Source: Sphingorhabdus sp. YGSMI21
GTDB lineage: Bacteria; Pseudomonadota; Alphaproteobacteria; Sphingomonadales; Sphingomonadaceae
Length of the DNA stretch: 64,000 nucleotides
Direction of reading: 5' to 3'
NCBI RefSeq assembly: GCF_002776575.1
Contig: NZ_CP022548.1
Coordinates: forward strand, 1,875,001-1,939,000
Of this stretch, positions 1 through 64,000 are shown piece by piece; within the stretch, counting starts at the first letter, position 1, and every line of letters begins with the position of its first letter. The translations under genes and the position numbers were made by a program. The notes below the pieces were generated by a model that was not told the origin of the DNA, searched no databases, and saw only the letters and a list, made by a program, of their open reading frames with translations.

Positions 1-468
1 GGCAGAGACATTCTCTGTCACCGACTTGTTGAGATCGATAATATCGGGCGAATAGCCGGGGCCGACCGCAAGCTTGTCCATATAGACGTCAGGCGCGTTC
101 AGCAGATTGCCCTTTTCTGCAATGGCCAGAACGGCCAGCGCATTGGCGCCTGCCTTGGCGGTGATGGTCGTGCCTTCCAGAGGATCAAGCGCGATATCGA
201 TCGCAGGCGCTTCACCTTCGCAGCCGCGTCCGACCTTCTCGCCGATAAACAGCATCGGTGCCTCGTCGCGTTCGCCTTCGCCGATCACGACCGTGCCGCA
301 GATATCCAGCTCGTTCAGCGCCGCGCGCATCGCTTCGACGGCAGCGGCATCGGCCGCTTTCTCGTCGCCGCGGCCAATCAGATTGGCGGCCGATATGGCG
401 GCTGCTTCGGTAACGCGTACCATTTCCATGACCAGTACGCGGTCCAATATGTCGCTTGCTTGTGGCAT
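1..468 (-). CDS. glpX: Class II fructose-1,6-bisphosphatase GlpX (3' end outside window)
   Basis: Hydrolyses fructose-1,6-bisphosphate to fructose-6-phosphate in gluconeogenesis, in the cytoplasm. The 156 visible residues begin MPQASDILDRVLVMEMVRVT and contain IGEGERDEAPMLF and the DPLEGT metal/phosphate-binding motif typical of the GlpX/lithium-sensitive phosphatase family. The chosen ATG has an AGAAGGA Shine-Dalgarno about 12 bases upstream. The gene continues past the left edge, so the C-terminal half is not visible. In many alphaproteobacteria glpX directly follows hom; here a small gene on the opposite strand lies between them. Confidence 0.93.
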   Translation of the reverse strand, partial: MPQASDILDRVLVMEMVRVTEAAAISAANLIGRGDEKAADAAAVEAMRAALNELDICGTVVIGEGERDEAPMLFIGEKVGRGCEGEAPAIDIALDPLEGTTITAKAGANALAVLAIAEKGNLLNAPDVYMDKLAVGPGYSPDIIDLNKSVTENVSA

Positions 469-530
469 ATTATCGATCAGTCCTTCTATAAGGTGCAAAT
501 TTGGACTCTCGATAGGGGAGCGATATTGCA

Positions 531-1004
531 ATGTCGAGACAGGTTATACTGATCCTTTTGCTGATATCGTCTGCTGCGCTGGCGCAGGACGAGATACCAG
601 CGGAGCGGACCGCTGAAATTCTGGACAATGCCCGAAAACTGACAGCGGTCGATGCCGATGGCTGTCTTGTCTACCGTTCGAGCGACGAAATCGTTGTTTG
701 CGGCACGCCCGAAATTGATCGCCTGCAACGGCTGCCCTTCCCGGAACTGGCCACGGTTGCAGGGCAAAGGATTCGCGAGCCGCTTCCGAAGGGCAATCCG
801 GCGATCGTCCAGCAGGGGCGCTGTTATGTCACCATGGACGAACGCAATTGCTTCCAGGGCGTGTCGCTGCTGACCGTCGGGTCGGGCGGTGGCGTTGGAG
901 GCGCTGCCGCGCGTCTGTGGCAGGTCGTCTCTCCGGACATTCCGGACGAGGATTATGTCCAGCAGGCGTTGATCAAGCCGTTGGTACCGGAAGCGGCCGA
1001 CTGA
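531..1004 (+). CDS. Hypothetical secreted protein
   Basis: I do not recognise a family. The 157-residue product starts with a clear signal peptide (MSRQVILILLLISSAALAQ, cleavage after about residue 18), so it is probably periplasmic. Two Cys in the segment CLVYRSSDEIVVCG could form a disulfide, and two more occur near residues 100-108. It is divergent from glpX (62 bases between starts) and convergent with hom, whose stop codon abuts its own. It interrupts the usual hom-glpX pair. Real-gene status is supported by the signal peptide and by the tight packing between neighbours. Confidence 0.7.
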   Translation: MSRQVILILLLISSAALAQDEIPAERTAEILDNARKLTAVDADGCLVYRSSDEIVVCGTPEIDRLQRLPFPELATVAGQRIREPLPKGNPAIVQQGRCYVTMDERNCFQGVSLLTVGSGGGVGGAAARLWQVVSPDIPDEDYVQQALIKPLVPEAAD

Positions 1005-2303
1005 TCAGTCCTGATCGCTCAGCAAATGCATCACGACCGGTTCCGCCTGCAAGCTGGTCGAGCTCGAAAGCGCCGCGAGGCTCTCCGAGACATTCCGTTC
1101 GCGGCTGTCGTGGGTGACCATGGAGATCAGCACCGATCCCTCGTCGGTCTTGGCCGTCTGGATCAGGCTTTCGATCGACACATTGGCATCGCGCATGGCG
1201 GCGGTGATCTCGGCCAATACGCCCGGCTTGTCGGCCACGATGAAGCGGACATAGCTTTTGCCGATGCGGTTGCCGCTCTCGGCGCGCTCGCAGGGCTCCA
1301 TCTTGCTGGCTGGTGCGGCAAAGACGGTCCCTGCATCGCCGCGCGCAATATCGATCAGATCAGCGACGACGGCGGAAGCGGTCGGCCCTTCGCCGGCACC
1401 GGCACCCTGGAACATCAGGCGACCGGAGAAATTGCCCTCGGCGACCACCGCGTTGGTGGAGCCTTCGATATGGGCCAGCGGATGGCTTTCGGGGACCAGA
1501 TAGGGATTGACCCGCTGGAACAGTTTTCCGTCATCGATCCGGGCCATGCCGAGCAAGCGGATGCGATAGCCCAAAGCCTTGGCCTGACCGATGTCCGCCG
1601 CCATGATGTGCCGAATGCCGTCGATTTCCACGCCGTCAAAATCGAGTGCCTTGCCAAAGGACAAGGCCGCCAGGATGGCCAGTTTGTGGGCGGCATCGAC
1701 GCCGTCGATGTCAAAGCTGGGATCGGCTTCGGCATAGCCGATTTCCTGCGCTTCCTTCAGAACATCGTCAAAGGCGTGCCCGTGTTTTTCCATCGCCGTG
1801 AGGATATAATTGCAGGTGCCATTAAGAATGCCATAGACGCGCTCGATCCGGTTGGCCGAGGCGCCATCGCGCAATCCCTTGATCACCGGGATCCCGCCGG
1901 CCACTGCGGCCTCATAGCGCAGCGAGAGATTCGAATTTTCCGCCGCCTGCGCCAGTTCCATGCCGTGATGGGCAATCATCGCCTTGTTGGCGGTGACGAA
2001 CGACTTGCCCGCGGCCAGGCTCTTGCGGGCAAGATCCAGCGCCGTGCCGTCCGATCCGCCGATCAGTTCGACCACACAATCGACATCATTTTGCGACGCA
2101 AGATCTTCGGTTTTGTCGCACCATATATAGGGAGCCAGATCAACGCCGCGGTCGCGGTCGCGGTCGCGGGCAGAAACGGCGGTTACCACGATCGGACGAC
2201 CGGCCCGTTGCGTGATCATGGCGCCATTTTCTTCAATGAGCCGGATGACGCCGGTGCCGACGGTACCCAGTCCGGCGAGCGCGATGCGTAGCGGAGCAGT
2301 CAT
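1005..2303 (-). CDS. hom: Homoserine dehydrogenase
   Basis: NAD(P)-dependent reduction of aspartate-semialdehyde to homoserine, the branch point to threonine and methionine. The 432 residues match the long form of the family. They show an N-terminal Rossmann fold with GLGTVGTG near residue 11, a central catalytic domain (NGTCNYILTAME, then EIGYAEADPSFDIDGVDAAH), and a C-terminal ACT domain from about residue 350 (KPGVLAEITAAMRDANVSIE) that usually mediates threonine feedback inhibition. It lies in the same direction as glpX. Confidence 0.96.
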   Translation of the reverse strand: MTAPLRIALAGLGTVGTGVIRLIEENGAMITQRAGRPIVVTAVSARDRDRDRGVDLAPYIWCDKTEDLASQNDVDCVVELIGGSDGTALDLARKSLAAGKSFVTANKAMIAHHGMELAQAAENSNLSLRYEAAVAGGIPVIKGLRDGASANRIERVYGILNGTCNYILTAMEKHGHAFDDVLKEAQEIGYAEADPSFDIDGVDAAHKLAILAALSFGKALDFDGVEIDGIRHIMAADIGQAKALGYRIRLLGMARIDDGKLFQRVNPYLVPESHPLAHIEGSTNAVVAEGNFSGRLMFQGAGAGEGPTASAVVADLIDIARGDAGTVFAAPASKMEPCERAESGNRIGKSYVRFIVADKPGVLAEITAAMRDANVSIESLIQTAKTDEGSVLISMVTHDSRERNVSESLAALSSSTSLQAEPVVMHLLSDQD

Positions 2304-2390
2304 GGTAATAAGCCTCTTTGCGATTCAGGTGAATTTGCTGGCGCCTTATTAGCGCCGCCTTGGGCGAATACCAGTATAAGTTGGGTCGGC

Positions 2391-3227
2391 TCAGGGCTGG
2401 CGGGATCTGGGGCAGTTGCCGAGATCGTCGAGCACCATCTGGTAATCGCTGCGGGCCTGCCGCGCATTGGCGGGTGAATCGCTGGCCAAAGCGCTGCCCG
2501 GCAACTGCCGTGGCAGGAAGCAGGCCAGCCGGTACCAGAGCAGGCTGTTCCTGACCGGCGCGCGCGCGGCTTCGTCGACAATCTCGCCCAGCGAGACGGC
2601 CCAGAATTTCTGCTGGCCCGCCCGTTTCAGAACGGTGATCGAGATCGGGGAGCCGTTTTCGGTTTCCATGAAGATCTGCGTTTCGCCCTCGCCGATGATG
2701 GTGCCGGGCACGTGAAAGGCGCTAGCAATTCTGGAGACCGCGGGGGGCGCGTCATAGGCAACCAGTTCGCGGACCAGCGAGCGGACGCGCTGCTCGCGGC
2801 TGGCCGTCCAGGCGATCTGGCCGTCCTTTGCGGTCAGTTGTACATTGTCGCCCCCGCCCGGTGCGCGGCGGCCGAATATGATGAAAGGCTTCTTCTTCAC
2901 CTTTGGCGCCCGCCCGCGTTCATCCAGCGGCAAATCTATTACATAACGAATCGTTTCGCCGACGCCGCCATCGCCGCGAATCAGGGCGTTGGTCGATGCA
3001 ATTATATAAAAACGCTGCGTGTTAGGCGGTGCATTTGGGGCCCTTTCGGGGTCGACTTTAATCGCTTTTTTAACCGTTACATGGGCGATGATGGATGCGT
3101 CCGAACTGAGGTCGGCGAGGTCGGCATATTGCAGTGTGTCACCATCGTCGAAAACCTGAGAAAAAGCTGGAACGCCCGTGATTTGAGAGAAAAATAGCGT
3201 GGCGGCGAATATCGTTAACAAGCGCAT
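2391..3227 (-). CDS. Hypothetical secreted protein
   Basis: Unrecognised 278-residue protein with a signal peptide (MRLLTIFAATLFFSQITGVPAFSQ). The rest is soluble and rich in beta-prone segments, with a conserved-looking stretch KKKPFIIFGRRAPGG in the middle and one Cys pair near the C-terminus (ACFLP, NCPRS). It lies upstream of hom in the same direction with an 87-base gap and is divergent from the tonB operon across a 268-base intergenic region. Function cannot be assigned; a periplasmic location is the only inference I would make. Confidence 0.72.
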   Translation of the reverse strand: MRLLTIFAATLFFSQITGVPAFSQVFDDGDTLQYADLADLSSDASIIAHVTVKKAIKVDPERAPNAPPNTQRFYIIASTNALIRGDGGVGETIRYVIDLPLDERGRAPKVKKKPFIIFGRRAPGGGDNVQLTAKDGQIAWTASREQRVRSLVRELVAYDAPPAVSRIASAFHVPGTIIGEGETQIFMETENGSPISITVLKRAGQQKFWAVSLGEIVDEAARAPVRNSLLWYRLACFLPRQLPGSALASDSPANARQARSDYQMVLDDLGNCPRSRQP

Positions 3228-3495
3228 GATTTTCCCTGACTCAGCAATTTAAGGATGGCAGTTTTTAGCCCTCAATTTAGGTCTTTAACAGCTTAATCGA
3301 CCCTGAACCAACAAAGCGATTGCCTGCGTGGAACTAGCACGTTAAAACAAATTTAAGATGGCTTTCAAGCGAACGAAAAGTTGTCATGGGGATAATAAGG
3401 GTCGCGATGGTTTCCAAAACCTCTCGGCCTTTGTCTGGAACTTCAGCAATGGAGTATACTACCTTGTGATGGGGAAAAAGGAGTTACATTTCTGA

Positions 3496-4152
3496 ATGGC
3501 TTATGCTGACCAAGAGATGAGTTCGAACAAGATCATATCGATCGTTCTTGTCGTAATCATTCACCTGTTACTTGGCTATGCGCTGGTCACTGGGCTAGCC
3601 TATACTGCCGTCAAGAAGGTTGCGACGCAGCTGGATATGATTGACATTGATGAAGAAGAACCACCGGAAGAGCCGGACGAACCGCCTCCACCGCCGCCAG
3701 AGCAGCCGATTGAGCCGCCTCCCGTAGTGACACCACCGCCCATCGTGGCTCCTGTGGTTGCACCGCGGCCGGTCATCCGGACCGTTCCGACGGCACCGCC
3801 GCCACCGGCACCGGTTGTTGCGCCTCCGGCACCGCCACCAGCTCCACCGCCACCACAGCGGGCGGATCCCGAGCCGCGTGGTAATCCGGGGAACTGGGCC
3901 AATGCGAATGACTATCCTTCGCGGGCACTGCGTGAAGAACGTGAAGGGACTACGCGTTTCCGGCTGACCGTCGGTGCGAATGGTCGGGTAGCCAATTGTC
4001 AGATCACAGGTTCCAGCGGCCACGCTGATCTTGACGAAGCTGCCTGTAAAAACCTGACACGGCGTGCGCGTTTCAGACCTTCTCTGGACGCGAACGGCGA
4101 TCCTACGACTGGTTATTACTCCAACGCCGTCCGTTGGCAGATACCGAAATAA
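3496..4152 (+). CDS. tonB: Energy transducer TonB
   Basis: Couples the inner-membrane proton gradient to TonB-dependent outer-membrane receptors. Visible are a short cytoplasmic N-terminus, one membrane anchor at about residues 13-35, an acidic then strongly proline-rich periplasmic spacer at about residues 53-125, and a TonB_C domain to residue 218 (TRFRLTVGANGRVANCQITG; then RRARFRPSLDANG). It is the first gene of tonB-exbB-exbD-exbD, all on one strand. The start is preceded by AAAAAGGAGTTACATTTCTGA-like sequence with an AAGGAG motif about 12 bases upstream. Confidence 0.95.
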   Translation: MAYADQEMSSNKIISIVLVVIIHLLLGYALVTGLAYTAVKKVATQLDMIDIDEEEPPEEPDEPPPPPPEQPIEPPPVVTPPPIVAPVVAPRPVIRTVPTAPPPPAPVVAPPAPPPAPPPPQRADPEPRGNPGNWANANDYPSRALREEREGTTRFRLTVGANGRVANCQITGSSGHADLDEAACKNLTRRARFRPSLDANGDPTTGYYSNAVRWQIPK

Positions 4153-4233
4153 TGTAATTGGGGAGGGCATCGAGAGCTGCCCTTCCTGCAACAGTTTTTT
4201 TTGCAATTAGTTTATCCTGAGGGGAATGTTAAA

Positions 4234-4995
4234 ATGTTGATTGAAATTCTGGCCGCTGCACCGGTAGCACCACAAAACGCTTTCGGTTTTTGGGAAGCAA
4301 TGGAACAGGGTGGTGTTATCGCCTGGTCTGTTCTGGCAATTCTGACGATCATGTCTGTTTCTTCTTTCTACATCCTGTTTTCGAAATTGTTCGAACAGAA
4401 TAAGGTCATGAAGCAGGGCGCCGCGATGCGTTCGACTTTCTGGCGCGCCGGCAGCCTCAAGGAAGGCGCTGCCAAGCTCGACAAGAATTCCGCCTACCGT
4501 CAGATCGTCGACGACGCGATCAAGGCCGATGCCGACCACGCCAAGCTGACCGACCCGGTTGAAGCGCATGACTGGCTGCACGGATCGATCGAACGGTCGC
4601 AGGATCTGATCAAGTCCAAGCTCGCCACCGGCCTGCCATGGTTGGCAACCGTTGGTGCAACATCGCCGTTCATCGGTCTGTTCGGTACGGTTATCGGCAT
4701 CTATCGCGCCCTGATCAAAATCGGCATCGCCGGCCAGGCTTCGATCGACGCCGTTGCTGGCCCGGTTGGTGAAGCACTGATCATGACCGCACTGGGTCTT
4801 GGTGTGGCTGTTCCTGCCGTTCTGGCGTACAACTGGCTGCAGGGACGCAACAAGCGTATCTCCGAACAGCTGGCTGCATTCTCCAATGACGTTCTCGGCT
4901 ATATGGCTTCGGACGGCGGCGTTAAACCAGTTGCCAAAGCTGCTCCAGCTGCCAAGACTGCTGCGAAACCAGCTGCACCTGCTGCAAAGAAATAA
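4234..4995 (+). CDS. exbB: TonB-system proton channel subunit ExbB (MotA/TolQ/ExbB family)
   Basis: Forms the proton-conducting pentamer that energises TonB. The 253 residues include a first membrane helix near residues 20-45 (GGVIAWSVLAILTIMSVSSF), then a cytoplasmic loop, and two helices flanking the conserved LPWLATVGATSPFIGLFGTV segment and ALIMTALGLGVAVPAVLAYN. The C-terminus is an Ala/Lys/Pro-rich tail. I chose the ATG at 4234 because a GAGGGGA ribosome site precedes it; an upstream in-frame TTG at 4201 would add 11 unlikely residues. Confidence 0.95.
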   Translation: MLIEILAAAPVAPQNAFGFWEAMEQGGVIAWSVLAILTIMSVSSFYILFSKLFEQNKVMKQGAAMRSTFWRAGSLKEGAAKLDKNSAYRQIVDDAIKADADHAKLTDPVEAHDWLHGSIERSQDLIKSKLATGLPWLATVGATSPFIGLFGTVIGIYRALIKIGIAGQASIDAVAGPVGEALIMTALGLGVAVPAVLAYNWLQGRNKRISEQLAAFSNDVLGYMASDGGVKPVAKAAPAAKTAAKPAAPAAKK

Positions 4996-5100
4996 GCCGG
5001 AGGCCGGGTTGCTCGCCATATTGGCGCAGCAGCCCGGCCGACGCACGACAAGGAGGCTTTCGCTTCCTTCAGATGTTTAGTTTTGAGAGGATAAAATCCT

Positions 5101-5622
5101 ATGGCGATGAATGTTGGGGGCGGTAGCGGCGAGGAAACTCCTCTATCCGATATTAATACTACCCCGCTCGTGGACGTTATGCTGGTGCTGCTGATCATTT
5201 TTCTGATCGCTGTTCCCGTGGTTATCCAGACCGTAGAACTCGAACTTCCGGTACTTCCTTTCGAAGTCACCACGACGAAGAAAGAGAATGTGCTGCTGTC
5301 GATCACCACGACGGATGCCGCTGGACGCGATCCGGGCGAAGAGGGATATTCAGGCGCCACGCCGGGTGGAAACTGCCGCGTATATTGGGGCACCAGTCCG
5401 GTTGATTCCAACGAGCTGGTCCGCAAGGCGGTGAAGCAGCTGGAAGACCAGATTGAATCCTTTGGCGGCGTCGAGAATATGACACCGGAAGATATGCCGG
5501 AAGTTCACATCCGCGGCGACATCAACACGCCCTACAAGTGCATCGGCGGCGCTATCTATTCCATGCAGCGCGCCGGCTTCGCGAAAGTAGGCTTTATTTC
5601 CACACCGATCGCTGTCGAATAA
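5101..5622 (+). CDS. exbD: Biopolymer transporter ExbD (first copy)
   Basis: Single-pass membrane partner of ExbB. The N-terminal cytoplasmic tail carries SDINTTPLVDVMLVLLIIF, where the Asp in PLVD is the conserved proton-relay residue at the start of the membrane helix. The periplasmic domain of about 130 residues is longer than in Escherichia coli ExbD and contains an acidic and glycine-rich insert (DAAGRDPGEEGYSGATPGG). The total is 173 residues. It follows exbB after about 100 bases and precedes a second exbD. Confidence 0.93.
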   Translation: MAMNVGGGSGEETPLSDINTTPLVDVMLVLLIIFLIAVPVVIQTVELELPVLPFEVTTTKKENVLLSITTTDAAGRDPGEEGYSGATPGGNCRVYWGTSPVDSNELVRKAVKQLEDQIESFGGVENMTPEDMPEVHIRGDINTPYKCIGGAIYSMQRAGFAKVGFISTPIAVE

Positions 5623-5667
5623 GTTCGGCCGGCAGCCAGTAATATTTAAGGTTAAGGAGACTCCCGA

Positions 5668-6120
5668 ATGGCAATGAGTGGCGGAAAAGATGATGGCGAG
5701 CCAATGATGGAGATGAACACGACGCCGCTCATCGACGTCTTGTTGGTTCTTCTCATCATGTTCATCATTACAATCCCGGTGCAAACGCACGCGGTCAAAA
5801 TCGATCTGCCGGTTGCAGATGATAGCCCGCAGGACCAACCGATCATCGATCCGGTCAAAAATCGCCTGGGGATTACGGCGACAAACCAGATCATCTGGAA
5901 TGACAGTCCGGTTTCACTGAACCAGGTGCGGCAATATCTCGCCCAGACCAAATCGATGGTTCCGGAGCCGGAATTGCAGTTCCAGCCCGATCCGCTGAGC
6001 GCCTATCTGTTCACTGACAGCACGCTGGCAGTGATCAAGGAAAGCGGCGTCTCCAAATTCGGTTTTGTCGGCAACGAGCAATATGGCAGCTTCAACAAAG
6101 CGAGCCGTCCGCCGAACTAG
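5668..6120 (+). CDS. exbD: Biopolymer transporter ExbD (second copy)
   Basis: Second ExbD paralogue, 150 residues, with the same NTTPLIDVLLVLLIMFIIT membrane segment and conserved Asp. Its periplasmic domain differs from the first copy, so the two may form a heterodimer or serve different receptors. Tandem exbD genes are common in sphingomonads and xanthomonads. It is the last gene of the operon and is followed within 25 bases by a strong terminator. Confidence 0.93.
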   Translation: MAMSGGKDDGEPMMEMNTTPLIDVLLVLLIMFIITIPVQTHAVKIDLPVADDSPQDQPIIDPVKNRLGITATNQIIWNDSPVSLNQVRQYLAQTKSMVPEPELQFQPDPLSAYLFTDSTLAVIKESGVSKFGFVGNEQYGSFNKASRPPN

Positions 6121-6142
6121 GTTCGACGCAATGCATTTACAG

Positions 6143-6174
6143 GGGTCGCGGTAGCAATATCGCGGCCCTTTTTT
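6143..6174 (+). terminator. Rho-independent terminator of the tonB-exbBDD operon
   Basis: GGGTCGCG at 6143-6150 pairs with CGCGGCCC at 6161-6168 (8 bp with one G-T wobble) around a 10-base loop, followed by six T at 6169-6174. It lies just after the second exbD stop. Confidence 0.85.
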
Positions 6175-6297
6175 ATGGTGCGGACCCGACTCCAGCCAGG
6201 CTTTCGTTCTGCCGGAAAAGGGGGCGTGGAAATTGCAACTCGCCAGGCATTTGCGCGCAGCATATAACCCATGCAGCCGTAGCGGGGAGGACCAGCG

Positions 6298-6897
6298 ATG
6301 ACAAAGACCATATCAGCGAAAATAGACTTGGTCCTGCTCTGGATAATCGGCGTGATTCTGGCTTATTCTGCCATCATCTTCGCATCCGCCTATTTGTCCG
6401 GAGCGGATATGGGCGCATGGGTCTGGGATCGGCATCAGAATCTCTTTTCCTGGTATTCGCGGCCCTTGTTCATCGTCCCCGCTGCTTATTATGCCTATCG
6501 CCGGAAAGTCTGGCATGTGCTCGGCTTCATGTTGCTGCTCGCGACCAGTTTGTTCTGGTTTGCCGCTCCTGAGGCGACTGATCCGGCGATCCGGGAATAT
6601 CTGCAATGGGAGGCAGACCTCTTTTTCTCGAACGAAAGCAAGTTGCCGCTCCTCGGGTTGATCGTCGCGGTCCTGATATTTCTGTTCTTGCTGTATTACG
6701 CCTTCTGGCAGCGCAATCCCTGGCTTGGTCTGCTGGTGATCAACGCCGGAACCGTGCTGAAAGTCATCGTCAGCCTGGCATTCGGGGAAGGGACGGGCGC
6801 AGCCGCCGTCCTCCCGTCGCTGTCCAGCCTGCTGGTGATTAATCTGTTCGCCTATCTTCTCTGGCGCCGTCTCCGAAAGTCGCGGCCGACGGATTAA
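6298..6897 (+). CDS. Hypothetical multi-pass membrane protein
   Basis: Unrecognised 199-residue integral membrane protein with about five or six hydrophobic helices: residues 10-30, 58-68, 73-86, about 118-140, 142-160 and 165-190. It ends in an Arg/Lys-rich cytoplasmic tail. It follows the terminator of the tonB operon by about 125 bases, and a GGGGAGGACC-like ribosome site lies just before the ATG. There are no catalytic motifs, and no functional inference from context. Confidence 0.72.
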   Translation: MTKTISAKIDLVLLWIIGVILAYSAIIFASAYLSGADMGAWVWDRHQNLFSWYSRPLFIVPAAYYAYRRKVWHVLGFMLLLATSLFWFAAPEATDPAIREYLQWEADLFFSNESKLPLLGLIVAVLIFLFLLYYAFWQRNPWLGLLVINAGTVLKVIVSLAFGEGTGAAAVLPSLSSLLVINLFAYLLWRRLRKSRPTD

Positions 6898-6942
6898 GCA
6901 CGGCAGGCCCCATCAGCACTGCCGCCATAGCGGCGAAACGGA

Positions 6943-8757
6943 TCAGGACGTGATTGCGGATCGGCTCGTTTCCGCGCTGCTGAATTGCAGGTCGGCAAGC
7001 CGGGCATAGAGGCCATTTTTCGCGATCAGGCTGTCGTGGTCGCCCTGCTCGACGATCTTGCCCTCGTCCATCACGATGATGCGATCCGCCGACCGGACAG
7101 TTGCGAGACGGTGGGCGATGACGATCGTGGTGCGGTCCTGCATCAAATGGTCGAGCGCATCCTGCACCAGCTTTTCGCTTTCGGCATCGAGGGCGGATGT
7201 GGCCTCATCGAGCAGCAATATCGGCGTGTTGCGGAGCAGGGCGCGGGCAATGGAGATGCGCTGCCGCTGGCCGCCGGACAGCCGCGTGCCCGCTTCGCCC
7301 ATGAAACTGTCCAGACCCTCGGGCAGGGCGCGCAGAAATTTCTCGGCATTGGCGACCCGTGCCGCCTCCCAGATTTCCTCGTCGGTCGCTTCCCATTTGC
7401 CGTAGCGCAAATTGTCGCGGGCCGATGCGGCAAACAGAACCGTTTCCTGCGGCACCAGCGCCATCCGCTGCCTGATCTCCGCCGGATCGGCCGAGGGCAG
7501 GGCAACGCCGTCGATGCGAACGGATCCACTTTGCGGATCATAAAAACGCTGGGCCAGCTGGAACAGGGTGGACTTGCCGGCACCGGACGGTCCAACCACG
7601 GCCACGGTCTCGCCGGGCGTCACGGTCAGGGAGAAATTGCTGAGCGCCAGCGTGTCCGGCCGCGTGGGATAGGCAAAGGTGACATTGTCGAACGCGATCT
7701 GGCCGCGCGATGGCACGGGCAGGGCAATCGGATTTTCCGGCGCGGCAATACCCGGTTTCTCGGACAGCAGTTCGGCGAGCCGGCCCGCCGCACCGGCCCC
7801 GCGCAGCAGATCGCCATAGACCTCGGTCAGGGCGCCAAAGGCACCCGCAACGAGGCCGCCGGTAATCACGAAGGCAGCAATGGTGCCGCCGGAAATACTT
7901 CCTTCCGCCACACCGATGGCGCCACGCCACATCAACATGGTGATACCGGTGAAGATCAGGCCGATCACGATCGCGGTCATTGCCGCGCGCAGGCGGATCC
8001 GGCTCTTGGCCGTATCGAATGTGGACTCCACCGCGCCGCTGAACCGTTGGTGCTCGCGCTTTTCCTGCCCGAAGGCCTGGACGATTTTCATGGCGCCGAG
8101 AACTTCCGAAATCATCGCGCCGACGTCCGCTACCCGGTCCTGACTGGAGCGCGAGACATTGGTCAGCTTGCGGCCAATGAATACGATCGGCAATATGATT
8201 ACCGGAATGGCGATCAGCAGACCGGCGGTGAGAGCAGGGGCGAGCGTGAAGAGATAGACAATCCCGCCGATGCCGATGACAATATTGCGAAGCGCGACCG
8301 ACACGGTGGTCCCCACCACCTGTTCGATAATCGCTGTATCGGAGGTCATCCGCGAGGCAATTTCCGATGGGCGGTTCTCTTCAAAAAAGCCCGGTGCCAG
8401 GCGCAGCAGATTGGCCTGTACCGCAAGCCGCAGATCAGCGACGACCCGTTCGCCGAGCCAGCTGACAAAATAGAAACGAAAGGCCGTGGCTACGGCCAGA
8501 ACAGCAACTATGCCCAACAGGCCCTGAAAATAGGGGGCAATGTCTCCGTTGCCGGCCATGAAGCCCTTGTCGATGATGGTCTTGAAGCCGGCGGGAATGG
8601 CCAGCGTGGCCATAGCCGACACGAAAAGGGCCAGCAGCGCAAAGGCAATCTGCTTGGGATAAGCAATGGCGCGATCGAACACCATCCGCAGATTTCCGAT
8701 TTTCTTGAGCGGTGCGGGAGGGGTGTCTTTTTCGACGGAATTGGTTTTATCGTTCAT
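6943..8757 (-). CDS. ABC transporter, fused permease and ATPase (MsbA/LmrA-like exporter)
   Basis: A 604-residue half-transporter that should act as a homodimeric exporter in the inner membrane. An ABC_membrane domain with six helices covers about residues 25-325. The nucleotide-binding domain carries Walker A GPSGAGKST, signature LSGGQRQR, Walker B ILLLDEATSALDAESE and the IAHRLATV switch. Substrate is not evident; MsbA-type lipid or glycolipid export is possible. I chose the ATG at 8757 (MNDKTNSVEK); an upstream in-frame start at 8793 would add 12 residues without a ribosome site. Confidence 0.93.
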   Translation of the reverse strand: MNDKTNSVEKDTPPAPLKKIGNLRMVFDRAIAYPKQIAFALLALFVSAMATLAIPAGFKTIIDKGFMAGNGDIAPYFQGLLGIVAVLAVATAFRFYFVSWLGERVVADLRLAVQANLLRLAPGFFEENRPSEIASRMTSDTAIIEQVVGTTVSVALRNIVIGIGGIVYLFTLAPALTAGLLIAIPVIILPIVFIGRKLTNVSRSSQDRVADVGAMISEVLGAMKIVQAFGQEKREHQRFSGAVESTFDTAKSRIRLRAAMTAIVIGLIFTGITMLMWRGAIGVAEGSISGGTIAAFVITGGLVAGAFGALTEVYGDLLRGAGAAGRLAELLSEKPGIAAPENPIALPVPSRGQIAFDNVTFAYPTRPDTLALSNFSLTVTPGETVAVVGPSGAGKSTLFQLAQRFYDPQSGSVRIDGVALPSADPAEIRQRMALVPQETVLFAASARDNLRYGKWEATDEEIWEAARVANAEKFLRALPEGLDSFMGEAGTRLSGGQRQRISIARALLRNTPILLLDEATSALDAESEKLVQDALDHLMQDRTTIVIAHRLATVRSADRIIVMDEGKIVEQGDHDSLIAKNGLYARLADLQFSSAETSRSAITS

Positions 8758-9015
8758 GAGAAAGCGCCTAGCAGTCCGTCCTATTTCTAACAATCAAAGC
8801 TTTGCTCCGCTGTTACCCGGAACCGCCCGTACAGGGAAGATGGCGATGATAGTCGATAATACCAAGAGCGGGGCCGGCAATAAGCCCGATTGGCAGTCCC
8901 GCTATTGGGGCGGCTTAACGCTGGTCAAATGTCAGGAAATTGTTAGAACAAAAGGGCTTCGGGCGGAAAGCGGCCCGGACGATTCGTGAAATTTTCGATC
9001 AAGGATGATGCGCGC

Positions 9016-9564
9016 ATGAATCAGATTGCTTCAAAAGGCCAATTACGGATGTCTTTGCTGCGCTGGATATTGTTTGTCGTGCCGATCACCGTGCTCCTGG
9101 GTTTTACCTTCAGCCAGTTTGCCAATTCGGGTGAGGAAAATCGCTGGTTCCAGGCCCTGACCAAGCCGGATGCACAACCGCCCGGACCGGTATTCGGTGC
9201 CGCCTGGGCCCTGCTCTACGCGATGATGGGAACCGCCTTTGCGATGGTGCTGCATGCCCGCGGCGCGCCTCTGCGCGGACCGGCCATCATCCTGTATCTT
9301 CTGCAATATGCGCTCAACCTGTTCTGGCCGGTGCTGTTTTTCGGCATGCATCAGGTCGGTGCCGCCTTTTGGCTGCTGGTCATCATCTTCCTGCTGGCCT
9401 TGGGCACAACGCTTGTCTTTGGCCGCGTCCGCAAGGCTGCGGCCTGGCTGATGGTGCCCTATCTGGCATGGCTTTGTTTCGCCGCCGTGCTCAACAAGCA
9501 GATCGAATGGTTGAATCCCGGTGCGGAAACCCTTGTGGTTCCGGCCGCGAGAACCCAGATATAG
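9016..9564 (+). CDS. tspO: TspO/MBR family tryptophan-rich sensory protein
   Basis: Five-helix membrane protein of the TspO/peripheral benzodiazepine receptor family, which binds porphyrins and modulates tetrapyrrole or stress responses in alphaproteobacteria. The hallmark WFQALTKPDAQPPGPVFG and the following WALLYAMMGTAFAMVL are present, as is the NLFWPVLFFG motif of helix 3. The chosen start gives MNQIASKGQLRMSLLRW, the usual sphingomonad N-terminus, with AAGGAT nine bases upstream. An in-frame GTG at 8986 would add ten residues. Confidence 0.92.
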   Translation: MNQIASKGQLRMSLLRWILFVVPITVLLGFTFSQFANSGEENRWFQALTKPDAQPPGPVFGAAWALLYAMMGTAFAMVLHARGAPLRGPAIILYLLQYALNLFWPVLFFGMHQVGAAFWLLVIIFLLALGTTLVFGRVRKAAAWLMVPYLAWLCFAAVLNKQIEWLNPGAETLVVPAARTQI

Positions 9565-9611
9565 AGAATATTTTTATCGGGCCGGAACCGGCCCTGACGG
9601 AGTGTAATGAC

Positions 9612-9971
9612 ATGCAGAGCCAGAACCGCTTTTTCGATGATATTTCCAAGGTCCTGAACGGGCTTGCCGGAACCGTGGCGGGCGTTGGCCGCGAAGCGGA
9701 ATCCAGCGCCAGAGAACGGGCCAAGGAATGGTTTGGCGGGATGGACTTTGTCTCGCGCGACGAATTCGAAGCGGTCAAGGAAATGGCGGCCAAGGCCCGC
9801 GCCGAGGCCGATGCATTGAAGAAACGTCTCGATGCGCTGGAAAAGGGCGCCGGGGCACCGGCCCGGAAACCGGCGGCGAAACGCGCGGCCACCCGCAAGC
9901 CGGCGGCCAGCAAGCCTGCCGCCGCCAAAGCGCCTGCCCGCAAGCCAGCGGCTCCCAAAGCGGGCGACTGA
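9612..9971 (+). CDS. BMFP/UbiK-like accessory protein
   Basis: Small coiled-coil protein of 119 residues. The N-terminal 80 residues (RFFDDISKVLNGLAGTVAG, then FVSRDEFEAVKEMAAKAR and a heptad-like LKKRLDALEK) match the membrane-fusogenic/UbiK (DUF526) family. That family assists aerobic ubiquinone biosynthesis and forms trimers. The tail is a low-complexity Ala/Lys/Pro repeat (KPAAKRAATRKPAASKPAAA). It is transcribed in the direction of the downstream ybjN-like gene, a neighbourhood common in sphingomonads. Confidence 0.85.
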   Translation: MQSQNRFFDDISKVLNGLAGTVAGVGREAESSARERAKEWFGGMDFVSRDEFEAVKEMAAKARAEADALKKRLDALEKGAGAPARKPAAKRAATRKPAASKPAAAKAPARKPAAPKAGD

Positions 9972-10111
9972 AGCCCGGCTGATCCGCATCGCATCGCGGT
10001 TCATTATCCACAGCGTTCCCACAAACAATGTGACGACGCGCGTCTGCTTGCCTTGCCCTGATCCGGCGAGTGGGCCACTAGGCTTGTATCTGCAAAGGAT
10101 CTGGAACCGCG

Positions 10112-10618
10112 ATGCTTGACGACCAATGGGAAGAGCTTGATCAGGATGAAGCACCGCCCGTCGACATGCTGTCGGCCTTTTTCGAGGCGCGCGGCTGGGC
10201 GGTGGAGCATGTCGGCGACGACGAACTGTCGGTCGAGATAAAGGGCAACTGGACCAGCTACCAGATGCGCGCGATCTGGCGGAACGAGGATCATGTCCTG
10301 CAAATTCTGCTGCTACCGGAAATCCGGGTGCCGGAAGAGAAGACCAGCGTCATTTACGAGACGCTAGGCCTGATCAACGAGCAGCTCTGGCTCGGCCACT
10401 TCGACCTTTGGTCGAACAATAATATATTGCTGTTCCGCCACGCGACCCTGCTCGGGGGCAGCGGTCTGCTCGGGCTCGACCAGGCGCAGACAATTGTCGA
10501 TCTGGCGATCGAGGAATGGGAACGTTTCTATCCGGTCTTCCAGTTTGTCCTGTGGAGTGACAAGAGCCCGCAGGATGCGATCAAGCACGCAATGGTCGAT
10601 ACGGTCGGCGAAGCCTGA
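10112..10618 (+). CDS. YbjN domain-containing protein
   Basis: A 168-residue soluble protein with the YbjN fold (type III secretion chaperone-like). Recognisable segments are WTSYQMRAIWRNEDHVLQI, LPEIRVPEEKTSVIYETLGL, and NEQLWLGHFDLWSNNNILLF. The biochemical role of the family is unknown; it is linked to stress and motility in enterobacteria. In related genomes proC often follows; here the next gene is a marR on the opposite strand, so that linkage is lost. Confidence 0.88.
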   Translation: MLDDQWEELDQDEAPPVDMLSAFFEARGWAVEHVGDDELSVEIKGNWTSYQMRAIWRNEDHVLQILLLPEIRVPEEKTSVIYETLGLINEQLWLGHFDLWSNNNILLFRHATLLGGSGLLGLDQAQTIVDLAIEEWERFYPVFQFVLWSDKSPQDAIKHAMVDTVGEA

Positions 10619-10633
10619 ACCGCCAGGCCGGTT

Positions 10634-11146
10634 TCAGCCATTGTCTCCGCGCAGGTCGAACACCATCTTGCGGTCCGTTTCGGGAATCAGACCCTCAAGA
10701 ACATGCCAGAAACCGGTCACCGATTCCTGTCCGGCAGACACATAGGCGGATGAGAGCTTCTCGCGCAATTGCCGGAACAATTCGGCCTCCAGTGCGGCGC
10801 CCTTGTCGGTCAGGCGCAGCAATTTCTGGCGCCGGTCGATGATGCCCGGAGAGGTCAATATGAAGCCCCGGTCCTGCAATTCCTTCAGCACCCGGCCCAG
10901 CGACTGTTTTGTGATTGCGAGCAGTTTCAGCAGCTCGCCGACGGTCAGATCGGGTTGCCGGGCAATGAAGTAGAGTGCCCGGTGATGCGCCCGGCCCAGT
11001 CCCTGTTTCCCAAGCTCCTGGTCGATCGCGTTGGTCAGTCGGGTATAGCCGAAATAAAGCAGCTCGACACCGCGCCGAACCTCGTCCTCGCGCAGGAAAA
11101 GCGGCGAGGCTCCGGGAGATATGGCGGGGCGAGATACGTCAGTCAT
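10634..11146 (-). CDS. MarR family transcriptional regulator
   Basis: A 170-residue winged-helix repressor. The DNA-binding core is visible as QPDLTVGELLKLLAITKQSL, then RVLKELQDRGFI and the wing DRRQKLLRLTDKGAAL. It is divergent from ilvE. I set the start at the ATG at 11146 (MTDVSRPAISPG); longer readings run antisense through ilvE. A perfect 10-bp inverted repeat covers this start codon, which suggests autorepression. Whether it controls ilvE is inference. Confidence 0.9.
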   Translation of the reverse strand: MTDVSRPAISPGASPLFLREDEVRRGVELLYFGYTRLTNAIDQELGKQGLGRAHHRALYFIARQPDLTVGELLKLLAITKQSLGRVLKELQDRGFILTSPGIIDRRQKLLRLTDKGAALEAELFRQLREKLSSAYVSAGQESVTGFWHVLEGLIPETDRKMVFDLRGDNG

Positions 11147-11158
11147 GTTGACGTATCT
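11132..11158. promoter_or_regulatory. Inverted repeat, likely operator of the MarR regulator
   Basis: AGATACGTCA at 11132-11141 and TGACGTATCT at 11149-11158 form a perfect 10-bp inverted repeat with a 7-base spacer. The marR start codon lies inside it, and the promoter region of ilvE lies just to the right. Perfect symmetry and placement fit a dimeric MarR operator. Confidence 0.65.
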
Positions 11159-11248
11159 TGACAGGCTGATTAGGGGATTGCAAGGCAATTGAAACATGCT
11201 TCCAATTCTTCCAATGGTCGGCATGAACAACAGCGAAAGCGGCAGTAT

Positions 11249-12352
11249 ATGGCAGATACATCCAGCCTCGAATTTCATCTCGAGCCCAGCGCGAGCCCCC
11301 TGCACGCCAGCGAGCGGGCGAAGCTTCTGGAGAACCCGGGTTTTGGTACCCTGTTCACCGATCATATGGCGATGATCCGCTATACCGAAGCCGAAGGCTG
11401 GCATGATGCGCGGATTACAAAGCGCGAGCCGATCCTGATGGATCCCGCCTCCTCGGTGCTGCATTATGCCCAGGAAATTTTCGAAGGCATGAAGGCCTAT
11501 CGCCTTGCCGATGGCGCGACGGCGCTGTTCCGTCCCGAGGAAAATGCCAGGCGCTTCCAGGCGTCGGCCCGGCGGATGGCGATGCCCGAACTGCCGGAAA
11601 AACTGTTTCTCGATTCGGTCGAGGCGCTGGTCGATATCGACCGCGAATGGTTCCCCTCGGTCGAGGGCGGCTCGATGTATCTGCGCCCGTTCATGTTCGC
11701 CAGCGAAGTGTTTCTCGGCGTGCGCCCAGCGAAGGAATATCTCTATCTGGTAATCGCGTCGCCGGCCGGCGGCTATTTCAAGAGCGGCGCGTCGGCGATC
11801 AGCATCTGGGTGTCCGAACAATATAGCCGCGCCGCGCCCGGCGGCACAGGCGCGGCCAAATGCGGCGGCAATTATGCCGCCAGCCTGGTCGCCCAGGCCG
11901 AAGCCATCGAGAAACAGTGCGACCAGGTCGTGTTCCTCGATGCCGCCGAGCATAAATGGGTCGAGGAACTGGGCGGCATGAATCTTTTCTTCGTGATGGA
12001 CGACGGCCGGCTGGTTACCCCGCCGCTTGGCGGAACCATCCTGCCCGGCATTACCCGGGATTCGATCATCACCCTGGCCCGCGAAGAAGGGCTGACCGTG
12101 GTCGAAGAGCCTTATGCGATGGACCAGTGGGAAGCCGATGCGGCCAGCGGCAAGCTTGTTGAAACCTTCGCCTGCGGTACCGCGGCGGTCGTGACAGCGG
12201 TCGGCACCGTCAAGTCCACCGAGGGGGAATTCACCATCGGCAGCGGCGGTCCGGGTCAGCTGACCGAAAAATTGCGCCGGCGGCTTGTCGACATCCAGCG
12301 CGGCGTTGCCCCCGATCCGCATGGCTGGGTCAAAAGATTGTTCGAGGCTTAG
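11249..12352 (+). CDS. ilvE: Branched-chain amino acid aminotransferase
   Basis: PLP-dependent transamination of leucine, isoleucine and valine. The 367 residues are of fold-type IV class. The lysine of GTGAAKCGGNYAASLVAQ corresponds to the PLP-binding lysine; ILPGITRDSIITLARE and the FACGTAAVVTAVG phosphate-binding loop are also present. The start at 11249 (MADTSSLEFHLEP) fits the usual family length. An ATG at 11189 in frame would add 20 Ser/Arg-rich residues that look non-coding. It is divergent from marR. Confidence 0.95.
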   Translation: MADTSSLEFHLEPSASPLHASERAKLLENPGFGTLFTDHMAMIRYTEAEGWHDARITKREPILMDPASSVLHYAQEIFEGMKAYRLADGATALFRPEENARRFQASARRMAMPELPEKLFLDSVEALVDIDREWFPSVEGGSMYLRPFMFASEVFLGVRPAKEYLYLVIASPAGGYFKSGASAISIWVSEQYSRAAPGGTGAAKCGGNYAASLVAQAEAIEKQCDQVVFLDAAEHKWVEELGGMNLFFVMDDGRLVTPPLGGTILPGITRDSIITLAREEGLTVVEEPYAMDQWEADAASGKLVETFACGTAAVVTAVGTVKSTEGEFTIGSGGPGQLTEKLRRRLVDIQRGVAPDPHGWVKRLFEA

Positions 12353-12365
12353 GCATAACTGCCTC

Positions 12366-12382
12366 TTGCCCCGTGGGGGCAA
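12366..12382. terminator. Hairpin after ilvE (possible terminator)
   Basis: TTGCCCC and GGGGCAA form a perfect 7-bp stem around GTG, 13 bases after the ilvE stop. There is no T-run, so it could be a Rho-dependent or processing structure rather than a classical terminator. Confidence 0.4.
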
Positions 12383-12436
12383 ACTGGATAATAGGCCCGT
12401 TCACCAGCGCGGCCCGATAACAAGGGCCGGCAATAT

Positions 12437-12511
12437 TGGGGTGTCGCCAAGTGGTAAGGCAGCGGCTTTTGATGCCGCCATGCGCAGGTTCGAATCCTGC
12501 CACCCCAACCA
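12437..12511 (+). tRNA. tRNA-Gln (anticodon TTG)
   Basis: Acceptor arms TGGGGTG (12437-12443) and CACCCCA (12501-12507) pair. The anticodon stem GCGGC/GCCGC encloses the loop TTTTGAT with anticodon TTG at 12469-12471. The T arm contains GGTTCGAATCC, and CCA is encoded at 12509-12511. The sequence to the right looks accessory, and tRNA 3' ends are common integration sites. Confidence 0.95.
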
Positions 12512-13193
12512 ACTTTTGTTTAACAGCTAAGCGCCTGAAAAACCTTTGGTTTCTCTGCGAGTCAAAACCCCGTGGCACCCTGCCGTGGCACCCTCTCGTG
12601 GCTCTGATTTTGCACCATGACTCGCGCGCCGTTTCGAATCAAGTCGGCAACCGCGATTTTGCGTTTTTCCACTGATTTATCCACATAATTTATGGGACAT
12701 ACTGCAAAGGCCTAGTCGTGCTCCGCAAGGTGGCGAATGGAGCCCTTCGCAGGTTCGGACCGTGATAAGGAAATTTGAAAAATAATTTACTGGTCAATAG
12801 CCGGCCAAGCGCTGAGAGTAGAACAGCTCACCATGGATTTGGTTTGGATGATGTCTAATTTGGATATCAAATAAGTTTCGAGTTTTTCATATTATAATCA
12901 TATAATTCAGCTCGGTTATAGGTTGGGAAAAGATCAAAATTTGGCAGTCGGTGGAATGACTGTTCGAGATTGCGCGATTAATCAACAATTGCCGTTAGAG
13001 TGAAGTTGCTGCCACCTGATAAAACCCATCATGTTTCGACCGTCAGAACGCATGTCGTTCAGGAGGTCACAAACACATGGTGGTCACCGATCAAGCCGTT
13101 GCCGGTTACATGCCGGTCTTTGCCGATGGTATGCCGACTATACACCCAAATAGCTTGCTATTGCGCTTTTAGACGAACTAAAAGGAAATGTGC
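12512..13193. other. Gene-less, AT-rich stretch right of the tRNA
   Basis: No convincing gene. CGTGGCACCCT occurs twice in tandem (12571-12581 and 12584-12594) with a partial third copy. Composition becomes clearly AT-richer after about 12780, in line with an accessory-region boundary. I looked for a second copy of the tRNA 3' end further right by eye and did not find one. Confidence 0.5.
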
Positions 13194-13949
13194 ATGAAAC
13201 AAGTTACACCAAATGGTCATCTTATTAAAGAGTTGCGCTCCAACTTGGAGAAGAACTCGACACAAAAAGAACTGTCATACGCAATTTGCATCAGTGAGCG
13301 GAAGTTGCGTCAAATTGAAAATGAAAACGCACCGATATCAGTAAAAACGCTCGATCGATTGGCGAAAGAGCTGGGTGTAAGGCGCGAACAGATTTCGATG
13401 AGCCAACCCGTTACAAACATTCTACCAGCTTCCGAGCACAATATATTTGAGGCCGTCCTTAACGACTTTCGTAAAGAGAAGCTTGTCCCTCGTTTCGATT
13501 ACGACCTTGCAACCGTGACAATGGATGAGGGTTTGCTAATCAAGTCGGCGAACCAATCCAACGACTTCGTCTGTGAAATCATGGTTCCACTCACCGATAT
13601 GACGGCTCAATACGCCGAGGATTTGATTGCGGCCCTCACTTCATTGACTTGGAGTGAGCGCAGCATCTTGGATACGATAACGTCCACAGAGGAAATCATC
13701 CTGCGTCGCCGTGTAAAGCAGCTCATGGTGCTATTGCGTGGCAACGATATCTGGATTTATCACACGACCCTTTTCCGCAGATTGCCAGAGCGCCACACCC
13801 TTCCGCCGGAAAACGAGCCAAGTGAGTTATCGTCGCGGTTCATTGTTGCACTCGCGGCCCCAGGAGAATACGGCGAGACTAGCATCGAGGTGCAAGTCGA
13901 TCACGGCCAGCCTTTCATCATTCCGGCGTTAGACGGGAAGGTAAGTTAG
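13194..13949 (+). CDS. XRE-family HTH protein, partner of the RloC-like ATPase
   Basis: A 251-residue protein. Residues about 8-68 form a Cro/C1-type helix-turn-helix (LIKELRSNLEKNSTQKELSY, CISERKLRQIENENAPIS, KTLDRLAKELGV). The remaining 180 residues are unrecognised and contain TSLTWSERSILDTI and KQLMVLLRGNDIWIYHTTLF. The start at 13194 has AAGGA seven bases upstream; an ATG two codons earlier is too close to it. Its TAG is followed immediately by the ATG of the next gene, so the two are translationally coupled. It probably regulates, or senses for, the downstream ATPase; the C-terminal part could be a ligand-binding or effector domain. Confidence 0.85.
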   Translation: MKQVTPNGHLIKELRSNLEKNSTQKELSYAICISERKLRQIENENAPISVKTLDRLAKELGVRREQISMSQPVTNILPASEHNIFEAVLNDFRKEKLVPRFDYDLATVTMDEGLLIKSANQSNDFVCEIMVPLTDMTAQYAEDLIAALTSLTWSERSILDTITSTEEIILRRRVKQLMVLLRGNDIWIYHTTLFRRLPERHTLPPENEPSELSSRFIVALAAPGEYGETSIEVQVDHGQPFIIPALDGKVS

Positions 13950-16196
13950 ATGCTAAAATCCATCAAAAAAATCACGAAGCTCGGTATTTTTGATAGCTTC
14001 ATCGCTGCGAACGATCTTCCCGATTTTGCGCGTTACAATTGTATTTACGGCGACAATGCTTCGGGGAAAACTACGCTGACACGGCTACTGGGAGCCCTGA
14101 ATCAAGCCCACCACCCCGATTATCCGGAACTAACATACGAGATCAAGGTCGAGACGGGAAAACTTAATCAAGGGACTGCATACAACCGCAAGATCCGCGT
14201 CTTCAATGCCGATTTCATTGAAGCAAACATCGGTCAGTTTAAAGGCCCACTCCGGCCCATTCTGATAGTAGGAGAGGAAAACAAGGTTCTGGCGGAGGAA
14301 GCCTTAGCTGAACAAGCGATATTTGATGCGCGCCAACTGAAAATCAAGGAATTCAAAGAAACTATCCAAAGGGATGAAGTTTCCAAAGGAAAACTATTTT
14401 CCGAGGTCGCAAAAACAATTAGTGAGGCCACGAGCGGAACAGCATTGCGGAACTATCGTAAGCAAAATTCAGAAAAGGCATTTGATAAAATTACAGAGCC
14501 AATAACGCTGTCAAAGAGAGAGCTGGAGCTTCATCGCACGAGCGTCCGTCAAGAACAACAGGACTTGATCAAACCCTTTAGGCAACCAGTGGTTGCATTA
14601 CTCTCTGATAATAGTGCCCGGCCTTTATCGGAATGGGTAGAGATTGCCGTCGAGCAGACACGATCCCTTACGATGCGCTCCGCGCAAGGCAGCGCTCTTG
14701 CGCGTTTGAGTGAACAGCCCGCTATCGCTAAATGGGTGGAAGAAGGCTTGTCTATCCACCGCGAGCATGCGTCGACTTCGTGCGAGTTCTGCTCACAGCA
14801 GCTTCCACCGGATCGTTTAAGCCAGCTTGCAAAGCATTTCGGAGTCGAGGACCAGCGACTAAAAGCCGATGTAATGGCGATACGTGCTCTTACCGGACAT
14901 ATTCTGCGCGCCATCGATGACATGAACCCCCCGCCAAAACCGGCGTTTTATTCGGAACTTCGCGATCAAGTAGATAGTGCCGCTGCAATGTTTGAGGCTG
15001 CTGCAAACGAAGCTCGCGCACAGCTTATTCAATTGACGAACATTTTGGTTGAGAAGCTAGATCGTCGCGCTGTCTCTTACGAGGTCGATATTTGTATAGA
15101 TTGCTCGAAATTATTCACCGCGATCGATGCGTTATGCTCCCTTGTTGACCAAAACAACGCCAAGACCAACGCCTTCGCCGAAACCTTGGCTGCGGCACGT
15201 GAGCGCATCGAAGCACATTATATCTCAAGCATAAAAGTGCCAGTGAAGGATCTGCAAGACAAGATCGATATCGTGACAAATGAGATCACGAAGCTAGTCG
15301 ATGGTTCAATAGGCTTTGCCGATCCCCGAAGTCTGAGCGACCTCAAAGACTCATTCGAAGAAAAGCGCGCTAAGGTTTCTAGTTCTCACGCAGCAAGCGC
15401 CGAGCTGACCAGCAATGTCCGCACATTCTTGGGCCGCAGTGACCTTAAGTTCGAGTCCGATGTTGAAGGTTACCGGGTCGAGCGCAGCGGCAAGCCCGCT
15501 AAACGATTGAGCGAGGGAGAAAAAACTGCAATCGCGTTCGTGTATTTTCTTGTGCAACTCGGCGATCAGGATTTCAACTTGAGCGAAGGCGTCGTGGTAA
15601 TAGACGATCCAATTTCCAGTCTGGACGCATCGGCCATCTATCAGGCATTTTCGTTCCTGAAAAACGGCGTAAAGAATGCCAAACAAGTATTCATTCTCAC
15701 TCATAACTTTGAGTTTCTTCGGCTACTGCTGAATTGGCACAATCAAAACAAAAAGGCTGCTCGGCACTATATGATCCGTTGCAACGATAACACCGACGCC
15801 CGCAACGCGATTATCATCCCGCTCGACCCTCTGCTTCGCGACTATTCTACTGAGTATCACTACTTATTTAAGCAGTTATACAGCTACACGTGCGATGGCA
15901 CTATCGCTAATGCATACCATCTGCCCAATATCGCTCGCAAAGTGCTAGAGACGTTTCTCGAATTCTACACACCCTCCTCAAAAAGCTCGTATCGGAAGCT
16001 TGAGGGGGTGCATTTTGATGAACACAAAAAAACAGCAATTTACAAGTTTGTGAACGACCAGTCCCACCCAACCGGGAAAAGCTTCGACCCTTCTCTTGTA
16101 GCGGAAACCAAAAAGAATATTAGCTTTTTGTTAGAGATGATAGATACGTTGGCGCCCGTTCACTATCAGGGACTCAAGGCCCTGTGCACAACTTGA
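13950..16196 (+). CDS. RloC/PrrC-like AAA ATPase with putative anticodon-nuclease C-terminus
   Basis: A 748-residue protein of the AAA_13 class. Walker A GDNASGKT is at residues 34-41. A long helical middle contains a CEFC zinc-hook-like motif (278-281). The ABC-type signature LSEGEK is at 520-525, Walker B VVVIDD at 548-553, D-loop SSLDA and the switch His at 585. The C-terminus has Arg663-x3-Glu667 and His706 (IARKVLETFLEF, then FVNDQSH). In PrrC the catalytic triad is Arg320, Glu324, His356; the Arg-Glu spacing is identical and the His spacing similar. Known relatives cleave tRNA anticodon loops when phage disturb restriction enzymes or DNA. Function as an antiphage tRNase is inferred, not shown. 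Confidence 0.85.
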   Translation: MLKSIKKITKLGIFDSFIAANDLPDFARYNCIYGDNASGKTTLTRLLGALNQAHHPDYPELTYEIKVETGKLNQGTAYNRKIRVFNADFIEANIGQFKGPLRPILIVGEENKVLAEEALAEQAIFDARQLKIKEFKETIQRDEVSKGKLFSEVAKTISEATSGTALRNYRKQNSEKAFDKITEPITLSKRELELHRTSVRQEQQDLIKPFRQPVVALLSDNSARPLSEWVEIAVEQTRSLTMRSAQGSALARLSEQPAIAKWVEEGLSIHREHASTSCEFCSQQLPPDRLSQLAKHFGVEDQRLKADVMAIRALTGHILRAIDDMNPPPKPAFYSELRDQVDSAAAMFEAAANEARAQLIQLTNILVEKLDRRAVSYEVDICIDCSKLFTAIDALCSLVDQNNAKTNAFAETLAAARERIEAHYISSIKVPVKDLQDKIDIVTNEITKLVDGSIGFADPRSLSDLKDSFEEKRAKVSSSHAASAELTSNVRTFLGRSDLKFESDVEGYRVERSGKPAKRLSEGEKTAIAFVYFLVQLGDQDFNLSEGVVVIDDPISSLDASAIYQAFSFLKNGVKNAKQVFILTHNFEFLRLLLNWHNQNKKAARHYMIRCNDNTDARNAIIIPLDPLLRDYSTEYHYLFKQLYSYTCDGTIANAYHLPNIARKVLETFLEFYTPSSKSSYRKLEGVHFDEHKKTAIYKFVNDQSHPTGKSFDPSLVAETKKNISFLLEMIDTLAPVHYQGLKALCTT

Positions 16197-16343
16197 TATC
16201 CTCAAATTCGCACGATGACATTTTGCATTCGCCCGAAATAAAACTGTTGTTTTCGATAATCACGACCCAGCAACGTATGAATAATTGAATGCTCTAGCCG
16301 TTCTTTCTTGCCAGCCGTTGCCGTTCCAAGTTAGCGCTGCAAT

Positions 16344-16907
16344 ATGAATGCAGTTGAAATCGAACAAGCCATATCGGAATTGGCCGAACAGCCCTTTGAT
16401 GCTGCTGAATTTTCCTATCAATTTCTGGCTGCGTTCGGGAATAAAGCCACCACGATCAAGCAGCTGAAAAGCGGTAACAGCGACCAGAGCAATATGGATG
16501 GCGCGGTCTTACAGCGCAATCATATCCATATTGCAACTTGCGACACAGGCACGGTCGACGGCACGCTGAAAGCCCTGCGGGAAAGCCCGAAGACGCAATC
16601 TGCCAAGGCCAAATTCATTCTCGCCACAGATGGCGAGACTTTGCATGCCGAGGACTTGACCGGTGGCGAAACCGTGGACTGCGACTATGTTGATTTCCCG
16701 AACCATTTCGGCTTTTTCCTGCCGCTCGCGGGTATCACTACGGTCAAGCAGATCCGCGAAAGTTCCTTCGACATTTGAGCGACCAGCCGGCTCAATCGGC
16801 TGTATTTGACGCTGCTACAAGACAATCCAAATTGGGCCACCGCCGAGCGGCGCGTCAATATGAATCATTTCATGGCGCGGCTGATCTTCTGCTTTTTTGC
16901 CGAGGAT
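16344..16907 (+). pseudogene. N-terminal remnant of an MmeI-like class I DNA methyltransferase, in-frame stop and truncated
   Basis: Residues 1-144 (MNAVEIEQAISELAEQPFDA to REIRESSFDI-like end) match what I remember of the N-terminal domain of MmeI-type restriction-methylation enzymes. A TGA at 16776-16778 ends it, yet the same frame continues with ATSRLNRLYLTLLQDNPNWA and MNHFMARLIFCFFAED, exactly as in intact relatives, where an Arg codon stands at this place. A single C-to-T change of CGA would explain the stop. Similarity ends near 16907, so the SAM-binding and target-recognition parts are missing. It was probably once part of the same defence locus as the RloC-like gene. Confidence 0.82.
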
Positions 16908-17230
16908 ATCCAAAAGGCGGCATTCGTGGATTTGGCAATGGCCGAGATGGTCTATCCATCGGCTAGTCGACATCCGTTAACTTGGATTCGATGTTGGCCC
17001 AGAGAATGCGGGGCAACTAGCATTTTTGGCTCGAGGCGAGGGTAGGGGGTTAGGGCCTGCTATCGGGTCAGACGTAAGATGCGGGGCAGCACAGCATCGG
17101 GATAGGTAATTCAGAAGAGAGTAATTCTTTCAGAACAGCAGAAAATTTGAATCATGAAGTTGAAAGGAAAAATTCCAGCTTCGTGGTTCGAAACCACTCA
17201 GCGCGGCAAAGCCGCAAAGGAAAGAATCTT

Positions 17231-17806
17231 ATGAACTATACCATTCCAGTTAACCCATCCGACTACCAATGCGGTGTAAATGATATCTTGCTCGCAGTTG
17301 AAAACGAATTCTGTGCCTCCATTGCTACGCCATGCCCGGGGTTGAATACACTGGTTATGGGAGGCAGCAGACTGACCAAAGAAGCGGAATTCGACATTGC
17401 CGAATACTCTTTTGAACAGGACTGGAACATAATCTATGTCGCTATAGATAAGTCAAAATACAATTCCAAGCATCGGCTGGACGACATGAAAATCAGCTTT
17501 TTCGACGCAAGCGGATGGGGCGAAGCCACAGTGTATGATGACTGCAGAATTTGGAAAGAAGGAGCCTTGGCCCGTCTCGTGCTTCAAACTAGCGAACCGC
17601 TTGAGATGAATGTAAGAATAAACGGAGATGTCGAAATACGCGATGGCGAATGTTCCTACCACGAGCACGGGTTCGACCTCGCCCGCAAGGATCTAGGAAA
17701 GCGAACGACGCGGAAGCAGTTGTCGGTCCCGGTCATCGGCACGATCGGAGATGCCAATGTAATTTTTGATATACAGACCTTGCCTAAAGCCTGGGTCACC
17801 GATTGA
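17231..17806 (+). CDS. Hypothetical protein
   Basis: Unrecognised soluble protein of 191 residues without signal peptide or membrane segment, starting MNYTIPVNPSDYQCGVNDIL. It has many beta-prone stretches (DWNIIYVAIDKSKY, EMNVRINGDVEIRDGECSYH). The chosen ATG has GGAAAG eight bases upstream; an earlier in-frame start would add 28 low-quality residues. It stands alone in an otherwise decayed stretch after the methyltransferase remnant. Confidence 0.6.
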   Translation: MNYTIPVNPSDYQCGVNDILLAVENEFCASIATPCPGLNTLVMGGSRLTKEAEFDIAEYSFEQDWNIIYVAIDKSKYNSKHRLDDMKISFFDASGWGEATVYDDCRIWKEGALARLVLQTSEPLEMNVRINGDVEIRDGECSYHEHGFDLARKDLGKRTTRKQLSVPVIGTIGDANVIFDIQTLPKAWVTD

Positions 17807-18000
17807 TCGGTTAAAACCGAAGCGGCAATCACAATAGTTCGCAAGACGCGAACACCTACAAATCAATACCCGAGTAATGAAAGGGTTATTGAATTAGGGG
17901 GTAGAGGGGAAAAGCGGAGGCCGAGCCCGGCCCCGTGGCTTCGCCATAACTGGGAGACAATTAAGAAACTGTAAAGAGCATGCAAGATAATTGCTGACAA

Positions 18001-18086
18001 GCTGCTCAGCAGCCACTGGGGGACGCAGAAAAAGGTCTGCGTCCCCCAGAGCGCCTGAGAGGCGCCTTTGTCCGCTTACGGCGGAC
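18001..18086. repeat. Cluster of four consecutive perfect hairpins
   Basis: GCTGCT/AGCAGC at 18001-18013. A 14-bp stem CTGGGGGACGCAGA (18016-18029) with TCTGCGTCCCCCAG (18036-18049) and a 6-base loop. GCGCCT/AGGCGC at 18051-18065. GTCCGC/GCGGAC at 18070-18086. No T-run follows on either strand, so they do not look like ordinary terminators. They could form a structured RNA or a single-stranded DNA element. Confidence 0.7.
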
Positions 18087-18339
18087 GTGCCCGAAGTTCT
18101 ATATATCGGGATTTTCCACTCTCCTCTTCATAATCATTTATTGGCTTAGGCATCGTGATCGACTGCAAGTCGTTTATAAATTTTACTATTTTCATTTTTC
18201 AGGACTCCATATGCCGACGCATGCGGCTATATTCTTTTTTCCCTTCAACCCGGGAATTTCAAATTTCCCGTTCTTCAATCAGTTCTTTTTGAAACTGCCG
18301 CTATCGCGCCGCAGAAAAGCGGACCTCAGTGAATGGTGC

Positions 18340-18540
18340 TCTTGGTGTCGGCATGGTATACTGACCGATTGTTGCCATTAATTCCCGGACGCGTTGAGTT
18401 CAGGCGATGGTAGCTTCTAGGAACGAGCGTCGACCTTGGGAATGACGTCATTTGGGCGCATTTCGCTCCGTCTGTAGTTGGGCCGATTGCGGACTGTCCG
18501 GTTCTGGATAGCCAGCCCAACTAGCGGACATTAAACGCGG
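18340..18540. repeat. Mosaic non-coding repeat, copy 1
   Basis: Shares modules with the copy at 21640-21975. TAGCTTCTAGGAACGAGCGT here matches CAGCTTCCAGGAACCAGCGT there, both followed by a GGAATGACG...TTGGGCGC module in the same order. A second module, CAATCGGCCCAA with AGAACCGGAC, occurs in opposite orientation. No open frame is credible. Confidence 0.6.
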
Positions 18541-18750
18541 AGCGATTGTAATGTCAGCTTCCGCCGCAATCCCGGCCACTCCTGAGGTGTTTGCGTCCGC
18601 TCGAAAGTGGACGCGATCTTCGTGCGTTCAAAGTGAGAAAAGTCCAAGACCCGCTACGATTTCATCCTTAGTCTGCTCGCTGATCTCCCGGCCCCGCTAG
18701 CCCAAACTTGATTGTTGACTTAATATCATCAAACGTAAACATGCTATTGT

Positions 18751-19713
18751 ATGGATTCCATTGGAGAAATGTCGGTTTTCGCTGAGGTCGTGCTAACAGG
18801 AAGCTTCGTTGGCGCAGCGCGGCGGTTTGGACTTACCGCTTCTGGTGTAAGCAGAAAGATTAGCCGATTTGAGGAACGGCTTGGTGTCCGATTGTTTAAC
18901 CGGACAACGAGAGCCTTGTCTCTAACTGAGGCCGGTGAGGCATTGTTCGAGCGCTGTGAGGGGATACTCCAATCTATCGATGACGCTGAGAGCGCAGTCC
19001 GCGACTTAAGTGGCAATCCAAGAGGAATATTGCGGGTCGCTGCATCCGATGCATTCTCAATGCACGTTATTGTCCCGTTCTTGAAAACCTTTTCTCAAAA
19101 CTTTCCAGACCTTTCCATTACCCTGATGCAGGCTGATGGTGGGATTAATTTACTCGGCGAACGAATTGATGTCGCTATTCTTTTTGCGAAGCCTGACGAA
19201 AATTCATTCATTATCCGCAAGCTTATCGATGATCCTTGGGTCGTCTGCGCGTCTCCTGACTACCTAGAGCAACATGGCACGCCAGCTTTGCCCAGCGAGC
19301 TGTCTGAGCATCGCTGCCTAACCATACACGCAAGAGGCACCACAAATGACCAATGGAAATTTGGAACTGATGGCAAAATTGAGACGATATTTATCGAGAG
19401 CAATTTTTCAGGAATAGGCCTCACAGTTAAGAAAGCGGCATTGCAAGGAATGGGCGTCGCGCGTTTGGCGCATTTCCTGGTTAGCGATGATTTAGCCGCA
19501 GGACGGCTCAAGCCGCTGCTCATGAACAATGTCATTCAGGACGACCGTGCTATATTTGCTGTCTATCCAAACCGCCAACATTTACCTTCGAAATCACGGG
19601 TTTTTATCGATGGATTGTCGAACTATATCGAAAAAACATTGATTGTGCCTGCTCCCACAATGAAAACCGATGATACTAAATTGTGTCCGCAACCCGATAG
19701 CGCGACAAAATAA
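18751..19713 (+). CDS. LysR family transcriptional regulator
   Basis: A 320-residue LysR-type regulator. The N-terminal winged helix (MSVFAEVVLTGSFVGAARRF, LTASGVSRKISRFEERLGVR, LFNRTTRALSLTEAGEAL) is followed by a periplasmic-binding-protein-like effector domain from about residue 92 (GILRVAASDAFSMHVIVPFL). It belongs to the AaeR/DmlR-like branch by appearance. The neighbours are unrelated (DUF983 convergent on its right), so the target is unknown; the DMT exporter about 740 bases downstream is one possibility. Confidence 0.92.
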   Translation: MDSIGEMSVFAEVVLTGSFVGAARRFGLTASGVSRKISRFEERLGVRLFNRTTRALSLTEAGEALFERCEGILQSIDDAESAVRDLSGNPRGILRVAASDAFSMHVIVPFLKTFSQNFPDLSITLMQADGGINLLGERIDVAILFAKPDENSFIIRKLIDDPWVVCASPDYLEQHGTPALPSELSEHRCLTIHARGTTNDQWKFGTDGKIETIFIESNFSGIGLTVKKAALQGMGVARLAHFLVSDDLAAGRLKPLLMNNVIQDDRAIFAVYPNRQHLPSKSRVFIDGLSNYIEKTLIVPAPTMKTDDTKLCPQPDSATK

Positions 19714-19734
19714 GCTTGTCGTAAAACCCGTCCG

Positions 19735-20106
19735 TCAGCTTGCTACAGATCCTTCACCCGAATTATGTTCAATCTGTAAATTCAGCAATATTGCCTTAAC
19801 TGGTGGAAGAAGAAGTAAGCAAACTATGACCCCTGTTAAAATACCGATTATGAATGCGATTGCTTTGGCGATCCAGCTATCGAATGACAGGATTGCAACA
19901 AGGATTAACGGTGTGATCACAATCATTGTAAAGAAACCAACGAAAAAAGCTGGGCCGTCGGCGGTATCGGCAACTGTTAAATCTAATCCGCAGTTTGGGC
20001 AGCTATCGTAGAATTTTAGATAGGATCTGAATAAGCTTCCTTTTTCACATGCCCCGCACTTGAGCCTAATTCCTGATTTGATAAGCTCGCTAGTCTCATG
20101 TTGCAT
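19735..20106 (-). CDS. DUF983 family membrane protein
   Basis: A 123-residue protein with an N-terminal zinc-ribbon-like pair of CxxC motifs (CGAC, CPNC), the conserved TADGPAFFVGFF segment, and two membrane helices. DUF983 proteins usually sit near cytochrome oxidase assembly genes; here it is isolated. The start at 20106 has AAGGA seven bases upstream; an ATG eight codons earlier lacks one. It is convergent with the LysR gene. Confidence 0.85.
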   Translation of the reverse strand: MQHETSELIKSGIRLKCGACEKGSLFRSYLKFYDSCPNCGLDLTVADTADGPAFFVGFFTMIVITPLILVAILSFDSWIAKAIAFIIGILTGVIVCLLLLPPVKAILLNLQIEHNSGEGSVAS

Positions 20107-20450
20107 GCTTGTATCCTTATGAAATAACATATTTGCTGACGCCCCGTCATCGATCTGAGCATATTTGTAGGTCGCGGGATATCTCCAGCCGGTGGTAATA
20201 TAGAGATGGAATTGGCCTGCACCTATATTGCAAGCAGCATGACATTAGTGACAAATAGTCATTAATATCCTGTCCAATAGCTTATGCCGCTACACTGGCC
20301 ATCGAGCCCATAACTGGATAACAGATGAATCATTAGTGGGCATAGACTGTGATTGGATCAGGAAGCTTAGCCATCGAGAAACAGGCGGAAATCGGCCAAT
20401 TGGCAATCGTCGATCCTGTCATCAAATCGAAATATTAAATTGGGCAAACT

Positions 20451-21380
20451 GTGACCATCAAAAACGTAAGCGATCATAATGAAAACTTGTTTGGTAGCAT
20501 TTGGATGGTCGTTGGCATGGCCATTTTTGCGATAGAGGATGCATTTGTCAAAGCGGCGGCTGTTACACTACCGGTCGGTCAGATTCTCATCATGTTTGGC
20601 TTAGGCGGGGCGTTCATATTTGCCTGTGTGATCAAGCTCAACGATGATCCTCTCTTTGTCCGGGAAGTCGTTTCACGCTCTATGCTCGTCCGCGTTTTCT
20701 TTGAGGTCGTCGGGCGATTGTTCTACGTGCTAGCCATTGCTTTGATCCCACTGTCGGCCGCTACCGTGATCCTTCAGGCAACGCCGCTTGTTGTCGTGGC
20801 AGGGGCGGCATTGATCTTTGGTGAAAAGGTAGGATGGCGAAGATGGACGGCAATCATCCTTGGATTGATCGGGATCGTGATTATCGTCCAGCCAGGGACC
20901 GATAGCTTTTCCATGCTTTCAATTTTGGCTGTCGTGGGAATGATAGGGTTCGCGGGTCGCGATTTGGCTAGCCGCGCCGCGCCGGCATCGCTGAGCACGT
21001 GGATTCTCGGATTATACGGGTTTTTGTCGATCATTCTTGCCGGGGTTTTGGTGTCCGTTTGGCAAGCGACTTTATATGTCCAGCCTAACTTCGAAATGTC
21101 TCTCTATATATTGGGGGCAGTCCTCGCGGGCGTTTGTGCTTATTCGTGTCTGATGAAAGCAATGCGAACGGGTGAGGTCTCAGCCGTTACCCCGTTCAGA
21201 TATACGCGGCTCCTTTTTGGTATTGCCCTTGGCATTGCGCTCTTTGGTGAACAGTTAAGCCATTCAATGATGGTTGGATCAGCATTGATTGTGATTTCGG
21301 GTCTGTTCATTCTCTGGCGAGGAAAACACGCTAAAAAATATGAAATTGATATCAACGGGCAACGAATTTCAGACCAATAA
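20451..21380 (+). CDS. DMT superfamily transporter (EamA domains)
   Basis: A 309-residue membrane protein with ten predicted helices in two EamA repeats. Typical signs are IALIPLSAATVILQATPLVV in the first half and GEVSAVTPFRYTRLLFGIAL in the second. Members export metabolites or amino acids. The start is a GTG (MTIKNVSDHN); no better ATG is nearby. It stands alone between repeat-rich intergenic stretches. Confidence 0.88.
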   Translation: MTIKNVSDHNENLFGSIWMVVGMAIFAIEDAFVKAAAVTLPVGQILIMFGLGGAFIFACVIKLNDDPLFVREVVSRSMLVRVFFEVVGRLFYVLAIALIPLSAATVILQATPLVVVAGAALIFGEKVGWRRWTAIILGLIGIVIIVQPGTDSFSMLSILAVVGMIGFAGRDLASRAAPASLSTWILGLYGFLSIILAGVLVSVWQATLYVQPNFEMSLYILGAVLAGVCAYSCLMKAMRTGEVSAVTPFRYTRLLFGIALGIALFGEQLSHSMMVGSALIVISGLFILWRGKHAKKYEIDINGQRISDQ

Positions 21381-21516
21381 CAAAAGGTGCCTAGGCCCGT
21401 TAGTATTTGGCGCAAACAGTCACCTTCGACCGATAAAGGAGCATCTGCCTTCACGCATTGTGGCTCTTAAAACAGACAGTCCGCTTTCCACCCAGAAGCG
21501 GACATCTCCATTATAG

Positions 21517-21630
21517 AAAAAACCCCGACGACCGGGGAGGTCGACGGGGCGTTGGAACGGCGGGTCGCGAATGTCGTTCCATCGTTGATACTAGCGCGCA
21601 GGCATCTGGTTGAATTGTATAAAATGGACT
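21517..21630 (-). ncRNA. Candidate small RNA ending in a strong terminator
   Basis: On the minus strand, TGGAACG/CGTTCCA (21575-21581 with 21553-21559) forms a hairpin. It is followed by an 11-bp stem with one mismatch (21539-21549 with 21523-21533) whose loop reads TCCCC, then six T (21522-21517). A TATACA-like -10 lies at about 21618-21623. A terminator with a C-rich loop and U-tail, and no gene in the preceding 450 bases, fits an Hfq-type small RNA. It could instead terminate a decayed transcript. Confidence 0.45.
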
Positions 21631-21639
21631 CGCGGGTCA

Positions 21640-21975
21640 CCACCCAGTTATTGCCATTATGGTGCGACTGCATCGACTTCAGGCAATGACAGCTTCCAGG
21701 AACCAGCGTCAGCCTTCGGAATGACGACAATTGGGCGCGAAGCGGACATAAAGCCGGGCAGCTGCGAATGTCTCCAAAAAGGGGCGTTTGCCGACCAGCC
21801 GCTTTTATGTTCCATCCAATCAATTCTAATGACCGAAACTGGTGCGGAAGCTGACATTGCAATCGCTCTGCGTTTTTGTCCGCTAGTCGGACCAGCTGCA
21901 CAGAACCGGACCGTCGGCAATCGGCCCAATCGCAGACGATCTGAAATGCGCCCAAGAACAGACCATTACTCAAAA
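21640..21975. repeat. Mosaic non-coding repeat, copy 2
   Basis: Modules in order: CAGCTTCCAGGAACCAGCGT, GGAATGACGACAATTGGGCG, GAAGCGGACATAAAG, then GAACCGGACCGTCGGCAATC and TCTGAAATGCGCCCA. The last two recur, degenerate, next to the mer operon. A GTCCGCTT/AAGCGGAC hairpin at about 21478-21502 has the same style. With 21381-21639 this makes a 620-base gap without credible genes. Confidence 0.6.
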
Positions 21976-22000
21976 ATTGATTTTGACCAAAAGCCGACAT

Positions 22001-23368
22001 TCAATTGCCATGCCCTCCATGCGTGTTGGCGTCGGTTAAACTTCGCTTGTTTGACAAATAATATTTCTCGAACCCGACGATGATAACGATGCCGACAAAT
22101 GCGATGACTATAATCCACGGATCACTGTTGGCTTTCATCATCAGGAAAGCGCCGAGCACAACGACATCGAAAAATATCGCGCTCAGCAATACCCATCCTT
22201 GGGCTCCTACATCCTTACGTAAATATCTGAACACACCCCAGTGGATGACGATGTCCATCACCAGATAGAAAATCGCGCCAAGCGATGCGATACGGCCCAG
22301 ATCAAAAAATGCGGCCAGCAAGCCTGCTGCTATGACGGTATAAACCAATGTATGCGTCTGAATGCCGCCAGGCATGCCAAAGTGACGGTGCGGAATAAGC
22401 TCCATATCGGTCAGCATCGCAAGCATGCGGGAGACCGCAAACACACTGGCAAGAAGTCCCGATGCCGTTGCAATAATGGCAATGGCAACGGTAAACCAAA
22501 CACCATAGTCACCAAAGGCCGGGCGGGCCGCTTCAGCGAGCGCATAGTCCTTCGCCGCGGCAATTTCATCAATGCCAAGCGTCGAGCCGACCGCAAAGGC
22601 CACCGCCATATAGACGAGCAGACAGATCGCCAGCGAGATCATGATCGCACGACCTACGTTCTTTTCAGGATGGACAACTTCTCCGCCGCTGTTGGTAATT
22701 GTCGTAAAGCCCTTGAACGCAAGAATGGCGAGGGCAATCCCGGCGATAAATCCGGTCGGAGAGGCCGCGCTTTCTGGCGCACTTTGCGCAGATTCAAAGG
22801 TGAAACCAGCGGCCCAAAGTATCGCGAGAGAGAATATCAATATGCCGCCGATTTTGAGTATTGCAGTGACCGATGAAATCGACCCGATAATCTTGTTGCT
22901 TGCGATATTGACGAGAAAGGCAAAAATGATCAGGCCGATAGCGAGTATCGGCACCAAGATGGAATCGCGGCCAACGTCGAAGAGTTGCAATGTGTAAGTC
23001 CCGAACGTCCGGGCAACGAGGCTTTCATTGATGATCATCGAGAAGGCCATCATTAGCGCAGCGGCTCCCGTCACTGTCGCGGGTCCATAGGCCTTTTGCA
23101 GGATCATGGCGATGCCGCCAGCGGAAGGATATTTATTGGACACCTTGATATAGGTATAAGCGCTAAATCCGCTGATCACGGCGGCAATAAGGAAAGCCAG
23201 CGGGAATAATGGGCCGGATAATTCCGCAACCTGCCCGGTCAGAGCAAATATCCCCGCACCGATCATAACACCGGTGCCCATTGCCACTGTTCCCGCCAAT
23301 GTCAGGCTGCCCGCTTTGTAGGACGAGGTTTTTTTACCGGTTTTCACAGCGCTCCCGTGGTCGTTCAT
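22001..23368 (-). CDS. APC family amino acid permease
   Basis: A 455-residue permease with twelve predicted membrane helices. The N-terminal AMGTGVMIGAGIFALTGQVA is the first-helix signature of the amino acid-polyamine-organocation family. FKGFTTITNSGGEVVHPEKN matches the loop after helix 6. The start at 23368 gives an ATGA overlap with the upstream gene, which argues against the ATG two codons earlier. It is the last gene of a three-gene coupled operon; the substrate is not evident. Confidence 0.9.
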   Translation of the reverse strand: MNDHGSAVKTGKKTSSYKAGSLTLAGTVAMGTGVMIGAGIFALTGQVAELSGPLFPLAFLIAAVISGFSAYTYIKVSNKYPSAGGIAMILQKAYGPATVTGAAALMMAFSMIINESLVARTFGTYTLQLFDVGRDSILVPILAIGLIIFAFLVNIASNKIIGSISSVTAILKIGGILIFSLAILWAAGFTFESAQSAPESAASPTGFIAGIALAILAFKGFTTITNSGGEVVHPEKNVGRAIMISLAICLLVYMAVAFAVGSTLGIDEIAAAKDYALAEAARPAFGDYGVWFTVAIAIIATASGLLASVFAVSRMLAMLTDMELIPHRHFGMPGGIQTHTLVYTVIAAGLLAAFFDLGRIASLGAIFYLVMDIVIHWGVFRYLRKDVGAQGWVLLSAIFFDVVVLGAFLMMKANSDPWIIVIAFVGIVIIVGFEKYYLSNKRSLTDANTHGGHGN

Positions 23369-23712
23369 CGCCATTCACTTCTAAATCGCGCTGCCCGGTC
23401 CGCAAAGCGGTTCATATGCGATACCGCTTCCGTTGTCAGAGGATGTTGTGTCGCATCCTCCCTGGGTGAAATAAGTTCTGCCAATGCACGAACTTTTTCA
23501 TGGGTTTTATCTGGGCTTTCCGAAAGCAGAGCCAACACGATATTCTCCAGTGCAATAACGCGAACTCTAAGCTGGACGAGTTCGGCGTTACCTATGTGCG
23601 GATATTCCGATGTCCGGTTATCCTCTTCGGTTTGTGCGCCACCTTCATTGTCCCAGCGGGAAAGCGCACGATAAGGGTCCCGATATAGCTCGGCGTCTTT
23701 TTTATCAGTCAT
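23365..23712 (-). CDS. Hypothetical cytoplasmic protein in permease operon
   Basis: Unrecognised 115-residue hydrophilic protein with a probable helical centre (ELVQLRVRVIALENIVLALL). The ATG at 23712 has AGGAAAG upstream. It overlaps both neighbours by four bases (ATGA), so it is translated with the membrane protein before it and the permease after it. Confidence 0.7.
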   Translation of the reverse strand: MTDKKDAELYRDPYRALSRWDNEGGAQTEEDNRTSEYPHIGNAELVQLRVRVIALENIVLALLSESPDKTHEKVRALAELISPREDATQHPLTTEAVSHMNRFADRAARFRSEWR

Positions 23713-24170
23713 GGATCTTTCCTGTCTACTTGGGGCTGCCTTCTCGCGAACCAGAGTGTGATCGAAGGTATAACGATCCACATCACAATAGGGATCAGGC
23801 CGACATCTACAAACGGTATGACCGGCATAAGGTCGCTATAGCGCCAACCCCAATCCCAGTCGCGCGGCACCTTCGTCGCGAATATTTCGATGACTAGCGT
23901 GATTGTCAGACCCGTTCCCAAATAGACCCCCAACATCCAGATCTTTGGATCGAACATCCAGTATCTATTTCGTTTGAGCAAAGAGACGAGCGAATAGGCG
24001 ACGAGCAGGATCCCGGCATCGCCGAAACTTGCTTGCGTGCAGCCCAATGTCCTCTCCCAATAGGTTGCCTGTCCGACATCAAAAAAGGGCATCTGCAGAA
24101 ACTCCCAGATGAAGGAGGTCATAAAGCCGAAAATCGCGACGTGCACTTCAGGTTGCTTGTCAAAGTTCAT
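23709..24170 (-). CDS. Hypothetical membrane protein
   Basis: Unrecognised 153-residue protein with four predicted membrane helices and several Trp-rich loops (FIWEFLQMPFFDVGQATYWE, RDWDWGWRYSDLMPVIPF). It is the first gene of the coupled operon with the small hydrophilic protein and the permease. A distant relation to small integral membrane enzymes is possible but not visible. Confidence 0.7.
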   Translation of the reverse strand: MNFDKQPEVHVAIFGFMTSFIWEFLQMPFFDVGQATYWERTLGCTQASFGDAGILLVAYSLVSLLKRNRYWMFDPKIWMLGVYLGTGLTITLVIEIFATKVPRDWDWGWRYSDLMPVIPFVDVGLIPIVMWIVIPSITLWFARRQPQVDRKDP

Positions 24171-24252
24171 GATACGACAACTCCGGTTTTGAATAGCGAA
24201 ACAGGACCCGCTGCGGTCGGGAAACTGTGCAATGTAGGAAGTTGGGTCAAAA

Positions 24253-27200
24253 TCATTTCAGCTTTTCCGCCTCGCGTCTGCGAAGCAGATAATATGCTGC
24301 GGGCACAACAAATAGCGAAAGCAAAGGCGCGCTCAGCATGCCGCCGACCATCGGAGCGGCAATCCGGCGCATCACTTCCGACCCGGCGCCTTCGCCGATG
24401 AGGATCGGGAAAAGGCCTGCCAAGATCACCGCTACGGTCATCGCCTTTGGCCGTATTCGCAGCAATGCGCCTTCACGCACTGCCTGTTTCACCTGCTCTG
24501 CGTCCGGCTTTTCGCCGCGCGCTTCCAGTGCCTGTTTCAGATAGATCAGCATCACCACGCCAAACTCTGCTGACACGCCGGCAAGCGCGATAAAACCAAC
24601 CGCAGTTGCAATCGACTGGTTGAGGCCCATCGCATAGAGCAGCCATAATCCGCCGGTGAATGCGAATGGCAATGTTGCCATGATCAGCAACGCTTCATCA
24701 AAACGGCGGAAGGTCAGATAGAGCAGAAAGAAGATGATCGCCAAAGTGGCGGGCACGACCACCATCAGCCGATTGGTTGCGCGTTGCAGATACTCGAACT
24801 GCCCGGTATAAGCCACGCTAACACCCGGTGGCAGATCAACCTCCTTGCCAATGGCCGCTTGCAAATCTGCAACCACCGACACCAGATCGCGTCCCCTGGT
24901 ATCGACGTATATCCAGGTTGATGGCCGCCCATTTTCACTGCGCAGCATCGGCGGACCGGAACTGATGTCAATGTCGGCGACCGTGCCCAAGGTAATCTGC
25001 TGCAAGGATGGCGTGAGAACCGGAAGATTTCGCAGGTTTTCCAGGCTATCACGTATCTCCCGCGGATAGCGGACGCTTATCGGATAGCGGGCGAGCCCTT
25101 CGACGGTTTCGCCAACATTCTTGCCCCCGATTGCGCTCGATACGACAGACTGGACATCGGAAATATTGAGTCCGTAACGGGCGGCAGCCGCGCGGTCGAT
25201 ATCAATGTCGATATAGCTTCCGCCGGTCAGTCTTTCCGCCAGGGCCGAACTGACACCTTCAACCTTTTTGGCAGCAGCCTCGATTTTCTGGGCGACCTTG
25301 TCAATTGCATCGAGATTATCACCCGACACCTTGATCCCGATCGGGCTTTTAATTCCCGTCGAGAGCATTTCGATACGGTTGCGGATCGGCGGAATCCAGA
25401 AATTGGCCAGTCCGGGAACCCTGACCGCTTTGTCGAGCTCCTCAATCAGCTTGTCCGACGTCATGCCCGCGCGCCATTCTTCCTTCGGCTTGAAATGGAT
25501 GGTCGTCTCGAACATGGTTAGCGGAGCAGGATCAGTTGCTGTATCGGCGCGCCCAGCCTTACCGAACACTGTTTCCACTTCAGGCACCGATTTTATCAAT
25601 CGGTTGGTCTGTTGAAGCAGTTCTGAGGCTTTCGCCGGAGATAGCCCCGGCAGGGCATTGGGCATGTAAAGCAAATCGCCTTCATCCATTTGCGGCATGA
25701 ACTCGCCGCCAAGCTGGCTGATCGGCCAAGCGCTGGTAGCAAAGATGAGCAGCGCGATCACGAGCAGTTTTTTCGGGCTTTTGAGCGACCAGTCGAGTGC
25801 TGGCCTATAGATTTTCATGAGGAAGCGACTGATCGGATTTTTCTCTTCGGACGGTATTTTTCCGCGAATGAAATAGCCCATCAAAACCGGTATCAAGGTG
25901 ATCGAGAGAATGGCAGCCCCCGCCATCGCGTAGGTTTTTGTGAATGCCAGTGGGGAGAATAGCCGTCCTTCTTGCCCTTCCAGGGTAAAGATCGGCAGGA
26001 ATGAAAAGGTGATGATGAGCAGGCTGAGGAAAAGCGCCGGGCCAACTTCAACCGCTGCATCGACGATCAGCTGCCATCGCTTTTCGCCCGGCATTTCGGC
26101 GTCCGGGTTGTCATTCTGCCATTTTTCAAGATGCTTGTGCGCATTCTCAATCATGACAATGGCGGCATCGACCATCGCGCCAATGGCAATGGCAATTCCG
26201 CCAAGCGACATGATATTAGCGTTAATCCCCTGAAAGCGCATGACCAGAAATGCGATCAATATACCAAGCGGTAGGGTTAGAATAGCCACGAGCGCAGAGC
26301 GCGCGTGCCAAAGGAACAATGCGCACACAATTGCAACGACGATAAATTCTTCGAGCAATTTCGTGGTGAGATTATCGACCGCCTTGTCGATCAGTTCGGA
26401 ACGGTCATAGGTCGTCACAACCTCGACTCCGGGCGGCAGGCTCTGCTTGAGCGTCGCAAGCTTCGCTTTCACCCCGGCAATAGTCTCGCGGGCGTTTTTA
26501 CCGGAGCGCAAGATGATGACGCCGCCAGCCACTTCGCCTTCACCGTTCAGTTCTGCTATCCCGCGTCTGATTTCGGGGCCTATTTGAATCCGCGCAATAT
26601 CACCCAAGGTGACGGGAATACCGCCGCGCGCGGTTTTTAAGGGAATGGCCCGGAAATCATTTAGATTTTCCAGATAGCCGTTGGCCCTCACGATATATTC
26701 GCGTTCGGCCAGTTCCACGATCGAACCGCCGACTTCCTGATTTGCGTTCTGGATCGCCTTGATCACGCTGTCTTGGTCAATCCCCAGAGACACCATCCGG
26801 TCAGGATCAAGCACAACCTGATATTGTTTCACCATACCGCCAATGGACGCGACTTCCGCAACGCCGGGAATGGTCTGCAATTCATAGCGGAGGAACCAGT
26901 CCTGCAACGAGCGAAGCTGGGACAGGTCATTGCGCCCGGTTCGGTCGACAAGGGCATATTCATAGATCCAGCCGACACCGGTTGCGTCTGGCCCCAGCGT
27001 CGGGACAACGCCGGTCGGCAGATCGGCTTGAACCTGATTGAGATATTCCAGAACCCGCGAACGTGCCCAATAGAGATCGGTGCTGTCATCAAACAGCACA
27101 TAGACATAGCTGTCTCCATTGAATGAATAGCCGCGCACCGCGCGTGACCCCGGAACCGACAGCATTGTGGTTGTGATGGGATAGGTAACCTGATTTTCGA

Positions 27201-27381
27201 CGATCTGCGGAGCCTGTCCGGGATAGGGGGTGCGAATAATGACCTGCACATCGGAAAGGTCCGGCAGGGCATCGACCGGCATGGTTCTGACGGCCCAGAT
27301 ACCCGACGCCAGCAATGCCGCCATTATGAGCAGGACAAATATGCGCGCATTTACGCTGAGCCGTATGACCTTTTCGATCAT
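24253..27381 (-). CDS. cusA: CusA-type copper/silver RND efflux pump
   Basis: Inner-membrane proton-driven pump of 1042 residues that, with CusB and CusC, exports Cu(I)/Ag(I) from periplasm and cytoplasm. Helix 4 reads [19 protein letters not shown] with the proton-relay Asp and Glu. The porter region has [12 protein letters not shown] and [18 protein letters not shown], whose Met residues match those of the Cus methionine pathway rather than the Czc type. It overlaps cusB by four bases. The operon order on the minus strand is cusC, cusB, cusA. Confidence 0.95.
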
Positions 27382-28868
27382 TGGTTGGCCTCTGCGCGGC
27401 TAATGCTGGTGATGGTTGATCCGGTTTCCATTTGCATGAAGCGGAAGGTCACGCGGTCGCCTTTTTTAAAGCCGCGCAACAAACCCGGTTTGGCGAGTTT
27501 GAAGTCCATCGTCATGGCTGGCCATTTGAGGGCAGGCACGGGTTCGTGCGACAAGGTGACCGCGCCGCTTGTGATCGCTTCAATTCTGCCGGATGTTTGA
27601 TAGCCGGACATTTTCTTGGGCGCGCTTTTCTGCTCACCCTCAATCGGACGCACTTTGATCCCTGAAAGGCTCGCTTCTGAATCGACCAGAAACTGGCCAG
27701 AAACAATTACTTTTTCACCTGGTAATAGGCCGGCCAATATTTCCGTCTGTCCGCCGCCTTCGCGGCCTATTTTGACCTCTGCCGGGCGATAGCGACCCTT
27801 GCCATTCGCTAGCATTACCAAGTTGCGCGTTCCGGTTGCGATAATCGCTTCGGTGGGGACCAGAATAGCAGGACTGCCCGTGTCACCCATATCTACGGTA
27901 GCGAACATGCCGGGACGAAGTCGTCCGCCTTTATTGGCTAGTTCGATCCGTCCGGTGAGCGTTCTGCTGCCGCTTTCGACGGAAGGCAAAATCGCAATGA
28001 CTTTGCCCGCAAACTCCATATCGGGGAAGCTTTGCAGTTCAGCAACGGCGCGCTGCCCTACCCGTATTTCCGAGGCCCTTGCTTCGGGAATGGCAACATT
28101 CAGCCATACGGTATTCAGTCCGTTAATCTGTGCCAGCGGCTGGCCTTCAGCCAAGGTCATACCTTCTCTTACGCTCAGGCTTTCGATCACCCCGCCGATG
28201 GGCGCGGACACCGTGTAAACGCTTTGCTGCCTTCCACTTCGCTCTACCCGGCGGATCAGATCGTCTGGCATGCCCAGCAGCCGCATCCGTTCCTTTGCCG
28301 CTGTGGCAAAGTGGTCATTGCCGCTTCGTGCTAGCGCAAGATATTCTGCCTGTGCGCCGCCCCAGTCGGGCACCAATATGTCAGCCAAGGGAGCTCCAGC
28401 GGGCACAATGTCGCTGGGAGCACGGCGATAGGTGCGCTGGACAAATCCGCCCGACCTGGCCTGAACAATGGCGATATCGCGTTCGTTAAACTCGATTGTT
28501 CCCGTTACACGGAGCTTGGACTCAATTTTTCCAACCAACGCCTCAGCGGTGCGGATACCCAGATTTTGCGCAATATCCGGAGAAATGGTGATCCCCGGCT
28601 CGCTGGCATTCCCATCACTGGCTTCGCCAGCATATTTGGGAACAAGCTGCATATCCATGAACGGAGACTTGCCCGGTGCGTCAAATTTTTGCTGGGGAAA
28701 CATCGGATCATAATAATAGAGGATATCCCCGTCGCCCTGCGTAGTCGCGGTTTTACTGCTATCGCCCGCCCCGCCAGTGCCGAGCCAATATCCGCCACCG
28801 CCCGCGGCCAGAACCGTAGCAAGAACAAGCACGCGCCATTTATTGTCTTGGATGGATGTCAGCGTCAT
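27378..28868 (-). CDS. cusB: CusB-type periplasmic adaptor with fused CusF copper-binding domain
   Basis: Membrane-fusion protein of 496 residues linking CusA and CusC. After a membrane anchor (residues about 13-31) comes a heavy-metal-binding [20 protein letters not shown] segment ending in MDMQLVPKY. Then follow the barrel-sandwich and beta-barrel domains. The last 80 residues resemble Cus[21 protein letters not shown] then MTMDF carries His, Trp and two Met in the arrangement used by CusF for Cu(I)/Ag(I). In E. coli CusF is a separate chaperone; here it is part of the adaptor. It overlaps both cusA and cusC (ATGA). Confidence 0.94.
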
Positions 28869-30142
28869 GGCTGGTTCCTCTCATAAGTATATTTGATGCG
28901 AACTGTGTCGCGAACCAACGTGGCTTCCCGGTCGAGCAGATCGATTTCCGCCTCTGCGAAGGTCACGGCTGCATTGAGCGCCGTGTCCAGATCAACGCGG
29001 CCGGCGCCGTAGCTAACCCGTTCCAGTTCAGCCTGTTTTTTGGCCAAGGGTAAAAGTGTGTTTTTGGACCGTTCCCAGTTTTCCCGGTAAGACCGGTTTG
29101 CAGCGAGATCGCTGGAGAGCTCTGCGTGCAATTGCCTTTCCAGATCATTGGCTTCCAGCCGGGCTGCGCTGGCTTCCAAAATTCGCGCGTCGATGATCGG
29201 GTTTTGCCGCTTTTTTGCAAATAACGGTAGATCGATCGTTACACCAACCGAGACATATTCGCCATATTCCGGCCGGCGATGCACATAAGAGGCATTCACA
29301 CTGAAGTCGGGTCGCTTGTTCGCCCGCGCCAGTTCCACGTCGGCGTCGGCCCGTTCGACTTTCGCATCCTGAATGTCCAGAATGGGTAGCTCCTTGATCG
29401 TGCTGACAAGAGCATCCCGGTCAATGGTGAATTCAGGGAGCGTCCCTTCGGTTTCGGGGCTTTCGACGCCGGTCCACCGAGCGAGCATTGCCCGTGCCTT
29501 TTCAATATCAGCGGCACGCAGCGAGCGCCGGTCAGCTAGTTTCGCGATCAGCCGTTCCGGCTCGAACGCTTGAGCTGGACGTGTGGTCCCTGATTCAAGG
29601 CGCGCGCCAACCGTTGCCGACACTTCATTGAGGCTTTGCTGCAAAACTTCCAGTATTTGGAGCCGCCGCTGGGCGTAATAGAGATCGATCCAGGAAAGCG
29701 CAGAATAAAGCTGCACATCCTGAACCAAAGTTTCCTTATTGGCTCTAGCCACTGTTATGTCCGCCATCGCCTGACCTGCCCGGGCGCGTCTTTTTGCGCC
29801 ATTGGGAATATCCTGGCTGATACCGATCCTTTGCCTGGGAAATCCGTCACGACCCGGCCGCGGAGAAATCTCGAATGGGCCAGCAATTCTCCGATCCATT
29901 ATGTCGACGCTGAGTTTCGGATCTGGAAGTTGATCGGCCGCAATCGCGGCGCTCTGCGCCGCTTCAACAACGAGCGACCGGGCCTCTATTGCTGGCGTCG
30001 CTGTCTCTGCCAGTTCGACCGCTTCTGCGAACGTGAGTGGTTCGGCTTGAAGGGAAAAGACGGGGACATATAGCGCTAAGGCCGGCAATGCCAACAATGG
30101 GCGCCGGGATCTTGCCTGGCGGGTTTTCGGTCGATATTTCAT
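28865..30142 (-). CDS. cusC: TolC-family outer-membrane channel of the Cus system
   Basis: A 425-residue outer-membrane efflux protein with an N-terminal signal sequence ending near FSLQAEPLTF. Two OEP repeats of long amphipathic helices follow. GRDGFPRQRIGISQDIPNGA near residue 100 is typical of the metal-efflux branch of the family. It is the first gene of the cusCBA operon, overlapping cusB by four bases. The 190 bases upstream hold no gene and probably contain the promoter. Confidence 0.93.
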   Translation of the reverse strand: MKYRPKTRQARSRRPLLALPALALYVPVFSLQAEPLTFAEAVELAETATPAIEARSLVVEAAQSAAIAADQLPDPKLSVDIMDRRIAGPFEISPRPGRDGFPRQRIGISQDIPNGAKRRARAGQAMADITVARANKETLVQDVQLYSALSWIDLYYAQRRLQILEVLQQSLNEVSATVGARLESGTTRPAQAFEPERLIAKLADRRSLRAADIEKARAMLARWTGVESPETEGTLPEFTIDRDALVSTIKELPILDIQDAKVERADADVELARANKRPDFSVNASYVHRRPEYGEYVSVGVTIDLPLFAKKRQNPIIDARILEASAARLEANDLERQLHAELSSDLAANRSYRENWERSKNTLLPLAKKQAELERVSYGAGRVDLDTALNAAVTFAEAEIDLLDREATLVRDTVRIKYTYERNQP

Positions 30143-30332
30143 TATGCTTGCTCACTAAAATAGTAGGGCGAACATGCCGTCATCGGTGGCGGCAATTTTT
30201 AACCTTGGAGGTTAGATGTTCGAAAGTTTGCGGGCTTGCTTCTCGCCGGTATGCCAGAGCAATTTCACAGAAATCGGACAGAGATCGCAAGAATATCGTC
30301 ACCCTAAAAAAGGCGGTATTCGCGATCTGCGT

Positions 30333-30689
30333 TCAAGCAATAATGGGAGGCTTTATCTCGGGAATGCTATGCATGCCAGTTGGGTTTCCAAACAGACGGC
30401 GCGTGTGGGACATAGCTTTAACGGCGATTGTTTCGGCGAAAGCTGGGCTAGCTAGAAAAGTCGTAGTTGTCTGAGAACATTGCAGCATCGCCGCGCAATC
30501 TGACCCACAACAATCCTTGGATTCATTGCCGTTTGTGGACGTTTCATTCATACCCGGTTCGCTGCAATGGGACATTTCCACACTACCAGCATCGCTTTTC
30601 GCTAGGGATAGGCAGGACATCGGACTGGCGATTCCCTGTCCAGCTAAGGCAAGTCCAAGAAGAACGAATAGAAAGAGCTGTTTAAACAC
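30333..30689 (-). CDS. Small Cys-rich secreted protein next to cus
   Basis: About 118 residues if the GTG at 30689 is the start (VFKQLFLFVLLGLALAGQGI signal peptide). The mature part is rich in Cys, Met and Ser: MSCLSLAKSDAGSVEMSHC, then ESKDCCGSDCAAMLQCSQ. Short secreted proteins with a CC-x3-C-x5-C cluster often accompany copper operons and may bind Cu(I). A longer in-frame reading to 30827 exists but its first 45 residues look non-coding. The start is uncertain. Confidence 0.6.
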   Translation of the reverse strand: MFKQLFLFVLLGLALAGQGIASPMSCLSLAKSDAGSVEMSHCSEPGMNETSTNGNESKDCCGSDCAAMLQCSQTTTTFLASPAFAETIAVKAMSHTRRLFGNPTGMHSIPEIKPPIIA

Positions 30690-30913
30690 GAACCGAGTGT
30701 CCGGTGTTTTCCGATCCCCGTCAACCCAATCTTTGACCGAGATGATGGCGGTGAGGCAAGTCTTTGCGCCACTGTCCCACGGTAATGTGAATTGCCCACT
30801 TTCGCGATACTGAAGCCACATTGACAATGCCCTTTCTAGGCGAATAACCGGAATAACCTATTACCTTACAGAACCTTGTTGTTCGCGGACCTACGCCAAC
30901 CTCGTGCGGTTCA

Positions 30914-31603
30914 TCAGCACAGGCTCGCTGCATCCACACCTTGACTGGCCAACATTTCGTTCACATTTGCTGCAATCACACCGTAACTGACATTTCCGAA
31001 CAGCTTCTGGCGGCCTTCGTTGATCACATATGTTGGACTGCCCTCGATCCCGTGTAGCTGAGCAAGGTCATAATCCTTTGTGAGCTTTGCAATGGCTTCA
31101 CCGGTTTTGAATTTATTCAATATATTGTCAAAATCGACATGCAAGAGCCCTGCTATTTCTCGTTGCACATCCCAATCCGAGACATCCTCTGCTCTTGTAA
31201 AAAAGGCAGAGCGCAGTTCCCGCGCGGCGAGGATGGATGGTCGTTCAGCAACAGGGGCTTTGGATATGAAGCCCTCTTGCTCGATCAATTCCACCGCCTT
31301 GATGAACAGATGTGGGCTCGCCGATGAGCGCGGCCGTGTCTTTGCCCAGGTATCGCTGTGAATCGGCAAATTCTCGAATTTCCCGGCGATGCCTTGGACA
31401 TGGTTCGCATAACCATCAAAACCGCCCCGGTCTGTCCATTGAGACGCGATTTTTGTCCATGTATCCGGGAATACAGAGCAGAAATGGATGTTGATAGTTA
31501 TCCGATCACCAAACTCTGCTGTAAGCCGATCAAAATTGCTCTGGGAGGCATAGGCCCATACGCAAAGTATATCTGAAAAATGGTCAATTTGAGCGGTTGG
31601 CAT
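30914..31603 (-). CDS. DsbA-family thioredoxin-fold protein
   Basis: A 229-residue protein of the DsbA/FrnE/2-hydroxychromene-2-carboxylate isomerase superfamily. The N-terminus has HFSDILCVWAYASQ, where the usual CxxC is CVWA, so only one active-site Cys remains. The C-terminal half has the cis-Pro loop EGSPTYVINEGRQKLFG. No signal peptide is seen, so it is probably cytoplasmic. It sits between copper genes and may act in thiol handling; this is inference. The start at 31603 (MPTAQIDHF) fits the fold; an ATG 16 codons earlier is possible. Confidence 0.8.
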   Translation of the reverse strand: MPTAQIDHFSDILCVWAYASQSNFDRLTAEFGDRITINIHFCSVFPDTWTKIASQWTDRGGFDGYANHVQGIAGKFENLPIHSDTWAKTRPRSSASPHLFIKAVELIEQEGFISKAPVAERPSILAARELRSAFFTRAEDVSDWDVQREIAGLLHVDFDNILNKFKTGEAIAKLTKDYDLAQLHGIEGSPTYVINEGRQKLFGNVSYGVIAANVNEMLASQGVDAASLC

Positions 31604-31772
31604 TGCGACTGTCTTTCTGAAAGGCTGATAACCACCAGCCGCTATTACCAATGTGCAACGGGAAGCTCGGCGGCAAACTATTCAATGCGGGAATAGTGCA
31701 TAGAAAGTGGGAAGAACCCGGCTTGTTCACTAGCTTGGCTTCTTCCCGCTTAATTGACCGCGGTCCTTTGCG

Positions 31773-32228
31773 CTATTTTTTTGGCGGCATCATCAGTTCC
31801 TGCTGCATCATCAGGCTTTCCATCATCTCATGCATCATACCCATATGCTGCTTCATTTTCTCCATATGTGCTGGGTCCATCTTCATCATGCCACCCTCGG
31901 CGATCTTGGCCTTCATTTTTTCTTTATGTGCCGGGTCCATCGCCATTGGCTTCTTTCCCTGTGCCATCATACCGCCTTCGGCCATCTTGGCCTTCATAGA
32001 CGCCATATGGGCTTTCATCATGGCCATGTTTTCGGTCATGAGCTTTTCTCGCTCTGCAGGCGTCTTGGCGTTCTGGGCTCGCTCCATCATCTGTTGATGC
32101 GCGGAATGATCGCCCATCGGCATGGCATGACTCTGCATGGCGGGCTTCGGTTCCGGGGGCGCTGCGTAGGCCGCACAGCCGGTCAGCATGGTGAAAACAG
32201 CGACGGTGGCAAGGTAGGGAGTTCTCAT
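31773..32228 (-). CDS. Met/His/Lys-rich putative lipoprotein
   Basis: A 151-residue protein with a lipobox (LTGC, Cys18) after a signal sequence, so probably membrane-anchored in the periplasm. The rest is unusually rich in Met, His and Lys. It contains an internal duplication: MKAKMAEGGMM...MDPAHKEKMK followed by MKAKIAEGGMM...MDPAHMEKMK. Its composition and setting suggest copper or silver sequestration. There are no enzyme motifs. Confidence 0.78.
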   Translation of the reverse strand: MRTPYLATVAVFTMLTGCAAYAAPPEPKPAMQSHAMPMGDHSAHQQMMERAQNAKTPAEREKLMTENMAMMKAHMASMKAKMAEGGMMAQGKKPMAMDPAHKEKMKAKIAEGGMMKMDPAHMEKMKQHMGMMHEMMESLMMQQELMMPPKK

Positions 32229-32424
32229 GTATAATTTCCTTTTTGTGTAGTTGCCCTCATGGAGGACGAAATCGGCGGCGCGACATTATATTTTCACCAG
32301 TAAATACTGGGGTCAGAGGAATTATTCGCTCGAACTTCTGCTCGTCAATCAGCGCGTTTGATCATGTATTATGGTTTGGATTACAGGCGACATCTCGCAT
32401 GATTGGCACCTCGATCCGTCGTCG

Positions 32425-32682
32425 CTAAGCAAGCAAGCGATTATAGGTAGCGGTAATCGCCCAGACGAATAGCCCGGAGAAAACACTCCACGTGACAAGC
32501 CCGACAAAAAAGCCTGTCCAATGCAATGACCAGCCCATACCCTCAAAATTCGAGTGGACCATATGACCGCTCATTTGCATCATACCGCCAGGGGCCAAGA
32601 TGACAAAAAGACTGCATAATATCCACGCAACTCCGAAGATAATTGCAGTGGCTAAACCAAGCTTAATGGCATCGAACTTCAT
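32425..32682 (-). CDS. DUF5676 family small membrane protein
   Basis: An 85-residue protein with two membrane helices separated by a Met/His-rich loop (LAPGGMMQMSGHMVHSNFEG). This family is regularly found beside copper P-type ATPases. A second protein with the same layout is encoded upstream of the ATPase (35147-35434). The role is unknown; the Met/His loop suggests contact with Cu(I). Confidence 0.8.
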   Translation of the reverse strand: MKFDAIKLGLATAIIFGVAWILCSLFVILAPGGMMQMSGHMVHSNFEGMGWSLHWTGFFVGLVTWSVFSGLFVWAITATYNRLLA

Positions 32683-32787
32683 TTCGCTCTCCTGATTGAA
32701 AACCAGCCGCCCCGAAAATCGGAGACATCTTGCAACCAGTTACCAACTGACAATAACAGGCCATCCCTTCTACGCTCATAGGTAATA

Positions 32788-35154
32788 TTACTGAGCCAGC
32801 GCTTTGCGGCGCAAGCGCAAGGCGTTAGCGATTACCGAAACAGACGATAGGCTCATCGCCGCCGCCGCGATCATCGGGCTGAGTAAGATGCCGAACCACG
32901 GATAGAGAATGCCTGCCGCAACCGGCACACCAAGCCCGTTATAGATAAACGCAAAGAACAAGTTCTGTCGGATATTACCCATTGTTAGCTGACTGAGGTG
33001 GCGTGCCTTGGCTATGCCACCCAAATCACCCTTGACCAGCGTGATACCCGCGCTTTCCATCGCCACATCGGTGCCAGTGCCCATCGCAATTCCCACATCG
33101 GCCTTGGCGAGAGCGGGAGCGTCATTGATGCCGTCTCCTGCCATTGCGACTATTTTACCCGCCGCTTGAAGCTCGCTGATGACCCGGTGTTTGTCTTCGG
33201 GTGACACATTGGCGTGGATTTCATCGATCCCTATCATCTTGCCAACGGCTTGCGCGGTGGCTTCGGCATCTCCGGTTAACATGACCACGCGGATATTGGC
33301 TTTGTGCAGCGCTTTGATCGCTTCTGCCGTGGTCGGTTTGATCGGATCGGCGACACCGATAAGACCCGCCGGTTTGCCATCGACGGCCACAAACATAACG
33401 GTTTGCCCTTGTGATCGGCCGTCCTGCGCCTTGGCAATCAGGTCCGCGCTCTCGGCACCGAGCCGGTCCATCATTTTTTCATTGCCGATGGCGACGCGCT
33501 TACCGCGTGCGCTGGCTTCAACCCCTTCGCCGGTCACCGACTGAAAATCGGTTGCCGCATCAAACGAAAGCCCCTTTTCCTTTGCGCCGGTTACAATTGC
33601 GGCTGCCAGCGGATGTTCACTCGCCATTTCGATTGCGGCCACAAGCGCAAGCATTTCGTCGCTGTCAAAACCCTTTTCCGGTTCGACCGAAACCAGTTTA
33701 GGCTTGCCCTCGGTGAGCGTGCCGGTTTTATCGACCACGATTGTGTCAATCTTCTCGAGAGTTTCGAGCGCCTCGGCATTTTTGATCAAAATACCGTTTT
33801 GCGCGCCCTTGCCGGTGCCAACCATGATCGACATCGGCGTGGCAAGGCCAAGCGCACAAGGACAAGCGATGATAAGGACCGCGACCGCGTTGACTAAGCC
33901 ATAGGCCAGCGCCGGTTCTGGCCCCCAAATGGACCATATAATGAAAGTGGCAATAGCGATCAGAACCACCGCGGGCACAAACAGGCCAGCAACCGTATCA
34001 GCCAGTTTCTGGATAGGAGCACGGCTGCGCTGTGCTTCGGCGACCATCTGGACGATCTTGGCGAGAAGCGTATCCTTACCAACGCGTTCGGCGGTCATGA
34101 TAAAGCTGCCAGTCTGGTTGACCGTGCCGCCGGTGACAACATCACCTTCAGCTTTCGCAACCGGTATTGGTTCCCCCGTAATCATTGATTGATCAATCGT
34201 GCTGGACCCCTTGGCAATGGTGCCATCAACGGGAACTTTATCGCCCGGACGGACGCGCAAGCTGTCGCCGCTCTGCACCAGGTCGAGAGATATTTCCTCT
34301 TCCGAGCCATCCGCGCCAACGCGCAGCGCAACTGGCGGTGCCAGTTCAAGCAACGCGCGCAACGCACTTGATGTCTGTCCGCGCGCTTTCAGTTCCAACA
34401 CTTGCCCCAATAACACCAGGGTCGTGATGACAGCCGCTGCTTCGTAATAGACAGCCACGCCCCCATCATGGCCGCGGAATGCTGCCGGGAAAATGCTAGG
34501 AAACAGCGTCGCAACCAGACTGAAGCCATAGGCAACTGCCACGCCTAGACCAATCAGCGTGAACATATTGAGGTTCATGGTTTTAAGCGAATTCACGCCG
34601 CGCACAAAGAACGGCCACGCGCCCCACAGAACTACTGGCGATGCCAGCAAAAGCTGCAACCATTGCGATACTCCCGGCTCAAATAAACCTTCAAACGGCC
34701 TGCCCGGAATAAGGTCGCCCATCGCGTAAATAAAAAGCGGGATGGAAAACAACGCACTGACCCAGAAGCGCTTGCGCATATCGAGATATTCGGGATCGGG
34801 GCCAGTATCGAGACTAAAGGTCTCGGGTTCAAGTGCCATCCCACAGATCGGACAGGAACCCGGTCCTTCTTGCCTAATTTCTGGATGCATCGGGCAGGTG
34901 TAGATCGTGCCCGCTGGAACATTTTCTGATACTTCGCGGTGCTTTCCAGTGAGGTAATGCGCTGGGTCGGCGATAAATTTGGTTTTGCATCCGGCTGAAC
35001 AGAAATGATAATCCCGAGCCGCATGATGCGCATGATGCTCGCTCTTGCTCGGATCAACATCCATACCGCATACGGGGTCTTTTACAGTCCCTACAGCAGT
35101 CTCTTTGTCTTTGCAGCAGCACGATTTGGCGGTCTCACTATCATTCTCAGACAT
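32788..35154 (-). CDS. copA: Copper-translocating P1B-1-type ATPase
   Basis: A 788-residue heavy-metal P-type ATPase. The N-terminus has a Cys-rich stretch (SCCCKDKE), a YHS domain ([18 protein letters not shown]) and a metal-binding [20 protein letters not shown] motif instead of classical HMA domains. Catalytic signs are TGEPIPV (actuator), [10 protein letters not shown] (intramembrane CPC metal site of Cu(I) pumps), [11 protein letters not shown] (phosphorylated Asp), SEHPLA, and [20 protein letters not shown]. Its start overlaps the preceding membrane gene by eight bases. Likely controlled by CsoR through the operator at 35465-35484. Confidence 0.95.
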
Positions 35155-35434
35155 GATCAGCACCTGCAACCTTGCGGCCTATCCACGCGCGCAGCGGGAT
35201 AACCAACAATGCAATATACCATCCATAGAGAAAGCTACCGACCGCGCCTGCAAGAAAACCTTGCAAAGTCAGCCACTCAAATCCGGGCAGCAACGGCGCC
35301 CAAGACTCATGCATATGCATTGACTGCGGCGCTAAAAGACCAAAGCCAATGCAGATGAGGTAGCTGAAAAGCAAAAACAGGCTCAGGGTCCAGCCCCATA
35401 TGAGGATTTGTTTGCGGTTTGAAACATGCGTCAT
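35147..35434 (-). CDS. Small membrane protein, DUF5676-like
   Basis: A 95-residue protein with two membrane helices and a Met/His loop ([19 protein letters not shown]). Its layout and several positions resemble the protein at 32425-32682, so the two are likely paralogues. It is the first gene after the CsoR operator and is coupled to the copper ATPase by an 8-base overlap. Confidence 0.8.
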
Positions 35435-35464
35435 TTCTAGCTCCTCTTGATCATTAACAAAATA

Positions 35465-35484
35465 TACTATAGGGGGGTATAGTA
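35465..35484. promoter_or_regulatory. CsoR operator
   Basis: TACTATA (35465-35471) and TATAGTA (35478-35484) flank a run of six G, giving a perfect inverted repeat around a G-tract. This is the architecture bound by CsoR/RcnR-family repressors. It lies between the divergent membrane-protein/ATPase operon and csoR. Confidence 0.85.
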
Positions 35485-35562
35485 GTAAGGCGGCGAAGTG
35501 TCAAGGTTGATGCCGCCGCTTCTTTAGATTGATCACGCTCCAAAATTTGGCATAAGGGCATC

Positions 35563-35835
35563 ATGACAGACAAATTCACCAAAGAAATCGTGCGCATGCG
35601 AAAGATCGAGGGTCAGGCGCGCGGAATAGCTAAAATGATGGAAGATGATCGCTATTGTATCGATATCCTCCAGCAATTCTCCGCGATGGAAGCCGCCCTG
35701 CGCTCTACCAAAATGAAAATTCTGGAAATCCATACCAATCATTGCGTCGAGGAAGCTTTGACCTCGGGCAGCAAAGCTGACCAGAAAGAGAAAGTTGCGG
35801 AATTGGTGAACCTGTTCGGCAAGATGGGGAAATAG
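35563..35835 (+). CDS. csoR: Copper-sensing repressor CsoR
   Basis: A 90-residue all-helical regulator (DUF156). Cys32, His57 and Cys61 have exactly the C-x24-H-x3-C spacing of the Cu(I) site of CsoR, which marks it as a copper sensor rather than a formaldehyde or nickel sensor. It begins MTDKFTKEIVRMRKIEGQAR. It is divergent from the copper ATPase operon with a canonical operator between them. Cu(I) binding should release the repressor and induce efflux. Confidence 0.93.
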   Translation: MTDKFTKEIVRMRKIEGQARGIAKMMEDDRYCIDILQQFSAMEAALRSTKMKILEIHTNHCVEEALTSGSKADQKEKVAELVNLFGKMGK

Positions 35836-35879
35836 TCTGGCCCGAAGAATCGTAAAGCGGAGCTCCGAGCCAGACTATT
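35831..35879. terminator. Large inverted repeat between convergent genes (probable bidirectional terminator)
   Basis: AATAGTCTGGC at 35831-35841 and GCCAGACTATT at 35869-35879 are perfect 11-bp arms; the loop contains the palindrome CGGAGCTCCG. The left arm includes the csoR stop codon, and the opposing gene ends four bases to the right. Confidence 0.55.
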
Positions 35880-35882
35880 CTC

Positions 35883-36224
35883 TTATTCAGGCGCGTCTTT
35901 TTTGGGCTCCATCATGCTATGATCCATCTTCGAATGGTCCATCTTCGGATCCATAGCTGGTTGCGCTTTGTCACTCGCATCCGGGGCTGACATTTTAGAG
36001 TGATCCATTTTGCTGTGGTCCATCTTCGAGTGATCCATCATCTGGCAGGACATTTTGCCATCGGCACCCTTCATCATCATGCCCGGCATTTTCATACCGT
36101 CTTTCATCATTTCGCATTTCTGCATCGCAGGCGCGCCGGCTTTCGGTGCCGTATGGTCATGAGCCAATACCGCCCCGCCAGACGTCAGAGCCATGGCTCC
36201 CAAAAATAGTGTAAGCTTTTTCAT
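35883..36224 (-). CDS. Secreted MDHSKM-repeat protein (putative copper binder)
   Basis: A 113-residue protein with a signal peptide (MKKLTLFLGAMALTSGGAVL, cleaved after ...LA) and a mature part made of Met, His and Asp. MDHSKM is repeated three times in tandem, then MDPKMDHSKMDHSM occurs near the C-terminus, and MMKDGMKMPGMMMKG lies in the middle. Methionine and histidine clusters of this kind bind Cu(I)/Cu(II) in CopC- and PcoE-like proteins. The same motif appears in the CopA and CopB proteins of this window. Confidence 0.82.
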   Translation of the reverse strand: MKKLTLFLGAMALTSGGAVLAHDHTAPKAGAPAMQKCEMMKDGMKMPGMMMKGADGKMSCQMMDHSKMDHSKMDHSKMSAPDASDKAQPAMDPKMDHSKMDHSMMEPKKDAPE

Positions 36225-36249
36225 GATATTTCCTTTCTTGGTTTAAATT

Positions 36250-36717
36250 TCAATTGTAACTAGCGAAAACGCGTTGGCCGCTGTCGCCAAACGCTATAAC
36301 TTGATAAGGCTGGGTTTGGTTTTGATATTCCATTCCAGGCGAGCCGACCGGCATTCCAGCGACGGCAAGGCCCTTCACTCCAGTAGGTTTTTCCCGCAGT
36401 AATTTGGCAATAGCATCGGCGGGCACATGCCCTTCGATAACATATCCCTCAACAATCATGGTATGACAGGATCGCAACGTTTCCGGCACTGCGTTCGCGT
36501 CTTTGACAGCGCTCATATTTAGGCTGTTCCGTGTTTCCACATCCTGTTTCATATTCGTTTCAATATGCTCGGCCCATTTTTCGCAGCAGCCGCAGCCCGG
36601 GTCGCGGAACATCACAAGCGGGGCAGCTTGAGCGGCGCTGGTGCAGGCAGCGAGCAAGCCAAAGAGCACCGATGCCAAAAGCGGGTTTTTCTTCAGTTTG
36701 CGGATGTGATTGAACAT
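36250..36717 (-). CDS. DUF411 family periplasmic protein
   Basis: A 155-residue protein with a signal sequence possibly of lipoprotein type (LLAACTSAAQA). The DUF411 core includes FRDPGCGCCEKWAEH (Cys-x-Cys-Cys), a third Cys in LRSCHTMIVEGYVIEGHVP, and PTGVKGLAVAGMPVGSPGME. DUF411 proteins accompany copper-resistance operons and likely bind copper. It sits between the MDHS-repeat protein and a DUF2231 protein, same strand. Confidence 0.9.
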   Translation of the reverse strand: MFNHIRKLKKNPLLASVLFGLLAACTSAAQAAPLVMFRDPGCGCCEKWAEHIETNMKQDVETRNSLNMSAVKDANAVPETLRSCHTMIVEGYVIEGHVPADAIAKLLREKPTGVKGLAVAGMPVGSPGMEYQNQTQPYQVIAFGDSGQRVFASYN

Positions 36718-36772
36718 CTATCTTTCCTTCGGGTAATAACGAGCCATCTGCTCGATTTGGAGCTTGGCGTGT

Positions 36773-37534
36773 TTAGAAATTCATATGATTCATGCCGCCA
36801 TGCATGAATGTGCCGCCCAGAAACGCTTGAATCAGCACGCCGATCGTCAATAGGCCCAGCAAGACGGCGAACAGTATTTCTTCGCTGCGATTGTGGTGAA
36901 AACGGCGTAGCCCGGCCCATGCCAACAGCACCGATCCGATTGCGACGGTCATTCCTAGATAGCGATGCGTGGTGAGGATCAGGTTGCGGTCATAAAGATA
37001 GAAACCACCAGCAAACCAGCCAAAAAACGCTGCGGCTACTGCGCCCAGGGCACCAATGACGAGCATAATTCGCGCTGCCGAACGCCAGTCAGGCTTACCG
37101 CGCGCAACACCAAACGCTTCGGCTGCAAACGCGGCAACAATCATGGCAATTGGAAAATGGATGACAACCGTATGAAGTTTGCCCAGCCAGATGAACAGGC
37201 GCTCACCAAAGCTCTTATTACTATTATCTGCCGCTTCGCTATGATCCATCATGCCTCCATGGCCGTCACCCATACCTTCTAAGTGGTTGCCTTCCGGCGC
37301 CACGGGGGCTGATCCATCGGGTATCATCGGCATCGTGCCATCATCCATCATATCCTGCATATCGGCGTTCTGCGCAGCTTCACCGGCTCCGTTAGCTTTT
37401 TCATGATGGTCTGCGCCAGTTCCCGGACCAGCGCCCATCTCGGTCGGATCGCCGTGCGCAAGAGCAGGAACGCTGAGCGAACTGAGACCAATTGCAATGC
37501 ACATCATAAATTTGCGAAACTTCTTAATTGGCAT
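36773..37534 (-). CDS. DUF2231 membrane protein with Met/His-rich N-terminal region
   Basis: A 253-residue protein. After a signal or anchor helix comes a periplasmic segment rich in His, Met, Asp and Gly (MQDMMDDGTMPMIPDG, MGDGHGGMMDHSEA). Four helices of a DUF2231-type domain follow (LGKLHTVVIHFPIAMIVAAF). It ends HGGMNHMNF. The start at 37534 has AGGAAGG six bases upstream; two earlier in-frame ATGs lack a good site. A haem- or copper-related membrane role is possible. Confidence 0.82.
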   Translation of the reverse strand: MPIKKFRKFMMCIAIGLSSLSVPALAHGDPTEMGAGPGTGADHHEKANGAGEAAQNADMQDMMDDGTMPMIPDGSAPVAPEGNHLEGMGDGHGGMMDHSEAADNSNKSFGERLFIWLGKLHTVVIHFPIAMIVAAFAAEAFGVARGKPDWRSAARIMLVIGALGAVAAAFFGWFAGGFYLYDRNLILTTHRYLGMTVAIGSVLLAWAGLRRFHHNRSEEILFAVLLGLLTIGVLIQAFLGGTFMHGGMNHMNF

Positions 37535-37698
37535 CTCAGCCCTTCCTGTAAAAAATTTGAGGTCGCGCATTGCCGTGTCCTTGATGACCGCTAACCAATA
37601 ATACGCAGCGATAATGGCCACCCCTCAAAAATAATTTCGAGGGCAAAGCTGTCCAGCATGCGTATAAAGAACAGAAACGACGAAATGGGATAATATCA

Positions 37699-37995
37699 AT
37701 GCCGCTATCTGACACTAAACTTGATGCGATGCTTGCAAGCTTGCGGGCCGATCAATCAACCGAGGCGCTGGCAAGCGATGATGGTTTCCACAATGATGTC
37801 TGGCTCCGTGTCGGCGAAATGAATAGCAGCCGGCTTTCGCGCCAGAAAAGTCTACTGGCGGCGCTGATGTTCGTGACCGCGCTGGGCGCTGGGTTTGGAA
37901 CGGCCGATCAGCCTGCGCTGGCGATGAACCAAACCAGCCCTTTGATTGGCGGTGCGGATTACTCGCCCGCCAACCTTCTTCACGTTTCACAGTGA
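37699..37995 (+). CDS. Putative CnrY-like membrane anti-sigma factor
   Basis: A 98-residue protein with about 50 cytoplasmic residues, one membrane helix (about 50-70, KSLLAALMFVTALGAGFGTA) and a short periplasmic tail. I see no strong sequence motif. Its length, layout and place directly before a CnrX-like sensor and an ECF sigma factor match CnrY of Cupriavidus (95 residues), which holds CnrH at the membrane. It is therefore called by architecture and synteny. Confidence 0.65.
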   Translation: MPLSDTKLDAMLASLRADQSTEALASDDGFHNDVWLRVGEMNSSRLSRQKSLLAALMFVTALGAGFGTADQPALAMNQTSPLIGGADYSPANLLHVSQ

Positions 37996-38008
37996 CGGTG
38001 ATGAGCAT

Positions 38009-38446
38009 ATGAAATTCGGACCAATACAAATTATCCTTCTCGTCCTGCTGGCGCTTGGCGCAGGCTGGATCGGTTCCCTCGGTGCCAAACACTGGAGCCA
38101 AAGCGACGACCAAAATGTTGGGGTCCACAGCTTCGTTCACGAAGAGCTTGATCTTGATAAGGCACAAGAGAAGCAGCTTGCAGAGCTGGAAAGTGATTTC
38201 GGGATCAGGCGGCAGGCACTGGACCTCGCGCTGCGATCGGCCAATGCCGATCTTGCCGCTGCCATCGAAGAAGAACATCAATACGGCCCCAAGGTTTCTA
38301 CCGCGATTGAAGCGGTGCATGTTCAAATGGGATTGTTACAAAAAGTCACTGTCGAACATCTCTTCAAGATGCGCGCTTTGTTAAATCCCGACCAGCAAAG
38401 GGCGTTTGACGAGCGGGTATCAAACTCGCTGACCGCAGGGTATTAA
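38009..38446 (+). CDS. CnrX-like periplasmic metal sensor
   Basis: A 145-residue membrane-anchored sensor: helix at residues 6-27, then a helical periplasmic hairpin. His40, His44, Glu61, His117 and Met121 match the CnrX metal ligands His42, His46, Glu63, His119 and Met123 with identical spacings. In Cupriavidus, Ni or Co binding to CnrX releases the sigma factor CnrH from CnrY. Here the module sits in front of copA and copB, so it may sense Ni, Co or Cu. The start at 38009 is the ATG just after the upstream stop. Confidence 0.87.
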   Translation: MKFGPIQIILLVLLALGAGWIGSLGAKHWSQSDDQNVGVHSFVHEELDLDKAQEKQLAELESDFGIRRQALDLALRSANADLAAAIEEEHQYGPKVSTAIEAVHVQMGLLQKVTVEHLFKMRALLNPDQQRAFDERVSNSLTAGY

Positions 38447-39025
38447 GTGCAAAAGTCGCAGTCTGACGCGCAAGTTCCGGAAAATGCGCTCATCGCAGAG
38501 GCTGCAAAAGGTAGCAAAACTGCATTCAACCGTGTGATGAACCAGCAAGCGCCCCGGCTGCAAAATATCGCCCTGAGAATGATGGGCAACAGTTCAGATG
38601 CCGAAGATGCCGTTCAGGAGGCGCTGGCAGCTGCTTGGTTCAAGCTCGCCAGCTTTGATTTGTCGCGACCCATTTCTCCGTGGCTCACCCGGATTACAGT
38701 CAATAAATGCCGCGATCTTTTGCGTAAACGTCGGATCAGGCAGTTTTTTGAATTTCACAGCGACAATGAAGCTGGCATGATAGTAGCTGACGATGCACCT
38801 GACCCAAGTGCAGAATTGCAGGCGCGTCAGGCGCTTGAAGTCATGCAAAAAGAGATCACTCGCTTGCCAGCGACATTGCGTGAGCCGTTTGTTCTGGTCA
38901 CTTTTGGCGAGAATAGCCAAGCCGAGGCGGCGCATATTCTCGGAATATCTGAGAAAGCCGTCGAAACGCGAATTTACCGTGCCCGCAATCGCCTGCGAGA
39001 AATTTCTGAAAAATTTGAGGGGTGA
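38447..39025 (+). CDS. ECF sigma factor, CnrH-like
   Basis: A 192-residue extracytoplasmic-function sigma factor, almost the length of CnrH. Region 2 is visible as LRMMGNSSDAEDAVQEALAA and PWLTRITVNKCRDLLRKRR. Region 4 is TLREPFVLVTFGENSQAEAA with ILGISEKAVETRIYRARNRL. The start is a GTG immediately after the sensor stop. With the two preceding genes it forms a YXH-type signalling operon; the likely targets are this operon and the downstream copA-copB genes. Confidence 0.92.
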   Translation: MQKSQSDAQVPENALIAEAAKGSKTAFNRVMNQQAPRLQNIALRMMGNSSDAEDAVQEALAAAWFKLASFDLSRPISPWLTRITVNKCRDLLRKRRIRQFFEFHSDNEAGMIVADDAPDPSAELQARQALEVMQKEITRLPATLREPFVLVTFGENSQAEAAHILGISEKAVETRIYRARNRLREISEKFEG

Positions 39026-39077
39026 AGGAGTCTCCTCCGTATTGAGAAGCATATCGGTTTAGTAATCAGGATCACAT

Positions 39078-40901
39078 ATGCTTTCTCTTCCCCGTCGCCG
39101 CTTCCTTTCATCTGCTCTGCTTGCTGGCGGCGCGGTCGGATTTTCCTCTTCCATGCCTGCTTGGGCACGCGGAGCAATGGCAGGTTCGGTGCGTAAGGGC
39201 ATTGACGAAGTTTCAGGCTCAAGCATTGATCTTGCCATCGGACGCGGTCAATTTTCAACGGGCGGACGCAGCGGTCATGCAATCGCGGTGAACGGCACCG
39301 TGCCGGGGCCGCTGGTAAGGTTACGCGAGGGGCAGGATGTCCGACTGAATGTTACCAACAACCTCGATGAGGATAGCTCAATTCACTGGCACGGCATATT
39401 GCTTCCCTTCCAGTTTGATGGTGTTCCGGGCGTGTCCTTTCCCGGTATCAAGCCCGGCGAGACCTTCACAGCGCCCTTCAAGGTGCGCCAGAGCGGCACC
39501 TATTGGTGGCACAGCCATTCGGGGCTGCAGGAACAGATGGGGCATTATGGCCCAATCATCGTCGATCCTGCAGGGTCAGACCCGGTAGCTTTTGATCGCG
39601 AATATATCATCCTTCTCAGCGAATTTACGCCGATGCACCCACATGTCATCATGAAGAAGCTGAAACATGCTGATGGCTATTTTGACTATCAGAAAACCAC
39701 TGCCACTGATGATCGCAAATTGAGCGGCAAAGAACGCCGAATGTGGGGCAAAATGCGGATGTCACCCACCGACATACTTGATGTGTCGGCGGCAACTTAT
39801 ACTTATCTTATCAACGGGCACGGCCCTGCCGATAATCTAGAACTGCTTTTCAACCCTGGAGAAAGGGTGCGGCTTAGGATTATCAATGGCAGCGCAATGA
39901 CCTTCTTTAATCTGCGGATCCCAGGCCTGCCGATGACGGTGGTGCAGGCCGATGGCCAAAATGTCATGCCAGTAGAAACCGATGAATTACAGATCGGGGT
40001 TGCAGAAACCTATGACGTCGTTGTCCAGCCAACCGCGGACAAGGCCTTCACCTTCGTAGCAGAATCTATGGACCGCTCGGGCATGGGCGTTGCTACCTTG
40101 GTTCCCCGTGCAGGAATGCGCGCCGAAGTCCCGGCCCTGCGCGATCCGCCAATACTGACGATGGCTGACATGGGGATGGCGGGCATGGATCATGGAGCAT
40201 CGGGTGGTGCGCCAGCAAGCGGCATGGACCATTCGCAAATGGATCACAGCAAGATGAGCGCTGATGAGATGGCCAAGATGGATATGCCCGGGATGGATAT
40301 GAGCGGCGGTGATGGCATGGCCGGTGTGGACATGAGCGGTATGAAAATGCGCGACACGTCGATGCTGCCGTCCGATGTAAAAGTCGGTCCTGGCCTAGAC
40401 ATGGTTTCAATGAATGCGGCGGACCGCATGGGCGATCCCGGAATCGGACTCGACAAAGTCGATCACCGTGTCCTCAATTACAAGCAGCTCGCGGCTCTGA
40501 TCCCGAGCACGGACCACCGCAAGGCCTCGCGCAACATGGAAATCCATCTAACCGGCAGCATGGAACGCTATATGTGGTCGTTCGACGGCCAGAAATTCTC
40601 AGCCGTCTCCGATGAACCAATCCGCTTCGCCTATAATGAGCGCGTTCGGGTGAAACTCGTCAACGACACGATGATGGCGCACCCGATCCATCTGCACGGA
40701 CATTTCTTTGAACTGGTCAATGGTCAAAAGAACCAACCGCTCAAGCATACCGTGATTGTTCAACCGGGCGGCAGCGCCAGTTTTGACCTGACCGCCGATG
40801 AACCGGGCGACTGGGCGTTTCACTGTCATTTGCTTTATCACATGCACGCAGGGATGTTCCAGATTGTCACGGTTGCCTCACAATCGGGAGCGGACGCATG
40901 A
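39078..40901 (+). CDS. copA: Copper-resistance multicopper oxidase CopA/PcoA family
   Basis: A 607-residue periplasmic oxidase exported by Tat (PRRRFLSSALLAGG). Three cupredoxin domains carry copper ligands HWHGI, WWHSHSG, HPIHLHGHFF and HCHLLYHMHAGM. Between domains 2 and 3 is a Met/His-rich insert at about residues 370-420 (MDHSQMDHSKMSADEM, MDMPGMDMSGGDGM). It probably oxidises Cu(I) to Cu(II) in the periplasm. It overlaps copB by four bases and follows the ECF gene. It differs from the P-type ATPase that also bears the name copA. Confidence 0.95.
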   Translation: MLSLPRRRFLSSALLAGGAVGFSSSMPAWARGAMAGSVRKGIDEVSGSSIDLAIGRGQFSTGGRSGHAIAVNGTVPGPLVRLREGQDVRLNVTNNLDEDSSIHWHGILLPFQFDGVPGVSFPGIKPGETFTAPFKVRQSGTYWWHSHSGLQEQMGHYGPIIVDPAGSDPVAFDREYIILLSEFTPMHPHVIMKKLKHADGYFDYQKTTATDDRKLSGKERRMWGKMRMSPTDILDVSAATYTYLINGHGPADNLELLFNPGERVRLRIINGSAMTFFNLRIPGLPMTVVQADGQNVMPVETDELQIGVAETYDVVVQPTADKAFTFVAESMDRSGMGVATLVPRAGMRAEVPALRDPPILTMADMGMAGMDHGASGGAPASGMDHSQMDHSKMSADEMAKMDMPGMDMSGGDGMAGVDMSGMKMRDTSMLPSDVKVGPGLDMVSMNAADRMGDPGIGLDKVDHRVLNYKQLAALIPSTDHRKASRNMEIHLTGSMERYMWSFDGQKFSAVSDEPIRFAYNERVRVKLVNDTMMAHPIHLHGHFFELVNGQKNQPLKHTVIVQPGGSASFDLTADEPGDWAFHCHLLYHMHAGMFQIVTVASQSGADA

Positions 40902-42055
40902 AATCGCTGATAATCATTCTCGCGGTCGGTGTATCCGCACCTGCAATGGCGCAACATCAAGGCCATGACATGAGCATGCCAGGGATGACAATGCCCGCGC
41001 CAAAAGCAAAGCCCGAACCAAAGCCAACGCTAAAACCCAAGCCTGCGTCTGTTGCGCCGAAGCCCGCGCTTGCCAAACCACAAGCCAAGGCTGCGCCAAA
41101 AGCCAAGCCTGCAAAAATTCAGCCCGGCCCTCCCAACACGGTCCCCACCGAAGCGCCAATGGTGATGGACCATGGTAGCATGGATCATAGTCAAATGGAC
41201 GAGCAGCCAGCGATGGCGGATATGGATCATTCGACAATGGATCATGGCCAGATGGATCATGAAGCTATGGATATGCCAGGTAATGACATGGCCGATATGA
41301 CGGCGCCCATGGCTGACGAAACACCTCCTCCCGAAGCTGGTAGAGGGCCTGCGCGTGCTGCCGATGCGATATGGGGAGCTGACGCTATGAGCGGCTCCAG
41401 GAAGCAGCTGGCGGCGGAAAATGGCGGCATGAAAACGCTTTGGGTGATGGCTGATCGCGCTGAATATCGTGTGCGAGATGGCAAGAACGGCTACTTGTGG
41501 GACGGTCAGGGCTATTATGGCGGCGATATCGACAAATTCTGGTTCAAGAGCGAAGGCGAAGGCAATTTCGGCGAAAAGATAGAAAGCGCAGAGGTGCAGG
41601 CGCTATGGAGCCATGCCATTGCACCATTTTTCGATTTGCAAGCGGGCGTGAGGCAGGATTTTGCGCCGCGCGACCGGACCTATGCAGTTATTGGAATACA
41701 GGGTCTTGCGCCTTACCTGTTCGAAATCGATGGGGCAGCATTTTTGTCTGACCGGGGCGATTTGACTGCGCGCTTCGAGGCTGAATATGACCAGCGCATA
41801 ACGCAGCGACTGATCCTGCAACCCCGCGCAGAACTCAATCTTGCGGCGCAGGATGTTCCTGAATTGGGGATTGGCGCGGGGATCGATGCTGCTGAACTGG
41901 GAATACGCTTACGATATGAATTTGCCCGCGAGTTTGCGCCCTATATCGGCATCGAACAGGAATGGAAAGTTGGGCAAAGCGCCAGATACGCGCGGGCGGG
42001 CGGAGAAGATCCCAGCGTCACCAATTATGTTATCGGGATTAGATTCTGGTTCTAA
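40898..42055 (+). CDS. copB: Copper-resistance outer-membrane protein CopB/PcoB
   Basis: A 385-residue outer-membrane protein. After the signal peptide come a Lys/Pro/Ala-rich stretch and a Met/His segment (MDHGSMDHSQMDE, MDHSTMDHGQMDHEAMDM). The C-terminal 230 residues form the CopB beta-barrel (EVQALWSHAIAPFFDLQAGV, RLILQPRAELNLAAQ) and end in aromatic Phe (GIRFWF). It is coupled to copA by an ATGA overlap. It probably binds copper outside the inner membrane or lets it pass. Confidence 0.94.
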   Translation: MKSLIIILAVGVSAPAMAQHQGHDMSMPGMTMPAPKAKPEPKPTLKPKPASVAPKPALAKPQAKAAPKAKPAKIQPGPPNTVPTEAPMVMDHGSMDHSQMDEQPAMADMDHSTMDHGQMDHEAMDMPGNDMADMTAPMADETPPPEAGRGPARAADAIWGADAMSGSRKQLAAENGGMKTLWVMADRAEYRVRDGKNGYLWDGQGYYGGDIDKFWFKSEGEGNFGEKIESAEVQALWSHAIAPFFDLQAGVRQDFAPRDRTYAVIGIQGLAPYLFEIDGAAFLSDRGDLTARFEAEYDQRITQRLILQPRAELNLAAQDVPELGIGAGIDAAELGIRLRYEFAREFAPYIGIEQEWKVGQSARYARAGGEDPSVTNYVIGIRFWF

Positions 42056-42075
42056 TATTTTTAGGGGGGGGGAGT

Positions 42076-42549
42076 ATGGAATATATTGGTTTGGCGCTAA
42101 TTTTGACGCTTTCTACAATTTCTTATCAAGCTGTGGCGCACGATAAAGACGCAGAATCTGCATCTATGATGGGGACACCTGAAAGCACGCTCGAAGCATA
42201 TCGAAGCGGCATAGAAAGTCTCGATGATACCAATATGCCCCGCCTATTCACGGATGACGCGCTGGTATTTGAAAATGGAAAAGCGGAGGGCAGCTTTAGC
42301 AATTATCTTGCCCATCATCTCAGTCCTGAACTCAAAGAGTTTGAGAGCTTTACATTCAACAATGAGACTATCGATATATCTGTCATAGGTGAAACAGCAA
42401 TCGCCTGGGAAACCTATACATATACGATAGTGCTAAAGGATGGCCGGATTATCGAAAGGCAAGGCGTTGCCACTGCGGTTCTCGTGAAACGAGACGAAAG
42501 CTGGAAAATTGCTCAATATCACTCATCTTCCCGCACGCCCAAGAAATAG
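42076..42549 (+). CDS. SnoaL/NTF2-like secreted protein
   Basis: A 157-residue protein with an N-terminal signal sequence (ALILTLSTISYQAVA) and a small NTF2-like alpha-beta fold: TPESTLEAYRSGIESLDDTN, LFTDDALVFENGKAEGSF, VKRDESWKIAQYHSSSR. Such proteins often ride with copper operons but have no known reaction there. It follows copB by 20 bases with a G-rich ribosome site. Confidence 0.83.
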   Translation: MEYIGLALILTLSTISYQAVAHDKDAESASMMGTPESTLEAYRSGIESLDDTNMPRLFTDDALVFENGKAEGSFSNYLAHHLSPELKEFESFTFNNETIDISVIGETAIAWETYTYTIVLKDGRIIERQGVATAVLVKRDESWKIAQYHSSSRTPKK

Positions 42550-42596
42550 CATGGCAAGACAGCAATAAAACCGATGCCTTTTTGGGAGGAGATAGC

Positions 42597-43325
42597 GTGA
42601 CACAAAAGACCCATATACGGGCGAGTAAAATTCATAAATGGCTCGCGCTCTTTATCGGTGCACAGTTGCTGCTCTGGTTTGCAAGCGGCGTTATTATGAG
42701 CGTTGTGCCAATCGAGACGGTCCGCAGCGAACATCTTGTCGCGCGAGAGCCTGAACAACTCAATAGCCTTGTTGGGCTAGTGACACCTGAAAATTTGGGT
42801 CGCGAAATATCGGGGAACGTGGTTTCCTTGCGATACCGTAGTGTCTTAGGCAGGCCTGTTGCTGAACTTGAAAATGGGCGAGGCGAGACATTCCTTTACG
42901 ATGCCAAAACGGGCATCAAACGTAGCCAAATAACGTCAAAAGAAGCCGGGTTAATAACGTCTCGCGCTTGGATAACCGGTCGCCCCAATATTGCGGCCGT
43001 CGAAAAGGTTGTGACCGGCTCCACAGAATATCGAGGCGCGCTTCCTGCTTGGCGAGTTGATACCGAGGATGACGTTTCTGTCTATATTCCGCTATCGACT
43101 GGCGAGATTGCAGCGGTGCGTAGCACAACTTGGCGTGTTTATGATTTCTTCTGGGGTCTGCATATCATGGACTGGAAAAACCATGAGAATTTCAACAGCT
43201 GGTGGCTCGTCATTTTTGCATTGGGCGGCCTGACTATGGCTCTTTCTGGATTGTTACTCATCATTAAGCGATGGCCGTTTCGGCGAAGTCGTAAGGGCCG
43301 GAACCTTCACACTACTCACGCGTAG
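42597..43325 (+). CDS. PepSY-associated membrane protein
   Basis: A 242-residue protein. Membrane helices lie near residues 17-37 and 205-225 (NSWWLVIFALGGLTMALSGL). A periplasmic PepSY-like domain lies between them (GRGETFLYDAKTGIKRSQIT, DDVSVYIPLSTGEIAAVRST, WGLHIMDWKNHENF). The GTG start has GGAGGAG five bases upstream. It resembles the membrane reductase-like PepSY proteins found with metal uptake or resistance genes. The exact role is unknown. Confidence 0.82.
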   Translation: MTQKTHIRASKIHKWLALFIGAQLLLWFASGVIMSVVPIETVRSEHLVAREPEQLNSLVGLVTPENLGREISGNVVSLRYRSVLGRPVAELENGRGETFLYDAKTGIKRSQITSKEAGLITSRAWITGRPNIAAVEKVVTGSTEYRGALPAWRVDTEDDVSVYIPLSTGEIAAVRSTTWRVYDFFWGLHIMDWKNHENFNSWWLVIFALGGLTMALSGLLLIIKRWPFRRSRKGRNLHTTHA

Positions 43326-43376
43326 TCTGGCCGTATTAAAAACACTTGCGCCTGATAAAAATAGGGAGAGGAAAAC

Positions 43377-43901
43377 ATGGGTAAATACACACGTTTCATC
43401 GTCATGATACTGACTTCAACGCTTGCGATGTTCGGGCTGATGTATCTCAACACCTATGCATTCGACCACGTATATTTTAGTGAGACACGCACATGGATGG
43501 CAATCTACATGGGCGCTGCGATGGCGATTATCATGTTGTTATTTATGCTTGGCATGTATGATGATAAGCGCAAGAATGCGATGATATTGGGCGGCGCAGT
43601 TCTCATATTTGCCGGCTCCTTGTTTCTTGTCCGATCGCAGGATACGGTTTCCGATCAGGCGTGGCAAAAGGCGATGATACCTCATCATAGCATTGCCATA
43701 CTGACAAGTGAGCGCGCCAATATTGAAGATAAAAGAGTGCGCGAGCTAGCCGATGGAATTATCAGAGCCCAACGGAGAGAAATCAAAGAAATGGAATGGT
43801 TGATCAACGATATCAATCAAAATGGCAAGGCAACGACAGATGCAGAAGCCTCGGCGCGCGCCGTCCCAAAATTTGAAGGCGAGCTAAATCCCGCCGACTA
43901 A
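43377..43901 (+). CDS. DUF305 domain membrane protein
   Basis: A 174-residue protein with three membrane helices (residues about 8-27, 40-60, 68-86) and a C-terminal DUF305 four-helix segment starting at WQKAMIPHHSIAILTSERAN. The HH pair and nearby acidic residues suggest metal binding. DUF305 proteins are regular members of copper clusters. It is the last gene of the copper block before the mercury block. Confidence 0.87.
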   Translation: MGKYTRFIVMILTSTLAMFGLMYLNTYAFDHVYFSETRTWMAIYMGAAMAIIMLLFMLGMYDDKRKNAMILGGAVLIFAGSLFLVRSQDTVSDQAWQKAMIPHHSIAILTSERANIEDKRVRELADGIIRAQRREIKEMEWLINDINQNGKATTDAEASARAVPKFEGELNPAD

Positions 43902-44007
43902 CGCTAATGCTCACATCATTACAAACGTCCGAGTAGTTATCTATAAAGCCATTTTTTTCTGATGCCCGTCTGTTAGTTCTGATGTTGGATCAATATTGAG
44001 AGTTGAG

Positions 44008-44107
44008 CTGCTGTAGTTGCGAAGATTGAAACTATATGGTTGGAGATGCTAACCGTAGACTAGCAAGCGGTGCCTGCTTCCACTCAACTGAACATTGGAA
44101 GCCGCCA
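44008..44107 (+). repeat. 100-base repeat left of the mer cassette (copy A)
   Basis: Aligns over its whole length with 47035-47134 in the same orientation. Blocks include CTGCTGTAG, GAAGATTGAAA, GTTGGAG and the nearly exact GAACATTGGAAGCCGCCA at the right end. Sequence further right resembles a module of the repeat at 21890-21960. The surrounding 43902-44210 holds no gene. Confidence 0.65.
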
Positions 44108-44210
44108 TATCGCCAACGGCCCAATAGCAGTCGGTCCGATACGCGCCCATTTGAAGACATTAGCGTCTGGGCTGCCATAACCCGATAGCGGGCCTAAGGC
44201 CGAGCCATAT

Positions 44211-44609
44211 TCAGTGAAACATTGCATCAACGATGGCGCAGTCCGGGACTTCTCCGCCATCGCATTTCTGCGCCATGTCCGACAATGTTTGCTCCAAACG
44301 TTTCAGGTCGGATATTTTCTGTTGAATAGTGGTAATGTGATTGTTGGTTACGGCCAGCACTTCGCCGCACGTATATTCGTTGGAATCGACCAGGCCGAGC
44401 AGGCCTCTCAGCTCTGCAATTGAAAAACCGAGTTCCCGTGCGCGCAGAATGAAGCGTAACCGCGCCTGATCATCGGACGAATAGACCCGGTGACCACTGC
44501 TCGTGCGATCTACGGCGCGTAACAGCTCGATATTCTCGTAATACCTTATCGTTTCGATGTTACATCCGGCGATTTTCGCCAGTTTTCCGCGCTTGACAGA
44601 TGGTTGCAT
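44211..44609 (-). CDS. merR: Mercury-responsive regulator MerR
   Basis: A 132-residue MerR-family activator/repressor. The winged helix is KLAKIAGCNIETIRYYENIE with RTSSGHRVYSSDDQARL. Cys81, Cys116 and Cys124 match the three Hg(II)-binding Cys of Tn501 MerR (spacings 35 and 8 against 35 and 9). It is divergent from merT; the promoter between them has the 19-base spacer that MerR untwists. Confidence 0.94.
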   Translation of the reverse strand: MQPSVKRGKLAKIAGCNIETIRYYENIELLRAVDRTSSGHRVYSSDDQARLRFILRARELGFSIAELRGLLGLVDSNEYTCGEVLAVTNNHITTIQQKISDLKRLEQTLSDMAQKCDGGEVPDCAIVDAMFH

Positions 44610-44618
44610 AAAAAGTCC

Positions 44619-44649
44619 TTGTTCCTGTAGTTACTACAGAGAGTATAGT
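44619..44649 (+). promoter_or_regulatory. MerR-controlled mer promoter
   Basis: A -35 TTGTTC (44619-44624) and a -10 TATAGT (44644-44649) are separated by 19 bases. The dyad CTGTAG-TTA-CTACAG (44625-44639) lies in the spacer. The overlong spacer with a central dyad is the hallmark of MerR-type promoters. Confidence 0.88.
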
Positions 44650-44673
44650 CGTCTCCATCGAAGATCAATCGCA

Positions 44674-45072
44674 ATGAAAGAGTATATTTTGCCAGGGACT
44701 ATCCAGACAGAAATGCCTGCTCCATCACCGGACAAACGCAGTTGGTGGGCTGTTGGCGGCATCTCCGGGGCTATATTGGCATCGTCCTGCTGCATCGCAC
44801 CACTCGTCCTTGTAACACTTGGAGTTAGCGGAGCGTGGATCGGAAATCTAACTGCGCTCGAACCCTATAAGTGGTATTTTGTGTCAGTGACCCTCGGGTT
44901 TCTGGCTGCGGGTTTTTGGCATGTCTATTTTCGGACAAAACCTGCCTGTGAAGAAGGCTCATATTGTGCCCGACCACAATCCACCATCGTCACGAAAACC
45001 GCTCTCTGGGTGGGAACATTGCTCATCGCTCTATCCATCACAATCGATTGGTGGGCACCGTATTTTTATTAG
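44674..45072 (+). CDS. merT: Mercuric ion transporter MerT
   Basis: A 132-residue inner-membrane protein with three helices. The vicinal Cys pair of helix 1 is in ASSCCIAPLVLVTLGVSG, and the second Cys pair lies in the loop CEEGSYC. It passes Hg(II) from MerP into the cytoplasm for reduction. I chose the ATG at 44674, just after the mer promoter; an internal ATG at 44713 is also possible. Confidence 0.92.
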   Translation: MKEYILPGTIQTEMPAPSPDKRSWWAVGGISGAILASSCCIAPLVLVTLGVSGAWIGNLTALEPYKWYFVSVTLGFLAAGFWHVYFRTKPACEEGSYCARPQSTIVTKTALWVGTLLIALSITIDWWAPYFY

Positions 45073-45082
45073 GAGAAAGATT

Positions 45083-45436
45083 ATGAAACCTGCTTACATC
45101 ATTTTTACAGTCGTTGTCGCTCTTGGAGCAGGCGGACTGGGAGCGGTGGCATTGTTGCCGACGTCCGGTGCTCAAGCCGTTGCAGAAGCGGCATCTCAGA
45201 ATGCCCCAAAAACTGAAACATTCGATATCGAAAAAATGACCTGCGCCGCCTGTCCGATTACAGTCAAGAAGGCGATGGGCAAGGTCAGCGGCGTGTCTTC
45301 TGTCGATGTCGATTTTCAGGCAAAAACCGCAACAGTGACCTTTGATCCCAAACTGGCAAATGCATCCGCAATTGCTTCTGCATCGACCAACGCCGGTTAT
45401 CCAGCCAGCATAGTGGCTGATGGAGCGGATCGCTGA
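45083..45436 (+). CDS. merP: Periplasmic mercury-binding protein MerP
   Basis: A 117-residue protein with an N-terminal signal/anchor followed by a heavy-metal-associated domain with IEKMTCAACPITVKKAMGKV. The two Cys bind Hg(II) and hand it to MerT. AGGAG lies about eight bases upstream of the ATG. Its stop overlaps the next start by one base. Confidence 0.93.
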   Translation: MKPAYIIFTVVVALGAGGLGAVALLPTSGAQAVAEAASQNAPKTETFDIEKMTCAACPITVKKAMGKVSGVSSVDVDFQAKTATVTFDPKLANASAIASASTNAGYPASIVADGADR

Positions 45437-45654
45437 TGCAGCCTCAATCCAGATTGACCTGCCCTGATTGCGGGCATCAGGAAACCGAGACCATGCCGAC
45501 CGATGCCTGTCAGTTCTTCTATGACTGCAAGGGGTGCAAGATTGTTTTGCGACCCAATGCGGGCGATTGCTGTGTCTACTGCTCCTTTGGCACCGTTCCG
45601 TGTCCGCCCATTCAGGAGGCTCAGGCATCTGGCGCAATCGCGTCCTGTTGCTGA
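45436..45654 (+). CDS. GDCCVxC-domain Cys-rich protein
   Basis: A 72-residue protein with eleven Cys: TCPDCGHQE, YDCKGCKIVL, AGDCCVYCSFGTVPCPP, and the C-terminal end AIASCC. This small family is known from mer operons and has no assigned function. The terminal vicinal Cys pair recalls the C-terminal CC of MerA, which the reductase encoded next door lacks. It may bind or relay Hg(II). Confidence 0.85.
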   Translation: MQPQSRLTCPDCGHQETETMPTDACQFFYDCKGCKIVLRPNAGDCCVYCSFGTVPCPPIQEAQASGAIASCC

Positions 45655-45669
45655 GATTGAGGGATTCAA

Positions 45670-47028
45670 ATGGAAACACAAAAATTCGATCTTGTTGTTC
45701 TGGGCGTCGGCATGGCGGCCGTCACCGCGGCTAACAAATGTGCGTCAGCTGGCTGGTCAGTCGCAGTCGTGGACGAGCTACCCTATGGCGGCACATGTGC
45801 CCTTAGAGGATGCGACCCCAAAAAGATGTTGAGGCGCGGCGCCGAAATATTCGACGCTGCTTCCTTGATGAAGGGCAAGGGCATAGAGCCCGGCAGCCTG
45901 GCTATCAACTGGTCGGACCTGATGGCGTTCAAGCGGACATTCACGGAAAAAATGCCGCCAAAAATAGAATCTGGACTCGATGTGAACGGTGTCACCACGT
46001 TGCACGGCAGCGCAAAATTTATCGGCAAAAATAAAATCGAGATTAGCGGTAATACGCTGCTGGAAGCGAAGAAGGTGCTGATTGCTACAGGTGCAAAGCC
46101 CCGAAAAATTGATTTGCCTGGGGCGCAGTATCTCATTGATAGCACAGAGTTTCTGGAACTGGAGAGCCTCCCGAAAAAGATCTTGTTTGTCGGTGGCGGG
46201 TTCATCTCCTTCGAGTTCGCTCATATCGCGGCGCGCGCGGGCAGCGACATTCAGATCATTGATCGCGGCGAGCGTGCGCTCAAGGGATTTGATCCCGATC
46301 TTGTCGATAAATTGCTGGAGCGAAGCAAAGAGGCAGGAATCGAGGTGGTTCAGAAGACCAGTCTCGTCTCCATCGCCCAAGAAGGTAGCGGCTATTCGGC
46401 TACCCTTGATGTCGACGGCAACACGCAAAAATATTCGGTTGATCTGATCGTGCATGGCGCGGGGCGCGTTCCTGCGATCGACTATCTCGATCTGGACAAG
46501 GCGGGCGTCGATTCCAGCGCCCACGGCGTCAAAGTGAATGAATTTCTGCAAAGCATCTCCAATCCGTCAATTTATGCAGCGGGTGATGCGGCGGACACCA
46601 AAGGTGCACCGCTCACGCCGGTGGCCGTGTTTGAAGGCAAGGTGGCTGCGTCAAATATGCTGAAAGGCAATCATGCCAAACCGGACTATAAAGGCGTTCC
46701 CACAGTGGTATTTACGATACCCGAACTGGCGCGCGTGGGCATGCTGGAAGAAGAAGCAAAAGCGGCCGGTTACAAGCTGCGCATCGCGACAAACGATACA
46801 AGCGGCTGGTATTCCAATCTTCGGGTGGGGGAGACCTGCGCTGCAACCAAAGTCATCATCGACGATGAAACCGACAAGATATTGGGCGCGCATTTGCTGG
46901 GGCCGGAATATGCCGAAATCATCAATTTCTTCAGTCTGGCGATGCGGCTTGATTTGACCACCAGCGACCTGAAAAAAATGGTGAGCGCCTATCCATCGGT
47001 TGGTTCCGATATTGGCTCGATGTTGTGA
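45670..47028 (+). CDS. Pyridine nucleotide-disulfide reductase of the mer operon (MerA-like, non-canonical)
   Basis: A 452-residue FAD/NAD(P)-dependent oxidoreductase. The FAD motif GVGMAA is near residue 12, the redox disulfide in GGTCALRGCDPKK (Cys43, Cys48), the NAD(P) motif in FVGGGFISFEFA, and the second FAD motif in SIYAAGDAA. True MerA has GGTCVNVGCVPSK, a C-terminal CC pair and a His-Pro catalytic dyad. Here the C-terminus is AYPSVGSDIGSML, without CC and with Tyr in place of His. It is probably the Hg(II) or thiol-adduct reductase of this operon, but that is inferred from position. Confidence 0.85.
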   Translation: METQKFDLVVLGVGMAAVTAANKCASAGWSVAVVDELPYGGTCALRGCDPKKMLRRGAEIFDAASLMKGKGIEPGSLAINWSDLMAFKRTFTEKMPPKIESGLDVNGVTTLHGSAKFIGKNKIEISGNTLLEAKKVLIATGAKPRKIDLPGAQYLIDSTEFLELESLPKKILFVGGGFISFEFAHIAARAGSDIQIIDRGERALKGFDPDLVDKLLERSKEAGIEVVQKTSLVSIAQEGSGYSATLDVDGNTQKYSVDLIVHGAGRVPAIDYLDLDKAGVDSSAHGVKVNEFLQSISNPSIYAAGDAADTKGAPLTPVAVFEGKVAASNMLKGNHAKPDYKGVPTVVFTIPELARVGMLEEEAKAAGYKLRIATNDTSGWYSNLRVGETCAATKVIIDDETDKILGAHLLGPEYAEIINFFSLAMRLDLTTSDLKKMVSAYPSVGSDIGSML

Positions 47029-47034
47029 GGTAAA

Positions 47035-47134
47035 CTGCTATAACTTTGAAGATCGAAATTAAATCGTTGGAGGTCGTTAAAGTGAACAAACCGATGACCT
47101 CTGCTTTCGCACAACCGAACATTGGAAGCCGCCA
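47035..47134 (+). repeat. 100-base repeat right of the mer cassette (copy B)
   Basis: Second copy of the 44008-44107 repeat in the same orientation, beginning six bases after the reductase stop. It ends in GAACATTGGAAGCCGCCA-type sequence followed by TCTGAAATGCGTCCA, which also occurs near 21940 as TCTGAAATGCGCCCA. A CTGAAA/TTTCAG hairpin lies further right. The gap to mntP has no gene. Confidence 0.65.
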
Positions 47135-47274
47135 GTCTGAAATGCGTCCAGTTGTTGTCGTTCCCGCGATCTGTTCTCGATACTGAAAGCTGAATTTCAG
47201 CGTATCAAACTTGCAGTCGCAGCCAAGATACACTGAAAATATAATCTCAGATCAATTGGCTTTATCCAAGGTAG

Positions 47275-47823
47275 CTAGTGTTCGACGAAGATTTTGATTC
47301 CCAGGCCAATGAGAATGACGCCTCCTGCGACTTCGGCATGTCTCCCGATGCGCGAGCTTGCCATTCCGCCGATCATCACGCCCAAGCTGGAAAGCAAAGC
47401 TGTAACTGTCCCAATAATAACACAGGCCAGTAAAACCGGAAGGCCAAGAGCAGGCAGCATGATGCCGGCAGCAAAGGCGTCTATGCTCGTTGCTATCGCA
47501 GCCGTTCCCAGCGCCCAGCCTGAGAGACTGGACACCGCATCTCTTTCGTTCCTGCCCAGCGCTTCCCAAAGCATTTTTAACCCTAAACCGCTGAGCAGAA
47601 TGAGAGCAATCCAGTGATCATAAGCGCTGATCTCCGAAACAAAAGCTATTCCAAGGGCCCATCCCAGAAATGGCATGATGCCCTGCGCTACGCCAAATGC
47701 CATTCCCGTTCGAGTGGCGTGAAACATGGAATTATGTCCTGCAGCCCCTTGAGCAACCGCCACCGCAAAGGCGTCCATCGCCAAGCCCACAGCAAGAGCT
47801 ACAATGAGAAACAGGTTTTCCAT
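47275..47823 (-). CDS. mntP: Manganese efflux pump MntP
   Basis: A 182-residue membrane protein with six helices in two three-helix repeats. The acidic membrane signatures AVGLAMDAFAVAVAQGA and TAAIATSIDAFAAGIMLPAL are characteristic of the MntP/YebN family. It exports Mn(II). It follows dmeF by 21 bases on the same strand, so it probably belongs to the dmeR-dmeF operon instead of being under its own manganese riboswitch, of which I see no sign. Confidence 0.92.
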   Translation of the reverse strand: MENLFLIVALAVGLAMDAFAVAVAQGAAGHNSMFHATRTGMAFGVAQGIMPFLGWALGIAFVSEISAYDHWIALILLSGLGLKMLWEALGRNERDAVSSLSGWALGTAAIATSIDAFAAGIMLPALGLPVLLACVIIGTVTALLSSLGVMIGGMASSRIGRHAEVAGGVILIGLGIKIFVEH

Positions 47824-47844
47824 TTAATGCGCTTTCCCAGCCGT

Positions 47845-48804
47845 CTAAGCTGGATTCACTTCCACGGTGATATGAGAAAGCCCCACGGTTTCGGCCAGTC
47901 TCTCGCGATAAACAGCGGGGGCTGTATCACTTTCCGTAATGACTGCTACAATAGCGGCATGGTGTCCTGGACCCAGTTGCCAGACATGCAGGTCGGAGAT
48001 TTTGTCTCCAGCTTCCTCGATGATCGAGCGGATTTTTGCTGAGACTGGGTCGCCCGCTTTTCTGTAATCCAGCATCGTTGAGCCGGTATCGCGCATCAAA
48101 CCCCATGACCAGCGCGCAATGACAAGCGAACCGACGATACCCATGAGCGGGTCAAGCCATATCCATCCGTAGATGCTGCCGGCTATCAGCGCAATTATTG
48201 CCAATACCGATGTTAGAGCATCAGCCAGCACATGGAGATAAGCAGCGCGCAGATTTTGGTCCCGGCCATGGTGTTCAGCATGATGGTCGTGATCGTGGCT
48301 ATGATCGTGATGATGGCTGTCCCCGTGATGATGATCATGATCGTCGCGAAGCAACCAAGCACTGACCAGATTCACAATTAGGCCAATGACGGCTACGAAG
48401 ATTGCCTGGGGGAAGCTGATCGGGATCGGATTGGCCAGTCTGACGACACTTTCCCATCCTATCAGTAGTGCAACCAACGCCAGAACGATCGCACTGGCAA
48501 ATGCGGCAAGATCTCCCACCTTCCCGGTGCCAAACGTGAAGCGGGGGTTCTTGGCATTGCGGCGCGCAAAAAGATAGGCGATCGCAGCTATCAGCATCGC
48601 AGCGGCATGCGTGGACATATGCCAGCCGTCGGCGACCAGCGCCATCGAACCGTAGACGGTTCCTGCTGCAATCTCGACAACCATCATCACGCTGGTCAGG
48701 GCAATAACGAACCAGGTTCGGCGCTCGTTGCGCTCGTGATTTTGGCCTAGAAATACGTGATCATGTTCGTGACCGGTTTGCGTTGCACTTTCGGAGGCGA
48801 TCAT
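47845..48804 (-). CDS. dmeF: CDF-family Co(II)/Ni(II) exporter DmeF
   Basis: A 319-residue cation-diffusion facilitator. The N-terminal HDHVFLGQNHERNERRTW is typical of DmeF. Six helices, HMSTHAAAMLIAA with metal ligands in helix 2, ADALTSVLAIIAL in helix 5, and a long His/Asp-rich loop (DDHDHHHGDSHHHDHSHDHD) between helices 4 and 5 are visible. A cytoplasmic dimerisation domain follows. It overlaps dmeR by four bases. Confidence 0.93.
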   Translation of the reverse strand: MIASESATQTGHEHDHVFLGQNHERNERRTWFVIALTSVMMVVEIAAGTVYGSMALVADGWHMSTHAAAMLIAAIAYLFARRNAKNPRFTFGTGKVGDLAAFASAIVLALVALLIGWESVVRLANPIPISFPQAIFVAVIGLIVNLVSAWLLRDDHDHHHGDSHHHDHSHDHDHHAEHHGRDQNLRAAYLHVLADALTSVLAIIALIAGSIYGWIWLDPLMGIVGSLVIARWSWGLMRDTGSTMLDYRKAGDPVSAKIRSIIEEAGDKISDLHVWQLGPGHHAAIVAVITESDTAPAVYRERLAETVGLSHITVEVNPA

Positions 48805-49076
48805 TTCAAATATGTCCTGATAACCTGAATCAGATCAGTCGCGCCCTGCGCGCGTTCCTCGTCAGTGTCCGTTTCAGGATTGGAGACATGTTCGCGGACA
48901 TGATCCTCAATCAATTCCACGGTAAGCCCATTTACGGCTCCTCGAACCGAGGCGACAAGATTGAGTATCTCACCGCAAGGAGCCTTGTTTTCCAAAGCCC
49001 GCTCAATGGCTTCTAGTTGCCCTTTAAGGCGGCTGACGCGCGCCAGAAGCTTTTTATCATCCGATGTATGTGACAT
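48801..49076 (-). CDS. dmeR: Metal-sensing repressor DmeR (RcnR/CsoR family)
   Basis: A 91-residue DUF156 regulator. His3, Cys34, His59 and His63 reproduce the H-C-H-H Ni/Co site of RcnR (His3, Cys35, His60, His64), unlike the C-H-C site of the csoR protein in this window. It is the first gene of dmeR-dmeF-mntP, with an operator-like inverted repeat four bases upstream. Ni or Co should derepress the operon. Confidence 0.92.
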   Translation of the reverse strand: MSHTSDDKKLLARVSRLKGQLEAIERALENKAPCGEILNLVASVRGAVNGLTVELIEDHVREHVSNPETDTDEERAQGATDLIQVIRTYLK

Positions 49077-49079
49077 AGC

Positions 49080-49096
49080 ATAGGGGGCTACCCTAT
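49080..49096. promoter_or_regulatory. Likely DmeR operator
   Basis: ATAGGG (49080-49085) and CCCTAT (49091-49096) form a perfect inverted repeat around GGCTA, giving a G-tract/C-tract palindrome like those bound by RcnR-type repressors. It lies directly upstream of the dmeR start. Confidence 0.72.
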
Positions 49097-49196
49097 ATTC
49101 TGAATTTTGTAAAGGACCTGTTGAATCGCAATAGATTATGTCCCCCGTCAGCGATTGATTGAGTGTTCATCGCGTTGGCTTGGCGTGGCAGTGGTT

Positions 49197-49865
49197 TTAG
49201 ATGTATTGCGCATCTGTTCTACTATTTTTCAATAGCCACAAACAGCACCAACTGAGCCCAAAAATCCAACCGCCCAGCACATCGCTTGGCCAATGGACGC
49301 CCAAGGCAATCCTCGACGTGCCGATCAAGACAGCCAATAATAGCGCACCACAAATCAGGGAAAAACGTGCATATCGGCCTGGCACGAGTTTAAATAGCGC
49401 CAGTGCGGTAAGGATATAGGCGATAGTCGAGTTCGCGGCATGGCCGCTTGGAAAACTCGCTGAATTGGGAACAGAAAGATATTCTACAATCGCAGGTCGC
49501 GGCCTGCCGAAAAAATCTTTTAATAAGGATACTGCCCAAAATCCACTGAGAGACAAAGCGGGCAACAAGAATGCATTGAAATAGGCTTTTTTGGCGATCA
49601 GAAAGAATGATACGGCAAATATGACCAGAAGCAGGAAGGTTGAATCTCCCAAAAAGGTGATATTGCGGACAAATTGGAGCAGCCAGTCCGGGCCCATCAG
49701 TATATCCGAATTTCTCGGCGATCGAAAAGCAAGCAAAAGGGTTCTATCTATTGCATCTAAATGACCTTTCGCCACCTTCGACCAGAATACCAAGAAAATT
49801 CCGGCTAGAATGAATGATGGTATCAATTCGAAACCGCGCTGAAATATCTTTAGACGAACGCTCAT
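49197..49865 (-). CDS. PAP2-superfamily membrane phosphatase
   Basis: A 222-residue membrane protein with six helices and the three PAP2 motifs: KDFFGRPRP, PSFPSGHAANST-like (SASFPSGHAANSTIAY) and SRIALGVHWPSDVLGGW. Probably dephosphorylates a lipid phosphate, for example phosphatidic acid or undecaprenyl pyrophosphate. Its place in a metal cluster is unusual but there is no sign of a metal link. Confidence 0.9.
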   Translation of the reverse strand: MSVRLKIFQRGFELIPSFILAGIFLVFWSKVAKGHLDAIDRTLLLAFRSPRNSDILMGPDWLLQFVRNITFLGDSTFLLLVIFAVSFFLIAKKAYFNAFLLPALSLSGFWAVSLLKDFFGRPRPAIVEYLSVPNSASFPSGHAANSTIAYILTALALFKLVPGRYARFSLICGALLLAVLIGTSRIALGVHWPSDVLGGWIFGLSWCCLWLLKNSRTDAQYI

Positions 49866-49991
49866 ATCTTCACTCGTTTTTTGCGTTTTGGGTCAACCCT
49901 GCTTGATTGCATTAAACTCGGCTCAAATCTGATATTCAACAGGCTCTCGCTCTTCCATCCATGAGCACGACCGGCATGATGGCCGCACCGA

Positions 49992-51983
49992 TTAACTTTC
50001 CTTATATCCCAGCAGCCGCAAGGCATTTATGACCACGACAAGCGTCGATCCTTCATGCATCACGACAGCGGGGCCGATCCCCAGGCCGAAGAGTGTTGCC
50101 GGGATCAATACGGCCACCACGCCGAGACTGATCCAAAGATTTTGACGGATAATGCTACTTGTCGATCTGCTGAGACCAACGGCAAAAGGCAATGTTGCCA
50201 GATCATCTGCCATTAACGCGATATCTGCCGTTTCAAGCGCGACATCGGAACCGGCGGCTCCCATGGCTATTCCAACAGTCGCATTTGCCATCGCGGGGGC
50301 ATCGTTCACACCATCACCAACCATCGCCACTCCGCCCTGATCGCTCAGTTGAGCAATTTTCTCGACCTTGTCATCCGGCATTAGGTCACCAAAGGCTTCG
50401 TCAAGACCTACTTCCAGGGCGATCGCGTCGGCGACTTTCTGATTGTCGCCAGAAATCATCATCATCCGTGAGATTCCAATAGACCGGAGCTTGTTTATCA
50501 CTTCGGACGCTGCAGCGCGGGGCGTATCCATGAGGCCGAGAACGCCAATAAATTTGCCGCCACGCCTGACAATCATGGTGGTGCGACCGCGTGAAGACAT
50601 TTCGGTGACTTTTTGGGCGACATCTTCAGGAAGCGAATCCTGATCATCGTCGAGAAACAGCCCCGCTTTTCCTATCAAGACCTTTTCGCCATTGATTTTG
50701 GCAGTAACGCCTTTGCCCGTTATGCTCTGAAAATTTGTAGCGATCAGATCCGATGATCCGAGGCGTTTTTCTGCAGCACGCACAATAGCTTGCGCCAGAG
50801 GGTGATCACTATGCACTTCGACAGCGGCAGAAATAGCGATGAGTTCGTCTGCTCCAATTTCTCCGAAAGGCACCGTTTCGACTAACTCCGGTTCGCCAAT
50901 CGTAAGGGTCCCGGTTTTGTCAAAAGCGATCGAATCAAGCTTACCCAGCATCTCGAGAGGCGCGCCGCCCTTTATGAGAACGCCGCCCCGCGCTGCACGG
51001 GCAATCCCGCTTAAAACAGCGCTGGGTGTTGCAATAGCCAGCGCACAGGGGCTGGCGGCAACGAGGACTGCCATCGCCCTGTAAATGCTATCGGAGACTG
51101 GCTCGTCTATCACCAACCAAGAAAATCCAGTTGCGATTGCAAGCAGAATGACAACCGGCACAAAAATCCGCTCAAACTTATTGGTGAAGCTCTGCGTTGG
51201 CGATTGACGCGTCTCCGCATCGTTCACCATTTCGACAACCCGGGCCAATGTGGTTTCCGACGCCAATCGGGTGACTTGCACTTCGAGGCTACCGCTTCCG
51301 TTTATGGATCCGGCGAAAACCCTATGTTCGGATTTGACTTTATCGGCTGCTTTGGCCGCCGCTGCAGCATTGTCGACCGGACGCTTGTCGACCGGGACGC
51401 TCTCACCGGTTATGGGAGCCTGGTTGACGCTGCTCGCCCCTTTGACAACAAAACCGTCTGCTGGAAGTCGCTCGTTGGAGCGGATGATTACAATATCGCC
51501 GATTACCAACTCGGCCACGGGCAATCGCAATTCCTCTCCATCCCTGCGGACCACCGCCTCCTCGGGAGCAAGGTCAGACAGTGCGGATATGGCATTGCGC
51601 GCGCGGGCCATTGCATAATTTTCAAGTGCATGGCCGATGCTGAACAGGAATAATAGAAATGCTCCCTCTGCCCATGCCCCGAGCCACGCCGCCCCGCCGG
51701 CGGCAACGATCATGAGAAAATCTATTTCAAATTTTCGATTTCTGATTTTTTCGAAGGCTTCCAATATCGTAAAATAGCCGCCGAAAAAATAGGCCGCTAC
51801 CAAAAACCAGAACCCAATATTCGCCGGCAGAAGATTGATTTTTGGTCCCAGCCATCCGGCAAGAAGGGTTGCACCGCAAAGGCCTGCAAATACCATTTCT
51901 GCACGGCCACCAAGCAGCCTGTCGATTAGCCCTCCGTGCGAGTGATCCGAATTTTCCGAATGCTTGCTGTGCTCATCGGTCAT
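49992..51983 (-). CDS. P1B-4-type heavy-metal ATPase (Co/Zn/Cd class)
   Basis: A 663-residue P-type ATPase. The intramembrane motif is SPCALAIATP instead of CPC, and the last helices carry VVMHEGSTLVVVINALRLL; both mark subgroup P1B-4 (CoaT/CtpD/ZntA-like exporters of Co, Zn or Cd). DKTGTLTIGEP, SDHPLA and GDGVNDAPAMANATVGIAMG are present. There is no HMA domain, only a short His/Ser-rich N-terminus (HSKHSENSDHSHGG). It overlaps the DUF190 gene by four bases. Confidence 0.93.
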   Translation of the reverse strand: MTDEHSKHSENSDHSHGGLIDRLLGGRAEMVFAGLCGATLLAGWLGPKINLLPANIGFWFLVAAYFFGGYFTILEAFEKIRNRKFEIDFLMIVAAGGAAWLGAWAEGAFLLFLFSIGHALENYAMARARNAISALSDLAPEEAVVRRDGEELRLPVAELVIGDIVIIRSNERLPADGFVVKGASSVNQAPITGESVPVDKRPVDNAAAAAKAADKVKSEHRVFAGSINGSGSLEVQVTRLASETTLARVVEMVNDAETRQSPTQSFTNKFERIFVPVVILLAIATGFSWLVIDEPVSDSIYRAMAVLVAASPCALAIATPSAVLSGIARAARGGVLIKGGAPLEMLGKLDSIAFDKTGTLTIGEPELVETVPFGEIGADELIAISAAVEVHSDHPLAQAIVRAAEKRLGSSDLIATNFQSITGKGVTAKINGEKVLIGKAGLFLDDDQDSLPEDVAQKVTEMSSRGRTTMIVRRGGKFIGVLGLMDTPRAAASEVINKLRSIGISRMMMISGDNQKVADAIALEVGLDEAFGDLMPDDKVEKIAQLSDQGGVAMVGDGVNDAPAMANATVGIAMGAAGSDVALETADIALMADDLATLPFAVGLSRSTSSIIRQNLWISLGVVAVLIPATLFGLGIGPAVVMHEGSTLVVVINALRLLGYKES

Positions 51984-52318
51984 TTCTGTTCTGCCGCTCG
52001 CGTGAGAACATCAACCTTTTCGAGGCTGACTAGCCCGATCCCCCGCAGATCGTCTAGCTGAGTGTAGAAATCTTCCAGTCGTGCCCGGGCATCGATTATT
52101 TCGATCACCACCGGTGGATTATCGCCAATTCCGAACGCGTGATGTTCATGAACAATGGAAGACGAGGAGAACCCCAATATTCCTTTCAGGACGGTGCCTC
52201 CGCGAAGGCCATAAGATCTGGCCCGATCAATAATGGTGGTAACAACTGTCTCGTCCCCATGCATTGCGGCTTCATCGGTATAAATCCGCATGAGTGATAT
52301 TTGTTGTGGCTTTTGCAT
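51980..52318 (-). CDS. DUF190 (PII-like) protein
   Basis: A 112-residue protein of the DUF190 family, whose fold resembles nitrogen PII signal proteins. Segments LMRIYTDEAAMHGDETVVTT, YGLRGGTVLKGILGF and NPPVVIEIIDARARLEDF are typical. It lies between czcA and the P1B-4 ATPase, overlapping the ATPase start (ATGA). By analogy with PII-like proteins it may regulate one of the transporters. Confidence 0.88.
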   Translation of the reverse strand: MQKPQQISLMRIYTDEAAMHGDETVVTTIIDRARSYGLRGGTVLKGILGFSSSSIVHEHHAFGIGDNPPVVIEIIDARARLEDFYTQLDDLRGIGLVSLEKVDVLTRAAEQK

Positions 52319-52331
52319 TATGCACTCCTTC

Positions 52332-55300
52332 TCATTCTGGCTTTGGACGGAAACGTTGCAGGATTGGAAATTTGTCCAAAGAGGGCGTGAATCGCTTGAT
52401 ATGCGGCCTCAAATCGGGAAATTCGCGCTCAAGCATCAACCGTGTCACGGCGGGCAACACGAAAAGCGTCAAAATCGTTGCGGTGATCAAACCGCCGATA
52501 ACCACGATCGCCAACGGCTTTTGCACCTCAGCGCCTGTGCCAGTCGCGATTGCCATCGGAACGAAGCCCAATGACGGCACGATGGCTGTCATCAGAATGG
52601 ACCTGTAGCGTTCGACTGCGCCAGAGTAGATGGCCTCAACCAATTCCACGCCAGATTCAAGACGCCCCTGAATGGCGGTCATCATCACAAGTCCATTGAG
52701 CACCGCCACGCCGGCCAGAACAATAAAGCCCACAGCAACCGAGATAGAGAATGGCAGACCCGTTGCTGCTAGCGAGAATATCCCGCCTGCAATTCCCAGA
52801 GGGACTGTGACAAATACTGCGGCAGCCATACGGAAGTTACCGAGAGCCATGACCAGCAGACCAAAGATCAACAGCGCTATGACAGGAACAACAAGATTGA
52901 TTCTTGCCTGAGCGGCCTGCAGGCTTTCAAATTGCCCGCCCCATTCGAGGATGACTCCTGATGGTAGAGCGACATCGCGCTCAATTTGGGACTTCGCTTC
53001 GTTCACAAAGGAGCCAACATCGCGGCCTCGAACATTGAGCTGCACAACAACGCGCCGCTGTCCGTTTTCCCGGCTGATCTGATTGAGGCCTTCGGTTTCT
53101 TTCAGGGTAGCCAAGGATCGGAGTGGAACCGACGACCTTTTCCCGAAACCATTTTCCGGCAAAATAACTGGTAGCGCTCCGATAGCGTCGATATCGTTAC
53201 GCACTTCGCCAGGTAGCCTCACAACAATATCAAACCTGCGGTCGCCCTGAAATACCAGCCCGCTTTCGGCGCCGCCCAATGCGGCGCTGACGGTTGCGGC
53301 CACTTCATCAACGGTGAGACCATGGGCTGCAATTGCCGAATTATCGAATTGCACGTCCAATGTCGGAAAGCCCTCGGTTTGCTCGACGCGGACATCCGCA
53401 GAACCTTCAATACCCGAAAAAACGGTCGCAAGCTGATTGGCAGTGGCCGACAGCTGCTCGAGGTCGTCGCCAAATACCTTGACGGCAACATCACCCCGCA
53501 CACCTGCAATCAACTCATTGAAACGCATTTCAATGGGCTGACTGAACTCGTAATTCTGGCCGATGAGATTGGCTAGTTTCGCTTCCATCTGTTCCACCAG
53601 CTCTGTCTTTGAAAGCGACGGGTCGGGCCATTCATCTTTCGGACGCAAAATGATAAATGCATCGGAAATATTGACCGGCATGGGATCGCTGGCCACTTCA
53701 GCTGTTCCGGTTTTTGAATACATGAAGCGGACCTGTGGAAATTTGGAAATCTCCCGCTCGATCTGTTTTTGCATTGAAACAGATTGATCCAGCGAAGTGG
53801 ACGGTATTCGGATCGATTGAAGGGACAGATCCTGTTCGTCGAGTTGCGGCATGAACTCGCTACCGAGAAAGCCGAACATACCGATCGACAGTCCAAATAC
53901 GGCAAGGCCTGCCAAGGTTGCCCGTCCGGGCCATTTCAGTGCTTTTCGTAATGCCGGTTCGTATTTGCTTTTGCTCCAGCTCACCATCCGAACCTCTTTT
54001 TCAGAAACACGGCCGCTTATCAGCAGAGCCAATAATGCCGGGACCAAGGTCAGTGAGAGAATAAACGCCGATATGAGCGCAAGCATTACGGTGATGGCCA
54101 TCGGCGAGAAGGTCTTTCCTTCAACACCCTGGAAGGTGAGCAATGGCACGAAAACCAGCAAAATTATCGCCTGGCCAAATAGCGAAGGCCTGATCATTTC
54201 TCTTGTTGATGCGATCACTTCTTCCAGTCGTTCGCCTAGAGATAGAAGTCGCCCTTCTTCATGTTGCCGGCCTGCCATCCGGCGCAGGAAATTTTCCACG
54301 ATGATAACACTGCCGTCAACGATCAAGCCGAAATCAAGAGCGCCCAAGCTCATGAGATTTCCCGAAACGCCAAATCGATTCATGCCGATTGCCATCATCA
54401 CAAAGGAAACGGGAATGACGAGCGCGGTAATCAGCGCTGCCCTGAAATTGCCAAGGAGCAGGAATAGCGCGACGATAACCAACAAAGCTCCCTCGGTCAG
54501 GTTTTTTTCAACCGTGCTGATAGTCGCATTGACCAGTTTCGAACGGTCCAGAACGACTTCTAATTTTATGTTGGGAGGCATTGTCTTGACGATTTCTGCA
54601 AGCCTTTCACCGGTTGCAGCGGCAACCGCACGGCTGTTTTCACCAAGCAGCATCAATGCGGTTCCGACAACGACTTCTTCGCCATTCTCGGTTGCCGCGC
54701 CGGTTCGCAAATCGCCGCCATTGCTGACGGATGCAACGTCACGGACGCGAACAGGAATGCCTTCGCGTGTCGCGATGATCGAATTTTCAATTTCTTCCAG
54801 CGATTTGAGTCGTGCGTCTGCCCGCACCAGAAATGCCTCTCCGCCGCGTTCAACGAAGTTTGCGCCAACAGAAAGATTGACCCTTCCAAGCGCTTCGGAA
54901 AGATCGTCAAAACCGATACCGTAGGAAGAAAGCCGAGCCGCCGAGGGGGTAACGACAAATTGTTTGGCGTAACCACCAATCGAGTCAACACCAGCGATGC
55001 CCTTGACGTTGCGCAATTGCGGTCCGATTACCCAGTCTTGAAGCGTGCGTAGATACGCCGCCTTTGAGACTTCATCGTTCAAGCGTTCACCTTCGGGAGT
55101 CAGGTATGAACCATCAGATTGCCAGCCAGAACCGCCCGCAGCTTTTCCTTTTTCAAATGGCTCGTAGCTGACCGTCCACATCAAAACCTCGCCAAGCCCT
55201 GTGGATACCGGTCCCATTGCCGGTTCGGCAGTGGCCGGCAGGCTATTGCGAACAGTGGTCAGTCTTTCGGCCACCTGTTGACGAGCAAAGTAGACGTCGG

Positions 55301-55601
55301 CGCTATCGTCGAATATCGCCGTAACCTGCGAAAAGCCGTTCCGGGAGATGGATCGGGTCGTCTGCAGTCCCGGAATGCCCGCCAGCGATGTTTCAACCGG
55401 ATAAGTCACCAAGCGTTCAATATCGAGCGGTGAGAGAGTAGGGTCGACAGTGTTGATCTGGACCTGATTATTGGTGATGTCAGGGACAGCATCAATTGGC
55501 AGATTAACCAGATTAAAGACTCCGAGTGCCGCGACTGCAGCAAGAAACAATACGGTAAGATACCGATTGCGGACGGACATTTCGACGAGACGTGCAATCA
55601 T
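52332..55601 (-). CDS. czcA: CzcA-type heavy-metal RND efflux pump
   Basis: A 1089-residue RND transporter for divalent cations (Co, Zn, Cd). Helix 4 reads ALDFGLIVDGSVIIVENFLR, the Czc/Cnr-type proton-relay sequence, clearly different from the CusA of this window. The porter region has RFMYSKTGTAEVASDPMPVN and PIEMRFNELIAGVRGDVAVK. It forms a tripartite pump with the czcB and czcC products encoded upstream on the same strand. Confidence 0.95.
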   Translation of the reverse strand: MIARLVEMSVRNRYLTVLFLAAVAALGVFNLVNLPIDAVPDITNNQVQINTVDPTLSPLDIERLVTYPVETSLAGIPGLQTTRSISRNGFSQVTAIFDDSADVYFARQQVAERLTTVRNSLPATAEPAMGPVSTGLGEVLMWTVSYEPFEKGKAAGGSGWQSDGSYLTPEGERLNDEVSKAAYLRTLQDWVIGPQLRNVKGIAGVDSIGGYAKQFVVTPSAARLSSYGIGFDDLSEALGRVNLSVGANFVERGGEAFLVRADARLKSLEEIENSIIATREGIPVRVRDVASVSNGGDLRTGAATENGEEVVVGTALMLLGENSRAVAAATGERLAEIVKTMPPNIKLEVVLDRSKLVNATISTVEKNLTEGALLVIVALFLLLGNFRAALITALVIPVSFVMMAIGMNRFGVSGNLMSLGALDFGLIVDGSVIIVENFLRRMAGRQHEEGRLLSLGERLEEVIASTREMIRPSLFGQAIILLVFVPLLTFQGVEGKTFSPMAITVMLALISAFILSLTLVPALLALLISGRVSEKEVRMVSWSKSKYEPALRKALKWPGRATLAGLAVFGLSIGMFGFLGSEFMPQLDEQDLSLQSIRIPSTSLDQSVSMQKQIEREISKFPQVRFMYSKTGTAEVASDPMPVNISDAFIILRPKDEWPDPSLSKTELVEQMEAKLANLIGQNYEFSQPIEMRFNELIAGVRGDVAVKVFGDDLEQLSATANQLATVFSGIEGSADVRVEQTEGFPTLDVQFDNSAIAAHGLTVDEVAATVSAALGGAESGLVFQGDRRFDIVVRLPGEVRNDIDAIGALPVILPENGFGKRSSVPLRSLATLKETEGLNQISRENGQRRVVVQLNVRGRDVGSFVNEAKSQIERDVALPSGVILEWGGQFESLQAAQARINLVVPVIALLIFGLLVMALGNFRMAAAVFVTVPLGIAGGIFSLAATGLPFSISVAVGFIVLAGVAVLNGLVMMTAIQGRLESGVELVEAIYSGAVERYRSILMTAIVPSLGFVPMAIATGTGAEVQKPLAIVVIGGLITATILTLFVLPAVTRLMLEREFPDLRPHIKRFTPSLDKFPILQRFRPKPE

Positions 55602-55629
55602 AGCCGTTGCTCCAATGGGAATGTATTAA

Positions 55630-56781
55630 TCAATGTTCTGCTTCGCCGCGGCCAAGTTCAGATTTCAGGAGAAAGGCGTTTTTACCGGCGATTTGTTCGC
55701 CGGACTTGAGACCGTCGACAATCTCGATTCTACCGCCGCTCTTCGCTCCGGTCGTAACGGACCGTGCACGGAAACCAGATTTGGTCTTTACAAACACGAC
55801 GTTGCGTCCTTCGACGGATTGGACAGCCTCTGCGGGAACAATCAATGCCGTAGACTGATCGCTTGTCGCCTGCTGAAGTATCCGCACCCGCACATATTCT
55901 CCGGGGACGAGTCTGGCGCCTGAAGCAGGGGCAAGCACGACAATGGCCGCTCTGTTTTCCGGATCGGCAGCTGGCGTAACCGCCAATACCCGAGCGGAGA
56001 TTTCACCCTCGGGCGTTTCGACCGTGGCCGCTGCTCCAGTGCTGATCTTGCGCGCATCTTCCGCAGGAACTGCCGCCTCAATTTGAATAAGGTTCGGATT
56101 GGCGATACGGAAAAGCTCATCCTGTGCGGTGACATAGGAGCCGAGAATTGCCGGGCTTGACGTTATTCGGCCGCCAATCGGTGAGCGCACAGCAATAAAT
56201 CGTCCGCTGACACCTGACGCAGTGGCCGCCTGGCTTGCCCGTCTTGCTTCTGCGGCAGCCTGTTGATTTTCTGCTCTCGCCGTTTCAAGATCTGCCCGTG
56301 CGGTGATTTTCTCATCGAAGAGGCGCTGCTCACGGTTCAGCTGCGACCGGGCAAGCGCGGCCCGAGAAGCTGCCGATGTAACCTCGGAACTAATTGCGGC
56401 GGCTTCGCGGCTCTCTATGGTAGCCACTGTCTCGCCGCGCCGAACCGCATCTCCCAACCTCTTTTTGATGTTCGTGACCCTGCCTTCAGCGCCTGCACTC
56501 AATATGGCCTGCCCTTGGGGAGACGGTGCAACACTACCCTGCGCAATAATCTCGGCATCAAGCGAACTTGGAGCCACATCGAATATTCCGATTTCAGAGG
56601 CGCGCAGCTGTTCTTCTGTCATTTCGACAACGCCCTCTTCTTCGGAATGATTTTCTTCTGTGGTGTTGGCAGCGCCCTGATTTTCCGCGCTACCGCCGGT
56701 TGAGCCATTGAAAATTACTCCCAGCACAACCGCAAACGCGATGGCCAGGCCAGCGATTATGATCCATTTTCTGTTGTTCAT
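55630..56781 (-). CDS. czcB: CzcB-type periplasmic adaptor
   Basis: A 383-residue membrane-fusion protein. Membrane anchor at residues about 6-24, an acidic linker (NTTEENHSEEEGVVEMTEEQ), a lipoyl-like barrel around QGSVAPSPQGQAILSAGAEG, a helical hairpin with Ala-rich heptads, and beta-barrel domains follow. It lacks the CusF-like C-terminal extension of the cus adaptor. It lies 28 bases before czcA and one base after a small membrane gene. Confidence 0.93.
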   Translation of the reverse strand: MNNRKWIIIAGLAIAFAVVLGVIFNGSTGGSAENQGAANTTEENHSEEEGVVEMTEEQLRASEIGIFDVAPSSLDAEIIAQGSVAPSPQGQAILSAGAEGRVTNIKKRLGDAVRRGETVATIESREAAAISSEVTSAASRAALARSQLNREQRLFDEKITARADLETARAENQQAAAEARRASQAATASGVSGRFIAVRSPIGGRITSSPAILGSYVTAQDELFRIANPNLIQIEAAVPAEDARKISTGAAATVETPEGEISARVLAVTPAADPENRAAIVVLAPASGARLVPGEYVRVRILQQATSDQSTALIVPAEAVQSVEGRNVVFVKTKSGFRARSVTTGAKSGGRIEIVDGLKSGEQIAGKNAFLLKSELGRGEAEH

Positions 56782-56782
56782 T

Positions 56783-56992
56783 TTATATATCCCTGCTCGA
56801 ATTTTGTGACCGTCCCGCAGTCAAACTCTGGTTTTGTGGAGGCCCGCTGTCACCGGAAAAACTGGTTTCTGTAGTGACGCAATCTGGCACCGCTATTGCG
56901 ATCGACGTCAGCATGAACAGGCCGGTTAGAACAGTCAGCATGGTGAAGATGCCAGCCAATATTATGACGTGATCTACTTCCAGTTTTCTCAT
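56783..56992 (-). CDS. Tiny membrane protein inserted between czcC and czcB
   Basis: A 69-residue protein with one or two hydrophobic segments (HVIILAGIFTMLTVLTGLFM, LTSIAIAV) and a polar Ser/Gln-rich tail. Its ATG directly abuts the czcC stop and its TAA ends one base before the czcB start, so it is translated as part of the operon. I know no family for it. It may stabilise the pump or be a remnant; the exact fit between its neighbours favours a real gene. Confidence 0.65.
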   Translation of the reverse strand: MRKLEVDHVIILAGIFTMLTVLTGLFMLTSIAIAVPDCVTTETSFSGDSGPPQNQSLTAGRSQNSSRDI

Positions 56993-58222
56993 CTATCTGG
57001 CCGCCAATCTCAGCAGTGTAATCACCGCCTCCGCTCTCGCTACCTTGGCTTCCAACAGGCCGAGTTCAGCCGTGTCTCTTGCTGCTGCAGCGTCCAGGAC
57101 ATCCAACAGGGTAAATTTTCCGTATTGATATCCCAGTTGGGCCAGCCTTGATGCTTCTTCAGCTTGGGGCAGTGTCTGGCTTTCCAGAGTTTCCACCCGG
57201 CTTTGCGTTGCTTCCAGTTGATTGCTGGCAATATTATATTCCCGGTTGATCGCTACCAACCGCAAAGCGCGACGCGCCTCAGCTCCGCGAACGCTCGCTT
57301 CTGCCGCTTGAATGCTGCCCTGGTTGCGATTTCCAAACGGTATGGCAATCGAAGCACCCACGATGAACGCAGTATCCCCGCTTTCTTCAAAACGTCTGGC
57401 GCCGCCGCTTAACGTTAGATCCGGAACAGCATTTGCGCGTTCGCGCGTGACAATGGCACTGGCAGCGTCCCGGTTCGCTTCTGCGGCTTTGATCTGTAGG
57501 GATTGGGACAGGTCGGCCTCAAATTCTACGTCACCGCCGCTGAGCCAGACCGGCTCAACTTCCTGAGGTGGTGTTTGCGAGCCCCAAAGCGATGCAAGTA
57601 GCAATCTGGCGGAATATTCCTCTGCCCTTGCGGCTTCCAGTGCTGCTTCCGCTTCGCCAAGCGCAGCGTCAGCGCGCAATGCTCTAAGCGGCGGGTCACG
57701 GCCAGTTTCAACGAGGATTCTAGCAATTCTTGACAGCTCCCGGTTGCGACCGACGACGCGCGTTGCAAAGTCAAGGCGGCTCTGAGCAGCAACTGCTTCT
57801 GTATATGCCAAACGCACGGAGCTGGCCAATTCGGCCTGAGAGATAGCAGCTTCTACCTCTGCCAGGCTTGTCTGCGCTCGCGCCGCACGTGTTCTGGCTC
57901 CGCGTTTACCGCCGAGCTCCAATCTTTGCCCAACAGAAACTGTATATTCGGTTGAACGCAGGCCTTTGAAAACGCCGCTCCCGGCGACGTTTTCAACCTC
58001 TACCGAGACCTCGGGATTTGGTCCGAGGCTCGCTTGTTTTTGGTTTCCGCGCGCGATATCAATCTCTGCTTGGGAAATTTGCACGGCAGGCGATTCAGCT
58101 CCAGCGCGCACTAAGGCCTCGTTTAAACTAACACTCTGATCCTCGGCCAGAGCGGCAGTGGCAGGGCTCGCGGCAAATATCATTGCCGCACAGAGGCGCA
58201 GGCGCGCCATTTTCTTCAACAT
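56993..58222 (-). CDS. czcC: CzcC-type outer-membrane channel
   Basis: A 409-residue TolC-family protein with a signal peptide (LCAAMIFAASPATAALA) and two OEP repeats of long helices (GNQKQASLGPNPEVSVEVEN, GLRSTEYTVSVGQRLELGGK). The LGPNPEVSVEVEN and LELGGKR motifs are typical of CzcC. It opens the czcC-(small)-czcB-czcA-DUF190-ATPase operon. Confidence 0.93.
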   Translation of the reverse strand: MLKKMARLRLCAAMIFAASPATAALAEDQSVSLNEALVRAGAESPAVQISQAEIDIARGNQKQASLGPNPEVSVEVENVAGSGVFKGLRSTEYTVSVGQRLELGGKRGARTRAARAQTSLAEVEAAISQAELASSVRLAYTEAVAAQSRLDFATRVVGRNRELSRIARILVETGRDPPLRALRADAALGEAEAALEAARAEEYSARLLLASLWGSQTPPQEVEPVWLSGGDVEFEADLSQSLQIKAAEANRDAASAIVTRERANAVPDLTLSGGARRFEESGDTAFIVGASIAIPFGNRNQGSIQAAEASVRGAEARRALRLVAINREYNIASNQLEATQSRVETLESQTLPQAEEASRLAQLGYQYGKFTLLDVLDAAAARDTAELGLLEAKVARAEAVITLLRLAAR

Positions 58223-58287
58223 TTCTGAGAAATCCTCGCTTAACTAATTGAAATAACGCCATGAGTCTGGCGCAAGTCAGAATTAGT

Positions 58288-58653
58288 TCAGACGCGAGGT
58301 GGTCGTTTTAAACGGGATGAATGCGCAGACAGCGCAAATTGATCGGCATTGCTGCTGAAGCTGGAACTTACCAGATTCACTGAACCGTCGAAGCCCAGCA
58401 ACCGTGCTGTGGTAACGCTGCCGTTATGGCAATGACCATGCGGACAGATTCCATGTTTACCGGCGTCATTATCCGAAGGGGCTTCATCCGAGTGTCCGGC
58501 GTCGGAAATCAACATCAGTTCGGCGTTTTGTGGTTCGCTGGCGCATTCAGCTGCTTCGGCTACCGTCATGCTCGACATAATCAGAACGAGCAAAACCGCC
58601 ATCAGGCGAAAGAGCCCTGACGTTTTTTCATTTATGCCGCTGCGTTCATTCAT
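58288..58653 (-). CDS. CzcI-like small secreted protein
   Basis: A 121-residue protein with a signal peptide (LMAVLLVLIMSSMTVAEAAE) and a His/Cys patch DAGKHGICPHGHCHNG. It lies 65 bases upstream of czcC on the same strand. Small proteins of this layout (CzcI, CnrI) head czc operons and may tune metal induction. The ATG at 58653 is preceded by GGGCGGA. Confidence 0.75.
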   Translation of the reverse strand: MNERSGINEKTSGLFRLMAVLLVLIMSSMTVAEAAECASEPQNAELMLISDAGHSDEAPSDNDAGKHGICPHGHCHNGSVTTARLLGFDGSVNLVSSSFSSNADQFALSAHSSRLKRPPRV

Positions 58654-58793
58654 GGTTCCGCCCAATACATTATCTCGTTAGTTCATCAAGTGCTTTTGAA
58701 CAACATTTCCAATATTTCATGCAGTTAGATATGTAATATCATCAAATTTTGTGGTCTTTGATCGGTTTAAGAATTAGTAAAAATCACGAAGAA

Positions 58794-60710
58794 TTAAGTC
58801 TTCCTAGCATTATACCAATAGCCGATAGCGATGACTCCCATTGCCACAATCTGGGCCAAAATAGACTGAACCGCAGGGAAAATTCCCAACATCGAAATCT
58901 GCAGAAAATCAGGAAGCGGAGTCACGCTTATGAAACCGGCTTCCTGTAACGCAGCAATTCCTTTTCCGGTGAGAACCACTGTCAGCACGACCATCAATGC
59001 TGAGCTGTAAGCGAAAAACTTACCTATCGGCAATTTCCGGCTGTAGCTTAGCATTGCCCAGGCAATGGCCATAAGCAAAAAGATCGCGGCTCCAGAGCCA
59101 ACCAGAATGATCATACCATTGTCCGCAGTCCAGAGCGCCGCAAAAAACAGTATTGTCTCAAAGACCTCACGGTAAACGACAATGAATGCTAGCCCAAAGA
59201 GAAACCATGCAGATCCCCGCGACAATACTTTGCTCATTGTTTCGCGGATATAGCGTTGCCACTCATCGGCGCGGGACTTGCCGTGCATCCACAAGCCCAC
59301 AAAAAGCAGGATTACCGCTGCAAATAGCGAACCAAAGCCTTCGGTCAGTTCACGGCTAGCGCCGCTGATACCTATGAGATAGGTGGCAGCGAACCATGTG
59401 ATGCCGCCTGCGAGAAGCGCCGTTATCCAGCCCCCATGCACATACAACATGACTTCGGGACGTTCGGCTTTGCGCAGAAACGCAATCATGGCAACCACGA
59501 TCAGTAATGCCTCCAGCCCTTCGCGCAGCAATATCGTGAAGGCTCCTACGAAAGCCGATGCCTGGCTGGCTTGATCGGCGTCCAACGCGGACTCTGCTTC
59601 CGAAAAAAGCCGATCAAGCGCGTCGATCCGGCTCTCCACCTCTGCTACAGGAAGATCGTCACCGATAGCAGCGCGGACACGGGCCATCGAGCGTTCAATG
59701 GCTTTTAGCAAAGAGGGATCGCGAGAGGCCAGCGCAGGTTCCAGAGGTTCAAAGCCGTCAAGATACGCAGATAATGCTAGAGTTTCTGCCTCGTCTTTTC
59801 TGCCTGCTTGATAAGCAGCAAAACTTTCTTTTAGTTTGGTCCGCGATAGTGCCAGAGAACCGCTTGAGGTAGCCCCAATGGCATCCGGGTGGTTCCGCAG
59901 GAATGCCATCACCGCATCTGCTTTTTCTGGTCCAATCTGCTTTCCAAGATTGGCAGGAGTCATGCTTGCCAGAGCTGCGAGATCAGGAAACAGAGCGCGA
60001 ATAGACGCGTCATTTTCCCAAAGCTCTTCTCCCTTGGATGCCTCAGCAAATGCAAAGCCGCCCACATAGGCGGCCATGTCCCAAAGATCCTGAGCAGGCA
60101 AATCGGCAAAACTCTGCATTGCTGTCCCGTCAAGCCCCTGACCTATAACCTGATAAAGTGCGAACAGGCTGCGTTCTCTTGCTCGAGCGCCATCGGTAAA
60201 AGCAATAGGAGCGGGGTCGAGCTGCTCTGCATTCGGCCCTTGGCCGTTACCAGACATGCCGTGGCAACTGGCACAATTTTGAGCATATAGCCGTTTGCCA
60301 TTTTGTATGTTTGGTGCAATTTTGGGTGCAAGTGGAACAGGATAACTGCGTAGCAACTCCGTTGCCAGCAGGCGTGCCTGCCGCGCGACTTTATCCGGAG
60401 ACGTTTTATTATCAATGGCCGCATTAAGCTCGTCACCTTTTGCAACCAGGTCGGCTCGACCCGGCTTTGGTGGCAGCTTTGCCAAACCGTCGACGACAGC
60501 TCCCGAAAACTCCTCCATTTCGGAATATTCAGCGTCGTTTGTCACCTTGCCTTTATCTACTGCGCCGGGATAATCGACCGCAATATAATCCAGCAATCGC
60601 CACAGCGTTTCAACCTCGGCAATTTTTACCTGCGCATAAGCCGGAATAGAAATGGCGGCCAGCATCAAGAGCGATATCAGAATGAATGATATTCTAGCAA
60701 AATGACGCAT
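58794..60710 (-). CDS. Cytochrome c-FTR1 iron permease fusion
   Basis: A 638-residue protein. A signal peptide ends near AYAQ (residue 27). A cytochrome c domain has haem motif CASCH at 146-150, and a linker of about 150 residues follows. The C-terminal FTR1 permease has seven helices, with REGLEALLIVVAMI and REVFETILFFAALW holding the two RExxE iron-binding motifs. It probably oxidises or accepts Fe(II) in the periplasm and carries iron across the membrane. Start 60710 gives a clean signal peptide; an ATG at 60734, just after the CDF stop, is an alternative. Confidence 0.9.
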   Translation of the reverse strand: MRHFARISFILISLLMLAAISIPAYAQVKIAEVETLWRLLDYIAVDYPGAVDKGKVTNDAEYSEMEEFSGAVVDGLAKLPPKPGRADLVAKGDELNAAIDNKTSPDKVARQARLLATELLRSYPVPLAPKIAPNIQNGKRLYAQNCASCHGMSGNGQGPNAEQLDPAPIAFTDGARARERSLFALYQVIGQGLDGTAMQSFADLPAQDLWDMAAYVGGFAFAEASKGEELWENDASIRALFPDLAALASMTPANLGKQIGPEKADAVMAFLRNHPDAIGATSSGSLALSRTKLKESFAAYQAGRKDEAETLALSAYLDGFEPLEPALASRDPSLLKAIERSMARVRAAIGDDLPVAEVESRIDALDRLFSEAESALDADQASQASAFVGAFTILLREGLEALLIVVAMIAFLRKAERPEVMLYVHGGWITALLAGGITWFAATYLIGISGASRELTEGFGSLFAAVILLFVGLWMHGKSRADEWQRYIRETMSKVLSRGSAWFLFGLAFIVVYREVFETILFFAALWTADNGMIILVGSGAAIFLLMAIAWAMLSYSRKLPIGKFFAYSSALMVVLTVVLTGKGIAALQEAGFISVTPLPDFLQISMLGIFPAVQSILAQIVAMGVIAIGYWYNARKT

Positions 60711-60726
60711 TAGGTTCGCAATTCTC

Positions 60727-61362
60727 TCAGGCATTTTGAAGCTGCATTTCGGCAACCGCGTTTTGTATGATTTGGTATGCTGAGTGAATGAAAAGCATCG
60801 CAATAACGGCAGCCACGGCGATATCGGGCCAGGCTTTTCCGGTCCACGCCACGAGACCGGCAGCACCTATTACAGCGACGTTTGCGATCGCGTCATTGCG
60901 GCTGAACAGCCATATGGCTTGAACATTTGCATCACCATCACGAAACTGTGACAGAACGTAAGCCGACGCTATATTTATCCCGAGCGCGACAAAACCAATT
61001 ACCCCCATAATACCGGCTTCTGGCATTCCCGGACTCATAGCCCGCCAGATGGCAAACCCGATCACGCCTATACCTAGCAGTCCGAGAAAAATGCCTTGGA
61101 CGAGCGCCACACGCGAACGCGCAAGCGCTGTCCACCCAAGTGCGAAAAGCCCGATCAGCGTGATTGAGCCATCACCCAGAAAATCGAGCGCGTCTGCCTT
61201 GAGTGCCTGACTATCAGCAACAAATCCGCCAATAATCTCGCATAGCCCAAACCCGATGTTGAGGATCACAACAATCCACAAAGCACGCCGGTATGCTGGA
61301 TCATCCTGAGCCCTTACGGCATCACCAGCGCAGGCGCAGCCATCTTCATCATTCTTACTCAT
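60727..61362 (-). CDS. CDF-family cation exporter lacking the C-terminal domain
   Basis: A 211-residue cation-diffusion facilitator with six helices. A Cys-rich N-terminus (DGCACAGDAVRAQ), KADALDFLGDGSITLIGLFA in helix 2 and SRNDAIANVAVIGAAGLV in helix 5 supply metal ligands. The usual cytoplasmic domain is absent, as in the short ZitB/CzcD branch linked to MerR-type regulators. It is divergent from a MerR gene. The promoter in between appears to start transcription at or very near the ATG. Confidence 0.9.
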   Translation of the reverse strand: MSKNDEDGCACAGDAVRAQDDPAYRRALWIVVILNIGFGLCEIIGGFVADSQALKADALDFLGDGSITLIGLFALGWTALARSRVALVQGIFLGLLGIGVIGFAIWRAMSPGMPEAGIMGVIGFVALGINIASAYVLSQFRDGDANVQAIWLFSRNDAIANVAVIGAAGLVAWTGKAWPDIAVAAVIAMLFIHSAYQIIQNAVAEMQLQNA

Positions 61363-61368
61363 AGGGTT

Positions 61369-61399
61369 GCTCTACAACCTCTAGTGACTGTAGAAGCAA
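61369..61399 (-). promoter_or_regulatory. Candidate MerR-type promoter for the CDF gene
   Basis: On the minus strand, TTGCTT (61399-61394) is followed by a 19-base spacer with CTACAG-TCA-CTAGAG and then a weak -10 TAGAGC (61374-61369). The spacer aligns with the one at 61928-61946. The predicted start point would fall on the CDF start codon. Confidence 0.5.
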
Positions 61400-61435
61400 G
61401 CAGTTTTTGCAAATGCAAGTCATTAGGAGGTTATT

Positions 61436-61900
61436 TTGGCAAAGATGATGATTGGCGAACTTGGAAATCGCACAGGCACCAAAGTGAATACCATTCGGTA
61501 TTACGAAGATATCGGGATATTGCCCCCACCTGTGCGGACAGATTCAGGGCGACGCACCTATGCTGAATGCGACGTAAAAAGACTATCTTTTATAAGGCAT
61601 AGCCGCAGCTTCGGCTTTTCCCTTGCTGAAATTAGGTCGCTTCTAAGTCTATCAGATAGTCCAGAACAGGATTGCACTCTGGCATCGACCATCGCAAAAT
61701 CGCATCTTGAACGAATTGATATGAAGATAAGCCAGCTTGAAGGATTGCGGCATTCGCTCTTGGCGTTTGCGATATCTTGTTCCGGTGGGCGAGCGGAGAA
61801 TTGCGAAATCATTGGTGCACTCTGCGAAGTTTCACTTCCCCAGCGGACCCCCGGTTCCACAGGCATCGGCGCAGCAATTATCAGGCCTGATTTTTCATAG
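61436..61900 (+). CDS. MerR family metal regulator (PbrR/CadR/ZntR-like), first copy
   Basis: A 154-residue regulator. Winged helix MIGELGNRTGTKVNTIRYYE with RTDSGRRTYAECDVKRL, dimerisation helix, then Cys residues in EQDCTLAS, ISCSGGRAENCEIIGALCE, which would bind Zn, Cd or Pb. A TTG start has AGGAGG five bases upstream; the ATG at 61445 is the alternative. It is divergent from the CDF exporter, its likely target. Confidence 0.9.
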   Translation: MAKMMIGELGNRTGTKVNTIRYYEDIGILPPPVRTDSGRRTYAECDVKRLSFIRHSRSFGFSLAEIRSLLSLSDSPEQDCTLASTIAKSHLERIDMKISQLEGLRHSLLAFAISCSGGRAENCEIIGALCEVSLPQRTPGSTGIGAAIIRPDFS

Positions 61901-61921
61901 ACAAAATTTGATTCGCCGACA

Positions 61922-61952
61922 CTTATGCACCCTGTAGTAACTATAGGATCAA
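61922..61952 (-). promoter_or_regulatory. MerR-type promoter firing leftward, antisense to the first MerR gene
   Basis: On the minus strand, TTGATC (61952-61947), a 19-base spacer with dyad CTATAG-TTA-CTACAG, and -10 CATAAG (61927-61922). The spacer is nearly identical to that of the mer promoter at 44625-44643. It lies directly upstream of the second MerR gene but points away from it. Confidence 0.65.
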
Positions 61953-61955
61953 ACG

Positions 61956-62348
61956 ATGAAAATTGGAGCACTGGCAAAGGCGACAAAGACAAAAGTTGAA
62001 ACCGTCCGCAACTATGAGAAATTCGGCCTGTTACCGCCCCCAGCACGAACGACTTCAAACTACCGGGATTACGGAAGCGACCATCTCGCCAGGCTTCCGT
62101 TCATCCGCCGTGCCCGAAATCTCGGCTTTACCCTGAAGGCACTGCGCGAATTGCTGGAATTATCGGACAATCAAGATCAATCCTGTGAAGCAGTTGATGA
62201 TATTGCGAGCAGGCACCTTGCCGAGATTGATCAGAAAATTGACGACCTGACCACGCTACGTTCTGAGCTGGATCGCTTGATTGGTGCTTGTCAGCATGGA
62301 ACAGTAGGGGAATGCAAAATCATTGAGACGCTGGCACCGAGAATTTAA
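61956..62348 (+). CDS. MerR family metal regulator, second copy
   Basis: A 130-residue regulator with winged helix MKIGALAKATKTKVETVRNY and RTTSNYRDYGSDHLARL, and a short C-terminal metal loop with Cys in QDQSCEAVDD, GACQHGTVGECKII. The Cys spacing is of the ZntR/PbrR type. It follows the first MerR by 55 bases. Its operator dyad, CCTGTAG-TAA-CTATAGG at 61931-61947, ends eight bases before the start codon. The target gene expected on its left is missing. Confidence 0.9.
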   Translation: MKIGALAKATKTKVETVRNYEKFGLLPPPARTTSNYRDYGSDHLARLPFIRRARNLGFTLKALRELLELSDNQDQSCEAVDDIASRHLAEIDQKIDDLTTLRSELDRLIGACQHGTVGECKIIETLAPRI

Positions 62349-62687
62349 AGATGGCAGAAAGGATCTGGCGCATCGCGAGTTCTGTCAACGAATTCCAGTA
62401 TTTGCAAATATTCCCGTGACCGCTTTCGGCCCCGCCGGAGCTACATGTGAATGACCTAAACGAGGGCGCGAAGTAGCCATCCTATCGCACTACTGATCCC
62501 CCAGGAGGCCACCCGCTTCCAATAAATATCGACCATAAATTGCGAAACATAGTCCTTTGTCCACGGTGCGGAATCTATCTTGCGACTAGCCAAGCAAAAT
62601 TATCCGAAAAAATTATTCACCAGAACCTTTGGGTGTTTTTTTACCACGTCCTATAACCTTTAGATAACTATGTAATCGAGGTATATT
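62349..62687. other. Gene-less gap between the metal cluster and mobilisation-type genes
   Basis: No credible gene on either strand. The right half is AT-rich (TTATTCACCAGAACC..., TTTAGATAACTATG) and probably holds the promoter of the next gene. I see no strong hairpin or repeat here. It marks the end of the metal-resistance block. Confidence 0.5.
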
Positions 62688-63695
62688 ATGGACAAAAACT
62701 ATCCGGATGAGAACGCCAAAGGCCAAGTCTCACCGCCCGCTACTAAGAGGAAACCCCTATCAAAAGCTGCAAAAGAACGTCGCCGTATTAAAAAGCTGCA
62801 GCGCCAATATCCGACGGGTAAATTCTCTCAAATTGGTTCTGACCCTGAACCAGGTTTTCCAAATTTGCCACCGGAAGCCAATGCCTACATTCTCAACGAA
62901 CTACGCAGGACACTCCGGTCCGGAAGAACGGCCTACGGAAAAAACATGGCAAAGTCCGTCATGAAAGTTTTCGGCCGCTTGCCCAGCGATGAACCTGCTG
63001 AACTTGAAAACTGGATCAATTGGCTTTGCCGGAACCGGGAAGAATTGATCAGCGGCAAATATTCTCCCAGTAAACTGAATGATGCATCGCAAGATCCTGA
63101 AGCGAGCAGAGCAGTCCTGGATGAAGGAAGCTCACTAAAGTCGGAATTTTCCGATATGCACAACCAACGTTCGGATCTCGGCAAAGCTCCAGAGAATTTG
63201 GCAATAACTGATGAGGCTCCACCCCCCAAGGGTCAAAATAGCTTGCCCGATCAGGACCATGATCAAATGAAAAACAATTTGACCGAGGGGGAAGAGGTCA
63301 AGCGTTTTGAAGACGTTCCAACGCCGACCGCAACTCAGGATCGCGGGGCAGCAACTTTGGACAAGGTGTCTAAAGAACCATCATACCAACCTGCGAATTA
63401 TGCGCCCAGCGATTCTGCCGTTCAACCGCATATCGAATATGTGGAGCATGCTACCAACGGGTCAGTCGCTAAAATGCCGGACAAATTCGACTTTTATTTC
63501 AAGAAGGATGGTGCTGGCAAAGCAAACAAATTCTTTGGAAGCATCCGGTTTAACGAGAGCCTAGAACAAGTCCTCGAGAACGCTGGTGCTCTTGCGTCAG
63601 ACAAAGCGGCCGTAGATGAGGTTTTAAACCGAGGCCCGACAGAGCGGGCTTATCTGATTAAAGCGATGCGCGAACTACAGGTCCCTTTACCATGA
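62688..63695 (+). CDS. Unrecognised charged protein upstream of a mobilisation-type gene
   Basis: A 335-residue hydrophilic protein of unknown family. The N-terminus is very basic (KRKPLSKAAKERRRIKKLQR). A folded-looking part follows (ANAYILNELRRTLRSGRTAY, SVMKVFGRLPSDEPAELENW). Then comes a long low-complexity acidic/polar linker, and a C-terminal part (DFYFKKDGAGKANKFFGSIR, RAYLIKAMRELQVP). Basic ends plus a disordered linker suggest a nucleic-acid-associated or plasmid-type protein. It lies 140 bases before a probable MobC-like gene. Confidence 0.6.
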   Translation: MDKNYPDENAKGQVSPPATKRKPLSKAAKERRRIKKLQRQYPTGKFSQIGSDPEPGFPNLPPEANAYILNELRRTLRSGRTAYGKNMAKSVMKVFGRLPSDEPAELENWINWLCRNREELISGKYSPSKLNDASQDPEASRAVLDEGSSLKSEFSDMHNQRSDLGKAPENLAITDEAPPPKGQNSLPDQDHDQMKNNLTEGEEVKRFEDVPTPTATQDRGAATLDKVSKEPSYQPANYAPSDSAVQPHIEYVEHATNGSVAKMPDKFDFYFKKDGAGKANKFFGSIRFNESLEQVLENAGALASDKAAVDEVLNRGPTERAYLIKAMRELQVPLP

Positions 63696-63734
63696 GAAAC
63701 CATGTCCAAAAGGGGCCTAAACTTAAGCAGGATG

Positions 63735-63753
63735 AATGTGGGATTCCCACATT
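63735..63753. repeat. Perfect inverted repeat, possible oriT element
   Basis: AATGTGGGA (63735-63743) and TCCCACATT (63745-63753) are perfect 9-bp arms around one T. They lie in the 139-base gap before a relaxosome-like gene, where transfer origins are usually found. The repeat could also be an operator of that gene. Confidence 0.4.
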
Positions 63754-63834
63754 TTATTGCCATCGTGTCGCTACGCTTCGTGACGGCATGCAGGTTTTCA
63801 GTTCGTTACTAGATTTTAGCGGAGGAGAAATCTG

Positions 63835-64000
63835 ATGTCAGGCGGTTCCAAGCCGAAGCGGAAAGACCTTCGCACTTCGCGGCCCCGTATCGTTGTCCAT
63901 TTTGGAAGCAAAGAAGAGGTCGAGTTCGTTAAAAAGTCAGCGCAGGGTGCCTCAACCTCTGAATATTGCCGCGAGCGCATCTTATTGTCAAACGGCTTCC
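63835..64000 (+). CDS. Probable MobC/ribbon-helix-helix relaxosome protein (5' part only)
   Basis: The 55 visible residues begin MSGGSKPKRKDLRTSRPRIV and continue with VHFGSKEEVEFVKKSAQGAS and SEYCRERILL. A basic N-terminus followed by a short strand and two helices matches the RHH fold of MobC-like accessory proteins that guide a relaxase to oriT. GGAGGAG lies upstream of the ATG. The gene runs past the right edge; a relaxase gene would be expected next. Confidence 0.62.
   Translation, partial: MSGGSKPKRKDLRTSRPRIVVHFGSKEEVEFVKKSAQGASTSEYCRERILLSNGF

Follow-up and report, generated by a model that had tools for sequence, protein, structure and literature searches.

In the 64,000-nucleotide stretch of Sphingorhabdus sp. 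YGSMI21 DNA analysed here (the window), a gene encoding an XRE protein abuts a gene encoding an RloC ATPase, and an array of TGCCG boxes lies upstream of the pair. RloC is already known; what is new is an XRE partner inherited together with it and preceded by a conserved array. The gene order, the RloC membership with its catalytic residues, the co-occurrence and co-divergence of the two genes and the conserved array can all be read from the DNA itself. With evenly balanced confidence we interpret the pair as a two-gene, autoregulated XRE-RloC module, in which XRE on the TGCCG array would repress and RloC would cut tRNA against phage. The features are the following.

13100..13136, + strand: proposed operator, four TGCCG boxes at 13100, 13111, 13121 and 13132 (steps 11, 10, 11; about one-turn spacing)
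13194..13949, + strand: xre, 251 aa; Cro/C1-type HTH at about 8-66, variable linker, conserved C-terminal domain at about 93-245, of unknown fold
13950..16196, + strand: rloC, 748-aa Rad50-like ABC ATPase with a coiled-coil/CxxC insert and a predicted C-terminal anticodon-nuclease domain
14049..14072, + strand: rloC Walker A, codons 34-41, with K40 (present in 32 of 32 rows)
14781..14792, + strand: rloC CxxC zinc-hook-like motif, codons 278-281 (32 of 32 and 70 of 70 rows)
15936..15950, + strand: rloC nuclease motif R663 to E667 (published RloC pattern, both alignments, PrrC profile alignment)
16065..16067, + strand: rloC His706 codon (His in 30 of the 30 rows reaching the C-terminus, 63 of 70 with viral-contig relatives)

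The xre stop and the rloC start abut as TAG-ATG at 13949/13950, in agreement with the first-pass annotation, which had described a 251-residue XRE gene with an adjacent stop and start. An in-frame ATG two codons upstream is an alternative xre start, but a less likely one because it lies too near the AGGA. The gene begins 683 nt past the end of a tRNA-Gln gene (12437-12511). At the related loci L040, L009 and L037 the abutting junction of the window is replaced by a 6-nt gap (L040) or a 7-nt overlap (L009 and L037).

The N-terminus of XRE is an HTH_3 domain (26.9 bits against the Pfam cutoff of 23), which also scores above the cutoff in the XRE proteins of L040 (27.1) and L009 (26.1). PDB sequence matches stop by profile position 83. 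The C-terminal domain had been called unrecognised at first sight, and it indeed found no confident match in Pfam, PADLOC, NCBIfam or the PDB sequences: when residues 77-251 were scanned alone, the best Pfam E value was 0.22 and PADLOC and NCBIfam returned nothing. Weak matches extending past the HTH were obtained with the whole protein, to RmrA in PADLOC (residues 8-190, 0.023) and to ROK glucokinase in NCBIfam (residues 108-176, 0.077), and the L009 protein weakly matched PHROG 15848 (0.08). We take all three to be noise. Kinship with RmrA was rejected, the match being gone when residues 77-251 were scanned alone. The single-sequence fold prediction of XRE had a mean pLDDT of 33.8.

Between L009 and L037 the dN/dS values are 0.033/0.22 for xre and 0.033/0.18 for rloC; the two genes diverge equally and both are under purifying selection. 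The linker is the least constrained part of xre.

In the module that we favour, XRE would bind the TGCCG array before its own gene and hold transcription of the xre-rloC operon low, and rloC, its start abutting the xre stop, would be read from the same message. RloC would stay latent as a Rad50-like ATPase until DNA ends or a phage-caused disturbance engaged its ATPase/coiled-coil part. Its C-terminal domain would then cut host tRNA in the anticodon loop, translation would stop and phage growth would fail. The C-terminal domain of XRE, which is under purifying selection, may tune repression by sensing a ligand or a partner. To judge from the family and the PADLOC listing, the module probably serves phage defence. 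In the available part of PMC3874168 the ATPase part of other RloCs responds to DNA breaks, and DNA-triggered tRNA cleavage is reported. Several points weigh against the module: the array consists of direct repeats, an exact box is missing at one of its four places in L009 and L037, a 31-codon frame runs through it, five of the nine closest RloCs have no XRE, and the aligned His706 is present in 63 of 70 rows.

The strongest rival, which is compatible with autoregulation and not exclusive of it, is a toxin-antitoxin pair, a possibility we lean against. The C-terminal domain of XRE would bind and silence RloC, as EcoprrI does PrrC, the HTH would autoregulate, and loss or modification of XRE would free the nuclease. 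XRE antitoxins of type II toxin-antitoxin pairs are likewise encoded upstream and have a proposed autoregulatory role. The arrangement fits, with the regulator gene preceding the toxin gene at a junction that abuts, overlaps or leaves 6 nt, and so do the equal rates at which XRE and RloC diverge. PezA is among the HTH matches (PDB 2p5t, E value 0.0024; NCBIfam, 0.0049), but these matches are generic. Between the window and L040 the C-terminal domain changes least (dN 0.175, against 0.229 in the HTH and the highest value in the linker), whereas between L009 and L037 it is no more conserved than the HTH, with dN slightly higher (0.020 versus 0.013). That close RloCs without XRE exist argues against this rival, as do the internal switch of GkRloC and the failure of R-M proteins to silence AbaRloC, both described in the available part of PMC3874168.

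More doubtful is a reading in which the C-terminal domain of XRE is a new infection sensor. It would silence RloC by contact while repressing via the TGCCG array, and one phage-made trigger would both unleash the nuclease and boost its synthesis. If true, this RloC would be controlled through external sensing, whereas those studied so far are switched internally.

Relative to the xre start the window boxes lie at -94, -83, -73 and -62, and L040 has the same four boxes at identical distances. Between -97 and -51 the window and L040 agree at 32 of 47 bases, namely 12 of 27 between the boxes and 20 of 20 within them, an identity partly built in, since the sequences had already been inspected when the boxes were chosen. 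Outside this segment 27 of 78 bases agree, and the similarity of the array contrasts with the saturated silent sites in the genes. Exact boxes occur at -100, -89 and -67 in both L009 and L037, together with a further one at -105 or -108; GACCGG, not an exact box, stands between those at -89 and -67, and the 11-bp register is partly kept. In the 4.06-Mb genome nothing but the window array matches exactly, the next best site having two mismatches, and the L040 array is the sole match in its genome at one mismatch or fewer. Reduced to three boxes, the pattern matches exactly once in the L009 genome and once in the L037 genome, at xre in both cases, and the window and L040 genomes also each contain one match at another place. 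The exact four-box pattern had nine matches in viral contigs. Two promoter-like sites were found against 4.7 expected by chance, neither of them before xre. We read the array as a candidate operator of XRE. XRE proteins usually bind inverted repeats, whereas the repeats here are direct.

Their direct orientation would also suit some other conserved 5′ element, such as a leader peptide, an RNA element or a host-factor site. In the window a 31-codon open frame (13077-13172), with a good ribosome-binding site, AGGAGG at 13061-13066, ten bases before its ATG, takes in all four boxes. We nevertheless consider such an element improbable. The mismatches between the window and L040 are spread evenly over the codon positions in all three frames, which lends a leader peptide no support, and in L009 and L037 the last box shifts phase relative to the reading frame, although the first two keep it. 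Moreover, the array is absent before all five XRE-less rloC genes, none of which has more than two TGCCG.

By sequence, the window ATPase is an RloC, a nuclease of the RloC/PrrC type with its triad intact. A Pfam scan matched PF13166 at 2e-122 over residues 11-728, PADLOC candidate PDC-S06 (model PDLC04894) matched over the full length with 885 bits, and the PADLOC PrrC model matched residues 505-730 at 1e-12. The presence of the hook and the lack of an adjacent hsd gene mark the protein as RloC and not PrrC; the initial description as RloC/PrrC-like is supported and narrowed to RloC. The motif residues are K40; C278-x2-C281; S521, G523 and E524 of the signature; D552-D553 of Walker B/D-loop; the linchpin H585; and R663, E667 and H706. 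The first-pass annotation had placed Walker A, CxxC, the ABC signature, Walker B, Arg663-x3-Glu667 and His706 correctly. It had also likened the last three residues to the Arg-Glu-His of PrrC, and a profile alignment superposes R663, E667 and H706 on these residues.

In the main alignment of 32 proteins (the window and 31 relatives) K40, both cysteines, S521, G523, E524, D552, D553 and H585 are invariant. The ABC motifs (K40, S521/G523/E524, D552/D553, H585) are likewise invariant in all 70 rows of a second alignment, made of the window and 69 viral-contig relatives. The triad, R663, E or D at 667 and H706, is complete in all 30 rows of the main alignment that reach the C-terminus (L017 and L041 end before it and were excluded). 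In the window the spacing is R663-x3-E667-x38-H706, with S705 before the His; this falls within the RloC pattern R-X3-E-X36-52-H, often with Ser before the His, given in the available text of PMC2610378. The window RloC would, by analogy with its family, cleave tRNA.

The predicted RloC model has long helices at 109-160, 226-242, 257-273, 299-324, 335-371, 386-407, 409-426, 429-451 and 462-494, in keeping with a CxxC hook set in a helical coiled-coil insert, and its C-terminus is modelled as helical from residue 627 onward. Structural searches with the model mainly matched ATPase heads and barely covered residues beyond 637; a HEPN chain was not among the structural matches listed, which is uninformative for residues 640-748. 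The HEPN fold, a helical bundle with catalytic R and H, is assigned to RloC and PrrC in the accessible part of PMC3710099. By sequence profile no solved RloC was found in the PDB, where AriA, Rad50, ABC heads, a protein named as ice-binding and apolipoprotein A-IV were matched instead.

The aligned His is lacking in 7 of the 70 rows of the second alignment, all of which keep the Arg and the Glu or Asp, which shows that family members need not have the full triad. That the window protein is itself a catalytically dead or repurposed AAA_13 protein and not a tRNase is nonetheless very improbable, because it keeps all three residues and the preceding Ser, like the 30 rows with a complete C-terminus (E or D at 667).

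XRE was searched in overlapping sets of 98, 385 and 146 genomes. Matches were found in five distinct genomes, every one directly upstream of rloC. Four members of the window's genus have identical xre-rloC copies; at 51-69% identity the pair is also present in three other genomes from two lineages (L009, L037, L040). A search of 396 genomes of the order with an RloC model gave nine matches and added L040 and L037. Compared with the window, xre and rloC are 69% and 70% identical in L040, and 51% and 52% identical in L037. The XRE proteins of L009 and L037 are 93% identical across host genomes of different families (f67 and f1), which suggests that the two genes travel together. In the genome sets searched, XRE relatives turned up only beside rloC; plasmids (72,556 records, including the two Sphingobium plasmids H2 and H4) and phages (50,697 records) yielded none at all, and in viral contigs 192 stretches matched a pattern and none was confirmed.

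In the RloC tree, from which the broken gene of L028 was left out, the XRE-bearing proteins form one side of a branch with a moderate support of 81/85, below the tool's star threshold; more than one change was needed in 19% of 200 bootstrap trees. XRE is present in four of the nine rows of the closest RloC clade. The other five (L010, L026, L027, L038, L039) have none in the DNA examined; L026 and L027 are plasmid rows and near-copies of each other. A tblastn search revealed no XRE relative beside the other RloC rows, in DNA that often extended only 1.5 kb upstream. On this tree XRE is the partner of one RloC subclade. The conservation of XRE next to homologues, proposed earlier as a check, thus extends to two further lineages and stops short of five of the nine closest rows. 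That XRE is a chance neighbour brought by the island, as the single identical recent copy in four members of the genus might suggest, has next to no likelihood. It is already contradicted by L009, L037 and L040, three more genomes in which the pair recurs. These belong to two lineages, with identities as low as 51%, and one genome (G414, family f67) lies outside the window's family; nor did the searches find an XRE relative anywhere but beside rloC.

From tRNA-Gln to beyond 64000 (12424-64000) the window is 99.7-100% identical to the genus genomes G012 and G003, except for a replaced stretch in G003, and a third genus genome, G028, is identical over the part fetched, up to 21193 (comparison loci L006, L007, L008 and L140-L145). 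The chromosome just to the left is only about 77-95% identical to G012 and G003 per 300-nt block. Near-identity next to diverged chromosome points to an island at tRNA-Gln, longer than 51 kb and recently moved, with xre-rloC at its left end. Its cargo includes genes for RND efflux, P-type ATPase and multicopper oxidase. Directly after rloC there is a remnant of an MmeI-type restriction-modification gene (16344-17045), a broken gene start split over two frames (PF20464, 1e-28; PF20465 in another frame). G003 (L007) has about 253 different bases in place of window bases 16857-18379. Inverted repeats of about 113 nt (18452-18564 and 21844-21955, 82% alike) flank a LysR regulator gene and other frames.

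Like the RloCs of Geobacillus kaustophilus and Acinetobacter baylyi, the window protein has an ABC ATPase head split by a coiled-coil/CxxC insert and the R-X3-E-X36-52-H motif, is within the size range of 658-897 aa and lies outside a type I R-M locus. It differs in its abutting XRE gene and conserved upstream boxes, published RloC being, in the sources as available, under an internal switch. In the open-licence literature, searched by title or abstract start, we found no description of an XRE- or HTH-controlled RloC. According to the available part of PMC2610378 a link to type I/III R-M exists in just 8 of 73 RloC cases, which makes the absence of hsd genes ordinary for RloC; the arrangement was rightly described at first as not that of textbook PrrC, but it is not in itself unusual. 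PrrC shares the aligned C-terminal nuclease residues and the possession of a partner protein, EcoprrI. It is without the zinc-hook insert (PMC2610378, in part) and is described as always accompanying a type Ic hsd locus (PMC3874168, in part), whereas the window RloC has the hook and its gene adjoins only xre and the MmeI-type remnant. HsdS-like or RhuM-like frames were seen by eye beside all six PrrC relatives fetched. Model PDLC04894 of PDC-S06 covers the ATPase, but XRE is not part of that candidate. The PDC-S candidates of PADLOC consist of one gene each. HTH regulators of defence operons (WYL BrxR family) are, in the sources as far as available, also encoded upstream with proposed autoregulation, but in the Pfam scan the C-terminal domain of XRE matched neither WYL nor any other family.

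The pair bears on the open question of how latent anticodon nucleases are held in check and activated. PrrC depends on an R-M enzyme and RloC is thought to be self-reliant; the conserved XRE partner and its own upstream array suggest that there is a third layer of control, open to direct testing, in which the XRE C-terminal domain may be a new sensor.

Close upstream of other RloC relatives the neighbours differ: at L063 (642-1391) the gene of an Abi_C protein (PF14355) overlaps, and at L083 (2177-2968) there is one for a Ymh protein (PF09509), as if RloC swapped partners. The close XRE-less RloCs of L026 and L027, on two Sphingobium plasmids, lie between a 173-aa protein, whose L026 copy had no Pfam match, and a convergent gene annotated as a restriction endonuclease or McrBC component. 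Near distant RloCs two further HTH frames were read by eye: one that is HigA-like (L025 1148-1459) ends 41 nt before rloC and an XRE-like 80-aa frame (L024 805-1047) lies 444 nt before rloC; neither matches the window XRE. A scan of viral contigs based on L025 confirmed nothing. At 7 of 56 AAA_13 loci on viral contigs (L102, L111, L119, L125, L126, L127, L128) an HTH gene of 66-93 aa ends at most 40 nt from the ATPase start or overlaps it. Five of these seven ATPases have the Arg and the Glu or Asp without the aligned catalytic His. The HTH gene product was confirmed as HTH_17 in all four scanned (L102, L111, L125, L128).
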